From Planktothrix paucivesiculata PCC 9631 (GTDB lineage: Bacteria > Cyanobacteriota > Cyanobacteriia > Cyanobacteriales > Microcoleaceae): a stretch of 55,671 nt of DNA. The position numbers and the translations under genes are program-made. This document shows, in pieces, positions 1 through 55,671 of this stretch. The stretch spans positions 1 through 55,671 of the forward strand of contig NZ_LR735004.1 in NCBI RefSeq assembly GCF_900009265.2, written 5' to 3'. Within the stretch, counting starts at the first letter, position 1; each line of letters starts with the position of its first letter. Below the pieces are notes generated by a model. The model saw only the letters and a list, made by a program, of their open reading frames with translations, was not told where the DNA came from and did no database searches.

Positions 1-14
1 ATTATACACCATCT

Positions 15-42
15 GTAGGGGCGAACGGCCGTTCGCCCCTAC
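15..42. repeat. 28-bp perfect palindrome
   Basis: A perfect palindrome with arm gtaggggcgaacgg. The outer gtagggg arms recur in two other palindromes of this window (17689-17722 and 36228-36261), which have a different centre. This suggests a family of dispersed mobile palindromes rather than a gene-specific terminator. It sits downstream of the minus-strand radical SAM gene that ends at 162. Confidence 0.8.
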
Positions 43-57
43 TAGATATGGTTGTTT

Positions 58-69
58 TGCGTAAGTCCT
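58..69. repeat. Isolated copy of a MITE-like end motif
   Basis: The 12-mer tgcgtaagtcct is the exact reverse complement of aggacttacgca, the left end of the palindromic element at 14486-14598. It is probably a remnant end of the same element family. Confidence 0.4.
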
Positions 70-73
70 GTAT

Positions 74-166
74 AGTAGGGAACAGGGAATACTTCGACTT
101 CGCTCAGTAACAAGGGAATGAGTTTCATGATTTAGAAGTATCCTAACTATAATGCGTAGGACTATA
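74..166 (-). repeat. Degenerate copy of the small inverted-repeat element that breaks the 7.5-8.3 kb gene
   Basis: The stretch ending in aatgcgtag (151-159) aligns with the reverse complement of 7779-7885. Both contain gggaacaggga, then a variable block, then ttcatgatttagaa/ttcaggatttagaa, tcctaact and aatgcgtag. The terminal ctata of this copy overlaps the stop codon (162-164) of the radical SAM gene, so the element abuts or forms the 3' end of that gene. Confidence 0.5.
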
Positions 167-1337
167 ACCCTAAAGAGTTTTCTAATTTATCTAAAATAAT
201 ATCGGTGACAACTTTAATCCGATAACGACAAGCCATGGTTTCACTACAGGCAAAAGTGCCATTTTCCCAATATTTATTACTTCCCGCACCGCCCCCACAC
301 ACTCCAAAATATTCGCAGGTTTCACGACATAATTTAATCCCTTCCTGCATATCGGCATAAATTTTCTGGAATTTTTCCGTGTCACAAACGGACTCAAAAC
401 TATCCGTTAAAACATTCCCTAAAATAAAATTGCCATAGGGTTCAATATTCACTGATAATAATTCGGGGTCAAAGGTAGAAAAATTTCCTTGATAATCAAT
501 ATTAATTAAAACAAAAGGGTTATTCATATCCGTTTGAGTTAAACGGGAATTGGAGTAAATTAAACCACAAATAGCCTCAAACTCTCTGAGGTTAAATTCT
601 CCCTGCACTTCTGAGGTTAATTCCCAAAAACGCTGCATAAATGAGCGATATTTTTCCGATGTCCCCGCGGCTTCTAAAGTTGATGATTGATTTACTCCTT
701 CAATTTCTTCTAAATTAAATCCCACATCATAAATCCCATTGTCCCTAAAAAAATTAAAGATTTCATCAGCATAATTCAGGGAATCTTGAGTAACAACGGA
801 AATCACATAAAAAGGAATATCGTTTTTTTGCAAGAAAGAAATTCCTCGCATAGTTTGGGCGTGACTTCCTGTTCCTTTTCGGGTTTGACGATGGGCGTCA
901 TGAATGAATTCCGGCCCATCTAAACTCACCCCAACACAAATATTATGTTCTTGAATCAAATCACACCATTTTTGATTAATATAAGTGGCGTTGGTTTGAA
1001 CGGAATGCCAGATTTTTGCTTGTTTTTGATTATATTTTTGATCGGTTTCTTGAATTAGTTTAAATGCCGATTCATAAAAAGAAATCGGAACCGCTAAGGG
1101 TTCCCCTGCGTGCCAACAAACGGTAAGCTCATCTCCGACAAAAGGAGAATTAAAGATATTTTTAAAAATAGGTTCTATTAAATCTAAAGAAAGCGTATTT
1201 TTTAAGTCTCGGTTGGGTAAATAACAATAATCACAATTAAGATTACAAAAAGATGTGGCTTGAATGACGACTAAATTAATCGGGCCGAATTGGCTAAGAT
1301 CAATTTTTTGAGGTTTTAATAAAGTTGGATTTGTCAT
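162..1337 (-). CDS. grrM: Radical SAM/SPASM cyclophane-forming peptide maturase (GrrM/OscB type)
   Basis: This 391-aa protein has the radical SAM cluster motif CNLNCDYC (C31, C35, C38) and a C-terminal SPASM-type cysteine set (C337, C341, C347, C364, C370). In the GrrM/OscB family the enzyme uses a SAM-derived radical to join an aromatic side chain to the beta-carbon of a residue two positions on, giving three-residue cyclophanes. The two adjacent Gly-rich precursors with aromatic-X-Asn triads and the divergent binding protein make the family call strong. An in-frame start at 1415 would add 26 residues, but that stretch translates the upstream terminator hairpin, so the ATG at 1337 is preferred. 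Expression probably depends on read-through of the hairpin at 1372-1393. Confidence 0.87.
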   Translation of the reverse strand: MTNPTLLKPQKIDLSQFGPINLVVIQATSFCNLNCDYCYLPNRDLKNTLSLDLIEPIFKNIFNSPFVGDELTVCWHAGEPLAVPISFYESAFKLIQETDQKYNQKQAKIWHSVQTNATYINQKWCDLIQEHNICVGVSLDGPEFIHDAHRQTRKGTGSHAQTMRGISFLQKNDIPFYVISVVTQDSLNYADEIFNFFRDNGIYDVGFNLEEIEGVNQSSTLEAAGTSEKYRSFMQRFWELTSEVQGEFNLREFEAICGLIYSNSRLTQTDMNNPFVLINIDYQGNFSTFDPELLSVNIEPYGNFILGNVLTDSFESVCDTEKFQKIYADMQEGIKLCRETCEYFGVCGGGAGSNKYWENGTFACSETMACRYRIKVVTDIILDKLENSLGL

Positions 1338-1360
1338 TGATTTTAATGAATTTAAAAGTA

Positions 1361-1394
1361 TTAAAAAATTAGCGTTGCTGGAAATCACAACGCC
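1361..1394 (-). terminator. Leaky terminator between precursor and maturase
   Basis: Arms gcgttg (1372-1377) and caacgc (1388-1393) with a 10-nt loop. Read on the minus strand they are followed within a few bases by a T run (complement of 1361-1370). The same hairpin follows the other precursor at 1852-1873. It is likely to make more precursor than maturase transcript. Confidence 0.6.
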
Positions 1395-1415
1395 TTTTAA
1401 GAGAGAGAATAACAT

Positions 1416-1766
1416 CTAACGGATATTCACAAAGCGACCCCCATCACCCCAGCCATTGCGCCAGTTATTCCCATTGCGCCAACTTCCCCCATTTCCCCAG
1501 GAACCCCCGCCACCCCGATTGACCCAGCCTCCCCGTCCCCCGCCATTTCCCCAGGCTCCCCTGGCGATTTGTTCTCCGGGTTGTGGGGTTTCTGATGTTT
1601 CTGGTAATTGGTTTTCTCGCTGTTTTAAAGTTTCTGTAATTCTTGACAAACGAGACTCAATGGTTGTATATTCTGGGGTTTTAACTGTAGCATTAGCCAC
1701 CGGAATATTTAAAGCACTTAGAGCCACGAAAAAGCCAACTAATCCGGTTTTTGTACTAATGTTCAA
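1416..1766 (-). CDS. grrA: Gly-rich RiPP precursor, copy 1 (GrrA/OscA type)
   Basis: This 116-aa peptide starts at a TTG codon preceded by AGGAGT at a suitable distance. Residues 1-26 look like a Sec signal peptide (hydrophobic stretch, end ANA). Residues 27-66 form a conserved leader containing TTIESRLSRIT and RENQLPE. The tail from about residue 70 is Gly/Asn/Arg-rich with seven aromatic-X-N/D triads: WGN72, WVN81, WGN90, WRN96, WRN102, WGD106 and FVN112. Such triads are the known substrates of the adjacent maturase family, so up to seven cyclophanes are possible (inference). The antisense proline-rich frame is a shadow. Confidence 0.87.
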   Translation of the reverse strand: MNISTKTGLVGFFVALSALNIPVANATVKTPEYTTIESRLSRITETLKQRENQLPETSETPQPGEQIARGAWGNGGGRGGWVNRGGGGSWGNGGSWRNGNNWRNGWGDGGRFVNIR

Positions 1767-1840
1767 AAGAGTTACTCCTATTGTTTGATAATTTTTCTGG
1801 CACTATAGCATAATTTTTGATATCAATTGATTTAAAAAGG

Positions 1841-1874
1841 TTAAAAAACTAGCGTTGCTCACGATCACAACGCC
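1841..1874 (-). terminator. Leaky terminator after precursor copy 2
   Basis: Arms gcgttg (1852-1857) and caacgc (1868-1873) with a 10-nt loop, followed on the minus strand by a T-rich run (complement of 1841-1850). It is a near-copy of the hairpin at 1372-1393, and shows that promoter region, gene and terminator were duplicated together with a period of about 470-480 bp. Confidence 0.6.
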
Positions 1875-1915
1875 TTTTTCAAGAGAAGGATGACATCTAA
1901 ACAGGCTAGACAGAA

Positions 1916-2233
1916 CTAACGGGAATTGATAAAGCGACCCCCATCACCCCAACCATTGCGCCAGTTTCCACCACCCCCACGATTGACGAACCCACCCCCA
2001 CCATTCCCCCAGGCTCCAGCGATTTCTTCTCCTGGTTTTAGGGCTTCTGGTTGTTCTGGTAATTGGTTTTCTCGCTCTCTTAGAGTCTTTGTAATTCTTA
2101 ACAAACGGGACTCAATAGTTGTCGAGGCGAGTGCTGAATCTGTGGTTTTAACTGTGGCATTAGCAGCAGGGATATTTAAAGCACTTAGAGCCAAGAAAAA
2201 GCCCACTAATCCAGTTTTTGTACTAATTTTCAA
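1916..2233 (-). CDS. grrA: Gly-rich RiPP precursor, copy 2 (GrrA/OscA type)
   Basis: This 105-aa paralogue of the neighbouring precursor has the same N-terminal signal-like segment and leader. The TTG at 2233 is chosen as start because it aligns with the TTG start of copy 1 and has the same AGGAGT ribosome site; a longer frame reaches 2269. The core has five aromatic-X-N/D triads: WGN75, FVN82, WRN91, WGD95 and FIN101. The second triad has Phe where copy 1 has Trp, and two triads are missing relative to copy 1. It is the promoter-proximal gene, and its upstream region is also repeated before copy 1. Confidence 0.85.
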   Translation of the reverse strand: MKISTKTGLVGFFLALSALNIPAANATVKTTDSALASTTIESRLLRITKTLRERENQLPEQPEALKPGEEIAGAWGNGGGGFVNRGGGGNWRNGWGDGGRFINSR

Positions 2234-2299
2234 AGTGGTTACTCCTTTTTTTGATAATTTTTCTGGCACTATAACATAAATTTTGATATAATGGCGTAT

Positions 2300-2315
2300 G
2301 TTTTCTTGGGAAAAC
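2300..2315. promoter_or_regulatory. Inverted repeat in the divergent grrA/grrP promoter region
   Basis: gttttc (2300-2305) and gaaaac (2310-2315) are separated by 4 bases between the two divergent starts at 2233 and 2341. It is a possible operator; the repeat is short and could be chance. Confidence 0.3.
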
Positions 2316-2340
2316 TTTATTAAAGTTGTGTGAGGAAAAA

Positions 2341-3237
2341 ATGATTTTATCTAAAAAAATTGCGATCGCTGCTTTGAGTGCTGTTTTTTCTCTGGGTCTA
2401 TCAAGTCCGGCTTGGGCAGAAACAGTGATGGAAAAAGTCGCCCGAACCGGGGTATTAACCGCCGGAGTTCAAACAGATTTTATTCCCCTTTCCTATGTGA
2501 ATGATCAGGAAGAATTAGTGGGGTATTCCATTGATATCCTGAATCAAATTAAAGCCCAACTCGCCAAGGAATTAGGACGGGAGATTACTTTAGAACTGGT
2601 TCCTATTAGCATCGGGGAGCGGATTCCTAAAGTATTATCGCGGGATGTTGATATTGTTTGTGAGGATGTGACTTTTACTTGGAATCGTGATCGCTATGTT
2701 GATTTTTCCGTGAGTTATGGGGTGACAGGAACCCGTTTATTAGTTAAAAAAGGCAGTAATTTAGGCACACCCGAATCCTTAGTAAATCGACAAATTGGTG
2801 TATTAGAAAATGGCAGCAGTGAATCAACTATTCGAGTCGTACAACCTCAAGCCAAAATAGTCAAGTTTAAGACTATTGGCGAAGGAATTGCTGCTTTAAA
2901 ACAGGGTCAAATTGATGCTTTTGGTTCCGATGGAGTTCTCTTAGAAGGAACTCGACAAACTCTCCCTGACCGCGATGCTTTAGAAGTAGTTCCAAATCTT
3001 CCCTATACCCGGGAAGGAATTGCTTGTATCGTCCCTGAAAATAATTCTGCTTTTTTAGATCGGGTGAATTATGCGATCGTTAAATTGATGCAAGGTTATG
3101 TTTTAGGGGATAAAGAATCCGTGGCTATTGTTGATCAATGGTTTGGGAAAGATGGTGTGATTACAATAGATAATGATTTAATCAAAAATTATTTTCAAGG
3201 TGTGATTGACTCCCGAGAACAAATCAAACTTAACTAA
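2341..3237 (+). CDS. grrP: Orphan periplasmic substrate-binding protein of GRRM loci (GrrP type)
   Basis: A 298-aa family 3 (amino-acid type) solute-binding protein. Residues 1-26 are a signal peptide ending in AWA. The start at 2341 follows GAGGAAAAA; a TTG five codons upstream is less likely. The mature part has the bilobed SBP features FIPLSYV, GYSIDI, DVTFTWNRDRYVDFS and IGVLENGSS. No permease or ATPase gene is near, which matches the orphan binding protein known to accompany GRRM maturases. It is divergent from the precursor genes. A role in sensing or binding the mature peptide is plausible but not shown. Confidence 0.8.
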   Translation: MILSKKIAIAALSAVFSLGLSSPAWAETVMEKVARTGVLTAGVQTDFIPLSYVNDQEELVGYSIDILNQIKAQLAKELGREITLELVPISIGERIPKVLSRDVDIVCEDVTFTWNRDRYVDFSVSYGVTGTRLLVKKGSNLGTPESLVNRQIGVLENGSSESTIRVVQPQAKIVKFKTIGEGIAALKQGQIDAFGSDGVLLEGTRQTLPDRDALEVVPNLPYTREGIACIVPENNSAFLDRVNYAIVKLMQGYVLGDKESVAIVDQWFGKDGVITIDNDLIKNYFQGVIDSREQIKLN

Positions 3238-3257
3238 GTAGGTGATTATAAAAGTTC

Positions 3258-3316
3258 GTTGTTGCGATGCGGCGCTCTCCAGTTAGGGGGTTTGCAGCAA
3301 CAACAAACTTTTTTAT
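3258..3316 (+). terminator. Putative terminator downstream of the binding protein
   Basis: gttgttgc (3258-3265) pairs with gcaacaac (3297-3304), followed by aaacttttttattt. The large interior (31 nt) makes it less certain. It lies 20 bases after the grrP stop codon. Confidence 0.4.
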
Positions 3317-3360
3317 TTGTTCAAATAATTACGAACATCTACTTACAACTAATAAAAAGC

Positions 3361-3663
3361 ATGAATAAAATTTCACTCTATAATCCCCATGCTGGAGATA
3401 TCTTAGAACATGAATTTTTAGAAGAATTAGGAATTAATCAAAACACTTTGGCATCGGCAATCGATGTTAATTCTAATAAAATTCATGCTATTATAAAGGG
3501 AAAATGTCCGGTTAAGGCTGAGATAGATTTATGCTTATGTCGTTATTTTGGACTTTCAGAAGGATATTTTTTGAGATTACAAAATACCTATGAAATTATG
3601 GAAGCCAAACGAAAATTAGGAGAAAAATTAAATCAGATTAACCCTTATTCCTATAGCCAGTAA
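3361..3663 (+). CDS. higA: HigA-family addiction module antitoxin (XRE-type), orphan
   Basis: A 100-aa helix-turn-helix protein. Residues 9-25 (HAGDILEHEFLEELGI) match the HigA/VapI opening and the HTH follows (QNTLASAIDV, then NKIHAIIKG). The chosen ATG fits the family start; the in-frame upstream extension runs through the intergenic hairpin. HigA antitoxins normally follow a HigB RNase gene, but the 120 bases before it encode no HigB-like peptide, so it looks like a solitary antitoxin or a free regulator. Confidence 0.78.
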   Translation: MNKISLYNPHAGDILEHEFLEELGINQNTLASAIDVNSNKIHAIIKGKCPVKAEIDLCLCRYFGLSEGYFLRLQNTYEIMEAKRKLGEKLNQINPYSYSQ

Positions 3664-3725
3664 ATTCTTGATTGTATATAAGTACCTAAACAAAATTAAT
3701 TACAAATCCTCTACCCAGATCCGGC

Positions 3726-3739
3726 GTTCCCTGTTCCCT
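3726..3739. repeat. Two heptamers of the gttccct repeat
   Basis: Two tandem gttccct units, the short form of the heptameric arrays found at 4218, 7841 and 53225. The 3664-3861 intergenic stretch otherwise shows nothing recognisable except the ribosome site of the next gene. Confidence 0.6.
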
Positions 3740-3861
3740 CTCCCAACTAGGTAATTTATTTTGTGCAACTACTTATAAACAGGGGGTTAGGGGGTATCCA
3801 TCGGGTAACAAATGGCGGTATTATGGAATTTGTAACCACTGAATGATGAGGTGAGCAGAAT

Positions 3862-4068
3862 ATGACGGAACCTAAAAGCGAAAAGTTAACTCGGGCTTTA
3901 AATCAATTAATTGAGGAACATGGAATTAAGAATCTTGTCCATTCTTTAGCCAATCATTGTTTTAAAGAAGCAGAATTTTTGCGACAAGATCGGAGTACAG
4001 ATCTGGCTCAAAATTGGCAAGATATTGCGGAGAAACTACAAAAAGTTATGGAAAATCAGGAATCCTGA
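3862..4068 (+). CDS. Small hypothetical protein
   Basis: A 68-aa acidic, helix-rich protein (SEKLTRALNQLIEEHG near the start). ATG at 3862 is preceded by GAGGTGAGCAGAAT, a good ribosome site. No signal peptide or membrane segment is visible. I do not recognise the function. A hairpin terminator follows at 4143. Confidence 0.65.
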   Translation: MTEPKSEKLTRALNQLIEEHGIKNLVHSLANHCFKEAEFLRQDRSTDLAQNWQDIAEKLQKVMENQES

Positions 4069-4142
4069 TGGTGATGTGGCAATCTTAAATAGATTGTAAT
4101 ATCTTATTGTAAGTTTTTGCAGTTGAAACCCTTTTCAGGCTT

Positions 4143-4175
4143 GGGGTTTAGAAACCAAACCCCTACAGTTTTTTC
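4143..4175 (+). terminator. Rho-independent terminator
   Basis: ggggttt (4143-4149) and aaacccc (4157-4163) form a 7-bp stem with a 7-nt loop, followed by tacagttttttc. It terminates the small gene ending at 4068. Confidence 0.7.
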
Positions 4176-4217
4176 ATTTATTTAATTAAACCTAGATAGT
4201 ACAATCTTTTCCTCCCT

Positions 4218-4280
4218 ATTCGCTATTCCCTATTCGCTATTCGCTATTCCCTATTCCCTGTTCCCTGTTCCCTGTTCCCT
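4218..4280. repeat. Heptameric short tandem repeat array (STRR-like), 9 units
   Basis: Nine consecutive 7-mers drawn from attcgct, attccct and gttccct, ending 8 bases before the next start codon. Heptameric tandem repeats of this kind are well known between cyanobacterial genes. Here the array occupies the leader of the SLH gene. Confidence 0.85.
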
Positions 4281-4288
4281 TATATAAT

Positions 4289-6595
4289 ATGACCAGTTCA
4301 CAACCGTTGTTTTCAGATATTAGCCAACATTGGGCGCGTCCTTTTATTCAACGTTTGCAAGCTCAAGGTTTAATTAGTGGATTTAAAGATAATACATTTC
4401 GCCCCGATCAAAATCTAACTCGGGGGGAATTTGCAGCTATTTTAAAAGTGGCATTTCCCACTTCTATTAAACGTGAATATATTCCCTTTAAAGACGTTTC
4501 CGAGGAGTTTTGGGCGGCGGAAGCGATTAAAACCGCCTATGAATCTGGCTTTATTTCGGGGTTCCCTGATGGACACTTTCTTCCTCAAAGTCCGGTGACT
4601 CGCTTACAGGTATTATTAGCATTGGTATCAGGTTTAAACTTACCCACAGGAAAGAGTTTAAACCTAAAATATATTTACGATGATGGCGATAAAATTCCTG
4701 AATATGCAACTCAAGCTATGATCACCGCAACGAGTGCTGAATTAGTGGTTAATTATCCTCATCCCCAAATTTTTAATCCTAATTCTAATGCAACTCGGGG
4801 AGAAGTGGTTAGTATTATTTATCAGGCTTTAGTATTACTAAAAAAAGCCAATCCGATTATTTCTCAATATATTGTCTCCTTAGCTAAAACCGGAATTATT
4901 AAAACGGGAACCCATCTTTCTGTAAATGGGAGAAAATGGAAATTACCCTGGAGTCAATGGAGTTCAGGAATTGCTACAAATACCGGAATTAGTGATAAGG
5001 GAATTATGCAAGTTTTAGGAATTAATCCCTTAAATACAACAGAAGCTAGTCTTCAACCTTTGAGTTGGTTTGCTGTACATTCAACTCCGGGGACTTTTTT
5101 TGATGCCGAATATCGTTATGTGAAAATTGATCAATTAGCGGAATTATCAGCCTGGGATTTGGAAATTCAAGAAAATACACTTAATATTATTTCTAAAATT
5201 GGCATTGTTCAAACCCTAAACTTTGAGGAACGTGCTAATATTTCCCAAATGACAATAACCTTAAATCAACCGACTCCCTGGGAACTCTATCAACAGAATA
5301 CTCAATGGGAAGTGGTGGTCGATGCAACAACAAATCCAACTATTGCCAAACCCTTTCAAGAACAATCTCAACCCACACCTAATTCTGGAACTTCTGAACA
5401 ACAAAACGAAGGAGAAACCGCAGTAACAACTCAAAAAACCTCCCGTCCTCTGGTAAAAATTGTGAATAATCAAACCGTGATTCAAGGAACTTTGCCCGAT
5501 GGTTATGGGGTAAAAGTTTCTACCTTGAATAATCCCAATCGGATTGTAGTTGAATTGCGCCAAGATCCCTTAATTGAACGGGATATTACCTGGGCAAAAG
5601 GATTACGTTGGCGACAACAATATATGACTTTAAATAATAGCCGTTTTCCCGTGGTTTGGTTAACTATAAATCCTGATTTTGGCTTGAATTTACGACCGAT
5701 TTGGGCAAGTCAAACGGGAATGAAAGGTATTGACAGTTTAGCCAAAACCGTTGATAATATTCAATGTTTAGGGGCAATTAATGCCGGATATTTTAACCGG
5801 AATAATCTTTTACCTTTAGGAGCAATTCGCCGGGAAAATCAATGGTTTTCAGGGCCAATTTTAAACCGAGGTGCGATCGCTTGGAATGATTCGGGACAGT
5901 TCAAAATTGCTCGTTTAAGTTTAAAAGAAACCTTAATGACCTCATCGGGACAGACCTTAGAGTGTGAATTACTTAATACCGGATATGTGAAAGCGGGTAT
6001 TGCTCGTTATACTCCTGAATGGGGCGAAAGTTATACCCCCTTAACGGCAAATGAAATTCTAATTGTGGTAGAAAATAATATTGTTAAACAACAAGTGGAA
6101 CTCACGAATACAACCACCACCATTCCTATTCCTAAAACCGGTTATTTATTAACTTTGCGATCTTTTCGGAGTGTTTTAAGTTCGTTTTCTGTGGGGACAT
6201 CTATTCAAATTCAATCCCAAACTACCCCATCGGATTTTAATTCCTTTCCCCATATTTTAGGCGGGGGGCCATTATTATTACAAAACAGCCAGGTGGTGGT
6301 AGATGCGATCGCGGAAGGGTTTAGTCCCGCCTTTGCCGATCAGTCGGCCATTCGTAGCGGCGTGGGAATCACCGCCAAGGGCGAATGGATCATCGCCACC
6401 GTCCATAACCGCGTCGGAGGGGTGGGGGCCAAATTAACCGAAATGGCGCTCTTAATGGGGCAGTTAGGAGCCACAGATGCGCTAAATTTAGACGGGGGAA
6501 GTTCGACAAATTTAGTTTTAGGGGGTCAACTTTTAAACCGTATCCCCGATACCGCCGCCCCAGTTCACAATGGTTTAGGGGTATTTCGGCGCTAA
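4289..6595 (+). CDS. SLH-domain protein with C-terminal phosphodiester glycosidase (NAGPA) domain
   Basis: A 768-aa protein. The N-terminus carries three SLH-type segments (about residues 8-50, 65-115 and 125-185: FSDISQHWARPFI, FKDVSEEFWAAEAI and a degenerate third) that would bind the cell envelope. A middle region (about 400-460) resembles an AMIN-like beta domain. The C-terminal third has the NAGPA fold signatures NAGYFN, GVGI and NLDGGSSTNL (about 733-742), the family that cleaves GlcNAc-phosphodiester bonds. From the ATG used there is no signal peptide, odd for a surface protein, and no good ribosome site because a heptamer array fills the leader. The true start could lie a little downstream or export could be atypical. 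Confidence 0.82.
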   Translation: MTSSQPLFSDISQHWARPFIQRLQAQGLISGFKDNTFRPDQNLTRGEFAAILKVAFPTSIKREYIPFKDVSEEFWAAEAIKTAYESGFISGFPDGHFLPQSPVTRLQVLLALVSGLNLPTGKSLNLKYIYDDGDKIPEYATQAMITATSAELVVNYPHPQIFNPNSNATRGEVVSIIYQALVLLKKANPIISQYIVSLAKTGIIKTGTHLSVNGRKWKLPWSQWSSGIATNTGISDKGIMQVLGINPLNTTEASLQPLSWFAVHSTPGTFFDAEYRYVKIDQLAELSAWDLEIQENTLNIISKIGIVQTLNFEERANISQMTITLNQPTPWELYQQNTQWEVVVDATTNPTIAKPFQEQSQPTPNSGTSEQQNEGETAVTTQKTSRPLVKIVNNQTVIQGTLPDGYGVKVSTLNNPNRIVVELRQDPLIERDITWAKGLRWRQQYMTLNNSRFPVVWLTINPDFGLNLRPIWASQTGMKGIDSLAKTVDNIQCLGAINAGYFNRNNLLPLGAIRRENQWFSGPILNRGAIAWNDSGQFKIARLSLKETLMTSSGQTLECELLNTGYVKAGIARYTPEWGESYTPLTANEILIVVENNIVKQQVELTNTTTTIPIPKTGYLLTLRSFRSVLSSFSVGTSIQIQSQTTPSDFNSFPHILGGGPLLLQNSQVVVDAIAEGFSPAFADQSAIRSGVGITAKGEWIIATVHNRVGGVGAKLTEMALLMGQLGATDALNLDGGSSTNLVLGGQLLNRIPDTAAPVHNGLGVFRR

Positions 6596-6676
6596 AAAAC
6601 CCCAATGTATAGATGTATGTTAAGCTGTAGCACTAATATAGATTGTTAGCTAAATTCTTAATTGCGGACTCCTGCC

Positions 6677-7507
6677 ATGATCACTCCCAGTGAGTTGAAT
6701 TACTATTATAAAGTGTTAGATTTGAAGCCTGGAGCCTCCTTAGAATCGGTGGATCAGGCTTATAAAGACTTAGCATTTATTTGGCATCCCGATCGCATTC
6801 CCGAAGAAAATCAACGATTAAAAAAAATCGCTGAGGAAAAACTCAAGGAAATCAATCAAGCTAGGGAAAAATTGCGTTCTTTATTGCGTCGATCAAGTTC
6901 AAATTCAACTCAACATTCCTCAACTGTTTCCCGTGCAGAATCCCATTCCAGAGTCTCCTCCCATGGTGTGGGAAATTCCTACACCTATCAAAAACCGCCT
7001 TCTACTTATCAATCTTCTCCCTATCAAAGTCGCGTAAAAACCTCTGAAAATAATAATTTTCAACGTCCCCCAGTTAGTAGTAAACCTCCGGTTACGCCCC
7101 CACCGCCAACTCCCCCCGCACCAACTCCTCCCCCCGATAGACCGACGGAATTAAGTGGATTAAGTTTTAAAGGTGCGGATTTAAAAGAAAGGGATTTTTC
7201 CAGTCGCAATTTAAGCGGTGCGGACTTAACAGAAGCCGATTTAAGTGATGCGTTTCTGCATAAAGTTAACCTAAGTGCCGCCTGTTTATATAAGGCGAAT
7301 TTATTTAGGGCAAATTTTTTACAGGCTAATTTAACCTATGCTAATTTACAAGAAGCTAATTTAATTGGGGCCGATTTAAGTGGCGCTGATTTAAGATGTG
7401 CAGATTTAACTGGCGCTAAGGTAGGAATTGGGGATAAAATTATGGTCAAATTAACCGGGGCTAAATTAGCCGGGGCGATTTTACCCGATGGAAGTGTTCA
7501 TAATTAA
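6677..7507 (+). CDS. J-domain protein with C-terminal pentapeptide repeats
   Basis: A 276-aa protein. Residues 1-65 are a DnaJ J-domain with the HPD tripeptide at 37-39, the part that stimulates DnaK ATPase. Residues 70-155 are a Ser- then Pro-rich linker. From about 165 to the end are A(D/N)LXX pentapeptide repeats (ADLKE, ANLSG-like), which fold as a right-handed beta-helix. There are no zinc-finger or client-binding domains of classical DnaJ. ATG 6677 is preferred over a TTG 15 bases earlier because the J-domain begins immediately. The repeat helix may serve as the targeting module (inference). Confidence 0.85.
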   Translation: MITPSELNYYYKVLDLKPGASLESVDQAYKDLAFIWHPDRIPEENQRLKKIAEEKLKEINQAREKLRSLLRRSSSNSTQHSSTVSRAESHSRVSSHGVGNSYTYQKPPSTYQSSPYQSRVKTSENNNFQRPPVSSKPPVTPPPPTPPAPTPPPDRPTELSGLSFKGADLKERDFSSRNLSGADLTEADLSDAFLHKVNLSAACLYKANLFRANFLQANLTYANLQEANLIGADLSGADLRCADLTGAKVGIGDKIMVKLTGAKLAGAILPDGSVHN

Positions 7508-7778
7508 TAGGAATTTAACTATTAATTGGAATCAGGGGACGTTGACCAGCTTTAAACTGTTTCCAGGCTGTTTTAAGTTGAGTTGGCGCAGGATAATTGC
7601 GATCATAAATCACAATCACATTCGCTAAATTTCGCCCTGGATTAATATAAATATCTCCGTGATAAGCTAACCCTTCCGACGCACCGCCATCTAAATTCAT
7701 CGCTTCATAACATCCAATGGCTTTCATCACTTCCGCTTCTTGTTGCAATGTTGATTCCATTCTGGCTTTCCTTCGAGT

Positions 7779-7885
7779 CTATAGCGCTACGCATTACAGT
7801 TAGGACATTTCTAAATCCTGAAACCCTTTCACTTCTTACTGTTCCCTGTTCCCTGTTCCCTGTTCCCTTGCGCGTAGCGCTATAG
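7779..7885. mobile_element. MITE-like 107-bp element with 14-bp terminal inverted repeats
   Basis: Perfect inverted ends ctatagcgctacgc (7779-7792) and gcgtagcgctatag (7872-7885). The interior holds four gttccct heptamers (7841-7868). It interrupts a glycosidase gene. A degenerate relative lies at about 74-166 next to the maturase gene. There is no coding capacity, so mobilisation would need a transposase in trans. Confidence 0.75.
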
Positions 7886-8277
7886 CAGTAATCATTTCCG
7901 GTCGATTTCCCGCTTTTAACCCTAACGTTGTCCAAAAATTCTCCCAACGACTATATTTTAAAAATTTGCCTTCCCCAACCATATTTCCCATGACTCGTTT
8001 TTCAGCATCTTTACTAAAAAAAGTGCCATTCGCAACGACCGCCGCCGGATACCGTTTGACAAAGTTTGTGAAAGATTCATCTCCGAAAGATTTTTGACTA
8101 CTATTCGCTTGAGGTGCGTTATTCGCTAATCCAATAGTTATCAAATTTTCAGGATCAGTTAAATTAATAATGGTTTGATAGAAGGAAATTCCAAACAGAT
8201 TTTTCTGAAGAATTTTTACAGGTTGTATTGAATTTAATGAAATATTAGAAGGGTTAGGGCTAGGAGAATAATAAAAA

Positions 8278-8290
8278 GGTGCGTCGCACC
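8278..8290. repeat. Short palindrome ggtgcgtcgcacc
   Basis: A 6-bp stem around a single base, located where the glycosidase pseudogene lacks its expected signal peptide. It may be the end of another inserted repeat. The rest of 8313-8515 shows no recognisable element beyond the AAAGGA ribosome site before 8516. Confidence 0.35.
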
Positions 8291-8515
8291 ATCGTTTGGC
8301 AACCTTTAGCATTAGGCATATTTTTTAATCAGGTTTGAAAGTTACACCAGAACCCTATAATTAAATTATAAAGCTAAAAGTAGGCTAGAGAACCCAACGT
8401 CCCTTGATTTCTTTTGAAGTTTTAGATTTTCTCTAACTTTTCTTGGGAATGGTTTTCGCCGACATTTAACACGCAGAGTGGGTCTTGTCTCTACGGTAGA
8501 AAGGAATAATCAAAA

Positions 8516-10009
8516 ATGAACCCAACCCGTCGCCGATTTCTACAACAATTTCTCACAACAACGGCTACAACGTTGATTGTACCGCCGATTTTTTATCAAG
8601 TTGCTCTGGGTGAAAGCTCCAACTCTTTAGAAAAAATTTATTCAGTTTCACCGACCGGAAATGATAATAATTCGGGTACATTAGACCAACCTTGGGCAAC
8701 CCTTCAAAAAGCAGCCAATACCCTCAAAGCGGGAGATAAAGTTTATATTCGAGGAGGAAAATATAAAATTAATCAACCAATTCGTCCTCAATTTTCAGGA
8801 CTTCCGAATCAGTGGATTATTTATGCTGGATACCCTGGAGAACAGGTAATCATTGATGCGGATGATATTTTTGTAGAACCTCCAACGGGTTCCCCTCCCT
8901 ATGCCCATGATCAAGGCGCATTTTTAATTATCGATAAAAGTTATATTTTGATTCAGAATTTAACGGTGATGAATTCCCATAATGCCGGATTTACAGTTAG
9001 AAATAGTCACCATATTAACTTCTATAATAATACTACAATTAATACCTTTTCTTCTGGGATTGCAATTTGGAATAACTGTTATGAGCATCAAGTGATAGGA
9101 AATACGGTTATTAATGCTAATCGACTTAATCTTAGAATTCAACATCCTAATGTACCTTCTCGGCGACAAGCACCCCATGAAGCCATTACATTAGCAGGGG
9201 TTAAGGATTTTGAAGTCGCTTATAATCTCGTTTGTTATAGTGAAAAAGAAGGAATTGATTGTAAAGAAACCTGTGTTAATGGTCGAGTTCATCACAATTA
9301 TACCCATCATTTAAGACGACAGGGACTTTATGCTGATTCTTGGTTTGGAGTTTTAGAAAATATTGAGTTTGATCATAATATTGTTGAGGAATGTGAGACA
9401 GGGATTGCAATTTCCGCAGAAAATGGCCCCCGGATAGAAAATATTAAAATTCATCATAATTTAGTTTATAATAATCGAGCAACAGGGATTTTTCTATCTC
9501 GATGGGGAAAGGATAGACTGAAAAAAAATATCCAAATTTATAATAATACTATTGTTTTTAATGGTTATGGCGTAGTTGATAAACCTCAACCTTATTGGTT
9601 AACCGGAGGAATATATCTTTATTCGACTCAGGTAGAAGATTTAGTGATTGAGAATAATATTTTAAGTGAAAATAAATATTTTCAAATTGGATTTAGTCGA
9701 GATTTTCAGGAAAACGACTTTACCTTAAAAAATATCAAAATTGACAATAATTTAATCTTTCAATCTCAAGTTGTAACTTACCCAGTCTATTTAGAAGAAT
9801 GGACAAAGGATTATGTTTATAGTACAAAAGGTAATAATTTTATTGAAGCAAATCCTAATTTTCAAGATCCGTCTTCAGCTAATTTCTATTTACAACCGAA
9901 TTCCCCTGCAATTACAGAAGGAAATCCCCCCTATTTGGGAGCGTTTCCACCTGAACCCGAAAAAACGTTTTGGTGGTTGGTTGATTTCCCACCTCAATTT
10001 AAAATTTAA
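8516..10009 (+). CDS. Tat-exported right-handed parallel beta-helix protein
   Basis: A 497-aa protein starting MNPTRRRFLQQFL, a twin-arginine signal followed by a hydrophobic stretch to about residue 32. Residues 38-110 match the DUF1565-type opening of pectate-lyase-like proteins (SPTGNDNNSGTLDQPWATLQ). From about 140 to 450 there are repeated short strands such as ILIQNLTV, INFYNNT and IKIHHNLVYNN typical of parallel beta-helix repeats (PbH1). The family binds or cleaves polysaccharides, but no catalytic residues can be assigned by eye. AAAGGA precedes the ATG. It would act in the periplasm or outside the cell. Confidence 0.82.
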   Translation: MNPTRRRFLQQFLTTTATTLIVPPIFYQVALGESSNSLEKIYSVSPTGNDNNSGTLDQPWATLQKAANTLKAGDKVYIRGGKYKINQPIRPQFSGLPNQWIIYAGYPGEQVIIDADDIFVEPPTGSPPYAHDQGAFLIIDKSYILIQNLTVMNSHNAGFTVRNSHHINFYNNTTINTFSSGIAIWNNCYEHQVIGNTVINANRLNLRIQHPNVPSRRQAPHEAITLAGVKDFEVAYNLVCYSEKEGIDCKETCVNGRVHHNYTHHLRRQGLYADSWFGVLENIEFDHNIVEECETGIAISAENGPRIENIKIHHNLVYNNRATGIFLSRWGKDRLKKNIQIYNNTIVFNGYGVVDKPQPYWLTGGIYLYSTQVEDLVIENNILSENKYFQIGFSRDFQENDFTLKNIKIDNNLIFQSQVVTYPVYLEEWTKDYVYSTKGNNFIEANPNFQDPSSANFYLQPNSPAITEGNPPYLGAFPPEPEKTFWWLVDFPPQFKI

Positions 10010-10032
10010 ACTGGATTAGGATTGATTCAAAA

Positions 10033-11121
10033 TCATATCAACTCGTAGTATATTGGCTGATATTGGTTGTTTCCTAAACTAACTATTTCAATCCGAACCC
10101 TTGAGTCTTGAATCCCTAGGAGGAAGCTGCATTCTGGCAGGTTATACACTATCCCTTCCATCAATCGAACAATACCAAAATCACAGTGTTCCTCATAATA
10201 AGTATCAAAAGAGCCATCTAACAGGCATTGTTCATAAAACCGACTGCGACCCAGATAGTTTCTATAACCACCGGCAAGCTCAATAATTTGTAAACTTTTG
10301 ATCTCACCTGTACATAAACGATGGGTACGATATACTCGTTGAGCGCAATGTAATAAGTTTTGTTGAGCCAATGTTGGGTAGTTGTTAGGGTTAGGTACAA
10401 AGCCAGTATCTCCTGGGTTATACCGGGTTCCATTGTAGCTTTTTCCATCAGAGAACATGAGTTCTAAATCTGCATACTGTTGACCCTTTGAATCTTCTCC
10501 ACCTGTCTCAATCAATCTGATACTCAACTGATACTCAACCAAGACAACAGAATCACCAGGAACAAGCACAACTACTTTATCCACAGGCTTTTCGGTTATG
10601 AGATAAGCCGCTTCCTGCAATTCGGGATGTAATTTTCTAATCGCTGGATCTATGATTGCAGTTGGATAGTACCTGATTTGAGAGTTGGGATAGTCCCTGA
10701 TTTGAGAGTTGGGATAGTGTTCTGATTCGTAGCTTTCAATTAACTGCACGAGTAATTTTAATAACGCTCGTTCTTCAGGGATGCGAATTTGAGTAAAGAT
10801 TAATCGTTCAACAATAGCTAAAATACGATCATACTCCTCCTCAGTTTCAATCACTTGAGGGCTGATTTGAGTTAAAAAATATTTGTAGTAAACGATTTGT
10901 TCTTCGTAGTTGATCCCTACAATTAATTGATAATTATTACCTTTCATGTTGAATACAGTAAAATTACTCACGGCTTCAGCATTTCGGTAAATTCTGCGGA
11001 CATCCTCTAAATTCTTCCACTTTGCCTGTCTGACAAGTGCAGACCATTCATCAATCTGTTTTTTAACATCAGGATATTTAGCCGTATCAGTACGAAGGTT
11101 ACGGAGAGAAATTAAGCGCAT
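10033..11121 (-). CDS. Chimeric HigB toxin / HigA fragment / unknown C-terminal domain protein
   Basis: A 362-aa protein. Residues 1-84 match the HigB mRNA-interferase family from its first residues (MRLISLRNLR, WSALVRQAKW, VFNMKGNNYQLIVGINY). Residues 85-137 match the N-terminal region of the HigA antitoxin that normally follows higB (PQVIETEEEYDRILAIVE, LLKLLVQLIESYESEHYP), but the HTH half of HigA is absent. Residues 135-153 are an 8-aa tandem repeat (YPNSQIRD) encoded by a 24-bp DNA repeat at about 10661-10715. Residues 154-362 are a domain I do not recognise. AAGGAGC lies upstream of the ATG. A deletion fusing higB to higA plus an acquired C-terminus is the simplest reading; whether RNase activity remains is unknown. 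Confidence 0.7.
   Translation of the reverse strand: MRLISLRNLRTDTAKYPDVKKQIDEWSALVRQAKWKNLEDVRRIYRNAEAVSNFTVFNMKGNNYQLIVGINYEEQIVYYKYFLTQISPQVIETEEEYDRILAIVERLIFTQIRIPEERALLKLLVQLIESYESEHYPNSQIRDYPNSQIRYYPTAIIDPAIRKLHPELQEAAYLITEKPVDKVVVLVPGDSVVLVEYQLSIRLIETGGEDSKGQQYADLELMFSDGKSYNGTRYNPGDTGFVPNPNNYPTLAQQNLLHCAQRVYRTHRLCTGEIKSLQIIELAGGYRNYLGRSRFYEQCLLDGSFDTYYEEHCDFGIVRLMEGIVYNLPECSFLLGIQDSRVRIEIVSLGNNQYQPIYYELI
10661..10730. repeat. 24-bp tandem repeat inside the HigB chimera
   Basis: Three successive units beginning gttggatagt/gttgggatagt and sharing ctgatttgagag, encoding YPNSQIR repeats. The third unit is degenerate. It marks the junction between the HigA-like segment and the unknown C-terminal domain. 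Confidence 0.75.
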
Positions 11122-11230
11122 AAGTAGGATTGCTCCTTATATTCATCTAGACTATTGTTTAAACCTTAGTATAATTTTCTCATCTTAACATCTTATTGTC
11201 CAGATTATGATCAATTTGGATAACATTATT

Positions 11231-11932
11231 TTAACCTAAATAAGCTTGTTTAACTCGTTCATCTGTTAATAACTCAGAGGCTTTTCCAGTTAAGGTTAAA
11301 TATCCGGCTTCTAAAACATAACCTCGATCCGCAATTTCTAAGGCTAAATGGGCATTTTGTTCTACTAATAAAATAGTAACACCGGATTGATTGAGTTGAC
11401 GAATTACCGAGAAGATTTCTCGAACAATTTGGGGAGCTAACCCTAAACTGGGTTCGTCTAATAATAATAGCTTAGGACGACTCATTACGGCCCGGGCGAT
11501 CGCTAACATTTGCTGCTCTCCACCGCTTAGGGTTCCTGCTAATTGATGTTTTCGTTCTGCTAAACGAGGAAAAATAATAAATTGTTTTTCAATATCCGCC
11601 TTAATTCCTAAGCGATCGCTGCGAGTATAAGCCCCTAATTCTAAATTGGTTAATATGGTTTGTTGAGCTAGAATTCGGCGACCTTCTGGACTTTGGGCGA
11701 TTCCCATTTTAACAACTTGATCGGGACGTAAATCAGTGATATTTTTTCCTTGATAAATAATTTTTCCTTGGCGGGGATTAATTAATCGAGAAATGGTTTT
11801 TAAGGTGGTACTTTTTCCGGCTCCATTCGCTCCAATTAGAGTAACAATTTCTCCTTGATTAACAATAATATTAATCTCTTTTAAGGCTTGAATTGAACCA
11901 TAATTAACCGATACTGTGACTAATTCTAGCAT
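11231..11932 (-). CDS. livF: Branched-chain/neutral amino acid ABC transporter ATP-binding protein LivF
   Basis: A 233-aa ATPase with Walker A GANGAGKST, signature LSGGEQQM and Walker B LLLLDEPSLGLAP. The LivF type is shown by QALKEINI and the ending RVKQAYLG. It is the last gene of the livH-livM-livG-livF operon, 3 bases after livG. In cyanobacteria this set corresponds to the N-I neutral amino acid permease (Nat). It acts at the cytoplasmic face of the membrane. Confidence 0.92.
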   Translation of the reverse strand: MLELVTVSVNYGSIQALKEINIIVNQGEIVTLIGANGAGKSTTLKTISRLINPRQGKIIYQGKNITDLRPDQVVKMGIAQSPEGRRILAQQTILTNLELGAYTRSDRLGIKADIEKQFIIFPRLAERKHQLAGTLSGGEQQMLAIARAVMSRPKLLLLDEPSLGLAPQIVREIFSVIRQLNQSGVTILLVEQNAHLALEIADRGYVLEAGYLTLTGKASELLTDERVKQAYLG

Positions 11933-11935
11933 AAT

Positions 11936-12709
11936 TTATTCATCTCCTAAATAGGCTTCAATTACCGCCGGATTATTTCTCACAATTTCTGGTTCTCCCA
12001 AAGCAATTAATTTTCCAAAGTCTAACACCGCAATGCGATCGCATAACCCCATAACTAAAGGTACATGATGTTCAATTAAAATTACTGTTAATTGAAATTG
12101 ATCTCGAATTTTTCTAATTAAATCACTGAGTTCTTTTTTCTCGCTGGGGTTCATTCCCGCGGCTGGTTCATCTAATAATAATAATTTCGGTTCTAAGGCT
12201 AAAGCACGAGCAATTTCTAAGCGTCGTTGGTCGCCATAGGCAAAATTACAAGCTTTTTGTTCCGCCCGTTCTAATAATCCAAAAATTGATAATAATTCCC
12301 TGGCTTTTTGATAGTTTTCCTGTTCTATTTTTCTCCCTTTGGGTAAGCCTAAAACCCCTGAAACCAGATTAGATTGATTATGGATATGACGAGCAATAAC
12401 AACGTTTTCTAAAGCTGATAAATTGCCAAATAATCGGAGATTTTGAAAGGTTCTGGCGATCCCTTTTTCAGCAATTTGATAGGGTTTTAATTGAGTAATA
12501 GAATTTTTTTGATAAATTAATGATCCTTGAGAGGGAGGAATTAACCCGGTAATTAAATTAAATAAGGTGGTTTTTCCCGCCCCATTAGGCCCAATTAAAC
12601 CGAATATTTCTTGATCTTGAACCGCAAACGAAACCTGATCAACGGCTAATAATCCCCCAAAATATCGGGTTAAACCTTGGACTTCTAAAATAGGAATTGG
12701 GCTAACCAA
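11936..12709 (-). CDS. livG: Branched-chain/neutral amino acid ABC transporter ATP-binding protein LivG
   Basis: A 257-aa ATPase with Walker A GPNGAGKTT, GIARTFQN (LivG-specific), FAYGDQRRLEIARAL and LLLLDEPAAGMNP. The start read here is a TTG lying inside the end of livM (25-bp overlap) without a visible ribosome site. Usual LivG proteins begin at about this position, so little is missing. The overlap and weak start suggest translational coupling or a small deletion at the livM-livG junction. Confidence 0.9.
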   Translation of the reverse strand: MVSPIPILEVQGLTRYFGGLLAVDQVSFAVQDQEIFGLIGPNGAGKTTLFNLITGLIPPSQGSLIYQKNSITQLKPYQIAEKGIARTFQNLRLFGNLSALENVVIARHIHNQSNLVSGVLGLPKGRKIEQENYQKARELLSIFGLLERAEQKACNFAYGDQRRLEIARALALEPKLLLLDEPAAGMNPSEKKELSDLIRKIRDQFQLTVILIEHHVPLVMGLCDRIAVLDFGKLIALGEPEIVRNNPAVIEAYLGDE

Positions 12710-13503
12710 AAGGGTAAACCACTAATTTCTCCCATTCCCCGTAAAACTTCCGGTAAAGCGGTGAGAATAATTCCCCCTAAAACTGGCCCCCAAAAGGTTC
12801 TTGACCCGCCAATTAAAACAAACGCTAAATAAATAATACTACTATCAAAAGTGCCTTGACGAGCATTCCAAGTATTGAGAAAATGGGCGCTAATAGTTCC
12901 CACTAATCCCGCTAAAATTGCCCCCAAGGTAAAGGATAACACTTTATAATAGGTAGGATTAACCCCCATGGAATCGGCGGCTAATTCATCTTCTCGAATC
13001 GCACTAAAAGCGCGTCCAGCTTTAATTTTTTCTAAGCGGTATAAAAATACCATACTCAGAATTAATAGCGGAATTGCTACCCATAAATATTCCAGGGGCG
13101 TTGCAAAGGGTTGGGGAATCCCAAAGATACCAACCGCCCCCCCAGTTATCTCTAAATTTAAGGCTAAAACCCGTAAAATTTCGACTAAAGCAATAGTTGA
13201 AATAGCCAGATAAATGCCCCGTAATCGAAGTACCGGAATTCCTAATCCTACTGCTAAAATAGCAGAAATTAGAGCGGTAATCAAGAGTTCTAAGAATAAA
13301 AAATGTAAAGGAAAAAGAGTCCCTGTGAATTTAAAAACCTGGGTAGATAAAATCGCAGCAATATAACCCCCTAACGCATAAAATCCAGGGGTGGCTAAGG
13401 AGAGTTGACCCGCCATTAAGGGTAAATAAATAGATAACCCTAAAATCGCTCCAAATAACATCGAAACGAGTAAAAAACCATAGGTGTTGAAAAAATTAAT
13501 CAT
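12685..13503 (-). CDS. livM: Branched-chain/neutral amino acid ABC transporter permease LivM, C-terminus short
   Basis: A 272-aa integral membrane permease with the LivM motifs LATPGFYALGGY, LRLRGIYLAISTIA, GRAFSAIREDELAA and LIGGSRTFWGPVLGG. LivM proteins normally continue through a last membrane helix to an RPxGL ending, as LivH of this operon does. Here the protein stops at WLAQFLF just where that helix should begin, and livG starts inside the end. This may be a truncated permease, or a natural short form; comparison with relatives would tell. Confidence 0.85.
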   Translation of the reverse strand: MINFFNTYGFLLVSMLFGAILGLSIYLPLMAGQLSLATPGFYALGGYIAAILSTQVFKFTGTLFPLHFLFLELLITALISAILAVGLGIPVLRLRGIYLAISTIALVEILRVLALNLEITGGAVGIFGIPQPFATPLEYLWVAIPLLILSMVFLYRLEKIKAGRAFSAIREDELAADSMGVNPTYYKVLSFTLGAILAGLVGTISAHFLNTWNARQGTFDSSIIYLAFVLIGGSRTFWGPVLGGIILTALPEVLRGMGEISGLPFWLAQFLF

Positions 13504-13511
13504 GGAATGAA

Positions 13512-14462
13512 TTATACCTTTTGAATGCGTTTACGTCCTAATAATCCCTGGGGTCGAATTAATAGCATTATTAATAGAATAGCAAAGGAAATCGCTTCTC
13601 GATAACCGGAAAAATCGGCTGGAACAAAAGCTTCTGCTAACCCTAATAATAATCCCCCAATTACCGCCCCCGGAATACTCCCTAACCCACCTAAAACGAT
13701 GACTCCTAACCCCTTTAAACCAAAAGCAATACCAAAATACGGCCCCGCAATACTCACACTAGACCCCACTAAAGTTCCGGCGAGTCCTGCTAAAAATCCA
13801 CTGACAAAAAACGTTAATATAATAAACTGTTCTGGGTTAATTCCTAATAAGCTGGCGGTAATTTCATCCTCAGCCACTGCTTGTAAGGCTTTACCAATTT
13901 TAGTTCTATTGACTAAATAGGTTAATAAAGCTACGATTACCATAGAAACTGTAAAAATAATTATTTGAACGCTTCTAATCATAATCGGTTTTGTGGCTGT
14001 ACCAAAATTAATAGCTGCGGGAATATTGCCATAAATATTATCAGCAAAGGTGTAAATTTCTGCTCCGACTAAATATTGAATTGTATTGACAATCACCACC
14101 GCAGCCCCTAAACTTGAAACTAGGGTTAATAGGGGATCTGCTCCTCTCATTCTCAAGGGTTTAAACGCTAATCTTTCTAAGACAATTGAGGCTAACCCGG
14201 CTAAAATACTCCCAAGAATTAAGGCGATAAAAAATGGCAATTCAAAGGGTAATTTTCCCTTGGCTAATAATCCATTAAATCCAAATACGCCGCCGGATAA
14301 GATATAGGTAAAATAAGCCCCCAAGGTAAAAATAGCACCATGGGCAAAATTAATCACCCCTAAAATTGAAAAAACTAGGGTATAACCCAGGGCAAAAATA
14401 GCATAAACACTCCCAATGGATAAACCATTTAAAAAGGACTGTAGGAAGAAATTAAAATCCAT
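13512..14462 (-). CDS. livH: Branched-chain/neutral amino acid ABC transporter permease LivH
   Basis: A 316-aa permease with about eight membrane helices. It has SIGSVYAIFALGYTLVFSILGVINFAHG typical of LivH in its first 50 residues, ASLLGINPEQFI, VLGGLGSIPGAVIGG and the terminal RPQGLLG. It is the first gene of the operon, 8 bases before livM. No periplasmic binding protein gene (livJ/natB type) is in the window, so the transporter must use one encoded elsewhere. Confidence 0.92.
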   Translation of the reverse strand: MDFNFFLQSFLNGLSIGSVYAIFALGYTLVFSILGVINFAHGAIFTLGAYFTYILSGGVFGFNGLLAKGKLPFELPFFIALILGSILAGLASIVLERLAFKPLRMRGADPLLTLVSSLGAAVVIVNTIQYLVGAEIYTFADNIYGNIPAAINFGTATKPIMIRSVQIIIFTVSMVIVALLTYLVNRTKIGKALQAVAEDEITASLLGINPEQFIILTFFVSGFLAGLAGTLVGSSVSIAGPYFGIAFGLKGLGVIVLGGLGSIPGAVIGGLLLGLAEAFVPADFSGYREAISFAILLIMLLIRPQGLLGRKRIQKV

Positions 14463-14485
14463 TATTGAATAATTATTACATTAAC

Positions 14486-14598
14486 AGGACTTACGCACCC
14501 AACCCAAGAAACCGGGTTTTTGAGAAAATATTTGGGTTACAACGAAGTATTTTCACAAAAAAAACCCGGTTTCTCGATCCCTATGCGTAAATGCTCCT
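14486..14598. repeat. MITE-like element with long internal inverted repeat
   Basis: Ends aggacttacgca (14486-14497) and tgcgtaaatgctcct (14584-14598) are imperfect inverted copies. Inside, agaaaccgggttttt (14507-14521) pairs perfectly with aaaaacccggtttct (14560-14574). The end motif also occurs at 58-69. The element lies in the promoter region of livH on one side and of the type ISP gene on the other. Confidence 0.6.
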
Positions 14599-14657
14599 AT
14601 AATATACCTAAAGATCATTCTACTTTGATCAATAGGTTTTGAGGATAGGGGCGATTT

Positions 14658-14732
14658 ATGTCTAAACTTTTGATTCATCAATATTATAATACCGTTGATC
14701 AAATTATTCAATATGGGGGAAGTCGCAAATAA
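14658..14732 (+). pseudogene. Detached N-terminus of the type ISP enzyme, ended by an in-frame stop
   Basis: ATG at 14658 follows AGGGGCGATTT and encodes 24 codons (MSKLLIHQYY...IQYGGSRK), then TAA at 14730-14732. It is in the same frame as the 973-aa protein that follows. The peptide continues naturally into TSIRVAFQNLL after the stop, as expected for the N-terminus of this family. One base change (for example GAA or CAA to TAA) would explain it. Confidence 0.7.
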
Positions 14733-14744
14733 ACTTCTATCCGC

Positions 14745-17666
14745 GTGGCGTTTCAAAATCTGTTAAATAACTATTGTAGAAGCAAAGATTTTATCTTAAT
14801 TCCTGAGTTAGAATATAAGACAAAAAAGGGAAAACTTGTATATCCCGATGGGACGATTAAAGATGCTCTCAGATTAGATTATGGTTATTGGGAAAGTAAG
14901 GATCAATATGATAATTTAGATTTAGAAATTGAGAAAAAACTGGCGAAAGGTTATCCCGATGATAATATTTTATTTGAAGATTCCCAAACGGCCGTTTTAA
15001 TTCAAGGAGGAGGGGAAATTCGGCGGGTATCCATGCGAGATGCGGAAGCATTGGATAACGCTATTAATGCTTTTATTAACTATTTGCGTCCAGAAGTTCG
15101 AGATTTTAGAGACGCTATTAGCCATTTTCAAGAAGATTTACCGACAATTTTAACAACTTTGCGATCGCTAATTGATCAACAGTCTACTACTAATCAACCC
15201 TTTCAACAAGCGCGGGATAAATTTTTGCGGGTTTGTCAAGATTCTATTCACCCAGAAATTAGTTTAGAAGATATCCGAGAAATGATGATTCAGCATATCT
15301 TAACTGAAGATATCTTTATTAATATTTTCAATGAGTCCCAATTTCACCGAGAAAATAATATTGCTAGTCAGTTACAAGCGGTTATTGAAACCTTTTTTAC
15401 CGGGGCGACGAAACGCAATACTTTAAGCACTATTGAGCGTTATTATGCGGTTATTCGACGCATCGCAGCTAATATTTATAATCATCACGAAAAGCAAAAA
15501 TTCCTTAAAGCGGTTTATGAGAATTTCTATAAAGCGTATAACCCAAAAGCGGCGGATAAGTTAGGAATTGTTTATACTCCTAATGAAATTGTCCGGTTTA
15601 TGATTGAGAGTACGGATTATTTATTGCATAAACATTTTGGTAAAATTTTAGCAGATAAGGATGTCGAAATTTTAGATCCCGCCACGGGGACAGGAACATT
15701 TATTACTGAATTAATTGAATATTTACCCAAAGCTCAATTACCCTATAAATACGAGCATGAAATCCATTGTAATGAAGTGGCAATTTTACCCTATTATATC
15801 GCTAACTTAAATATTGAGTTCACCTATGAGCAAAAAATGGGGAATTATGCCGAGTTTCATAATATTTGTTTAATGGATACTTTAGATCATACTGTTTTTG
15901 CGGATAAACAGTTAGATTTATTCTCGATGACGGTGGAAAATACCGCTAGAATTAAACGACAAAATGATCGCAAGATATCGGTTATTATGGGAAATCCTCC
16001 TTATAATGCTAAACAGGAAAATTTTAATCAAAATAATGCAAATCGTTATTATCAAGCCATTGATAATAGTATAAAAGAGACTTACATTAAACAGGGAAAA
16101 TCTCAAAATCAGATTGTTGTTTATGATATGTATACCCGTTTTATTCGCTGGGCTTCAAATCGATTAAGTAAGAATGGAATTATTTGTTTTATTACTAATT
16201 CTTCTTTTGTTGATGCTAAAGCTTTTGATGGATTTAGAAAAGTTGTTAGTCAAGAATTTAGCGAAATTTATGTTATTGATTTAGGCGGAAATGTTAGAAC
16301 TAATCCTAAATTATCGGGAAATGTTAATAATGTTTTTGGAATTCAAACCGGAGTAGCGATTAGTTTTTTAGTCAAAAAATCTGAAAATAATCAAGAACGT
16401 TGTCGAGTTTTTTATACAAGAAGATCGGAGTTTGATACCTCTGATGAAAAATTAAACTTTTTAGCTAAAACTAAATTTAATCAACTAAATTTTCAACATA
16501 TTAACCCTGATAAAAATAATAACTGGATTAATCAAACTGATAATAATTTTGATAGTTTGTTACCGTTAATTGATAAAGAAGTTAAAAGCGGTAAAGCAGA
16601 AACCGCAGTATTTAAACTATTTTCTTCTGGGCTAAAAACTCAACGGGATGAATGGGTTTATGATTTATCCTTAGAAAATTTAACCGAAAAAATGAAATAT
16701 TTAATTAGCGTTTATCAAGAAACGTTAAAAGATAATGATTACAAAGATAAGTTTAGTGTTAAATGGGATCGAGAATTAACTAAATATTTAGCAAAAAGAA
16801 TTGCAAAATCATTTAATTTTGATCAAATTATTGTAAATTCATATAGACCTTACGTTAAACAGTATTTTTATTTTGATAAAAACTTTATTGGAATGACGTA
16901 TCAATGGTTTGAAATTTTTAAACCCAATCTTTCTGAAAATTTGTATATTGCTTTTTTGGCATTAGGAAATCCTAAACCCTTTCATTGTTTAGCAAGCGAT
17001 ACTATTATTGACCTTCATTTAACAGGTGATTCTCAATGTTTACCCCTATACTCTTATGATAAAGAAGGAAATCCTATTGATAATATTACCGACTGGGGTT
17101 TAACGCAATTTCAAACCCATTACAACGATAAAGATATTAAAAAAATAGATATTTTCCATTATACCTACGCCGTTTTACATTATCCCATCTATCGACAAAA
17201 ATATGAACAAAACCTAAAACGGGATTTTCCCCGTATTCCGTTTTATGATAACTTTCCACAGTGGGTGACTTATGGAAAACAACTCATGGAACTTCATATT
17301 AACTATGAAACCATTAACCCCTATCCCCTAACCCGGGTTAATAGTTGTGAAACCGAAATCACCAACCCCAAACCCAAATTAAAAGCCGATAAAATCAAAA
17401 ATGAAATTATCCTCGATACCGTTACCAGCTTAACCGATATTCCTAAAACCGCCTGGGAATATCGCCTAGGAAATCGTTCCGCCTTAGAATGGATATTAGA
17501 CCAATATAAAGAGAAAAAACCCAAAGATGAAACCATCGCCAAACAATTCAATAATTATCGATTTGCGGACTATAAAGAACAGGTAATTAATTTATTAATG
17601 CGGGTTTGTACTGTTAGTATAGAAACCGTTAAAATTATTCAAGCCATGGAAATATCTCAACATTAA
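14745..17666 (+). CDS. Type ISP-like restriction/modification DNA adenine methyltransferase
   Basis: A 973-aa protein as read from a GTG. Residues 1-130 resemble the N-terminal part of type ISP enzymes (PELEYKTKKGKLVYPDGT, ALRLDYGYWESKD). The SAM-binding motif DPATGTGTF lies near residue 310 and the N6-adenine methylase catalytic motif NPPY near 415. The C-terminal half is the target-recognition region (YRPYVKQYFYFD). No SF2 helicase domain is seen. The natural start is 14658, but a TAA at 14730 separates the first 24 residues, so activity depends on restart at the GTG (no ribosome site visible) or read-through. It may be a decaying or phase-variable system. No partner gene is adjacent. Confidence 0.8.
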   Translation: MAFQNLLNNYCRSKDFILIPELEYKTKKGKLVYPDGTIKDALRLDYGYWESKDQYDNLDLEIEKKLAKGYPDDNILFEDSQTAVLIQGGGEIRRVSMRDAEALDNAINAFINYLRPEVRDFRDAISHFQEDLPTILTTLRSLIDQQSTTNQPFQQARDKFLRVCQDSIHPEISLEDIREMMIQHILTEDIFINIFNESQFHRENNIASQLQAVIETFFTGATKRNTLSTIERYYAVIRRIAANIYNHHEKQKFLKAVYENFYKAYNPKAADKLGIVYTPNEIVRFMIESTDYLLHKHFGKILADKDVEILDPATGTGTFITELIEYLPKAQLPYKYEHEIHCNEVAILPYYIANLNIEFTYEQKMGNYAEFHNICLMDTLDHTVFADKQLDLFSMTVENTARIKRQNDRKISVIMGNPPYNAKQENFNQNNANRYYQAIDNSIKETYIKQGKSQNQIVVYDMYTRFIRWASNRLSKNGIICFITNSSFVDAKAFDGFRKVVSQEFSEIYVIDLGGNVRTNPKLSGNVNNVFGIQTGVAISFLVKKSENNQERCRVFYTRRSEFDTSDEKLNFLAKTKFNQLNFQHINPDKNNNWINQTDNNFDSLLPLIDKEVKSGKAETAVFKLFSSGLKTQRDEWVYDLSLENLTEKMKYLISVYQETLKDNDYKDKFSVKWDRELTKYLAKRIAKSFNFDQIIVNSYRPYVKQYFYFDKNFIGMTYQWFEIFKPNLSENLYIAFLALGNPKPFHCLASDTIIDLHLTGDSQCLPLYSYDKEGNPIDNITDWGLTQFQTHYNDKDIKKIDIFHYTYAVLHYPIYRQKYEQNLKRDFPRIPFYDNFPQWVTYGKQLMELHINYETINPYPLTRVNSCETEITNPKPKLKADKIKNEIILDTVTSLTDIPKTAWEYRLGNRSALEWILDQYKEKKPKDETIAKQFNNYRFADYKEQVINLLMRVCTVSIETVKIIQAMEISQH

Positions 17667-17688
17667 TATATAGCAATCCTAAATATTT

Positions 17689-17722
17689 GTGGTAGGGGCA
17701 ATTCATGAATTGCCCCTACCAC
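17689..17722. repeat. 34-bp perfect palindrome
   Basis: Arm gtggtaggggcaattca meets its complement at 17705/17706. It has the same centre and arms as 36228-36261 (gtagggg-aattcatgaatt-cccctac). It lies between two convergent genes, where it could also terminate transcription. Confidence 0.85.
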
Positions 17723-17767
17723 AGGTTAAGAGGAGAAGAATTCTTAAATCTATCGGTGCTCCCCTAC

Positions 17768-18247
17768 CTATCCGCCATAATTCCATCCGGTACTGGCGAG
17801 GTTGAGAATTTCCGCTTCTTGATGAACACCTGCGGCGATGACTTCCCCGACAAATACCGTATGGTCGCCATGTTCAACACAACCCACGACTTGACATTCT
17901 ACATAACCCAGGGCGAGGGAAATAATCGGACAACCCGTTTCTCCTAAGTAAAATTCGATGTCTTCAAATTTGTTTCCCACTCGATGTTGGGGTTTAAAGA
18001 ATTTCTGGGCGATGTCTTTTTGGCCTTCAGCCAGGAAACTGAGGGCAAACACACCACTGGTTTTAATCATGGCATGGGATTTAGAATCATTTTTAACACA
18101 GTTGACCACTAAGGGCGGCTCAAAGGAGGCTTGAGTCACCCAACTGGCGGTAAAACCATTGACTTCCTCTCCCTCTTTGACTCCACAAATATAGAGGGCG
18201 TGGGGAATTTTACGCAGAATTGTTTTTTTAGCGGCTTCGTCTAACAC
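17768..18247 (-). CDS. Flavin reductase-like domain protein
   Basis: A 159-aa flavin reductase (FMN-binding split-barrel) protein with the features GEEVNGFTASWVTQASFEPPL, VVNCVKNDSKSHAMI, and FALSFLAEGQKDIAQKFF. The same domain forms the C-terminal part of cyanobacterial flavodiiron proteins; here it stands alone. It probably uses NAD(P)H to reduce flavin. It follows the AstE-like gene on the same strand with a gap of 57 bases, so co-transcription is possible. Confidence 0.85.
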   Translation of the reverse strand: MLDEAAKKTILRKIPHALYICGVKEGEEVNGFTASWVTQASFEPPLVVNCVKNDSKSHAMIKTSGVFALSFLAEGQKDIAQKFFKPQHRVGNKFEDIEFYLGETGCPIISLALGYVECQVVGCVEHGDHTVFVGEVIAAGVHQEAEILNLASTGWNYGG

Positions 18248-18304
18248 AATGTTAATGGGATATTTAGTGGTTTTACAGAAATTAGTTTAGCAAAAAACTA
18301 GGAT

Positions 18305-19438
18305 TTAAGACGGCATTACCCCTAAAACATAATCCCATTGATTTACAGAATGATTTTTGCTGATGTCGAAAATGAGTCCGTCCGCCTCGGCGCAAACCTC
18401 TCGAATTTGGGGTAATTCCCCAATCTTATTAAAACTCAAAATAGTATAGAGTTTCTGGTTTTTATGGATAGTTTCTCCCAGTTTAACGTAAAATTTAATC
18501 ATGCCTCCGGCGGGAGAATAATAGCGTTGAATTTTATCTTTTGGGGTAAGATGAATCCGATGATTTGAGGTAGAAGCTAAGGGAAAATCTTCTATTGATA
18601 ACAGTCCTTTAGTTGCCAGATAATTTTTAATTCCCCTAACTCCTTTCTGCACAGATTCGGGATTCATTTCTAACCCCGAACCTAGTTCTAATGTCCAAGA
18701 TTCCATCTCAAATCTGATATTTTTTCCCAGTTTAGCTAATTCCCGTTCTAAGGCTAACCAGGGCTTCATAAAGGCTTCATCAAAGGCATCCCCATCATAA
18801 TCATTCATTAATATTCCCGTATCCAATAGAAAGGCATTAGCACTTTCTTCTCGACTATGAAAACAATATAAATAGTCGAGGGCGTTATGGGTGGAACTGT
18901 GTAAATCAATCACATAATCAGCATCAATGGCAAGGTTTTGCAGTTGATAGCGATAATAATTATTGTAGGAAACTCCCGGGGAACTTCTGATCGGTTTAGC
19001 CAGTTGATGGAATTGATTTAAAAGAGTTTGACGATATTTTTCTTTAATTTCATCGGGTTCTAAATCCTGATAATCTTCGGCAAATTCGCCAATATCGGCT
19101 CCGGTTTTTTCATAATCCCAAAAAATTCGATTCCAGTCTTTGCCATCATAAAGATTATATCGACCGGAGGAGAAATAATGCGATCGCTGATTCACTCCCA
19201 AAGGATTACAAACAGGAACTAATAAAATTTCTCCGGTTAATTGAGTCTTATCCAAGGTGATTAAAAAATTAATTAAATCCTGAATCACCGCATTTCCACT
19301 AATCTCAGCCCCGTGTAAATTAGATTGTAAATAAACCTTTTTGCCTGGATTTTCGCCTGTAAACTGATAACCTTGAATAAATAATTGATCGCCAGAAGCG
19401 AGTTGAATCAAGGGAATAGTTGAAATATTGGGAATCAT
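18305..19438 (-). CDS. Succinylglutamate desuccinylase/aspartoacylase (AstE/M14) family protein
   Basis: A 377-aa zinc amidohydrolase. The metal ligands are in NLHGAEISGNAV (about residues 40-50) and the later DLHSST (about 177-182). VPVCNPLGVNQRSHYF and LELGSGLEMNPESV are further family motifs. The specific substrate cannot be given; relatives deacylate N-acyl amino acids. ATG at 19438 opens directly before the fold. Confidence 0.85.
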   Translation of the reverse strand: MIPNISTIPLIQLASGDQLFIQGYQFTGENPGKKVYLQSNLHGAEISGNAVIQDLINFLITLDKTQLTGEILLVPVCNPLGVNQRSHYFSSGRYNLYDGKDWNRIFWDYEKTGADIGEFAEDYQDLEPDEIKEKYRQTLLNQFHQLAKPIRSSPGVSYNNYYRYQLQNLAIDADYVIDLHSSTHNALDYLYCFHSREESANAFLLDTGILMNDYDGDAFDEAFMKPWLALERELAKLGKNIRFEMESWTLELGSGLEMNPESVQKGVRGIKNYLATKGLLSIEDFPLASTSNHRIHLTPKDKIQRYYSPAGGMIKFYVKLGETIHKNQKLYTILSFNKIGELPQIREVCAEADGLIFDISKNHSVNQWDYVLGVMPS

Positions 19439-19547
19439 AAAATTATTAAAAATTAGGGTAATTTAATTCAGTCTGTACTCTTTTGAAAAAAATCCATGCT
19501 ACAATGGGGATTTTAACGTTAAAATTAGCCTTATTATTTATATTCCT

Positions 19548-22238
19548 GTGTCCTACTCCACCGAAAACAATCCCTGCCCGGATCTTAACGCCCTATTTCC
19601 ATTTCCCCTGGATGAGTTTCAATGCAATGCAATTACAGCGTTGGATGATGGAAAGTCCGTTGTGGTTTGTGCGCCAACGGGTTCGGGAAAAACCTTAGTA
19701 GGAGAATATGCCATCCATCGGGCTTTAGCAGGTAATAGGCGGGTATTCTATACTACACCCCTAAAGGCGCTATCCAATCAGAAATTTCGGGATTTTCGAG
19801 AGCAGTTTGGCGTAGAAAACGTCGGGTTACTGACGGGGGATATTTCGGTTAACCGGGACGCGGCGGTGGTGGTGATGACCACGGAGATTTTCCGTAATAT
19901 GCTCTATGGTACACCGATTGGAGAAGTCGGAACTTCCCTAGAATCGGTAGAGGCGGTGGTTTTGGATGAATGCCATTATATGAATGACCGCCAACGGGGG
20001 ACGGTTTGGGAAGAATCGATTATTTATTGTCCCCGGGAAATTCAATTGGTGGCATTATCAGCAACCGTGGCCAATAGTGAACAATTAACCCACTGGATTT
20101 CTCAAGTTCATGGCCCCACGGAATTAATTTATTCTGACTTTCGGCCCGTACCGCTACAATATCACTTTTGCAATATTAAGGGCTTCTTTCCCCTTTTAGA
20201 TGATTCTCGCAAACGAATTAATCCTCGCCTCAAAGAAAAAAAAGGGATTCCGCAACGGGGTAGACGCAATGATATTCCCAGTTTAGGCGCGATTATCTCC
20301 CATCTGCAAGAACGGGATATGCTACCTGCTATTTATTTTATCTTTAGTCGGAAAGGATGCGATCGCTCCGTTGCAGAAGTGCGTAATTTATCCTTAGTGA
20401 ATGAAGCCGAAACTGCCCGATTAAAAGAGCGAATTGATGCGTTTTTAGCCTCAAGTCCTGAAGGCATTCGTCCCGAGCAAGTCGAAATTTTATATAAAGG
20501 AATTGCCGCCCACCATGCGGGACTTTTACCGACTTGGAAAGGGTTAGTAGAAGAATTATTTCAACAGGGATTAATTAAGGTGGTATTTGCCACGGAAACC
20601 CTCGCCGCCGGGATTAATATGCCCGCGAGAACTACGGTTATTTCTAGTTTATCAAAACGCACCGATGACGGTCATCGCCTGTTAAAAGCCTCGGAATTTC
20701 TGCAAATGTCGGGACGGGCGGGACGGCGCGGCATGGATACGGAAGGCTATGTGGTAACGGTACAAACCCCCTTTGAAGGGGCAAAGGAAGCCGCCTATTT
20801 AGCAACATCTAAACCCGACCCCTTAGTAAGTCAATTCAGCCCCAGTTATGGCATGGTTTTGAACTTATTACAGCGACATAGTTTAGAAAAATCTAAGGAA
20901 TTAGTTGAACGAAGTTTCGGACAATATTTATCTACAATTAATTTAATTCCTGCCCAAGAAGAAATTGAGATCATGCGGGCAGAATTGGCATTAGTTGAAG
21001 CCCAATTTGGCTTTCGGGGCGAACAAAATATGGCATTGTTGGAAGAAACCTTAGCCAGTTTTGAAAAAGTTTATGACCGCCTACGGGAAGAACGCCGTTT
21101 ATTGAAAGTATTGCAACAGCAAGCCGAAGATAGCCGAATGCACCGGATGGCTAACTTGATGGAGGCGACGAGCTTAGGGACAACGGTGGGGTTACGGGGG
21201 AAAAACGTTCCCACCGCCCGCAGTCTGGAGTCTGACCCCATTCCCGCCGTATTAGTCGCCAAAACCCCCAGTTCGGGACAGGCGCCCTATTTCCTGTGTT
21301 TGGGACGGGATAATCGCTGGTATGTGGTGAGTGCGGCTGATATTGTGATGGTGCAACCCGATTCTAAACGCTTAAATGTCGATTATCTGGAAATCCCCAA
21401 TATTCCTTTTAAACTCGGTCAATGTCGCAAAGGAGATGAATTAACCATCGCCATTACCCAACAAATTCCCGAATTAAATATACCTGAACCTCCTCCAGAA
21501 GTCATCGCTCAACAGGAACAAGTCGAACGGTTAGAGTTAGAATTAGACGCCCATCCTATTCATAAATGGGGTAAACCCAGTAAACTCTTAAAACGTTGGC
21601 AACGCTGGGCAGAATTAAATGAAATGATTGAAGAAATGCGAGGGGAATTAGAGGAAGATTTAGCCCGTCATTGGGATGAATTTATGGCTTTAATTTCAAT
21701 TTTGCAATACTTCCAAGCCCTAGATGAGTTAAGACCCACGGACTTAGGACAAGCCACCGCCGCCCTGCGCGGAGATAACGAATTATGGTTAGGGTTAGCC
21801 TTGAAGTCGGGGATTTTTGACCAACTCGACCCCCACCATTTAGCGGCGGCCTGTGCAGCTTTGGTTACGGAGGTTTCCCGTCCCGATAGTTGGACGCGCT
21901 ATGACTTATCGGAGGAGGTAGAAAACGCCCTAGGACAGTTGCGCCATCTGCGTCAGGAGTTGTTTAAACAGCAGCGACGGTATCGGGTGGCTTTGCCCAT
22001 CTGGTTGGAACGGGATTTGACGGGTTTGATTGAGCAGTGGGCCTTAGAAACCGATTGGTTAGAGTTAGTCTCTAATACCAGTTTAGACGAGGGGGATATT
22101 GTCCGAATGTTCCGACGCACCTTAGATTTTCTCTCTCAAATCCCTCACGTTCCTTATTTAAGTGAATCTTTAAAACAAAACGCCCTGCGCGCCCGTCAGT
22201 TAATAGACCGATACCCGATTAATGAAGCAGTGGATTAG
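19548..22238 (+). CDS. Ski2-like DEAD/DEAH-box RNA helicase with DSHCT domain
   Basis: An 896-aa superfamily 2 helicase. Walker A APTGSGKT is at 42-49, motif II DECH at 140-143, then SATV (about 167), ATETLAAGINMPAR and QMSGRAGRRG. The C-terminal 180 residues match the DSHCT domain of Mtr4/Ski2 proteins, and a beta insertion precedes it. Such proteins are common in cyanobacteria and plastids and are linked to RNA processing and turnover. GTG start at 19548; no clear ribosome site precedes it. Confidence 0.9.
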   Translation: MSYSTENNPCPDLNALFPFPLDEFQCNAITALDDGKSVVVCAPTGSGKTLVGEYAIHRALAGNRRVFYTTPLKALSNQKFRDFREQFGVENVGLLTGDISVNRDAAVVVMTTEIFRNMLYGTPIGEVGTSLESVEAVVLDECHYMNDRQRGTVWEESIIYCPREIQLVALSATVANSEQLTHWISQVHGPTELIYSDFRPVPLQYHFCNIKGFFPLLDDSRKRINPRLKEKKGIPQRGRRNDIPSLGAIISHLQERDMLPAIYFIFSRKGCDRSVAEVRNLSLVNEAETARLKERIDAFLASSPEGIRPEQVEILYKGIAAHHAGLLPTWKGLVEELFQQGLIKVVFATETLAAGINMPARTTVISSLSKRTDDGHRLLKASEFLQMSGRAGRRGMDTEGYVVTVQTPFEGAKEAAYLATSKPDPLVSQFSPSYGMVLNLLQRHSLEKSKELVERSFGQYLSTINLIPAQEEIEIMRAELALVEAQFGFRGEQNMALLEETLASFEKVYDRLREERRLLKVLQQQAEDSRMHRMANLMEATSLGTTVGLRGKNVPTARSLESDPIPAVLVAKTPSSGQAPYFLCLGRDNRWYVVSAADIVMVQPDSKRLNVDYLEIPNIPFKLGQCRKGDELTIAITQQIPELNIPEPPPEVIAQQEQVERLELELDAHPIHKWGKPSKLLKRWQRWAELNEMIEEMRGELEEDLARHWDEFMALISILQYFQALDELRPTDLGQATAALRGDNELWLGLALKSGIFDQLDPHHLAAACAALVTEVSRPDSWTRYDLSEEVENALGQLRHLRQELFKQQRRYRVALPIWLERDLTGLIEQWALETDWLELVSNTSLDEGDIVRMFRRTLDFLSQIPHVPYLSESLKQNALRARQLIDRYPINEAVD

Positions 22239-22250
22239 GGTTTTTGGGTT

Positions 22251-22288
22251 GATAATTGATGGTTGATATTGATTAACCATCAATTATC
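22251..22288. terminator. Perfect 14-bp inverted repeat between convergent genes
   Basis: gataattgatggtt (22251-22264) pairs with aaccatcaattatc (22275-22288) around a 10-nt loop, directly after the helicase stop at 22238. There is no T run, so it may be a transcript-end stabiliser or a repeat rather than a classical terminator. Confidence 0.5.
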
Positions 22289-22320
22289 CCGCCGGATGAA
22301 GATGAATAAAACGATATTTG

Positions 22321-22336
22321 TGGATATCTTAAAAAT
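22321..22336. repeat. 16-bp direct repeat, left border of the plasticity island
   Basis: tggatatcttaaaaat is found exactly again at 24340-24355. The two copies bracket the toxin-antitoxin and HNH genes. Confidence 0.5.
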
Positions 22337-22603
22337 TTAGAATAAATCTGAATGTGAACCTGAACGAGCTAGAAAAAGATGGGTTTCTGAGATTTTATAA
22401 ATTAAAAGCCAGTCAGATTCTATATGACAATCTCTATATCCCTTCCAATTACCTGTTAAAGCATGATCTTTATATTTTGGTTCTAGTTCTTGATTTTCTA
22501 GTAATTTTTCAATCACCATTTTTAGCTTTGACATATCTTTGCCCCGCTTTTGTAAACGTTTGATGTCTTTCTTAAACTGATTTTCAAAAATAGGTGATAG
22601 CAT
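22337..22603 (-). CDS. RelE/YafQ-family mRNA interferase toxin
   Basis: An 88-aa toxin with the YafQ-type layout: FENQFKKDIKRLQKRGKD, LEPKYKDHALTGNWKGYRDCHIE and DWLLIYK, with the catalytic His/Asp-like residues in the C-terminal strand region (LARSGSHSDLF). The start ATG overlaps the stop TAA of the antitoxin by one base (TAATG), a sign of translational coupling. It cleaves mRNA at the ribosome in the family. Confidence 0.88.
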   Translation of the reverse strand: MLSPIFENQFKKDIKRLQKRGKDMSKLKMVIEKLLENQELEPKYKDHALTGNWKGYRDCHIESDWLLIYKISETHLFLARSGSHSDLF

Positions 22604-22863
22604 TAAATACCTAATTCGTTATAAAGCTCATTTTTATTATTGCAAACTGTTAAATTTTGTTGTTCTTCGATATTCTTGATTGCTTGTTGTGTTTCCTCGT
22701 TAAAATCATTAATCGTATAAGTTTGTTCTTCAATTCGCTTTTCTTTCTCAGCTTTTTGTAAAAATTCATCCAGATGCTTCTGTAGATATATTGCAAGAGT
22801 ATTTTGTTGATCTTCAGAAAGCCGCGAAATTTGCTCAAAGGTTTCTTGTATTAATTTAGTCAT
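22603..22863 (-). CDS. Antitoxin of the RelE/YafQ-type toxin
   Basis: An 86-aa acidic and helical protein (IEEQQN, LSEDQQNTLAIYLQKHLDE) directly upstream of and overlapping the toxin. It is not an obvious RelB/DinJ ribbon-helix-helix by eye. Its ATG overlaps the TGA of the truncated yoeB (ATGA), so it is now translated as the third frame of the yefM operon. The role as antitoxin is inferred from position. Confidence 0.75.
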   Translation of the reverse strand: MTKLIQETFEQISRLSEDQQNTLAIYLQKHLDEFLQKAEKEKRIEEQTYTINDFNEETQQAIKNIEEQQNLTVCNNKNELYNELGI

Positions 22864-22976
22864 TTGATTTCTTTTAGCAGTTTATTAATTTTTTTGAGAG
22901 TTTTTCGATCCTGATTTTGCCAGTAAATATAATTGTCCCAAGCCTCGTCAGTCCAAGCCAATATGCGGTTACTCAT
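22860..22976 (-). pseudogene. yoeB: Truncated yoeB (Txe/YoeB family toxin N-terminus, 38 codons)
   Basis: ATG at 22976 overlaps the end of yefM. It encodes MSNRILAWTDEAWDNYIYW followed by QDRKTLKKINKLLKEIK and TGA. This is the opening of YoeB (about 85 aa in full), lacking the C-terminal half with the catalytic residues. Its stop overlaps the ATG of the next antitoxin, so a recombination placed a second module immediately behind the stump. It is too short to be an active RNase. Confidence 0.85.
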
Positions 22977-23223
22977 CTATCAACTGATGTTCAAGAGCTT
23001 TCCCCTGCCTATATTGGGCAATGGAACGTTCTAAATGAGCAGCGTTGGCTGGCGACTTTAATAAATGAACCGTTTCCAGTAAACCATTAAAATAATCAAG
23101 GGACATGACTACTGCATGATCAGCATCGCGTCTGGTAATTATGGTGTAGTCCGCATCTTCAACTACCCGATCTAACACCGTTTTTAATTGGCTTCTCGCT
23201 TCGCTAAACGTTACTACTTTCAT
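22969..23223 (-). CDS. yefM: YefM/Phd-family antitoxin
   Basis: An 84-aa YefM protein: KVVTFSEARSQLKTVLDRVVEDADYTIITRRDADHAVVMS is the DNA-binding N-terminal fold and the C-terminal part (LERSIAQYRQGK) is the toxin-binding tail. An operator-like inverted repeat with gtac cores lies 8 bases upstream of the ATG. Its cognate toxin is only a stump. It may still repress the compound operon or neutralise other YoeB proteins. Confidence 0.88.
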   Translation of the reverse strand: MKVVTFSEARSQLKTVLDRVVEDADYTIITRRDADHAVVMSLDYFNGLLETVHLLKSPANAAHLERSIAQYRQGKALEHQLIDE

Positions 23224-23230
23224 TGTTGTT

Positions 23231-23254
23231 ACTTGTACGACTATGAGTACAAGT
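23231..23254 (-). promoter_or_regulatory. Putative YefM operator
   Basis: acttgtac (23231-23238) and gtacaagt (23247-23254) form a perfect 8-bp inverted repeat with an 8-base spacer just upstream of yefM. YefM-YoeB operators are known to contain TGTACA-core palindromes, which this resembles. Confidence 0.6.
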
Positions 23255-23308
23255 TAATTGTAGTTGATTTTGATTCATAGTAGTTGCGCGATCGCGCTAT
23301 AAGATCAG

Positions 23309-23338
23309 AACTTGGGAAAAAATAAGCAAAGTCAGCTT
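23309..23338. repeat. 30-bp direct repeat, left copy flanking the HNH cassette
   Basis: Begins aacttgggaaaaa and ends gtcagctt. It matches 24236-24265 at 28 of 30 positions in the same orientation. Confidence 0.75.
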
Positions 23339-23442
23339 AAATTCTTGTTAAGAAATCTTCATATATTACCCCATCGCAAATATTCTATGACAGCATGATG
23401 ATCAAAAAATGTTAAACTATATTTGGTTAAGGAGAACGTCTT

Positions 23443-23700
23443 ATGAAAACAGAAATTAGCATTAATCTAGCTGATCAAGAAATAATTAATTTTCTGGCTG
23501 GTGGCATGACATCTCAAAGTTTAATTGAATTTCAAGTATCAGAAGCAGTTAAAGAAAGAGTAGCTGATTTAATTTTTCTTGAAAAAAGTAATAATATTTC
23601 TCCAGAAGAAAAATTAGAATTAGATCATTATTTAATCTTAGAACATTTATTAAGATTAGCAAAAGCTCAGGCCTATGAATTTATTAAAGAGGGGGCTTAA
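23443..23700 (+). CDS. Hypothetical protein upstream of HNH endonuclease
   Basis: An 85-aa helical acidic protein (SINLADQEIINFLAGG; NISPEEKLELDHYLILEHLLRLAKAQA). AAGGAGAACGTCTT precedes the ATG. It lies 9 bases before the HNH gene and inside the same repeat-flanked cassette, so the two are probably co-expressed. I do not recognise the family; an immunity or accessory role is only a guess. Confidence 0.7.
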   Translation: MKTEISINLADQEIINFLAGGMTSQSLIEFQVSEAVKERVADLIFLEKSNNISPEEKLELDHYLILEHLLRLAKAQAYEFIKEGA

Positions 23701-23709
23701 ATTTTAATT

Positions 23710-24153
23710 ATGGAGCGTCCTTATTTAACTCAAGAAATTCGTCTTTTAGTAGCACAAAGAGCCGATCATTTATGTGAATATTGCCTAATTTCTGAAAAAG
23801 ACACGATTTTAGGCTGTGCGATTGATCATATTATTAGTATTAAACACGGTGGTTCATCTGAGGCTGATAATCTCGCTTATTGTTGTGTCTATTGTAATCG
23901 TTTTAAAGGAAGTGATATTGGTTCAATTATTATCGAAAACAAAGAATTTGTCCGCTTTTTTCACCCTCGTTGGGATAGTTGGAGAACACATTTTAGACTA
24001 AATAATTCTCTAATTGAACCGATCACTAATATTGGAAAAGTAACTGCTAAAATTTTGGGATTTAATGATCAACAACGGTTGTTAGAACGTCAATTATTAA
24101 TTCAGAAAAAAATATACCCTTCCCCTTCTGCTATGAAAAGAATAAAAAGTTAG
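23710..24153 (+). CDS. HNH endonuclease
   Basis: A 147-aa HNH nuclease. Zinc-type cysteines in CEYC (about 22-25) and CVYC precede and follow the core AIDHIISIKHGGSSEADNL and CNRFKGS, giving the H-N-H arrangement with Asp-His at about 38-39. It is the second gene of a two-gene cassette bracketed by 30-bp direct repeats. Target and partner are not evident. Confidence 0.85.
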   Translation: MERPYLTQEIRLLVAQRADHLCEYCLISEKDTILGCAIDHIISIKHGGSSEADNLAYCCVYCNRFKGSDIGSIIIENKEFVRFFHPRWDSWRTHFRLNNSLIEPITNIGKVTAKILGFNDQQRLLERQLLIQKKIYPSPSAMKRIKS

Positions 24154-24235
24154 ATTTTAATTTTAAAATAGGTTATTTTTGCAATAGGTTTTAACTTATT
24201 GCTACACAAACAAAACCCTACTAAAAATTATCCTT

Positions 24236-24265
24236 AACTTGGGAAAAATTAAGCAAGGTCAGCTT
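24236..24265. repeat. 30-bp direct repeat, right copy flanking the HNH cassette
   Basis: It matches 23309-23338 at 28 of 30 bases in direct orientation. The two copies enclose the 85-aa protein and HNH genes. Confidence 0.75.
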
Positions 24266-24339
24266 CAGAAGGAAAAAATAACCTTTAACGTTTTACTAAA
24301 TGTCTAAGTTGACCTCATGAAAAATTTATACCAAATTTA

Positions 24340-24355
24340 TGGATATCTTAAAAAT
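24340..24355. repeat. 16-bp direct repeat, right border of the plasticity island
   Basis: tggatatcttaaaaat, identical to 22321-22336. It overlaps the stop codon of the minus-strand gene ending at 24348. Confidence 0.5.
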
Positions 24356-24821
24356 ATTGAATGATTAAAGGTTTTTCAGGAATAAATCGAGATTGAAAAG
24401 CTTCTTTTTTACCCACGGCTTTAAAATTAGAAATATTCAGAGGAGTGTCTAAGGGTTTGAGGTCAGTTACCTCCCAAAAGATAGCAAAATTTGGCGCATC
24501 ATTAGCCGCCGTAGCTGGACGATATTTCATGCCTTGGGGATGGCGACCGCGGCGGGAGTCTACATGACCAATATATAAGGCTTGCCAGGTGACTTTAGGA
24601 ATAAAAGAACGATTTTCCTGCAAAGTTGCATAGATAAAAACCTTAACGACCCGATCATTTCGGTCTTGGTCAAGTTTACGGAAAACCTCAAAATCTTGAC
24701 TCCCAAACGCTACTTTTCCTTCCTGTTCACAAACATCCTGACCAGATAGTAAATGAATTTCAGGTACGGGCGCGAGCAGTGAAAAATTACGGGTGGTCGG
24801 TTTTACAGTAGAATCGTGCAT
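24348..24821 (-). CDS. Conserved-looking hypothetical protein
   Basis: A 157-aa protein from the ATG at 24821, chosen because AAGGA lies 5 bases before it; the frame extends 6 codons further. It has a beta-rich middle (VAFGSQDFEVFRKLDQ, VVKVFIYATLQ, KVTWQALYIGHVDS) and no membrane segment. I do not recognise the function. It lies 60 bases from the SulP gene end on the same strand. Confidence 0.7.
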   Translation of the reverse strand: MHDSTVKPTTRNFSLLAPVPEIHLLSGQDVCEQEGKVAFGSQDFEVFRKLDQDRNDRVVKVFIYATLQENRSFIPKVTWQALYIGHVDSRRGRHPQGMKYRPATAANDAPNFAIFWEVTDLKPLDTPLNISNFKAVGKKEAFQSRFIPEKPLIIQYF

Positions 24822-24908
24822 CAGCATCCTTTTCAACACAAGCTCAAGATAATTAAATTATCCCATCTTTAGGTCACAAAGAACAGAAAACAGCACTATC
24901 CCATCAAT

Positions 24909-26636
24909 TCAGGGTGAAGGGGAAACCCGTTGAGATAATTCTTTTATTGCTTGGTCAGTGCTTAAAAAAATGCGACCGCGTCCTAATTTATCCACAAATC
25001 CCACCTTTTCTAATTGATCAAAAACGGGGCCTTTAACCTCAGAAAGATAAAACTCAATTCTCATTTGGTGTAAATCCTCTATCAGACGTTGTAGGGTTTC
25101 TAAAGCACTGCCATCAATTGAGTTAATCCCACTACAGACTAATAGTAAATATTCAACTTCTTTCTGTTCTGTTACTAATTTTAATAAATAATCTTCTAAA
25201 TATTTAGTATTCACAAAATACAAACTTTCATCAATTCTCAGTGCCAAAATATGGGGGCTAGTCGTTACCGGATGTCGTAAAATATTGCGGAAATGTTCCG
25301 TATTTCCTACCCGTCCCACAATGGCAATATGGGGTTTACTGGTGCGAGCTAAATGTAAAACTAGAGAAATCAATACCCCAAAAATAATTCCCTGTTCAGC
25401 ACTGGTTAGCAACACCGCCACGAAGGTACTACCCCAAGTAATGCCATCGAGTTTGTTATAATTCCATAACCGCTTTAAAGTAGGAAAATCGAGTAAATTT
25501 CCCACGGCAACTAAAATAATTGCAGCTAAACTGGTTTGCGGTAAATAATAAAATAAAGGGGTAAAAAATAAAACCGTTAACATCAGAAATAAGGCCGTAA
25601 TGATTGAAGCTAAGGCCGTATTTGCCCCGGCAGAAAAGTTAACCACAGAACGACTTAATCCCCCCGTTATGGGGTAGCCTCCGGTAAAGGAAGCAGTGAT
25701 ATTCGCGGCTCCTAGGGCTATTAATTCTTGATTCGCGGCAACTTTTTGGCGTTTTTTACTAGCCAGAAATTGACCCACGGAAAAGGCTTCCATAAACCCC
25801 ACAAAACTAATCGCTAAGGCAGAAGTTCCTAATAATTGAATTTGGTTTAAATCAAAATTAGGTAAAGTTAAGGGTGGAAATCCCCGGGGAATTTCTCCCA
25901 CGACTTTCACCCCAAACCCCTGATCTAAATGTAATACCCCTACGATAACAGAACTCAGAATGACTAATATTAGCGGCCCGCTTTTAGTCAGGGGAATAAT
26001 AATCGATTCCTCAACCCCTTTAGATTTAAGATATTGTCCTAAACCGCGATTAAAATATAATAGGAGAACTAAACTACTTATCCCTAACCCTAAAGTGATT
26101 ATATTCAGATTGGGACTGGCTTTAATAATAGAAACAACCGTATCAAAAAAAGATTCCGTCTGAGGGATTTTAATTCCCAAAAGATGCTTAACTTGACTAA
26201 ATCCAATTAAAATTGCCGCCGCACTAATAAACCCCGAAATTACCGCTTGACTCAGAAAATTAGCGATAAATCCTAACCGGAAAATTCCGATTAAAAGTTC
26301 AATAATTCCGACTAATAATGCTAAGGTTAAAGCATATCCCCAATATTCCGGTGTGTTTTCCGTGGCGATCGCACTAACTGCTGCTGCTACCATTAAAGAA
26401 TCCACCGCCACCGGAGCCACAGACAGCATGGAAGCTGTTCCTAAACAGGCATAAACAATCTGAGGAAAAATACTGGCATAGAGTCCCACTTGGGGCGGTA
26501 AACCTGCCAGCATTGCATAGGCCATTCCCTGGGGAATTAACAAGCTCGCCACAATAATTCCGGCGGTTAAATCCCCGGTCAAATCTTCTCGTTTGTAATT
26601 CAATCCCCAGTTTAAAATCGGAAAATATTGTCGCAT
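24909..26636 (-). CDS. SulP-family anion transporter with STAS domain
   Basis: A 575-aa transporter with 10-14 membrane helices. It opens with DLTAGIIVASLLIPQGMAYAMLAGLPPQ, the SulP signature, and has a C-terminal STAS domain from about residue 440. SulP members carry sulfate or bicarbonate. As the third gene after a persulfide dioxygenase and a rhodanese, export or import of sulfate/sulfite is the likeliest role. The gap to the rhodanese gene is 10 bases. Confidence 0.9.
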   Translation of the reverse strand: MRQYFPILNWGLNYKREDLTGDLTAGIIVASLLIPQGMAYAMLAGLPPQVGLYASIFPQIVYACLGTASMLSVAPVAVDSLMVAAAVSAIATENTPEYWGYALTLALLVGIIELLIGIFRLGFIANFLSQAVISGFISAAAILIGFSQVKHLLGIKIPQTESFFDTVVSIIKASPNLNIITLGLGISSLVLLLYFNRGLGQYLKSKGVEESIIIPLTKSGPLILVILSSVIVGVLHLDQGFGVKVVGEIPRGFPPLTLPNFDLNQIQLLGTSALAISFVGFMEAFSVGQFLASKKRQKVAANQELIALGAANITASFTGGYPITGGLSRSVVNFSAGANTALASIITALFLMLTVLFFTPLFYYLPQTSLAAIILVAVGNLLDFPTLKRLWNYNKLDGITWGSTFVAVLLTSAEQGIIFGVLISLVLHLARTSKPHIAIVGRVGNTEHFRNILRHPVTTSPHILALRIDESLYFVNTKYLEDYLLKLVTEQKEVEYLLLVCSGINSIDGSALETLQRLIEDLHQMRIEFYLSEVKGPVFDQLEKVGFVDKLGRGRIFLSTDQAIKELSQRVSPSP

Positions 26637-26646
26637 TATTCCTTAA

Positions 26647-27186
26647 TTAAACGCGCTGATTATAGGGGAGTTTTGCCAATAACATTGCCATCGCACAGGT
26701 ATTACTAATTCCGGCAAATAGTAATCCGGCTCCGACAAAACCACTTAAAAATAGGAAGTTTGGAGAAACAAATGCCCCTAACAAAGTTCCAGTTAAAATT
26801 AATGACCCGGCGACAATTTGTACCTGTCGCATGATACTAATGGGAGCATTTTTATTAATAACTGTTGGATATCCGGCTTGTTTCCAAGTATTTAATCCTC
26901 CTTGTAGGTGGCTTACCTGTTCAAATCCCGCCGCCAATAATTTTTGAGCCGCTTGTCCACTCCGGTTACTGGTTTGACAATACAAAACAATGGGTTTAGA
27001 GGCATCCGAGGCTACATTGGCGGGGTCAAAGGTGGATAAAGGAACTAGAATTGATCCCGCAATATATTCCCCAGCGTGTTCAGAAGGTTCTCGAACATCA
27101 ATCAAAGTAATTTTGTCTTGATCTAGCCATTGTTTTAAGGTTTGAGAATCAATGGACTGTAAGCGATCACCAAGAGATTTAACCAT
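26647..27186 (-). CDS. Rhodanese-domain membrane protein (YgaP-like)
   Basis: A 179-aa protein. Residues 10-108 are a rhodanese domain with the active-site Cys at 70 (CQTSNRS), which carries a persulfide in sulfur transfer. Residues 115-170 hold two membrane helices of the DUF2892 type. It is the middle gene of the sulfur operon. Confidence 0.88.
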   Translation of the reverse strand: MVKSLGDRLQSIDSQTLKQWLDQDKITLIDVREPSEHAGEYIAGSILVPLSTFDPANVASDASKPIVLYCQTSNRSGQAAQKLLAAGFEQVSHLQGGLNTWKQAGYPTVINKNAPISIMRQVQIVAGSLILTGTLLGAFVSPNFLFLSGFVGAGLLFAGISNTCAMAMLLAKLPYNQRV

Positions 27187-27289
27187 ATTTTTAGAATTGA
27201 CAAATTAATTAATTTGGATTAACCCGACCTATTGTATTATACAATATCTTGATAGGATGTTTAAAGTGAACTTCAAAAATTTGATCATT

Positions 27290-27979
27290 TTAATCTTTAT
27301 TTCCACACTGTTGATTGGCGGGAACGGCTTCAGCAATTTTTTTAGGGTCGGGTAAATTTAAGTTATTCATCATGTCAATAAAACTGTCTCGATCATGACC
27401 AACAAAACGAGGATTAAATTGTTTTTCCTCTCCAATAGTAGAAACCGTTCTGCCTTTATAATCGTGACCAGGATAGACGGCAGTTTGATCGGGAAGGGTA
27501 AATAATTTTTGGGTAATATTATCGTAAAGTAACCCAGCATTTCCACTTTGAAAATCCGTGCGTCCACAGCCTCGAATTAATAAGGAATCCCCGGTTAAAA
27601 TGCGATCGCCATTAACTAAATAAGCGACATGACTATCGGTATGTCCCCAAGTCGCGATCGCTTCAATTTTAACATCCCCAATCTCTAAGATTTCTCTATC
27701 TTTAATCCAGCGATCGGCACAATTAACAATAGCGTTTTCTGGAACAACTCCCAGACATTTAGTTAGTTCTCGCAATTTCCCAGTTCCAGTGATGTGATCG
27801 GCGTGAACATGGGTTTCCAAACAATAGCGCAAGGTCAGCCCCAACTCTTGCAACAGGGTGAAATCTCGTTCCACTTGCTCTAATACGGGATCGACTAAAA
27901 CCGCCTCTTTGCTGGTTTCATCCGCGATCAGATAGGTATAGGTACTGGTTTCCGGGTCGAACAGTTGGCGAAAAAGCAT
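27290..27979 (-). CDS. MBL-fold persulfide dioxygenase-like protein (ETHE1 type)
   Basis: A 229-aa metallo-beta-lactamase-fold protein with the metal motif THVHADH (H57, H59, D61, H62), GHTDSHVAY and YPGHDYKG. These are typical of ETHE1/Blh persulfide dioxygenases, which use iron and O2 to turn glutathione persulfide into sulfite. First gene of the operon; an inverted repeat and a 10-bp repeat array lie upstream. Confidence 0.87.
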   Translation of the reverse strand: MLFRQLFDPETSTYTYLIADETSKEAVLVDPVLEQVERDFTLLQELGLTLRYCLETHVHADHITGTGKLRELTKCLGVVPENAIVNCADRWIKDREILEIGDVKIEAIATWGHTDSHVAYLVNGDRILTGDSLLIRGCGRTDFQSGNAGLLYDNITQKLFTLPDQTAVYPGHDYKGRTVSTIGEEKQFNPRFVGHDRDSFIDMMNNLNLPDPKKIAEAVPANQQCGNKD

Positions 27980-28012
27980 AGTTTTTCACTCCTTTAGGAA
28001 TCATGATTGATT

Positions 28013-28040
28013 ATAAAACTACACTACCATATAGTTTTAT
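28013..28040 (-). promoter_or_regulatory. Operator-like inverted repeat upstream of the sulfur operon
   Basis: ataaaacta (28013-28021) and tagttttat (28032-28040) form a perfect 9-bp inverted repeat with a 10-base spacer, 34 bases upstream of the dioxygenase start. Persulfide-sensing ArsR-type repressors (BigR/SqrR) are known to act on similar AT-rich palindromes before such operons; no regulator gene is in the window. Confidence 0.5.
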
Positions 28041-28090
28041 TGAAAGCAATTGAATGTTTTGTGACATTGCGGAGTTTACGAGTCATAAAA

Positions 28091-28130
28091 TTCCGATAAA
28101 TTCCGATAAATTCTGATAAATTTGGATAAA
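28091..28130. repeat. 10-bp tandem repeat array, four units
   Basis: ttccgataaa twice, then ttctgataaa and tttggataaa. The 10-bp period is close to one DNA turn. It lies between the sulfur operon promoter and the end of the deacetylase gene (28143). Confidence 0.8.
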
Positions 28131-28142
28131 TTAGAACAGAAT

Positions 28143-29603
28143 TCAATTTATTTTCCTTAAATCCAGTTTAGGAAAATCCCCCTTCTGATAAACAGCAATT
28201 TGTTCCGGCGTTTGCAAATCCATAAAATCCGCCAACTCACTATAGGTGACACATCGGACTTCCGGTTTCCCACAAACCGCCTCAGCAAAGCGAAACAGTG
28301 CCTTCTGGTAAGCCCCCTGATTCCAAGCCGAAAAGTGATGACCGATATGCACGGGTGCGCGGTTGCCAGAATAGTTGCGCTGGAAGTATTTTAAATAAGT
28401 TTGAAAAGTATCTTCTTCGTAGCGTTTAACATTACCAGAGTTAGGTTTACCCTGGGAATGGAGATAGTAAAAGTTATAATCCATGGATAGAACATTTTTG
28501 CGAGTGATAGCCGTCGTTAAAGAAGCCAGGGGAAAATTCCAAATCCCATTTTCTAGTTTCGGCCAGTAATTTGCCGACGCGACTTTGCTCGTATCATAGC
28601 GAAATCCGGTTTTTTTCAAGGTTTTATATAAACCCGGACTCTGACCCAATTCAGGCGCGCGAAACCCTTGAATAGCACTGCGGTCAAAGACAAAAGCACC
28701 GGGTAAATTGTTAATTTTATAAGCATCAAAAATAAACTGATCAAAATAGTCAAACTCTTTTTTCCAGTCCGCCTCACTCCAACGATTTCCATTAAAGTGA
28801 CCCACCCCATGGGAGGCAATTTCATGACCTTCTTGATAGGCTAGATTAACCTGTTCCAAACGCTGATTAATTTCCGCCGTCGTACCACCCCAACCAATGG
28901 CCGACCGCCCTTTACCCTTGCCCCCCGGAGCCGTGTAGAGGGTACGATCTTTGTTATTCACAAAATAAACCCCGCTAATAAAATAGGTGAAGTGAACCGG
29001 GATATTTTTTTTAGCCATACTTTGAGTAAAGTTGCGAGATTTTTTCCACGCATCTAGGGAATAGGAGCCATCAAAAGCCAGTAGTACAAACTGAGGAGGA
29101 CGACCGGCTACCGGGTTTTGATCCTGAATTAATTTATACAGCAAGGCGGAACTCCAGCGAGTTGACCCGCAAGCATCACCCCCATCAGCATCCTGACAGG
29201 CGGCAACCAGTTCTTGGGAAAAAGGCCCTAACGCTTCCTTTCCCTCCACACAGTAACCCAAAATTCGATTTAGGCGACTCCCATTAGGACAACGCCCGTC
29301 TCCATAGGCTTTGATAAATAAGGGTTCGGGCCATTCCCGGGTATTACAAACCTGGCCACCCTCTAAGTCCCGGCATTTTTGCAGCATTCCCTGGGTAAAC
29401 GGCCCCAAAGCGTTTTCGCCGTTGGAATAGAAATAACCCCCTAAACTATTAACAGGTTTTTCTAGGATGGGTTTTGGGGTTTCGGAGACTGCGGACTGTT
29501 CGGTAGGTAAAACCAGCAAGGAGGGTTTGGCGCAACCCCAGAATATTAAGGATGAACTGATATAAATGCAGGTTTGATAAAACCATTTTGAAGTTTTTAA
29601 CAC
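28143..29603 (-). CDS. Lipoprotein polysaccharide deacetylase
   Basis: A 486-aa protein. The GTG at 29603, preceded by GGGGAGTATC, gives a lipoprotein signal with lipobox Cys at 24 (LIFWGC). A longer frame from 29684 would translate the repeat at 29645-29687 and is rejected. Residues about 50-170 contain two related Cys-containing modules (ALGPFTQGMLQKC and ALGPFSQELVAAC). The rest is a NodB-like deacetylase with catalytic Asp in LLAFDGSYS and the HEIASHGVGHFNG metal motif. It would deacetylate an envelope polysaccharide at the periplasmic side. Confidence 0.85.
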   Translation of the reverse strand: MLKTSKWFYQTCIYISSSLIFWGCAKPSLLVLPTEQSAVSETPKPILEKPVNSLGGYFYSNGENALGPFTQGMLQKCRDLEGGQVCNTREWPEPLFIKAYGDGRCPNGSRLNRILGYCVEGKEALGPFSQELVAACQDADGGDACGSTRWSSALLYKLIQDQNPVAGRPPQFVLLAFDGSYSLDAWKKSRNFTQSMAKKNIPVHFTYFISGVYFVNNKDRTLYTAPGGKGKGRSAIGWGGTTAEINQRLEQVNLAYQEGHEIASHGVGHFNGNRWSEADWKKEFDYFDQFIFDAYKINNLPGAFVFDRSAIQGFRAPELGQSPGLYKTLKKTGFRYDTSKVASANYWPKLENGIWNFPLASLTTAITRKNVLSMDYNFYYLHSQGKPNSGNVKRYEEDTFQTYLKYFQRNYSGNRAPVHIGHHFSAWNQGAYQKALFRFAEAVCGKPEVRCVTYSELADFMDLQTPEQIAVYQKGDFPKLDLRKIN

Positions 29604-29644
29604 GATACTCCCCTTCTTCAACAAACCACCAAATTCTACCATTC

Positions 29645-29687
29645 GTAGTAAGCCCTTCAGGGCTTTGAGTCCTTCACGCCTCACTAC
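29645..29687. repeat. Double-hairpin dispersed repeat, copy 1
   Basis: gtagtaagccctt...agggctt followed by tccttcacgcctcactac. The aagccctt/agggctt arms form a short hairpin and the ends gtag/ctac are inverted. Related copies are at 30307, 30980, 32991, 48476 and 48513. Confidence 0.8.
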
Positions 29688-29729
29688 AAAATGTTAGAAT
29701 TAACTAAAAATAACTTTATTTTCAAAACT

Positions 29730-30302
29730 ATGATTGCTCATCAACACGAAACTTACATTTCTCCAGAAGATTATCTAGTAGGGGAAGAAACCAGCCCTAT
29801 CAAACATGAATATATTGACGGACAAGTTTATGCAATGGCAGGGGCAAGTGATGCCCATGTTACGATATGTCTAAATTTAGCATCCGCGTTAAGAAATCAT
29901 GTTCGAGGGCGGGGTTGTCGGGTTTATATGTCCGATATGAAAGCCCAAATCGATACGGCTAATATTTATTATTATCCTGATATTTTGGTGACTTGTGATC
30001 CCAGAGATCAAAAACTTACAAATTATAAAAAATATCCTTGTTTAATTGTCGAAGTTTTATCTCCAAAAACAGAAGCATTTGATCGGGGCGATAAGTTTGC
30101 CGACTATCAAGAATTAGAAACCTTACAAGAATATATTTTAATTAATCAAAAACGTCAGCGTGTAGACTGTTTTCGTCGCAATAACGAAGGTTTTTGGGTA
30201 TTACAATTCTATCATCCAGGCCATGAAATTCATCTCACCAGTATTGATTTTCGCACTCATATCGGGGCTTTGTATGAAGATGTCACCTTTGAAGATAATT
30301 AA
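29730..30302 (+). CDS. Uma2-family protein (PD-(D/E)XK nuclease-like, DUF820), first copy
   Basis: A 190-aa Uma2 protein: ISPEDYLVGEETS, HEYIDGQVYAMAGAS, YYPDILVTCD and PCLIVEVLSPKTEAFDRGDKF. The D...E-V-K-like set is the nuclease-like core. ATG 29730 fits the family start; an in-frame ATG at 29691 borders a dispersed repeat. Uma2 proteins are abundant in cyanobacteria; their biological role is not settled. Confidence 0.85.
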   Translation: MIAHQHETYISPEDYLVGEETSPIKHEYIDGQVYAMAGASDAHVTICLNLASALRNHVRGRGCRVYMSDMKAQIDTANIYYYPDILVTCDPRDQKLTNYKKYPCLIVEVLSPKTEAFDRGDKFADYQELETLQEYILINQKRQRVDCFRRNNEGFWVLQFYHPGHEIHLTSIDFRTHIGALYEDVTFEDN

Positions 30303-30306
30303 CTTC

Positions 30307-30349
30307 TTAGTAAGCCCTTCAGGGCTTCGATTCCTTCATAACTAACTAC
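30307..30349. repeat. Double-hairpin dispersed repeat, copy 2
   Basis: Begins ttagtaagcccttcagggctt right after the Uma2 stop codon. The second hairpin is degenerate (ccttcataactaactac). Confidence 0.7.
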
Positions 30350-30469
30350 GAAATGAGCAACTGCTTCAAAGTAGTGAGTAGGTTATAAACCGGATTTATT
30401 GACTCTATATAGCGATAAATTATGCAATCTGTTAGACTTATGTAGATAAGAGAAAGGGAGTCAAACAAA

Positions 30470-30976
30470 ATGACAACTATTCAATCAACGACAACTGCAA
30501 TAACATCCCTTTATGATCAGGATTTTTATCTGTGGTTACAGACAAATATCAATGTATTAAAACAGGGAAAATTTGCCGAAGTAGATTTAGAGAACTTACT
30601 AGAGGAACTGGAAAGTATGGGGAGAAGTGAGAAAAATGCTTTAAAAAGTAATCTAAGAATACTTGTCATGCACTTACTCAAGTATAAATATCAGCCGGAA
30701 AAACGAACAAATAGTTGGCGTTACACCATTACAGAACATCGTCAACGTCTCCAAGATACCTTCAAAACCAGTCCGAGTTTATATCGTTTTTTTGAAGAGA
30801 TTTTTAATGAATCTTATCAAAATGCAAGAAAATTAGCCTCCGATGAAACAGGTTTATCTATTAATCTATTTCCCCCTGAGTCTCCCTTTACGGTAGAAGA
30901 AGTTCTTAATCCTGATTTTTTACCCCCTGAGAATGCTCGTCCCGAAAATGATGATATTAATGATTTACAAACGTAA
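30470..30976 (+). CDS. DUF29-family protein
   Basis: A 168-aa DUF29 protein with the typical opening LYDQDFYLWLQTN, LLEELESMGRSEK and HLLKYKYQPEKR. AAAGGGAGTC precedes the ATG. DUF29 proteins are common, uncharacterised and multi-copy in cyanobacteria. Confidence 0.88.
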   Translation: MTTIQSTTTAITSLYDQDFYLWLQTNINVLKQGKFAEVDLENLLEELESMGRSEKNALKSNLRILVMHLLKYKYQPEKRTNSWRYTITEHRQRLQDTFKTSPSLYRFFEEIFNESYQNARKLASDETGLSINLFPPESPFTVEEVLNPDFLPPENARPENDDINDLQT

Positions 30977-31320
30977 ATTTTAGTAAGCCTTTCAGGGCTG
31001 ACGGGCGTGATGACTGGAATGGAGAACTTGCACTTGATTCAGTAATTGTTGATAATTACTAATCGTGGCTTTCTGTTATTGCAGGTGGCGTTTTTTGGGA
31101 ACATTGTGCAGAGTTGCTAGGGTTTCGCACTCGTAATAGGAATTTTGTTATCAAACATACATCGCCTCTGGGTGAAAGCACAAAATTTTACCATAAAAGA
31201 AGATACACGCTATACCCATAACACCTGCTTTGAAACCTTTGGGAGAGCGACAAAAGAGAGATAAACACTTATTGACAATTACTCTAAAATATTTTAGTGT
31301 AAAAATTGTGTAATTATATA
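30977..31320. other. Gene-poor stretch between DUF29 and the IS element
   Basis: Contains a partial copy of the double-hairpin repeat at 30980-31010. A short reading frame of about 46 codons (about 31083-31223) contains GGVFWEHCAELLGFRTR but has no start or recognisable family, perhaps a remnant. The stretch near the right end is AT-rich. Nothing else is seen. Confidence 0.5.
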
Positions 31321-32354
31321 CTAGACCTCTTGCAAAAAAAATCTATGCTATAATGCCCAACTTTCACTTTCAGACTAAGAGTGTCAACTCATAATTATAA
31401 ATGGCTGACAACAAATTACAACGAAGACCATAACGGCGACGACGATTTCGATAACGACTCGATAAGATCCTGAAAATTTTGAGGCTCTGATTAACGTGTT
31501 CAATCACAATTCGTTGATGAGCTAAAGCTTGATTATAGTCTTTTTCTAAGACGGAAATATTGCCATTTTTGGGTTTCTTTTTAGGTATATAGCTATTCAA
31601 GTGATAATCCTTAATCCCTTGATAGCCACTATCTTGTAAACTATCAGTTTGGGGGTGAAAATGAATTTTGCTTTTTTTGAATAAGCTGAAATCGTGGCAA
31701 TGTCCTTCTCCAAAATCTGTACAAATAATCTGTTTAGTTTCTGGCTCAATTACTAACTGAATTTTGAGCGTGTGATGTTTTTTCTTTCCTGAGTAATATT
31801 TTTTCTGTTTTTTTTTCGGTCTTTCAATAGCCGTTTCCGTGACATCCATCACTACGATTTCGGGGTAGCCAGAATCTTGAATTAATGCTTTCTTTCCCGG
31901 AATCCGAAACTTTCCTGTTTTCATTAAAGTTGATTCAATATTAGCAACAATTCGGCAAATAGTTGATTCTGATACTCCCCAATTTGTCCCAATATGAAAA
32001 TATGTTCTGTATTCTCGCCAATACTCCAAGGCTACTAAAACTTGCTCTTGGAGAGTCAGGCGGGTGTGACGTCCTCTCCTATCTTTAGGATGTTCTAACC
32101 TGAACTGCTCTATGGCATTAACCATTGCTTGAAAGGTTTGAATCTTGACACCAAATCTCCGTTTAAATTCAGGAGGTTTCAAATTTAGATAAAATTGAGT
32201 GTTCATCGCCGAGTTATTGTCTTAATTCACTTTCAATTTTTACCATTTTATGGAGTTTTTAGCAAAAGTTTGTGAAGAATGGTTAGTCTCTGGGATTTTA
32301 TGAAATTGAGCAAAACTCACCATAATACCATAAAATTATTTTGCAAGAGTTCTA
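31321..32354 (-). mobile_element. IS5-like insertion sequence with terminal inverted repeats
   Basis: tagacctcttgcaaaa (31322-31337) and the inverted copy ttttgcaagagttcta (32339-32354) match at 15 of 16 positions. The pentamer atata flanks both sides (31316-31320, 32355-32359) as a possible target duplication, although it is AT-rich. The element carries one intact transposase. It sits immediately upstream of the second Uma2 gene, whose ribosome site begins just outside the right end. Confidence 0.75.
31370..32206 (-). CDS. IS5-family transposase (DDE_Tnp_4 type)
   Basis: A 278-aa transposase. An N-terminal HTH region (RRGRHTRLTLQEQVLVALEY) is followed by the DDE catalytic core: Asp in VMDVTETAIERP, Asp in CTDFGEGHCHDF, and Glu in QRIVIEHVNQ. 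It appears intact and full-length, so the element could still move. Confidence 0.88.
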   Translation of the reverse strand: MNTQFYLNLKPPEFKRRFGVKIQTFQAMVNAIEQFRLEHPKDRRGRHTRLTLQEQVLVALEYWREYRTYFHIGTNWGVSESTICRIVANIESTLMKTGKFRIPGKKALIQDSGYPEIVVMDVTETAIERPKKKQKKYYSGKKKHHTLKIQLVIEPETKQIICTDFGEGHCHDFSLFKKSKIHFHPQTDSLQDSGYQGIKDYHLNSYIPKKKPKNGNISVLEKDYNQALAHQRIVIEHVNQSLKIFRILSSRYRNRRRRYGLRCNLLSAIYNYELTLLV

Positions 32355-32371
32355 ATATAGAGGAATATATT

Positions 32372-32986
32372 ATGCAACTACTCGAAGCTAACAAAACCCA
32401 AAAACGCACTTACACCCCGGAAGAATACCTCATCCTAGAGGAAACCGCAGAATATAAAAGCGAATATCACGATGGAGAAATTATACCCATGACGGGTGGC
32501 ACCACCAACCACAACCAAATTGCAGGAAATTTTTACAAAAAATTCCCTTTGACCATCAAAGGACAAAAATATCGGCTATTTATCGGCGACGTTCGCCTAT
32601 GGATACCTGCCACCCGACGCTATGTTTATCCTGATGTGATGGTAATCCAAGAAAAACCCATTTACCAAGGAAAAAATACCACCACTGTCACTAACCCCAC
32701 AATTATCGTCGAGGTTTTATCAAAATCAACCGAAGGTTACGATAAAACTGATAAATTTCGCTTGTATCGCTCTATTCCCACATTCCAAGAATATATTTTA
32801 ATTGACCAAAATGGTTATCATTTGGAACACTATTCAAAAACCGGGGAAAAACAATGGAGATTTACCGAATATGACTCAGTGCAGGATGTCATCTCCCTGG
32901 CTTCCGTTGAATTCCAATTTACTTTAAGCGAACTTTATGAACAAGTAGATTTTTCGGAAATTGAAGATACGGAACCTGAAGCATGA
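32372..32986 (+). CDS. Uma2-family protein, second copy
   Basis: A 204-aa Uma2 protein: YTPEEYLILEETAEYKSEYHDGEI, MTGGTTNHNQIAGN, VYPDVMVIQ and PTIIVEVLSKSTEGYDKTDKF. GAGGAATATATT precedes the ATG at 32372; the frame extends into the IS end but that is not gene sequence. The IS insertion directly upstream may have replaced its promoter. Confidence 0.87.
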   Translation: MQLLEANKTQKRTYTPEEYLILEETAEYKSEYHDGEIIPMTGGTTNHNQIAGNFYKKFPLTIKGQKYRLFIGDVRLWIPATRRYVYPDVMVIQEKPIYQGKNTTTVTNPTIIVEVLSKSTEGYDKTDKFRLYRSIPTFQEYILIDQNGYHLEHYSKTGEKQWRFTEYDSVQDVISLASVEFQFTLSELYEQVDFSEIEDTEPEA

Positions 32987-32990
32987 CTTA

Positions 32991-33033
32991 GTAGTAAGCC
33001 CTTAAGGGCTTAGAGGCGTGAACGCCTCACGAC
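32991..33033. repeat. Double-hairpin dispersed repeat, copy 4
   Basis: gtagtaagcccttaagggctta then gaggcgtgaacgcctc, giving two clear hairpins (aagcccttaagggctt and gaggcgtgaacgcctc). It follows the Uma2 stop codon by a few bases. Confidence 0.8.
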
Positions 33034-33140
33034 GAAGTGTTAAATTATTATTAAATTTTCTGTTCAATCACTATATAGTTATACAATCTGAATTGCTTCG
33101 CAAGTCTGGAAACAAGCAGAACGTTTCAGGAGGAAAGCAA

Positions 33141-35177
33141 ATGCGGATTATGTTGATTCAGCCCAATTATCATTCCGGGGGTGCTGAAATTGCCGGAAAT
33201 TGGCCCCCTAGTTGGGTTCCTTATGTCGGGGGGGCGTTGAAAACCGCCGGGTTTACCGATATTGAGTTTGTCGATGCCATGACTAACTTTATTGAGGATG
33301 AAGAATTAGCGAAAATTATTCAAGATCGTCAACCGGATATTGTCCTGGCAACGGCTATTACTCCGATGATTTATAAGTCTCAAAATACCCTCAAAATTGT
33401 TAAACAAATTTGCCCGAATGCGAAGGCAATTATGGGGGGTGTTCACCCGACTTATATGTATCGGGAAGTGTTAAGTGAAGCTCCTTGGGTTGATTATATT
33501 ATTCGAGGGGAAGGAGAAGAAATAACCGTTAATTTATTAAGAGCAATCACTAATGGTACGGATGAAATAGAACGCCATAATATATTAGGAATTGCCTTTT
33601 TAGATGACGATAGAGTTGTCGCTACTCCTGCCCATCCTCCGATTGCAGATTTAAACACCTTAACCCCAGATTGGAGTTTATTAAACTGGGATAAATATAT
33701 TTATACGCCTCTGAATACTAGAGTTGCCGTTCCTAATTATTCCAGAGGTTGTCCGTTTCGGTGTCGGTTTTGTTCTCAATGGAAATTCTGGCGAAAATAT
33801 CGCTCTCGTTCCCCGAAACATTTTGTTGATGAAATCGAAACTTTAGTTAAAGATCATCAGATCGGATTTTTTATTTTAGCTGATGAAGAACCTACGATTA
33901 ATAAATCTCGATTTGTGGCTTTATGTCATGAATTAGTGGATCGGAATTTAGGAGTCCATTGGGGAATTAATACCCGGGTTACGGATATTCTCAGAGATGA
34001 GAAAGAATTACCGTTATATCGCCAAGCGGGATTAGTTCATGTGTCGTTGGGAACCGAAGCCGCGGCTCAATTAAACCTAAATTTATTTAGAAAAGAAACC
34101 ACCATTGCTGATAATAAAAAAGCCGTTCAATTATTGCGAGAAAATCGGATTCTGGCGGAAGTTCAGTTTATTATGGGACTGCCGAATGAAACCCCAGAAA
34201 CCATTAAAGAAACCTATCGGATGGCGCGGGATTGGAAAGCGGATATGACCAATTGGAATATGTACACTCCTTGGCCGTTTTCTGAACTGTTTCAAGATTT
34301 AGAAGATCGAGTGGAAATTCGGGATTATTCCCATTATAATTTTGTGACTCCAATTATTAAACCCGATAATATGACCCGGGAAGATGTTCTTAAAGGAGTG
34401 CTGCAAAATTATGCCCGGTTTTATTCTTGGAAATTTCTGGAATATTGGTTGGAAAAAGATCCATTTAAACGGCGTTATTTACTCGGTTGTCTGTGGGCAT
34501 TTGTGAAAACAACCTTTAATAAACGATTCTATAATTTGAAACGGGTGAAACAGAAAGGATTCCATACAGAGGTTGAGTTTGGATTTGATGAGTCTAGGAT
34601 TTTGACCCCGGAACAAATGACAAAATCTCAACAGAAAAATTCGGCAGATATTGACTTTTTAGGAACAATTTCAGCCTGTGGCGCGGCTAATGATTTATCC
34701 GAATGTGAAAGTTATCCTAAAATTCAACAAAAACATGATACAATTCAGGTGGCTATTATTGAAGATAACGAGGAAACCCGCCTGAACCTAAGAAAAAATT
34801 TGCGATCGCAACCCGGAATTGAAGTCGCCAGCGAAGCTACCAATGCCGAAACCGGCTTAGTGTTACTAGAATCGATTGATGTTGATGTGGCGGTGGTTGA
34901 TAGTACCCTACCCGATATGAATTTGGTCAAGTTTATCCGCATGGTGAAGAAAGTTCAGGCGGGTTCCTATGTGATTCCATCCAAGATTTTAGTTTTGGCG
35001 ATGCCTGACCAAGAATCAATATTATCAGAGGCTTTATCGGCAGGAGCAAATGGATTTTGCTTGAAGGATTCACCGATTGAAAAATTGGCAAATGCGGTGC
35101 AAATGATCCATAATCAAGGGAGTTATCAAGATCCGGAAATTGACCCTTTAATTTTAACACCAATAACCCCAGGATAA
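33141..35177 (+). CDS. B12-binding radical SAM protein (BchE-like) fused to a response-regulator receiver domain
   Basis: A 678-aa protein starting at the ATG preceded by AGGAGGAAAGCAA. Residues 1-140 are a cobalamin-binding-like Rossmann domain. A radical SAM core follows with the cluster motif CPFRCRFC (CX3CX2C, about residue 205-212). The family resembles BchE-type cyclases and related methyltransferases. Residues 535-660 are a receiver domain (IQVAIIEDNEE) with phosphoacceptor Asp 587 in VVDSTLP and Lys 642, while the usual Thr/Ser before the MPD loop is Ala. There is no output domain. Phosphorylation may control the enzyme (inference). The long upstream frame extension is unsupported. 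Confidence 0.82.
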   Translation: MRIMLIQPNYHSGGAEIAGNWPPSWVPYVGGALKTAGFTDIEFVDAMTNFIEDEELAKIIQDRQPDIVLATAITPMIYKSQNTLKIVKQICPNAKAIMGGVHPTYMYREVLSEAPWVDYIIRGEGEEITVNLLRAITNGTDEIERHNILGIAFLDDDRVVATPAHPPIADLNTLTPDWSLLNWDKYIYTPLNTRVAVPNYSRGCPFRCRFCSQWKFWRKYRSRSPKHFVDEIETLVKDHQIGFFILADEEPTINKSRFVALCHELVDRNLGVHWGINTRVTDILRDEKELPLYRQAGLVHVSLGTEAAAQLNLNLFRKETTIADNKKAVQLLRENRILAEVQFIMGLPNETPETIKETYRMARDWKADMTNWNMYTPWPFSELFQDLEDRVEIRDYSHYNFVTPIIKPDNMTREDVLKGVLQNYARFYSWKFLEYWLEKDPFKRRYLLGCLWAFVKTTFNKRFYNLKRVKQKGFHTEVEFGFDESRILTPEQMTKSQQKNSADIDFLGTISACGAANDLSECESYPKIQQKHDTIQVAIIEDNEETRLNLRKNLRSQPGIEVASEATNAETGLVLLESIDVDVAVVDSTLPDMNLVKFIRMVKKVQAGSYVIPSKILVLAMPDQESILSEALSAGANGFCLKDSPIEKLANAVQMIHNQGSYQDPEIDPLILTPITPG

Positions 35178-35372
35178 ATTTTGATTTTAATGTGAACTAA
35201 GGAAATAGATTAATTCATGGGATTTCTTTAGTAAAGGACAGCAAAATAGGTGAATATTTCATCTAAAATTTTCACAGGCAGGGTAGGGTTTACAAAAATT
35301 TATGTTATCCTACAATCAACCGAGATTACCCCGCATCGATTGATCAAACATTATTAGATTGAGGAAATTTTC

Positions 35373-36221
35373 ATGACATCTCAAGTCGCAACTTCGCCGG
35401 AAAATGAACCAAAATTAAGCGGTTTAACAGTTGCGTTTTTCAGTATTATCCATTTGCTGGCTTTATTAGCACCTTGGTTTTTTTCTTGGTCAGCGTTAGG
35501 AATTACGATATTTCTACACTGGTTTTTTGGCAGTATTGGAATTTGTTTAGGCTACCATCGTTTATTAAGTCATCGCAGCCTGAAGGTTCCCCAATGGTTG
35601 GAATATGTGATTACCTTAATTGGGGTCTGCGCCTTACAAGGAGGGCCGATTTTTTGGGTCGCCGGACATCGTTTGCACCATGCCCATACCGAACATGAAG
35701 ATAAAGATCCCTATTCCGCAAAACGGGGATTTTGGTGGAGTCACATGATGTGGATTTTTTATCCCCGTCCATCCTTTTTTGATGCTGAACATTACAAACG
35801 ATTTGCCCCGGATTTAGCGCGAGATCCTTTTTATTGTTGGTTAGATCGGTATCATTTGTTAATGCAAATTCCCGTAGCTTTACTGCTTTACGCGCTCGGC
35901 GGTTGGTCATGGGTGATTTATGGGGTATTTGTCCGGGCTGTGGTGTTGTGGCATAGTACCTGGTTGATTAATTCGGTAACTCATATGTGGGGATACCGCA
36001 CCTTTGACACCGATGATAATTCTCGGAATCTTTGGTGGGCGGCGATTTTCACCTATGGAGAAGGCTGGCATAATAACCATCACGCCTATCCTAATGTAGC
36101 TAAAGCAGGTTGGAAATGGTGGGAACTCGATATGACTTGGTGGTCAATTTGGGTTCTAAAAACCTTGGGTCTGGCTCAGAAAGTGGTGATGCCCCCGACT
36201 CAACGGGCGACGGAAGCCTAA
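35373..36221 (+). CDS. Acyl-lipid/acyl-CoA fatty acid desaturase
   Basis: A 282-aa membrane desaturase with the three His boxes HRLLSH (about residue 62), HRLHHAHTEH (about 99) and HNNHH (about 233), flanked by four membrane helices. This is the delta-9 (DesC-like) pattern. It acts on acyl chains in membrane lipids and is a typical cold-response gene in cyanobacteria. The 35178-35372 leader shows no element other than GAGGAAATTTTC before the ATG. Confidence 0.88.
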   Translation: MTSQVATSPENEPKLSGLTVAFFSIIHLLALLAPWFFSWSALGITIFLHWFFGSIGICLGYHRLLSHRSLKVPQWLEYVITLIGVCALQGGPIFWVAGHRLHHAHTEHEDKDPYSAKRGFWWSHMMWIFYPRPSFFDAEHYKRFAPDLARDPFYCWLDRYHLLMQIPVALLLYALGGWSWVIYGVFVRAVVLWHSTWLINSVTHMWGYRTFDTDDNSRNLWWAAIFTYGEGWHNNHHAYPNVAKAGWKWWELDMTWWSIWVLKTLGLAQKVVMPPTQRATEA

Positions 36222-36227
36222 ATTAAC

Positions 36228-36261
36228 TATGTAGGGGTAATTCATGAATTACCCCTACATA
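36228..36261. repeat. 34-bp perfect palindrome, second copy of the aattcatgaatt type
   Basis: Arm tatgtaggggtaattca with its exact complement, differing from 17689-17722 by a compensated change (c/g to t/a) in each arm. It sits 7 bases after the desaturase stop. Confidence 0.85.
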
Positions 36262-36302
36262 AACCCGCCCCCGAAGACAGTTATCGGATGGGCGGGTTTT
36301 TT
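36261..36302 (+). terminator. Terminator after the desaturase gene
   Basis: aaacccgccc (36261-36270) pairs with gggcgggttt (36290-36299), 10-bp stem, followed by a T run to 36302. The A run on the other side makes it usable for the convergent rubrerythrin gene as well. Confidence 0.8.
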
Positions 36303-36324
36303 ATGCTGATTTGGGGAAAACGGG

Positions 36325-37038
36325 TTAGGCTGCGATCGCTTCTTCGTAAACCATAAAGCTCTTTTTGCTCACACCACAAATCGGACAATGCCAATCTTCA
36401 GGAATGGCTTCAAAGGGGGTTCCCGCAGCAATACCGGAATCGGGATCACCGACCACGGGATCGTAAATCATCGAACATTGGCGACAAATCCATTTTTGCG
36501 TTTGAGGATCGGAACACGCGGCTTTGGGGGTCGCATCCTCACCGTGTAGTGTGTTCAGGGCCTCTGTATATTGGTTGGCGTGATGATGTTCAATCGGAAC
36601 CAACAAGCCAAAGTTAGAGGCGGCTTTGCGGAAAATCCCCGCGTGTTCCCGGGACTCAGCCTCCTGTTCTTCAAATTCACTCACGGCCTGCTCATCCCGA
36701 TCAACTCGGGCTTGGGCGGCAAATTCGGGGTACATGGTGGTGTATTCGTAGGTTTCCCCTTCAATTGCTAACTCCAAACACCGGGCGGCAATTTTTTTCT
36801 TTTCTTCGTCGGATAGGGCATCGGGGTCAGCGACGACTAATTCAGGATGCAGGAGGCGGAAATGGGCGAAGGCGTGTTCTGTTTCTTGATTGGCGGTTTC
36901 CCGAAACAGTTTGGACAAATCTCCCATCCCCAATTTTTTAGTAACTTCTGCGAAAAATAGATATTTGCGGTTAGCCATCGACTCGCCACCGAAGGCAGAT
37001 TCGAGGTTTTTGGCGGTTTCTGCGTTGGATAAGTCCAT
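36325..37038 (-). CDS. rbr: Rubrerythrin
   Basis: A 237-aa protein. The N-terminal four-helix ferritin-like domain has the diiron ligands (ExxH motifs NQETEHAFAHF and later REHA). The C-terminal rubredoxin domain has CRQC (about 186) and CPIC (about 219). It reduces hydrogen peroxide in the cytoplasm. The gene is divergent from the PerR-like regulator and a PerR-box-like palindrome lies 30 bases upstream of its start. Confidence 0.92.
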   Translation of the reverse strand: MDLSNAETAKNLESAFGGESMANRKYLFFAEVTKKLGMGDLSKLFRETANQETEHAFAHFRLLHPELVVADPDALSDEEKKKIAARCLELAIEGETYEYTTMYPEFAAQARVDRDEQAVSEFEEQEAESREHAGIFRKAASNFGLLVPIEHHHANQYTEALNTLHGEDATPKAACSDPQTQKWICRQCSMIYDPVVGDPDSGIAAGTPFEAIPEDWHCPICGVSKKSFMVYEEAIAA

Positions 37039-37067
37039 TGTGTCTCCTAGTGTTCATCTCGTCATAT

Positions 37068-37084
37068 CTAAGAATAATTCTTAG
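37068..37084 (-). promoter_or_regulatory. PerR/Fur-box-like operator
   Basis: ctaagaataattcttag is a perfect 8-1-8 palindrome in the rubrerythrin-perR divergent region. It resembles the PerR box consensus ttataatnattataa. Placement close to the promoter of a peroxide-detoxifying gene and next to a PerR-like gene supports the call. Confidence 0.75.
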
Positions 37085-37181
37085 TTTTAAGTTTGTCAAG
37101 GGAAAGAATAAGATTGATGTAAATTTGAGTTACTTAAAATAAATGTTATGATCTGTAAAGGAAGATTCAATACAGCAAGTT

Positions 37182-37604
37182 ATGGAAGGTCAGAATAGAA
37201 CCACCGAGATCAGCCGCATGATGAAGCAGAAGGGGTTACGCATTACCCCTCAACGGTTTGCGGTTTATGCCAATCTCTTGTCTCGTTACGATCATCCGAC
37301 GGTGGATGATATTCTCACCGAGATTAATCGGGAACTTCCTATCGCTTCCAAAGCTAGTGTTTATAGCGCTTTGACGGTTCTGCGATCGGTGGGATTAGTC
37401 CGAGAGGTGCTACTGGATGAAGGGGTAACTCGTTATGATGCCAAGGTGGAACCCCATCACCATTTTGTTTGTGAGTGTTGTGGGCAAATTCAGGATTTAG
37501 AGTGGGATGTCCTGGGTAATTTGCCGATTAACCCCTTACCCCCAGGGTTCCGGGTGAATGCCTATGAAATCACGGTTAAGGGCCATTGCGATCGCTGTGA
37601 TTAA
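37182..37604 (+). CDS. Fur-family regulator, PerR-like
   Basis: A 140-aa Fur-family repressor: winged helix (LRITPQRFAVYANLL, SKASVYSALTVLRSVGLVREV) followed by HHHFVCECCGQ and the terminal GHCDRCD, the two CXXC zinc pairs. The divergent rubrerythrin gene and the palindrome at 37068 point to a peroxide-sensing PerR role rather than an iron regulator. The ATG at 37182 has no strong ribosome site. Confidence 0.87.
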   Translation: MEGQNRTTEISRMMKQKGLRITPQRFAVYANLLSRYDHPTVDDILTEINRELPIASKASVYSALTVLRSVGLVREVLLDEGVTRYDAKVEPHHHFVCECCGQIQDLEWDVLGNLPINPLPPGFRVNAYEITVKGHCDRCD

Positions 37605-37718
37605 TTACGAATTACGAATGGGGAGTGGGGGATGAATCCTTTTTGCTGATCTGCTACGGAGTTATCAAATTGCTGAAACTGGCATTCTGATCAGAACACC
37701 TGTTAGAATAGGGGAAAT

Positions 37719-37733
37719 GTTACGAAACGTAAC
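37719..37733 (+). promoter_or_regulatory. Inverted repeat overlapping the translation start region of a small gene
   Basis: gttacg (37719-37724) and cgtaac (37728-37733) flank aaa, ending 2 bases before the ATG at 37736. It could be an operator or could form an mRNA hairpin over the ribosome site. Confidence 0.4.
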
Positions 37734-37735
37734 TT

Positions 37736-37954
37736 ATGTTGATCCCTATTCTAATAATTGATGTGGCTCTGGTTGCTTGGTCATTACACCTAATGAAGCA
37801 AGCTGTCGAGTGTAAAGAATTCTCCTTCATGTTGGCCGGGATCTTGGTGGCCCTGTCCGCGGCTGCCATGGGGTTAGTTTACTTCCTGATGGGATCGTGT
37901 ATTGATCACATCGCTCAAATGTCTCAACACGCTTATTCTTATTCTTACTTTTAA
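37736..37954 (+). CDS. Small membrane protein
   Basis: A 72-aa protein with two predicted membrane helices (about residues 1-20 and 33-54) and a Tyr/Ser-rich tail ending YSYSYF. No ribosome site is visible; a gttacg inverted repeat lies just before the ATG. Function unknown. Confidence 0.6.
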   Translation: MLIPILIIDVALVAWSLHLMKQAVECKEFSFMLAGILVALSAAAMGLVYFLMGSCIDHIAQMSQHAYSYSYF

Positions 37955-38057
37955 TGGCCATCGGAGTGGCGGATACCTTTCTCCGGCACTCCGAAAAGAA
38001 ATTTTCATCTACCACTTGACAAAGTATAGATTAAACGACTATATTGAAATACTGCAA

Positions 38058-38130
38058 GGGGTTATAGCTCAGTTGGTAGAGCACCGCAATGGCATTGCGG
38101 GGGTCAGCGGTTCGAGCCCGCTTAGCTCCA
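38058..38130 (+). tRNA. tRNA-Ala (GGC anticodon)
   Basis: A 73-base tRNA. Acceptor ggggtta pairs with tagctcc with one G-T wobble. The anticodon stem ccgca/tgcgg encloses loop atggcat, giving anticodon GGC. The T-loop is ggttcgag. The 3' CCA is not encoded. Confidence 0.93.
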
Positions 38131-38225
38131 TTCTTGGTTAATGCTAGAAGTTGAGGATGTGGAAGCAACCACAAATACACGAAGACACAAAGAAAGGGAT
38201 TAAAATTATATCTCCTTAAATTCCA

Positions 38226-38255
38226 TTAAAAAGGGAACTTTGAATCAGGTTCCCT
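38226..38255 (-). terminator. Terminator for the 1203-aa membrane protein gene
   Basis: agggaac (38232-38238) pairs with gttccct (38249-38255). Read on the minus strand the stem is followed by a T run (complement of 38226-38231). It lies 11 bases after the stop codon. Confidence 0.65.
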
Positions 38256-38265
38256 CCTAATAAAA

Positions 38266-41200
38266 TTAATCATATTCAAAATTTTTCAGTTTAGGAACTC
38301 CAAACCAAAAATCCGTGGGAATTATAGGTTTAAGGGTCGGATCATGACCGCCGACTTGATTGGTGCGGAGAACCCAGAGATAGGCTCCTAATTGAAGGAA
38401 GATCATGGCAATTTTATCGTTAATTAATCGCGGTAATAACGAGCGCCAACTAGAGCTTAATCGAGATAGGGTTTTTAAGGGAGTTTCTTGAGTAAAACGC
38501 CCTAAGGTTGGAGAACCATATCGCCAATCTTTTCGAGCTTTACCTGTAGTGACTAAGATACTTTCTAAACTGGCAACTAAGGTTCTTAATTGAATGAATC
38601 GTTGGCTTTGTTCGTGGTGGGGATTTTCCCGCAACCATTTCATTAATAAAGGATTGAGTTCAAATTGAGCTAACATCCGTGTGAGGGATAAATATAACGC
38701 TTGACTGGAATCTTGAGAACAGGAATTAATCGCACTCACAAAAGTAGTTCCGGTTCCATCTCCCACCCGATATCGAGCGGTCATAATATCCAGTTCATTA
38801 ATAACAATATCTAAAGGAGAAAACTTAAACCCATCAAAATCATAATCTTGGGTGAGGGGATCAAATTTAATCAGAATATCGTTAAAGGGACGACATCCTA
38901 ACCAACCGAATTGACGATCGCCACTGTACCTTGTCCAGTCTAAACTTCCTGAAATAATTGCATCAGAATTATGGGTATAAATTTGGCGATATTCGATGTT
39001 AAATCGCAGGTTTTGGGTCAGGCGATCGCGCACCACTGTTGCAATTCCATAGGCAAAATGTCCGAAATAAATCCCAAAGGGAGTATTATCTCCATTCGGC
39101 CCGCCAATTCCTCCATAAACGTGCATTAATAAAGCCCGTTCTCCTTCTTTCCAAAGGGATTCTGGCACAATATAATGATTGGAATTATCCTGATTCGGGT
39201 TGAGGAAAATGGTTTTAACTTGTCCTTGGGGGGTAATTTTATTTTTCCAGTATTCCCAATTAATATAATCTACGGTTTTTTGTTTTCCTGAAATTATTAA
39301 ATCGGGAGTCAGGGAAAACAAACTATAGGGGGCGATCGCCTGTACGACAAACTGACCATCAATATTTTTTTGTCCGAAAATATACCATCCTGAAGCATTA
39401 ACCGGAGAGGATTCTAAATCTTGATTGATTGAAGGTAAAACCCCATCTCGGTTAGGGATAACAGAGGGTAAATAGACCTTTTCTTCTATGCCATTAAATT
39501 GTTCAGAGGAGGGATGATAATGACGCACCAAAAAGATATCATTTCCCAAATTTTCAATAAATCGAACTAGGGCATAAAATCGGCCAGTAATTTCAACGGG
39601 ATCATGTTGAATATAAAGACTCGGACGCTCTAATCCGTTATCTTTAAAGACTACAGGTTCTTTTAATACCACAATCACATCATCGTGGGGTCTGGCTCCA
39701 GCGATGGATTCTAAGGGGTCAACTTTTGACCAACCATTAATCCGGTCGGGGTGAATATTTCCTTTGGATTTACTTACTTTAACTTGATCAATAAAGTTGA
39801 GATCTTGGGTGACTAATTTAACTCTTTCGTTGACATTATTGCCTTGTAAATCCCATCTTAAATTAACAATTTGTCCGACTCGATGTTCATGGAATGAATC
39901 GGCATGATAAATCTCAAACAGCACTCCCTTTACTTGTTCCCGCTCTGACAATTTAGGTAAAATTAATCGACCAATCCAGGTTCCTACAGGCTGATATAAT
40001 TCTGGATTGAGGGTTTGTTTAATCGGATAATAAGCGACTTGATTAAAGGGGGCGTTTTTGTAGAGTTCATAGTTACCAGATTTTTTAAAGATATTAGGGT
40101 CTAACCCGGTAACTTCCCAATTTTCTAAGAGAATTCCTGTTACAATATCAACGGTTTGTTGGAGGTGGGTTTTGCCATTGGGAAGTTGATGATCTCCCAT
40201 GGGGCCACCCATCATATTGTGTCCCACTGGCCCCAGAGAAATAAAACTAATTTTACCCCGCCGTTTGGCAAAATTCCAGTTTGATAACAGAGAAATTGGC
40301 CAGCGTCCCGGGAAAATAATCGCCCCCACTTTTTCAACGCCATCCTTATCCCCCACCAGATGATAGAGATGTTCCGTTACCATTGTCCCCGTATTTCCAC
40401 TGATTACTCCGGCAATAGAAATCACCGTAATTGGGGCTTTAATGGTACGTTTGAGAAAGGTTACAGCCCCCATGGACATTTGACCGCCGCCGCTATAGCC
40501 CACCAATGTCACCGGAATTTCACTCCCGACGGGATAGCCATAGCTGAGTAAACTATTATACAGAACCTGTGCTAACCCTTGATTTTGAATTGGGCCGTAA
40601 CGAGGATCGGCTGAAACTGCTACTGAGACGACGTTTCGGGCATTAACGATAAAACCAATGGGGTTAGCCGGATTTTGAACCACCATGGAGTCAATGATCC
40701 GCCACAAAAAAGATAGGAGCCGATTTTCAGTTAAGGGTTTATTCGTCACAGAATAGGGCATAATCCCTTTAACAATTGCTATATTATCAGGAGTGGCAAG
40801 GGCAAGGGCATCTAAAAAACGTTCAACTTCTGGTAAATATTGATAGGAGCCTTGATTGATTCCATCTAAATACATGACATAGTGATTAAATGGGGTATCA
40901 ATATTAGGATTTTCGACTAATGTTCCGGTATTTTCTAATGGTTGAGATCCATACCATCCTGCCCACCAAGTTAAGGATTCTAGCGGTGTTAGGATAATAG
41001 AAATTAATAGGGCAATTAAACTAAATTGAACTAATTTTAGGCCCAATCTAAAGCTATGGTTGAGTAAACTAAAACCTATAGTTAAGGGGTTATTGGAATT
41101 AGGATATAAAATAAAAACTAATAGTAAAGCTAATAATGCTAGGGCGACAAATTTAAGCGCAGAGGAAGTTTTTTGTTTGGGAATATTTTCTTGTTGTTCG

Positions 41201-41877
41201 GCTTCTAACCAAATTTCCTTGCCGACGGTCAGGATTTGAGGCTCATTCCCGTCGTACATGAACATTTCTTCTAGTTTTTTCGGGTCAGTAATTAATGAAG
41301 TTCCTGCAACTGAATTAGATAACCAACGACTAAAGGCTAAAATCGGACGACCAATTGTTCGTTGGACAATTTGGAGGACAACCCAGCCGATGAAAGTACA
41401 AATAAATACAGACCAATCTTCAAATCCGGCAATGGTTTCTAGTCCGACAAATTGAGCGAGTAAACTCCAAATGGAAAGGAATACTCCAATCGCAATTCCC
41501 ATATAGGGTAAACCTATTAAAAACCCTAACATTTGAGGAGCATAACTGAGTCCTACGGTTCTAAAAATTAGATCAAAACTCAGAGAAACATCAAAAAATA
41601 GGTTACTTGCAATCCAAATACTTCCCGCCCACAATCCATAACTTAATGCAAAAACAATCGAAGAAATTCCTAAGCTGAGGATAAACCGAATGGGTTTAAC
41701 TTTATTAGCAAATAAAACAATACATTGTCCAATGGCTTGAGATAAACCGGCGATGAGAACAATAATTAAGGCGACGGTGAGGCCATCGGGTAAGGTATTA
41801 ATTTGCTCAAAAACTTCTGGGTCGAGGGCGAATGCGCCGGAAACCAGATGCCAGAATTGGTTAAATGCGGTTTGCAT
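38266..41877 (-). CDS. Very large membrane protein with alpha/beta-hydrolase-like GYSGG motif
   Basis: A 1203-aa protein. The first about 200 residues hold five or six membrane helices (Yip1-like), followed after a short soluble part by two or three more helices (about 240-320). A soluble alpha/beta-hydrolase-like region (about 330-560) carries VTLVGYSGGGQMSMG, a nucleophile-elbow motif. The last 600 residues are soluble with no recognisable domain. Intact, with its own terminator. I cannot name the substrate. Confidence 0.75.
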   Translation of the reverse strand: MQTAFNQFWHLVSGAFALDPEVFEQINTLPDGLTVALIIVLIAGLSQAIGQCIVLFANKVKPIRFILSLGISSIVFALSYGLWAGSIWIASNLFFDVSLSFDLIFRTVGLSYAPQMLGFLIGLPYMGIAIGVFLSIWSLLAQFVGLETIAGFEDWSVFICTFIGWVVLQIVQRTIGRPILAFSRWLSNSVAGTSLITDPKKLEEMFMYDGNEPQILTVGKEIWLEAEQQENIPKQKTSSALKFVALALLALLLVFILYPNSNNPLTIGFSLLNHSFRLGLKLVQFSLIALLISIILTPLESLTWWAGWYGSQPLENTGTLVENPNIDTPFNHYVMYLDGINQGSYQYLPEVERFLDALALATPDNIAIVKGIMPYSVTNKPLTENRLLSFLWRIIDSMVVQNPANPIGFIVNARNVVSVAVSADPRYGPIQNQGLAQVLYNSLLSYGYPVGSEIPVTLVGYSGGGQMSMGAVTFLKRTIKAPITVISIAGVISGNTGTMVTEHLYHLVGDKDGVEKVGAIIFPGRWPISLLSNWNFAKRRGKISFISLGPVGHNMMGGPMGDHQLPNGKTHLQQTVDIVTGILLENWEVTGLDPNIFKKSGNYELYKNAPFNQVAYYPIKQTLNPELYQPVGTWIGRLILPKLSEREQVKGVLFEIYHADSFHEHRVGQIVNLRWDLQGNNVNERVKLVTQDLNFIDQVKVSKSKGNIHPDRINGWSKVDPLESIAGARPHDDVIVVLKEPVVFKDNGLERPSLYIQHDPVEITGRFYALVRFIENLGNDIFLVRHYHPSSEQFNGIEEKVYLPSVIPNRDGVLPSINQDLESSPVNASGWYIFGQKNIDGQFVVQAIAPYSLFSLTPDLIISGKQKTVDYINWEYWKNKITPQGQVKTIFLNPNQDNSNHYIVPESLWKEGERALLMHVYGGIGGPNGDNTPFGIYFGHFAYGIATVVRDRLTQNLRFNIEYRQIYTHNSDAIISGSLDWTRYSGDRQFGWLGCRPFNDILIKFDPLTQDYDFDGFKFSPLDIVINELDIMTARYRVGDGTGTTFVSAINSCSQDSSQALYLSLTRMLAQFELNPLLMKWLRENPHHEQSQRFIQLRTLVASLESILVTTGKARKDWRYGSPTLGRFTQETPLKTLSRLSSSWRSLLPRLINDKIAMIFLQLGAYLWVLRTNQVGGHDPTLKPIIPTDFWFGVPKLKNFEYD

Positions 41878-42016
41878 AAAATAAAAATTTACAAAGATGC
41901 AATAAATGGTTTTTAAGTGGTTTCAAGTTTAACCCGAACCACCATAAAAAGCAATATTTAGGGTGAATCATGACTAAATCAATCTATCTTTCAACTGTTG
42001 AATAAATTTCCAGCCC

Positions 42017-42475
42017 CTACTTACTGTGATGCAGTCGAACAATTAAATAACTGATTGACAGGGCTAAAACTGCTACAGCTAGTCCAATTAAATCTTCACC
42101 GCCTTTTTTATCGAGATCAAAAATAATGATTTTTCGTCCTACGGCAATTAGGGAGGTGACAATCACTAACTCCACTTGAATAACGTGTTTTTTTAAATAC
42201 GCTGAGATATTTTCTAAAAGCTCTAAGGCAATCAAAATATTTAAAAATAATCCAAAAATTTCAAACAAAGAATCTTTAAAGATTAGATCAGAATCCGTTA
42301 ACAATTTTTGGCCTAAATATAAAATTAGCTGACCACAGCAAACTATGATAATGGTTATCATGGCAATTGATAAGGTTTTCGCGATCGCCACTTGAATTTC
42401 TTCTAATATTATTAAGAAATTTTCGTCGCTAAACCAATGGGTGAGGGATTCCAAAAAAGTTTTTTTGCGTGACAT
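42017..42475 (-). CDS. PsiE-like membrane protein
   Basis: A 152-aa protein with four membrane helices and the PsiE-type features (LNILIALELLENISAYLKKHVIQVELVIVTSLIAVGRKIIIFDL). The phosphate-starvation-inducible PsiE family has no firmly known activity. ATG 42475 is chosen; 13 extra codons upstream are possible. Confidence 0.75.
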   Translation of the reverse strand: MSRKKTFLESLTHWFSDENFLIILEEIQVAIAKTLSIAMITIIIVCCGQLILYLGQKLLTDSDLIFKDSLFEIFGLFLNILIALELLENISAYLKKHVIQVELVIVTSLIAVGRKIIIFDLDKKGGEDLIGLAVAVLALSISYLIVRLHHSK

Positions 42476-42708
42476 AGTGACCCGTAAATTAGAGTTGGAC
42501 GGAAAATACAGCAAGGATGGAGCAATTTAGTATCAATATATAAGTTAAAACCCGTTAAGGCAAGATTATTCTTTAAAATTAATCTCACCAGTCCATAAAC
42601 CCAGTTTTTAAAGTGTCTAAACACAACTTAGCAATCATATCTATTGAGATTAATCTATATTGGTGGGCGGGGTTAACCGTCAGTAAAAATCAACATAATC
42701 AAACCCTA

Positions 42709-44031
42709 TTATCTTTGTTGGGCTAAAATCATATAATCGTCAATAGCATAGCTTATATGCTGATTTAACTTAAAGTATTTTTGAAAAATGGGGTGAATAT
42801 AAGGCTGATAAGGCAATTTTTCGCGAGCAAACTTTCCAAACTCAGCAGGAGTCATCTGCTCTGAAATTCCTGTAGATGTCAAATATTTATACCAGACTAA
42901 TTTTAAGCCGATTTCTTCAATAAAAGATCTAATGACATTATATTCTAGGTGATAATCTTGGCGATGTCGTAAATTAAAACCTTGGAACAATTTCTTATCT
43001 TGAACAATAAATAACACATAACCGTCCGTTTGTAAACAGCGATTAAAAATATATTTAAAATTAGTATTAGCTTTTTGCCTGAGTTGGCGTTGATAAAAGA
43101 AACAATGGGAAATTATAATAAAATCAAAGAAGTCCTTGGGCATTTTATCAAAATTAGACTTATCTCCTAATAAGTCACAGGTATCAAAGCGAAAATAAGC
43201 ATTAGTCGGTTGGAGTTGTTGCTCAACATATCGGCGCCAAAACTGAAGTCCCCGATATTGAAATTTAGCTTGTTTTTCTAAAGAATAATAGGCAATTTTA
43301 AATTCTGAGGAGTTCATCCCTTGATAATTACTTCTAAGGAATAAATCTAAACCATAAATCATCGTACCAGGGCCAGCCGCAATATCCAAAATATTGAGAT
43401 GTTTGGGTAATAACCCGGTTTTATAAATTAAAAACCAGGCTAAATAAGCACCATAAACATTGGTTAAAAAATAGCGTAAAAAATAAACATAAGGACTCAA
43501 TTCAAAACTATATTCAGGATCTTCTCCAAATTTCAAGCCATTCAAATCTTCAACGGCTTCTTTTAAGGATTTTTCAAAATTGTTTCTTTGACTCATTTGT
43601 TGAAATTCATCTTCAATAAACCGAGATAAATTCAACTCAAGATTATTAAAAATATCAGCGTCAATTCCTGTGCATTGAATTAAATTATCATCCGACTCAA
43701 TTAAATTAAATTGTTGAGTAATTCGAGCAATAATATTCCGATCAGGAATAATCAACTTTTCTTCCCTAAAATCAAACTCAGAGGGGAATGAATCTAATTG
43801 TGAGAAACTTTTTAGTTGTTGCTTTAATCCTGAAATCTCTTTCTGTTTTTGCTTTAATTGATAATCGGTTTCTAACTTGTCTTGAAATAACTTTTCTAAC
43901 CCTGAAAGTTCAGTTTTTGAGCGTCGAATCTCTTGTAAAATATTTCGAGCTTGTTGTTCATTTCCTCTTTGTAAAGCTAAAAATAACTTCAGAGAGCGCC
44001 AACCCTGAATAATTCTATCAATCATAGCCAA
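42709..44031 (-). CDS. SAM-dependent methyltransferase-like protein with N-terminal coiled coil
   Basis: A 440-aa protein. Residues 40-80 are a Glu/Lys/Gln-rich coiled coil. A Rossmann fold follows with the SAM-binding-like motif LDIAAGPGTM (about residue 222). Its gene overlaps the 3' end of the SPL-family radical SAM gene by 14 bases, so the pair is likely translated together. Similar cyanobacterial proteins are sometimes labelled photosystem II assembly factors; I cannot confirm that. Confidence 0.65.
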   Translation of the reverse strand: MAMIDRIIQGWRSLKLFLALQRGNEQQARNILQEIRRSKTELSGLEKLFQDKLETDYQLKQKQKEISGLKQQLKSFSQLDSFPSEFDFREEKLIIPDRNIIARITQQFNLIESDDNLIQCTGIDADIFNNLELNLSRFIEDEFQQMSQRNNFEKSLKEAVEDLNGLKFGEDPEYSFELSPYVYFLRYFLTNVYGAYLAWFLIYKTGLLPKHLNILDIAAGPGTMIYGLDLFLRSNYQGMNSSEFKIAYYSLEKQAKFQYRGLQFWRRYVEQQLQPTNAYFRFDTCDLLGDKSNFDKMPKDFFDFIIISHCFFYQRQLRQKANTNFKYIFNRCLQTDGYVLFIVQDKKLFQGFNLRHRQDYHLEYNVIRSFIEEIGLKLVWYKYLTSTGISEQMTPAEFGKFAREKLPYQPYIHPIFQKYFKLNQHISYAIDDYMILAQQR

Positions 44032-44938
44032 ACCCTTCTCGTCCCTCTTTAATTTCTACATCACCGAGCAGAAACTCTAATTTCTGTTTAAATAGAAAAT
44101 AGTTTTCCTGTTCTTGATTATACCACCAAGCATATTTTTGTTTGAGAGTGATCGCTTGTTCACGAGTTGAAGCGACTAAACTTTTTCCTTGAGTCGCATG
44201 AAATTCTTGAATTACTATTCTATCTACAAAACTTAATTTTAAAATAAATTCGTCTTGATCTTCTGGTAAAGTTGGTAATAGCGGCGTAATCGTAATCGCG
44301 AACCTAATATCATATCCAGCTTTAAAAGGAATATTATATCTTAATTTTCCTATGGCTTGAATTCGAGATTTAATACTGGGTGATTGCGGTTCAAAATCTC
44401 GTTTTACCGCTTCACTTCCCGTAGGAATACTTAGATTTATTCTTAAAGTTTTAAACTGTTGTAATAAATCAATATCTCTAGTAATCATCGGACTCCGAGT
44501 TTGAATCACTAGAATCGGTTGATACTTCACCATTACCTCTAATAATTGTCGAGTTAGTTGTACTTTAGTCTCAATAGGTTGATAGGGGTCAGTAACACTA
44601 CTCATATAAATACTTGGCGGTTTTTCGGGATGACGACGATACCATCTTTCCAACTCTTTTTCTAAAATTTCTACGGCATTTTCTTTGATAATTACCCAAT
44701 TTCCCCAATCTTTTCGCATCTGGGGATTAGGACTAAAAGCCGCCGCATAACAATAACTACATCCATATTGACACCCTCGATAGGGATTAAGAGTAAAGTC
44801 ATAATCTCGAATAAAACCAGTTGCTTTATTTAATAAAGATTGAGCATTTTTTCCATAAACATTGACTTGACCAAATTTTTCCTTAACCAAGAATTGATGT
44901 CGAGATAACAAATCATCGGAGTAGTTAATTTCTGACAT
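44018..44938 (-). CDS. SPL-family radical SAM protein
   Basis: A 306-aa radical SAM protein with the cluster motif CQYGCSYC (CX3CX2C, about residue 56) and SVTDPYQPIE, the pattern of the SPL-family/Rv2578c-like group. The precise reaction is unknown. It precedes and overlaps the methyltransferase-like gene. Confidence 0.82.
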   Translation of the reverse strand: MSEINYSDDLLSRHQFLVKEKFGQVNVYGKNAQSLLNKATGFIRDYDFTLNPYRGCQYGCSYCYAAAFSPNPQMRKDWGNWVIIKENAVEILEKELERWYRRHPEKPPSIYMSSVTDPYQPIETKVQLTRQLLEVMVKYQPILVIQTRSPMITRDIDLLQQFKTLRINLSIPTGSEAVKRDFEPQSPSIKSRIQAIGKLRYNIPFKAGYDIRFAITITPLLPTLPEDQDEFILKLSFVDRIVIQEFHATQGKSLVASTREQAITLKQKYAWWYNQEQENYFLFKQKLEFLLGDVEIKEGREGFGYD

Positions 44939-45042
44939 ACTTGCAAATAAAAGGGTTAGAGAAAAGGATATTGCGGAATGTCTGAAAATGCAAGAATTAT
45001 CGTATACTAATGATTTAGGTTAATTTATATTCCATTAGTTCC

Positions 45043-45729
45043 ATGCCGAGTTTAGCTGAAATTCATAACTTAGGATTAGAAATTATCTTAGTTGGTGGTT
45101 GGTTAGGTTTAATTTTAGGAGTAGCAGAAGGACTAAATCGAGGTTTTTCAGTTAATGCGGAAGTTTCGCGTAAAATTGTTCATATTGGTACGGGAAATGT
45201 AATTTTACTAGCTTGGTGGCTGAATATTCCGGCTTGGGTTGGAATTGCAGCGAGTGTGATTTCAGGAATTATTGCCCTAATTTCTTATCAAACCCCGATT
45301 CTTCCGAGTATTAATAGTGTGGGGCGTAAAAGTTTGGGGACGTTTTTTTATGCAATTAGTATTGGGGTTTTAATTGGTTATTTTTGGACAATTAAACAAC
45401 CTCAATATGCAGCTTTGGGGATTTTAATTATGGCTTGGGGAGACGGTTTAGCGGCGGTGATTGGTCAACGATGGGGTCAACATAAATATCAGGTTTTTGG
45501 GAATAGTAAAAGCTGGGAAGGTTCTTTAACAATGCTGTTTGTTAGCTTTGTTGTTTGCGCTCTTATTTTATTAGCAACACAAGGAAATAATCAAATAACT
45601 TGGGGCGTTTCAATAGCTGTAGCAGTTGTTGCCACAGGATTAGAAACCTTTTCAAAATATGGGATTGATAATCTAACAGTTCCTTTAAATAGCGCGTTTC
45701 TGGCTTTTGTTCTGAATCAAATTCTTTAG
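45043..45729 (+). CDS. Diacylglycerol/polyprenol kinase family protein (VTE5/SEC59-like)
   Basis: A 228-aa membrane protein with about seven helices. Family motifs are SRKIVHIGTGNV, SVGRKSLGTFFYAISIGVL, LIMAWGDGLAAVIGQRWGQHK and SKSWEGSLTM. Cyanobacterial and plant members phosphorylate phytol for tocopherol and phylloquinone recycling, which is the likely role here. ATG at 45043. Confidence 0.82.
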   Translation: MPSLAEIHNLGLEIILVGGWLGLILGVAEGLNRGFSVNAEVSRKIVHIGTGNVILLAWWLNIPAWVGIAASVISGIIALISYQTPILPSINSVGRKSLGTFFYAISIGVLIGYFWTIKQPQYAALGILIMAWGDGLAAVIGQRWGQHKYQVFGNSKSWEGSLTMLFVSFVVCALILLATQGNNQITWGVSIAVAVVATGLETFSKYGIDNLTVPLNSAFLAFVLNQIL

Positions 45730-45847
45730 CTATAGTAGTTGATGCTGATATCTTTATAAGGGGTAAGGATAATTAAATCAGGAAGACAAAAAAAAGTTCT
45801 AAACAAGTCGCTATCTGTTCAAGATTTTATTACTTAAATAATAATAA

Positions 45848-45873
45848 ATCCCCCATAGGAGTCGATGAGGGAT
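45848..45873 (-). terminator. Terminator of the 49-aa gene
   Basis: atcccccat (45848-45856) and atgagggat (45865-45873) form a 9-bp stem with one mismatch and an 8-nt loop. On the minus strand it is followed by ttattattattt. It lies about 45 bases after the small gene's stop. Confidence 0.65.
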
Positions 45874-45919
45874 CTAAGTAGATTTTGAAACACATCATCA
45901 TATTTGATTACAATTATCC

Positions 45920-46069
45920 TTAGTGTTTCAAATTGCGATCTTTGCTGGGTTTGGTTTCAAAAGGTTGTACACCGACTGAGGGGTACATATCATCACCGAC
46001 CGTAAACATTCGTCCGGCGGCTTCGGTTAAATAGTCCATCATTTCTTTAACAGACCGTAAAATATTCAT
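45920..46069 (-). CDS. Small 49-aa protein
   Basis: Begins MNILRSVKEMMDYLTEA and ends PSKDRNLKH. AGGAATT precedes the ATG and a hairpin terminator follows, so this is a real transcription unit, missed by length-based gene callers. Amphipathic N-terminal helix, no signal peptide. I do not recognise a family. Confidence 0.65.
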   Translation of the reverse strand: MNILRSVKEMMDYLTEAAGRMFTVGDDMYPSVGVQPFETKPSKDRNLKH

Positions 46070-46279
46070 AATTCCTAACCTCAACTCGATGATTTAGGCT
46101 TCTATACTGACTATTTTATCGGCAAAAATCAGAAAATGGGCAGATTTGCAACATTTATTTGCATATTTGCACTTTTGTATTTCGTGAATTTATCCCATCA
46201 GTTTGAATCGGAAGAAATACTGGATGAACCCGATTCGGGGTTGACGAACAAGACCAAACCCCTATAACCCTATTCTGGT

Positions 46280-46777
46280 TTAAGACTGCAATCCTTTTAA
46301 TACCTTGTCAGTAAAAGCATTAATCGATTTACCGACATTTTTTTTCAATTTCCAGGCTTTGAATGCTACTTCATAATCCTCGCCCTCTAATTGATAGGTT
46401 TTCCAAGCTCTCAGGGTTAAAAATAATCCCCAGGTTAAAAAGACAAAGGCTGCAAATCCGATTCCATGCCAAATCACCAAGTTCATTAAAATCAAGAAAG
46501 AGTTAACAATCCCAAATTGAATCAGATTTTGTTTTAGTCGATTTTGGCGATAGGTATTAAAAACCAACTTTTCATTGGCTTCTTGTTTTTGTAACTTCCA
46601 TTGCTGTTCAGCCAGTTCTAAATCCAGGGCAGAAATTCCTAAATCTTTGGCAATGTCTAACAATTCTTGACGAGTCATTTCCTCGTTATCTTGTTTACGA
46701 GAAATAGCAATATAGAGAATTTCTTGTATATCTTCCTGTAAATAGGCCGGGGTGATTTGACTGTCTGAGTTGGTCAT
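46280..46777 (-). CDS. 2TM-domain protein
   Basis: A 165-aa protein. The first 75 residues are a soluble, helical part with a possible HTH-like stretch (TRQELLDIAKDLGISALDLE). Two adjacent membrane helices follow (about 88-125) in the 2TM arrangement. Function unknown. The 46070-46279 gap upstream of its end holds three atttgca repeats (46144, 46158, 46166) with no clear role. Confidence 0.75.
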   Translation of the reverse strand: MTNSDSQITPAYLQEDIQEILYIAISRKQDNEEMTRQELLDIAKDLGISALDLELAEQQWKLQKQEANEKLVFNTYRQNRLKQNLIQFGIVNSFLILMNLVIWHGIGFAAFVFLTWGLFLTLRAWKTYQLEGEDYEVAFKAWKLKKNVGKSINAFTDKVLKGLQS

Positions 46778-46962
46778 AAGTTTTTCTGATCAAGCTAAAA
46801 TACGAATAGGACAAGGTTTACAGAGGATCTGCAACCCTAATAATATGAAATCTTACTCTAGCCTAACCTATCCGATTAGGGTATAGGGCGAGTCCTAGGG
46901 GCGAGATTTAAGATAAAGTTAAAAAAAGTCGGTAATCAATACCGTTATCAGGAGAATCGTTC

Positions 46963-47991
46963 ATGAATCTGGTTGTACTCCAGAATGGATTAGATAATAT
47001 TTCTTTTGCCATTTTATTGATCACCCTATTGTTGTATTGGGTGGGGGCAGCATTTCCTAATCTTCCCTATTTATCGGTGTTGGGAACTGCGGGAATGGCG
47101 ATCGCAAATCTCTCTATTGCCGCCTTATTAGGGGCGAGATGGATTGAGGCGGGTTACTTCCCGATTAGTAATCTCTATGAATCCTTGTTTTTCCTAACTT
47201 GGGGTTTAACAACTATTCATCTGATTGCCGAACAAATGAGTCGGAGTCGCTTGGTTGGGGTGGTCACCTCTCCAGTGGCGATGGGAATTGCGGCGTTTGC
47301 AACTCTGAAGTTACCCGCCCAAATGCGCGTCGCTGAACCCCTCGTCCCAGCCTTGAAGTCGAATTGGTTAATGATGCACGTTAGCGTCATGATGTTGAGT
47401 TATGCAACGTTAATGGTGGGATCTCTGTTAGCGATCGCCTTTTTAATTCTCACCCGGGGACAGGAAATCGAGTTAAGTGGAAGTTCTTTAGGAACTCGGA
47501 TTTCCCGAAATCATCAGAAACCCGTTAGCAAGATCATCAATTATGCTCCAGAAATCCTGGCGGAGTCCCACCCCAAAGGGTTAACGACCAATGGTAATAG
47601 CACAACGGCCGTGTTAGAGTTCGTCAAAACCGACAACCTGGAATCGGCTACCCTGCTTTCCCCCCAGCGATTAACTTTAGTGGAAACCATTGACAATATC
47701 AGTTATCGGATTATTGGATTAGGATTCCCCCTGTTAACCATCGGAATTATTTCCGGGGCGGTCTGGGCGAATGAGGCTTGGGGTTCCTATTGGAGTTGGG
47801 ACCCGAAAGAAACTTGGGCGTTAATTACTTGGTTAGTGTTTGCAGCCTATTTACACGCCAGAATTACTCGCGGCTGGCAAGGTCGAAAACCTGCTATTTT
47901 AGCCGCCACGGGATTTGTCGTGGTCTGGGTCTGCTATTTAGGAGTGAATCTATTAGGAAAAGGTTTACATTCCTACGGTTGGTTTTTCTAA
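46963..47991 (+). CDS. ccsA: c-type cytochrome biogenesis protein of the CcsA (ResC) type
   Basis: A 342-aa membrane protein with about eight helices. The tryptophan-rich haem-handling motif is [18 protein letters not shown] (about 270-287), and conserved His residues lie near helices 3 and 8. With its partner Ccs1 it delivers haem to apocytochromes c6 and f at the thylakoid lumen side. AGGAGAATCGTTC precedes the ATG. Some databases call this family CcsB; the partner gene is not in the window. Confidence 0.9.
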
Positions 47992-48035
47992 ATGAGTTAA
48001 TCCTTAGTACAAAATACAATTTTCAGGACATAAAC

Positions 48036-48392
48036 ATGAGCGATTTTACTTCTATTCTCAATGATGATGATGTGATTAATACCAGTGAAAGTGCATTGAT
48101 GTTTCAATGTACCTTTAAGGCAAGTGAATTCTTGTCAATTATGGAATCCAAGTTAGAGGAAGAAAATTTATTTAAGGAAGGAATTGAGTGTCAACTATTG
48201 CGTCCGGGTCAATCTTGGAAAACCGGAAAGTTTCGGATTTGTTTAGAATTTTGTTCCGATGAACCGGATGTTGAAGCTAAAGGTGGGATTGCCACAACCG
48301 AATATGCTTCTCCTACAGTCCCCTCTGATTCGGGTTCCGATCTTCCCCCTTTCATGAACCAACCCACTAAAAGTGTAGGAATGTGGAGTTAG
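48036..48392 (+). CDS. KGK-domain protein
   Basis: A 118-aa protein with the KGK-family pattern (LNDDDVINTSESALMF, SFRIC-like WKTGKFRICLEFC). The frame extends far upstream into ccsA, but the ATG at 48036 fits the family length. No known activity. A strong terminator follows at 48423. Confidence 0.82.
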   Translation: MSDFTSILNDDDVINTSESALMFQCTFKASEFLSIMESKLEEENLFKEGIECQLLRPGQSWKTGKFRICLEFCSDEPDVEAKGGIATTEYASPTVPSDSGSDLPPFMNQPTKSVGMWS

Positions 48393-48421
48393 TTATTAGC
48401 TGGAAATCTAACAATTTTATT

Positions 48422-48462
48422 AATGTTCAAAGTTCAAGAGATTGAATTTTGAACATTTTTTT
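48422..48462 (+). terminator. Strong terminator after the KGK gene
   Basis: A 15-bp stem (48423-48437 with 48442-48456, one G-T wobble) and a gaga loop, followed by seven T residues. It ends transcription from the ccsA/KGK unit. Confidence 0.9.
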
Positions 48463-48475
48463 AAAATCTAAAGCA

Positions 48476-48555
48476 GTAGTAAGCCCTTTAGGGCTAAGAG
48501 GCGTAAAATATTGTAGTAAGCCCTTTAGGGCTAAGAGGTGTTCACGCCTCACTAC
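48476..48555. repeat. Double-hairpin dispersed repeat, two tandem copies
   Basis: First copy gtagtaagccctttagggct (48476-48495) is truncated. The second (48513-48555) is complete, ending in cgcctcactac. Both lie between the KGK gene terminator and the PhnD-like gene. Confidence 0.8.
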
Positions 48556-48593
48556 AATTCGATTACGGGCTAATTTTAAACGGGTAAAGAGTT

Positions 48594-49532
48594 ATGAAAA
48601 AATCACCAACAAATTTTAACGTATTGTTAACCTTTGTACTTTTGTCCAGTGTTGCTTGTACTCCTAACTTTCCCCCGTCAACGGTATCCCTATCAAATCC
48701 CAAAAGTGCTACTCCTGCTGCTAATTCCCCGCAAAATATATTAGAAATTGCGATTATTCCCTCTGTCAGTTCAACGCAACAACAGGATAAAATTCAACTT
48801 TTGGAGGACTACTTAAATCAAGAACTCAATCAAACTGTTAAAATTAAGTTAACAAAAGATTATGAAACCGGGGTTAATTTATTGGTAACGGGGCAAGTTG
48901 AAGTGGCTTATCTGGGCCCTTTAGCCTATATTAAAGCCAAGCAACGTAATTCCGATTTAGAGCCGATTGTTGCTCATATTGAAAAAACAACGGGCCGACC
49001 TTGGTACACCAGTGTTATGGTGGTAAACCGTCAGGCTGGAATTAATACTCCAGCAGATATCAAGGGAAAACGTTTTAGTTTTGTCAGTCCCTCATCAGCC
49101 TCGGGTTTTCTATTTCCCAGTGCGGAATTTAAAAGATTAGGGATAACGCCGAATCAGGATTTTTCTCAGGTGCAATATTCCGGCGGACATGATAAAAATA
49201 TTGTCGCTTTAGCTGAAGGTAAAGTTGATGCGATCGCCGTTGATAAATCAGTTTATATCGAAGCAGTAAAACAGAATAAACTTCCCGAAAACAAATATAA
49301 AATGATTTGGGAATCCGATCCTATTCCTAATTCTCCCTTTGTGATTTCTAGTACCTTACCTTTAGAATTAAAAACAAAATTTCAGCGAGCTTTAATTAAT
49401 GCTCCAGAAGGGTTAGTTGCTGTAGGGGGAACAACGGCAACGGGTTACACCATAGTTCAAGATGAAGATTATGAACCAATTCGGAAACTTCAAGCCTTTT
49501 TATTATTAGAATCACCTGCTCAAAACCCATGA
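48594..49532 (+). CDS. PhnD-like phosphate/phosphonate-type substrate-binding lipoprotein
   Basis: A 312-aa lipoprotein with a lipobox Cys at 22 (SSVAC). The rest is a PhnD-family periplasmic binding fold (LEIAIIPSVSSTQQQDKIQLLEDYL, GQVEVAYLGPLAY, GKRFSFVSPSSASGFLFPSA, GKVDAIAVDKSVY). It overlaps the next gene by 4 bases (ATGA). No transporter permease follows; pairing with a sensor kinase suggests ligand sensing. Confidence 0.85.
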   Translation: MKKSPTNFNVLLTFVLLSSVACTPNFPPSTVSLSNPKSATPAANSPQNILEIAIIPSVSSTQQQDKIQLLEDYLNQELNQTVKIKLTKDYETGVNLLVTGQVEVAYLGPLAYIKAKQRNSDLEPIVAHIEKTTGRPWYTSVMVVNRQAGINTPADIKGKRFSFVSPSSASGFLFPSAEFKRLGITPNQDFSQVQYSGGHDKNIVALAEGKVDAIAVDKSVYIEAVKQNKLPENKYKMIWESDPIPNSPFVISSTLPLELKTKFQRALINAPEGLVAVGGTTATGYTIVQDEDYEPIRKLQAFLLLESPAQNP

Positions 49533-51283
49533 AAATTTCTACTAAGTTTATTGGATCTTCAGTTCTAGTTTTTGGTTTTGTCTGTATCCTATTTAATGGG
49601 AGTCAATCGGTCTTTATTCAATCAGAGATGGTGTTAAAAGAGAATCGGGAACGAAATCGGCAAAGTTTAAATCAGATCTTGAATTTACAAATTGAAGCCC
49701 GGGATCAAATTGTGGCACTCAAGGATTATCTGCTTTTGGGAAATAATCCGACGGATATGATCCGTTATCAGAAATCTAAATCGAGTTTTCAAATCACGTT
49801 ACAGGAATTGCAACTCCTCCTCCCTAATTCTACTGATTTAGATGTGATTTATAGACGACAGAAAGAATTAACCCGGTTAGCTGATAGTTTAAAAGAATAT
49901 AAAAAAGTGGATTTACCTCGATTGCAACAGGATATCAGAGCCATTAATTCTTTTAGTAAAAATATTGAGGTTTCCCTGGATTTTTTATTGGATAGTATTC
50001 AACAACAGGAGCAAGTTGCCGAAGCACAAGTTATACAAATTCAGCAAACCGTTGTTTTTACTCAAACCTTAATATTAGGGATAATTTTTTTGGTTTTTGC
50101 CTTACAATTTGCCTTGATTTTACTCCCAGTTATTCGTTCTTTTCGAGAATTACAATTTGGCGTTCAGAAATTGGGTGCAGGAGACTGGAATCACCGAGTT
50201 AAAATTCAATCAGGAGATGAAATTGAAGAAGTGGGGAACTATTTCAATCAAATGGCCATACAGTTATCAAATTTATATCTGAGTTTAGAAGAAAAGATTA
50301 GAGAAATTACACAAACAAATGATTTACTGACACAGGAAATTAGCGATCGCATTCAAACCGAGGCGGATTTACAAAATACCCTACAAAAATTACAACTCTC
50401 TCAAGAGATTATTCAATTGGAAAAAATGTCAAGTTTAGCAAAAATGGTGGGGGGAATTGCCCATGAAATTAATAACCCTGTCACCTTTATCTCTGCAAAT
50501 TTAACCCATGTTAATAATTATTTTCAAGATTTAATTTATTTAATTTCTATTTATCAAAAATATTACCCCGAATCCGTTCCTGAAATCCAAGAATTTGTTG
50601 AAGAAATTGATTTAGAATTTCTCAAAACAGATACCACCAATGTGATCAAATCCATGGCATTTGGGGCTACTCGAATTAAAGATATTGTGCAATCCTTACG
50701 AACCTTTTCTCGATTAGATGAAGCCGATTGTAAAGCAGTAGATATTCACCAAAGTTTAGAAAGTACCTTACTCATTTTACATCATCGCTTACAATCTAAT
50801 GCTAATCATTCCACCATTACTGTGATTAAAAATTATGATAATTTACCCTGGGTTGAATGTTATCCCAGCCAACTCAATCAGGTTTTTATGAATATTATTG
50901 TTAATGCCATTGATGCTTTAGAAGACCGAAAATATGCTCACAACTTGGCGACTACTTCACCACTCCCCACAATCTCAATTAGCACTCACCTCATCCCAAC
51001 CAAATGCGTTGAAATTCGGATTGCTGATAATGGGTTGGGTATTCCTTCGGAAATTCAGTCTAAAATTTTCGATCCCTTTTTTACCACAAAAGACGTGGGA
51101 AAAGGCACGGGATTAGGGTTATCCGTTAGCTATCAAATAGTTGTTGATAAACATGGAGGAGAATTAACCTGCCATTCCCAATTAGGTCAGGGGACTGAAT
51201 TTAGGATAAAAATTCCCCTCAAACAGCATAATATACAGCCATTAGCAATCACTGAAAAAGCTAAAACCAAACAACTCCACTGA
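49529..51283 (+). CDS. HAMP sensor histidine kinase coupled to a PhnD-like protein
   Basis: A 584-aa kinase. There is a membrane helix near residues 8-28, a periplasmic helical region to about 172, a second helix (175-200), a HAMP domain and coiled coil (200-300), an H-box GGIAHEINNPV (His about 312) and an ATPase domain with NADG-like IADNGLGI and GKGTGLGLS. No response regulator is adjacent. Overlap with the PhnD-like gene suggests a ligand-receptor pair for a two-component system. Confidence 0.88.
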   Translation: MKISTKFIGSSVLVFGFVCILFNGSQSVFIQSEMVLKENRERNRQSLNQILNLQIEARDQIVALKDYLLLGNNPTDMIRYQKSKSSFQITLQELQLLLPNSTDLDVIYRRQKELTRLADSLKEYKKVDLPRLQQDIRAINSFSKNIEVSLDFLLDSIQQQEQVAEAQVIQIQQTVVFTQTLILGIIFLVFALQFALILLPVIRSFRELQFGVQKLGAGDWNHRVKIQSGDEIEEVGNYFNQMAIQLSNLYLSLEEKIREITQTNDLLTQEISDRIQTEADLQNTLQKLQLSQEIIQLEKMSSLAKMVGGIAHEINNPVTFISANLTHVNNYFQDLIYLISIYQKYYPESVPEIQEFVEEIDLEFLKTDTTNVIKSMAFGATRIKDIVQSLRTFSRLDEADCKAVDIHQSLESTLLILHHRLQSNANHSTITVIKNYDNLPWVECYPSQLNQVFMNIIVNAIDALEDRKYAHNLATTSPLPTISISTHLIPTKCVEIRIADNGLGIPSEIQSKIFDPFFTTKDVGKGTGLGLSVSYQIVVDKHGGELTCHSQLGQGTEFRIKIPLKQHNIQPLAITEKAKTKQLH

Positions 51284-51286
51284 AAA

Positions 51287-51484
51287 TTAATTTTGTATTC
51301 TTTCCACCGGGGTATTAATAGTTTTAGCTTTTTTAAAGGTCAATAATCCTAACCCAGCCAAAACTAAACTCAAAATTGCCATTACTACAATAAAGATTTT
51401 TTTGGTTTTCATTGTTGATGCTTCGTATTGCAACAACATTTCCTGTTTAATTTTTTTCTCTTGTTCCGAAGGTTCTGGATTCAT
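51287..51484 (-). CDS. Small single-pass membrane protein
   Basis: A 65-aa protein with a charged N-terminus (EPSEQEKKIKQEM), one membrane helix (about 29-50) and a short tail. No family recognised. It ends only 3 bases from the histidine kinase end (convergent). Confidence 0.6.
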   Translation of the reverse strand: MNPEPSEQEKKIKQEMLLQYEASTMKTKKIFIVVMAILSLVLAGLGLLTFKKAKTINTPVERIQN

Positions 51485-51508
51485 GAAATTTAGGGTTAGG
51501 GGTTGAAA

Positions 51509-51535
51509 GTTGACGGTTAACCATTAACCGCCAAC
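51509..51535 (-). terminator. Probable terminator after leuA
   Basis: gttgacggttaa (51509-51520) and ttaaccgccaac (51524-51535) form a 12-bp stem with one mismatch around cca, 11 bases beyond the leuA stop. No T run follows on the minus strand apart from ttt. Confidence 0.5.
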
Positions 51536-51545
51536 TCCCTTCTAA

Positions 51546-53165
51546 TTAACTTACCGAACTTTGTACCACTTCTTGAGACTGGGGTGTAGTTTGGGTCTGA
51601 ATATAAGCAGACAAACGATTCAGGGCATTCAAATAGGCCTGAGCCGAGGCTACAATAATATCGGTATTAGCCGCATGACCGGAAAACACCCGGTCTTGAT
51701 AACGTAACCGAATCGTTACCTCTCCAATCGCATCAATTCCCGCCGTCACCGACTGCACAGAAAACTCAATTAACTCATTCGGCACATTGGCGACTCGGTT
51801 AATTGCCTGATAGACCGCATCCACCGGGCCAGTCCCAATCGCGGCATCGGTCAATTCCTGACCATCGGGCGTGCGGACTGTAACCGTGGCGGTGGGACGG
51901 GCTTGATTTCCACAGGACACCTGAACAAATTCCAAATGGAACAATTCCGGGGTTTGTTGAATTTCATCCTTAACAATGGCTTCCAAATCCCAATCGGTGA
52001 TTTCTTTTTTCTTATCCGCCAATTCCTTAAACCGGATAAACGCCTTATTCACCTCCGGGTCGGTTAATTCAAATCCCAACTCCCGCATCCGAGATTGAAA
52101 CGCATGGCGGCCGGAATGTTTGCCCAAAACAATCAGGTTGTCATTCAACCCAATGGATTGAGCATCCATAATTTCATAGGTGCGTTTATGCTTTAATATC
52201 CCATCTTGATGAATTCCCGACTCATGGGCAAAGGCATTCGCCCCGACAATCGCCTTATTGGGTTGGACTAACATCCCGGTCAAATTAGACACCAAGCGAG
52301 AGGTTTTATAAATTTGGCGGGTATCAATATTGGTCAAGGAGGCTTCTGATTCCGGCTCTCGACCCAAAAAAGGATTAAAATACTGCCGACGGACGTGCAA
52401 AGCCATCACCAGTTCTTCTAAGGCGGCATTTCCGGCCCGTTCTCCAATGCCATTAATCGTACATTCCAACTGCCTCGCCCCATTTTTTACCGCTTCTAAG
52501 AAGTTAGCAACGGCCAAACCCAAATCATTATGGCCATGGACGGAAATAATCGCTTGGTCGATATTGGGGACATTCTCTTTAATCCCTTTAATAATTGCCC
52601 CAAATTCTGCCGGAGTGGTATAACCGACCGTATCAGGTATATTAACCGTTGTCGCCCCGGCTGCGATCGCTCGCTCCAAAACTTGATACAAAAATTCCGG
52701 GTCAGACCGTCCCGCATCTTCGGGGGAAAACTCAATATCATCGACAAAGGATTTGGCATAGGCGACCATTTCCGAGGTAATATCTAAGACCTCAGACCGG
52801 GTTTTTTTCAATTTATATTGCAAATGAATATCGCTAGTAGCAATAAATGTATGAATTCGACGATGGAAAGCCGGAGAAACCGCCTTCGCCGCCGCCTCAA
52901 TATCCCCTTTCACAGATCGGGCTAAACTACAAATCACCGGGCCATCTTCCGTACCTACTGCTTCGGCAATTCGAGAAACCGCATCAAAATCCCCATGACT
53001 GGCGATCGCAAATCCCGCCTCGATTACATCCACGCCTAAACGGGCTAATTGTCGAGCAATTACCAACTTTTCATCCACATTCAGGGTAGCCCCAGGACAC
53101 TGTTCGCCATCGCGCAAAGTCGTATCAAAAATAATAATTCGGTCGGGGTTAGGTTGAAATTTCAT
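51546..53165 (-). CDS. leuA: 2-isopropylmalate synthase
   Basis: A 539-aa enzyme of the leucine pathway that joins acetyl-CoA to 2-oxoisovalerate. It has the HMGL-like core with [14 protein letters not shown] (residues 13-26) and [12 protein letters not shown] with the metal-binding His residues (about 214-222). The regulatory LeuA dimer domain occupies about 400-530. Length is normal for cyanobacteria. The leader between this start and the NYN gene contains a heptamer array. Confidence 0.95.
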
Positions 53166-53224
53166 AATAGAAAATCTCCTTGTAAGCCTTGATTTATGGA
53201 CGATTGACTGTTGACTGATTTGCT

Positions 53225-53267
53225 GTTCCCTGTTCCCTGTTCCCTGTTCCCTGTTCCGGTGTTCCCT
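53225..53267. repeat. Heptameric gttccct array in the leuA leader
   Basis: Four perfect gttccct units (53225-53252), then gttccgg and, after one base, a last gttccct. Length variation of such arrays between strains would change the leuA leader. Confidence 0.8.
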
Positions 53268-53270
53268 AAA

Positions 53271-53792
53271 TTAATAGTCCGTTTTTTCAATCTGTTCTCG
53301 AATATCGTTAAGATCGATATAGCGATCAGTGGCATTACGGAGTTCTCTGGCGATCATTCCTTCTGTGGAAACAACGGTAATATGAGTATTTTTAGATCGT
53401 AACAGTTCAATCGCTCGCTCAAAGTCCCCATCTCCACTAAAGAGGACGACCCGATCATATTGTTCTACCGTATTAAACATATCTACAACAATTTCAATAT
53501 CTAAATTCGCTTTTTGGGAATACCGACCGGAACTATCATCGTAGTATTCCTTTAGAATTTTAGTGCGTACCGTATAACCTAGACTGATCAGAGCATCTCG
53601 GAATCCTCGTTGATCTTGGGGGTCTTTAAGTCCTGTATACCAGAAGGCATTAACAAGGGCAATATCCACTTGTTCTGTTTTGAAATAGGTCAAAACCCTT
53701 CGGGGATCAAAAAACCAACCATTTTTTTGTTGAGCATAGAACATATTGTTACCGTCCACAAAAATAGAAAGACGGTTTTTTACGTTAGGCAT
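53271..53792 (-). CDS. LabA-like NYN-domain protein
   Basis: A 173-aa NYN (PIN-like) nuclease-fold protein with the acidic motifs IFVDGNNMFYAQ (about 11-22) and VVLFSGDGDFERAI (about 117-130). LabA in Synechococcus takes part in circadian gene-expression feedback; the same family also includes RNases of unknown target. The fold is clear, the role here is not. Confidence 0.87.
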   Translation of the reverse strand: MPNVKNRLSIFVDGNNMFYAQQKNGWFFDPRRVLTYFKTEQVDIALVNAFWYTGLKDPQDQRGFRDALISLGYTVRTKILKEYYDDSSGRYSQKANLDIEIVVDMFNTVEQYDRVVLFSGDGDFERAIELLRSKNTHITVVSTEGMIARELRNATDRYIDLNDIREQIEKTDY

Positions 53793-54170
53793 AGAAAATT
53801 AAGACCTAATATTTGTAGAAATGAATTTAATCTAAATATTCTATCTTAACATCCATAATCAAATAAAGTATAGGCCTCAACAAAGGCTGTTGTCTCGCCA
53901 TAAACATTTTATTCGATAGATGTAAAGATATAATCCGATCCTACTGCATTAATTTGGCAGTCAACACTAATATATCTGGGTGATTCATATAATTTTATGT
54001 TTATAAAATACCATATATGATTATATTTAATTATAGGTTTAACGAAAATTTACAATAATCTCAGCCCTTTTGGGAAAAGCTCTTAAAAACCCTCAAAGTC
54101 TATATCCCTGATGGAGAAACTTATCTAAAATTTTTCCGCAGCCAAGACCTCAATTTGGTGACTGACGGAG
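53793..54170. other. Gene-poor stretch with coding-like remnant
   Basis: The left half shows nothing recognisable, but about 54062-54178 on the plus strand reads without stops as SQPFWEKLLKTLKVYIPDGE, then TYLKFFRSQDLNLV. It lacks a start and runs into the antisense of the response regulator. It could be the tail of a decayed gene. Confidence 0.4.
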
Positions 54171-54818
54171 CTAAAATTTCTTACTTTCTAGGGCCCATCG
54201 TGCGAGTTCCGTACGATTATGGAGGCCGGTTTTTCCCAACATATTACTGACATGGCTTTCAATAGTACGTTGGCTGACTTTCATAATTCGAGCAATATCA
54301 CGATTTGCTAAACCTTGGGTGACTAAACGAACAACCCTTAACTCCGTTGGGGTAAGTTGTATATTCCGGCGCACCCGCAGTTTCGGGCCATTACTATCAA
54401 TATTGGCACCTTGTCGGCTGGTCAAGCGGGATGCTTGGCGCAGGGAAGACTCGACTTGAGCCACTAATTCTTCCGGCTCAAAGGGTTTGACAATATAGAC
54501 ATCTGCTCCAGTATTTAAGCCTTTAACCTTATCCTGACTTTGACCTTTAGCTGATAAAAATAGAACCGGAATCCCGACGGTGCGAGGGTCTTCTCGAATT
54601 TTTTTCACCAGACTATAACCATCCATTTCTGGCATCATAATATCGCAGATCATCAGATCAGGAAGTTCATCATCGAGAATTTCTAGGGCTATTACACCGT
54701 TCTCTGCCGTGACGACATCATATCCCCTAAACTCCAAATAGTCCCTGACCAATAAAATCAGGTTAGGGTCATCATCCACAAGCATGAGTCGTTTTTGCTC
54801 TCCGTTCCTATCCTTCAT
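54171..54818 (-). CDS. LuxR/NarL-type response regulator
   Basis: A 215-aa regulator. The receiver domain (about 10-128) has the acidic pair DDD (16-18), phosphoacceptor Asp in MICDIMMPEMDG (about 59) and Lys in VKPFEPEE. The C-terminal HTH is LTPTELRVVRLVTQGLANRDIARIM with NRTELARWALE. It resembles the plastid Ycf29/Rre1 group, but that is not certain. No kinase is adjacent. Confidence 0.88.
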   Translation of the reverse strand: MKDRNGEQKRLMLVDDDPNLILLVRDYLEFRGYDVVTAENGVIALEILDDELPDLMICDIMMPEMDGYSLVKKIREDPRTVGIPVLFLSAKGQSQDKVKGLNTGADVYIVKPFEPEELVAQVESSLRQASRLTSRQGANIDSNGPKLRVRRNIQLTPTELRVVRLVTQGLANRDIARIMKVSQRTIESHVSNMLGKTGLHNRTELARWALESKKF

Positions 54819-54881
54819 TTAAAACCTGTTCCAAGGTCGAATCCGACAACAACATTAAGGTCAATTTTTGATATCTGGTTT

Positions 54882-54926
54882 GGTGATATCTGTTTAGAGG
54901 TTTATTTCCGATCAAGAGATATCACC
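54882..54926 (-). promoter_or_regulatory. Inverted repeat upstream of the response regulator
   Basis: ggtgatatct (54882-54891) and agatatcacc (54917-54926) form a perfect 10-bp inverted repeat with a 25-base spacer, 64-108 bases upstream of the start at 54818. It could be an operator, perhaps for autoregulation. Confidence 0.45.
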
Positions 54927-55082
54927 CAAATATAGATCTATTCGTAAGTATAATAGATTACTCAACAATTTATCCAAGATCGATTATACCTGAAATTCAA
55001 CCTGCTTAAGTTAAAAATACTTACGAAAAAAACATTTAAAGTTTTAACAGGTCTGTTTTGTAATCCCTAACCCAAAGGGGGA

Positions 55083-55520
55083 TTAGGAAAAATCATGGGG
55101 TAGAGGATGGGTTAAAAACACATACTCTTGCACTACTTGAGAACCCAAAATATGTTCTTGAAGAATGCGTTCAATCACCTCTGGTGTCGCGGAATGATAC
55201 CAAACCCCATCGGGATAAACTACTAAAATAGGGCCATGAGTACAAACACGCAGACAATTTGTTTTGGTTCTAAAGGTGCAACTGGGTTTACCCTCGGTCA
55301 CTTGATCCAGTTTTAACTCAGTTAATCGTTTTTTCAAATAGTCCCACGCCTCTAAACTGTTTTCTTTAGAACAGCACAGGGGTTTAGTCTGATCCGCACA
55401 AATAAAAATATGACGCTCAATTTTATCTAATCCCAAGGTCTGTACTTTTTTCGCTAGAGCGACCTTGATTAAATCAGACTCAGAAGCAGTAATACCCACA
55501 GATTCCAACGAAGATGACAT
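55083..55520 (-). CDS. (2Fe-2S) ferredoxin domain protein (thioredoxin-fold type)
   Basis: A 145-aa protein from the ATG at 55520; a TTG start 7 codons upstream is possible. The core HIFICADQTKPLCCSKENS and CTFRTKTNCLRVCTHGPILVVYPDGVWY supply the Cys ligands of a thioredoxin-like 2Fe-2S cluster. Such proteins occur as subunits or accessory factors of redox enzymes. No partner is adjacent. Confidence 0.82.
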   Translation of the reverse strand: MSSSLESVGITASESDLIKVALAKKVQTLGLDKIERHIFICADQTKPLCCSKENSLEAWDYLKKRLTELKLDQVTEGKPSCTFRTKTNCLRVCTHGPILVVYPDGVWYHSATPEVIERILQEHILGSQVVQEYVFLTHPLPHDFS

Positions 55521-55671
55521 AGAATTACGCAGTTTGATCAAAAAAGCCCCAAAACTCCATCCTAACAGTTGTTGATTGTAGATTGTTGATTACCAGCGAC
55601 TGAGAACCCACGGCTAACGCCACACTACTTCAACGCATACTCCCTACCCCCCCGCTCCCCCTACTCCCCCC

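Follow-up and report, generated by a model that had tools for sequence, protein, structure and literature searches.

The window analysed here, the whole 55,671-nucleotide stretch from Planktothrix paucivesiculata PCC 9631, very probably carries a GrrA/GrrM/GrrP locus of the OscA/OscB (triceptide) type with two long-standing precursor paralogues. Comparison with relatives indicates that a whole promoter-ORF-terminator unit was duplicated before the lineages of the four Planktothrix-type genomes compared here diverged, which would make the pair old rather than fresh. It is the leaders, not the duplication, that look recent, and gene conversion would be the simplest explanation. The families found at this locus and the chemistry expected of them have already been described, and it is an ordinary member of a known RiPP family.

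Gene content and organization of the locus

Transcription on the minus strand runs from the five-triad precursor through a hairpin to the seven-triad precursor, a second hairpin and grrM. All four genes score above the curated NCBIfam cut-offs of their families, GrrA/OscA1, GrrM/OscB and GrrP (Table 1). The preliminary description had reported two paralogous precursors with seven and five aromatic-X-Asn/Asp triads beside a GrrM/OscB-type cyclophane maturase. Both precursors correspond to ORFs whose family scores argue against chance, and the maturase has, in addition to its score, the radical SAM CxxxCxxC motif (CNLNCDYC). The grrP gene, absent from that description, lies near grrM and completes the three-gene family set. 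A search of the window's genome returned no GrrA match beyond the two precursors and no second GrrM over the cut-off. One GrrM enzyme probably serves both precursors, as had been proposed.

Table 1. Features of the grr locus in window coordinates
Feature	Position	Strand	Basis
grrM/oscB, radical SAM/SPASM cyclophane-forming maturase, 391 aa	162..1337	-	TIGR04261, 629.1 bits (cut-off 310)
Terminator-like hairpin between seven-triad precursor and grrM	1371..1394	-	8-pair stem, T run
grrA copy, seven triads, 116 aa, TTG start	1416..1766	-	TIGR04260, 84.9 bits (cut-off 31)
AGGAGT ribosome-binding site, seven-triad copy	1774..1779	-	sequence
TATAGT, -10-like, upstream of seven-triad copy	1802..1807	-	by eye; absent from promoter scan
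Terminator-like hairpin after five-triad copy	1851..1874	-	8-pair stem, T run
grrA copy, five triads, 105 aa, TTG start	1916..2233	-	TIGR04260, 61.7 bits (cut-off 31; scanned as 1916-2269)
AGGAGT ribosome-binding site, five-triad copy	2241..2246	-	sequence
TATAGT, -10-like, upstream of five-triad copy	2268..2273	-	by eye; absent from promoter scan
grrP, orphan periplasmic amino-acid-binding-like protein, divergent from precursors	2341..3237	+	TIGR04262, 274.7 bits (cut-off 190)

The identical TTG starts and the duplicated flanking hairpins noticed earlier hold up. In both precursors the TTG lies 7 bases after AGGAGT (P. rubescens has AGGATT at this place in the five-triad copy). The ORF list starts the five-triad gene at a GTG at 2269; the TTG at 2233 is the start conserved in relatives. 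Similarly, a longer ORF would start grrM at 1415, but of five relatives read, four have stops immediately before the position matching 1337. Both hairpins consist of an eight-pair stem (G-T pairs counted), an eight-base loop and a T run, the stems being identical and the loops different. Their folding z-scores are -3.35 (1371-1394) and -2.79 (1851-1874), with 0/200 and 4/200 shuffles folding as well, and they top the list of eight terminator-like sites found in positions 1-3400 (shuffle mean 3.5, sd 2.7). Since no Rfam family matched window positions 1-6000 at gathering score, we interpret the hairpins as terminators rather than members of a described RNA class. The one before grrM may limit read-through into the maturase gene, an arrangement that would fit much precursor and little enzyme. 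A sigma-70 promoter scan did no better than shuffled sequence (9 sites against a mean of 8.9) and was not used.

Outside the grr genes, the window encodes a HigA-family antitoxin at 3361-3663 on the plus strand (72.6 bits, cut-off 47.7); none of the neighbouring ORFs scanned to its left and right was recognisable as a toxin. Short TTCCCTG/TTCCCTA-like repeat runs occur at 3721-3750, 4200-4282 and about 7830-7950. The last of these, inferred from ORF translations, lies at the end of the minus-strand ORF 7836-8312, whose likely continuation is 7515-7760, and the repeat may interrupt a gene.

Age of the duplication and history of the leader

We compared the precursors segment by segment in the four genomes holding both copies; the precursors of G001, G004, G005 and G007 are those of L033, L032, L059 and L031 and were not counted twice. 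In the 5' region the p-distance between paralogues is 0.245, compared with 0.119 and 0.120 between orthologues of the five- and seven-triad copies. The corresponding values are 0.173 versus 0.071 and 0.094 for the core, and 0.284 versus 0.158 and 0.201 for the 3' region. In other words, in the 5' region, the core and the 3' hairpin each copy is nearer to its counterparts elsewhere than to its sister, and the duplication therefore predates the split of the four Planktothrix-type genomes. The signal-peptide segment behaves differently, its paralogue distance of 0.131 being little above the orthologue values (0.111 and 0.090), and in the leader helix the contrast is nearly gone (0.144 versus 0.138 and 0.119).

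The preliminary description had taken the duplication to be recent and to involve the whole unit. The second part stands, the promoter, ORF and terminator having apparently been duplicated together. The first does not, as the alignment of relatives' precursor copies that had been proposed as a check groups the segments outside the leader by copy and not by genome.

The similarity of the leaders is most pronounced in Oscillatoriales cyanobacterium CG2_30_40_61 (L031), where only 3 of 108 sites separate the leader helices of the two copies, whereas the 5' region, signal peptide and core taken together have 49 differences in 268 sites (Fisher P = 2.3e-5, an optimistic value, as the segment was noticed before being tested). 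The other three genomes have 22, 23 and 14 differences in the same 108 sites, so that the strong case comes from one genome of four. We suggest that the cores have since been kept distinct by purifying selection, whereas the leaders may at times be homogenised by gene conversion. The whole-protein tree recovers the five-triad copies as a clade (85/89) but not the seven-triad ones; mixed histories would give such a pattern, and the tree alone is no proof of an old split. Among the open-licence papers searched we found none combining gene conversion with the RiPP leader/core division.

The precursor pair in Planktothrix relatives

The combination of a five-triad and a seven-triad precursor is also present in L031, L032 (Planktothrix sp. 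PCC 11201) and L033 (P. rubescens PCC 7821), which are among the nearest loci and whose GrrM and GrrP are 94-95% and 93-96% identical to those of the window. Two relatives have lost the pair. UBA8402 has one precursor, in which the 5' part and a 'KTTDSA' insert resemble the five-triad copy and the core is that of the seven-triad copy, a mosaic that recombination between the copies would produce. In G009 an intact seven-triad gene is preceded by a stretch of 18 codons, all that is left of the five-triad copy. Because both retain only one precursor, one seems to be enough for them.

Among the nine genomes of the genus compared with that of the window, five have the same cluster type (GrrM 94-96%, GrrP 93-96% identical); the grrM of G005 is split between two contigs, and one of its parts is 93% identical. 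Three others (G002, G003 and G006) have a different grr cluster, with GrrM at 68% and GrrP at 50-51%, and G008 had no GrrA or GrrM match. This second type, also found in L035, is like the window in having grrM, grrA and grrP, but it has a single six-triad precursor that is apparently ATG-started. A gene located near the grr genes in the window is 81-83% identical in G002, G003 and G006, where it lies on another contig than the grr cluster. Together these patterns suggest exchange or acquisition of the cluster as a whole.

Tandem precursors across the family

To the window we added 49 fetched loci with GrrM, and an iterated profile identified 48 GrrA ORFs. At least one GrrA is present in 33 of the 50 loci and two or three in 13 of them; precursor and grrP counts are lower bounds, as several fetched loci end at contig edges. 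With the window set aside, 12 of the 49 loci have tandem precursors, and in 11 of these 12 (12 of 13 with the window) the triad counts are unequal, the exception being the 4/4/4 triplet of L047. The survey thus identifies tandem precursors with unequal triads as a recurring trait of the family. Other cyanobacterial GrrA/GrrM/GrrP loci resemble that of the window in gene set, leader motif and the occurrence of tandem precursors, but differ in triad number (3 to 12) and in copy number (one to three). Triads were counted with the overlapping pattern [WFY]x[ND]; over a different stretch the L065 and L066 copies have one or two triads more, and the partial L051 three instead of six. Five of the 48 ORFs (L035, the first L048 copy, both L063 copies and L051) did not fit the motif pattern and were left out of the tree and of the leader/core split, their triads being counted over the whole ORF.

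In the GrrA tree, which carries long-branch warnings, copies pair within the genome in L056, L065, L066 and L048 (where one of three copies was excluded), as separate duplications would give. A search of 118 genomes, the window's included, found a GrrA match in 19, 17 of them over the cut-off; nine of the 19 have at least two matches, not all side by side.

Eight Microcystis loci (L037, L038, L040, L041, L042, L044, L060 and L074), four of which were inspected ORF by ORF, have grrM and no GrrA in the fetched flank. We considered whether these might be orphan maturases, but GrrA is present elsewhere in all eight genomes, on another contig than grrM in L044 and L060. A search of the 12 genomes that had supplied loci with no GrrA match found GrrA in 10, these eight included. 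Some unusual relatives were also seen. In Microcystis novacekii (the L040 genome, G120:C290:22246-22706) the GrrA match is in two pieces of 36.4 and 25.6 bits, the weaker with an internal TAG, which may point to a disrupted gene. The GrrA-like ORF at L071:4261-4581, close to a GrrM homologue in a Pseudanabaenales assembly, has a core of repeated Phe-Asp-Asp instead of Gly-rich triads, and its branch in the tree is very long. In a Rhodospirillales assembly, a short ORF just upstream of a GrrM relative (45%) ends in the triads WRD, FSN, WPN and FRN (L073:5453-5896) and was missed by the GrrA profile.

Predicted chemistry, export and closest known systems

Both precursors have several aromatic-X-Asn/Asp triads within a Gly-rich C-terminus, in the order WGN, WVN, WGN, WRN, WRN, WGD, FVN in the seven-triad copy and WGN, FVN, WRN, WGD, FIN in the five-triad copy. 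The Trp to Phe swap reported earlier is indeed there, at the second triad. In a review's account of the OscA/OscB study of Nguyen et al. (2020, Nat. Chem.), OscB (OIP69445.1) joins Trp C7 to the beta-carbon of the Asn or Asp two residues on, and Phe C4 to that of the Asn two residues on (PMC11002830). Another review describes the enzymes of the same study as installing single or multiple cyclophanes (PMC10304443). The latter, citing the same 2020 paper, also describes the lsc cluster in Lyngbya sp. PCC 8106, which measures 2.6 kb; as a small cyanobacterial cluster making cyclophane peptides, that system is like the one predicted for the window (PMC10304443).

Since the window's triads have Trp with Asn or Asp and Phe with Asn, they fit the scope reported for OscB. 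The OscA/OscB system and the window have the NCBIfam precursor and maturase families and these triad types in common; the sequences differ between strains. OIP69445.1 presumably comes from the CG2_30 assemblies (CG2_30_40_61). If so, the published OscB comes from this very locus type, the GrrM of L031 being 95% identical to that of the window.

Each precursor has a signal-peptide-like N-terminus, a conserved and probably helical leader segment (around TIESRLSRIT) and the Gly-rich core. GrrM would recognise the leader common to both and, by analogy with OscB, link the aromatic ring to the Asn/Asp beta-carbon in each triad. The two products are predicted to carry at most seven and five three-residue cyclophanes, lowering their masses by as much as 14 and 10 Da, and presumably belong to the triceptide class, in which a C-C bond connects the aromatic ring of residue i with the beta-carbon of residue i+2.

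A signal-peptide-like leader was found in 45 of the 48 GrrA ORFs by a crude pattern (not a trained predictor), and a cleavage-site-like ANA|T occurs within GrrA leaders. The PDB relatives of GrrP are periplasmic amino-acid-binding proteins (best match E 1.8e-24), and its NCBIfam runner-up is the glutamate/aspartate-binding family. None of the seven ORFs scanned from 162 to 6595 was recognisable as a transporter gene. A GrrP relative lies near grrM in at least 27 of the 49 loci, a lower bound given that some loci are cut off by contig ends. It is on the same strand as grrM in 17 of the 27 and on the opposite strand, as in the window, in 10, eight of which also have grrP upstream like the window. 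The cyclophane peptides, made in the cytoplasm, would probably be exported by Sec and cut near ANA|T, and might then meet GrrP in the periplasm.

Possible reasons for keeping two precursors

The five-ring and seven-ring peptides might act together as a two-component product and be kept as a matched set. Both cores are conserved and distinct in four genomes, and another type of pair keeps its position in L034, L036 and L039, whose records are assigned to three families (support 100/99 and 100/98). However, UBA8402 and G009 manage with the seven-triad core, and a single GrrA is present in 20 of the 33 GrrA-bearing loci, although contig edges can hide others. We therefore consider a two-component product rather unlikely.

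Less credible still is that the five-triad copy is superfluous and in the course of being lost. The remnant in G009 and the mosaic single gene of UBA8402 are what such decay might leave behind, but all four genomes holding the copy keep its five triads, with a pooled dN/dS of 0.20. The value for the seven-triad copies is 0.18, and such ratios suggest purifying selection on both.

A recent duplication, with a core now gaining and losing triads, is very improbable. Leaders and flanks are highly similar inside the window, and among the fetched loci triad counts do vary, between 3 and 12. The turnover suggested earlier is nevertheless not seen in the window's clade, where triad number, position and order are fixed in 4/4 five-triad and 6/6 seven-triad copies read and residue changes inside triads affect the middle position; moreover, dS between orthologues of one copy already amounts to 0.13-0.43, and the non-leader segments group by copy. 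Finally, signal-peptide-like leaders and Gly-rich repeats could also mark secreted structural proteins with incidental or partly modified triads, but the conservation of triads in the clade and the OscB modification of Trp/Phe triads, as the review reports it, make this the most far-fetched of the readings.

Returning to the old pair with its younger leaders, one might see in GrrA precursor pairs two products that are kept together: the leaders, recognised by a single maturase, would evolve in concert through gene conversion, the cores would be selected apart, and the two ring ladders would act as a set. We offer this tentatively and regard it as doubtful. Be that as it may, the locus is a natural test of one peptide-stapling enzyme facing substrates of different ring count. 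The contrast between leader and core is the only part of it worth following. It hints at how RiPP loci with multiple precursors may keep their substrates readable by the enzyme and their cores distinct.
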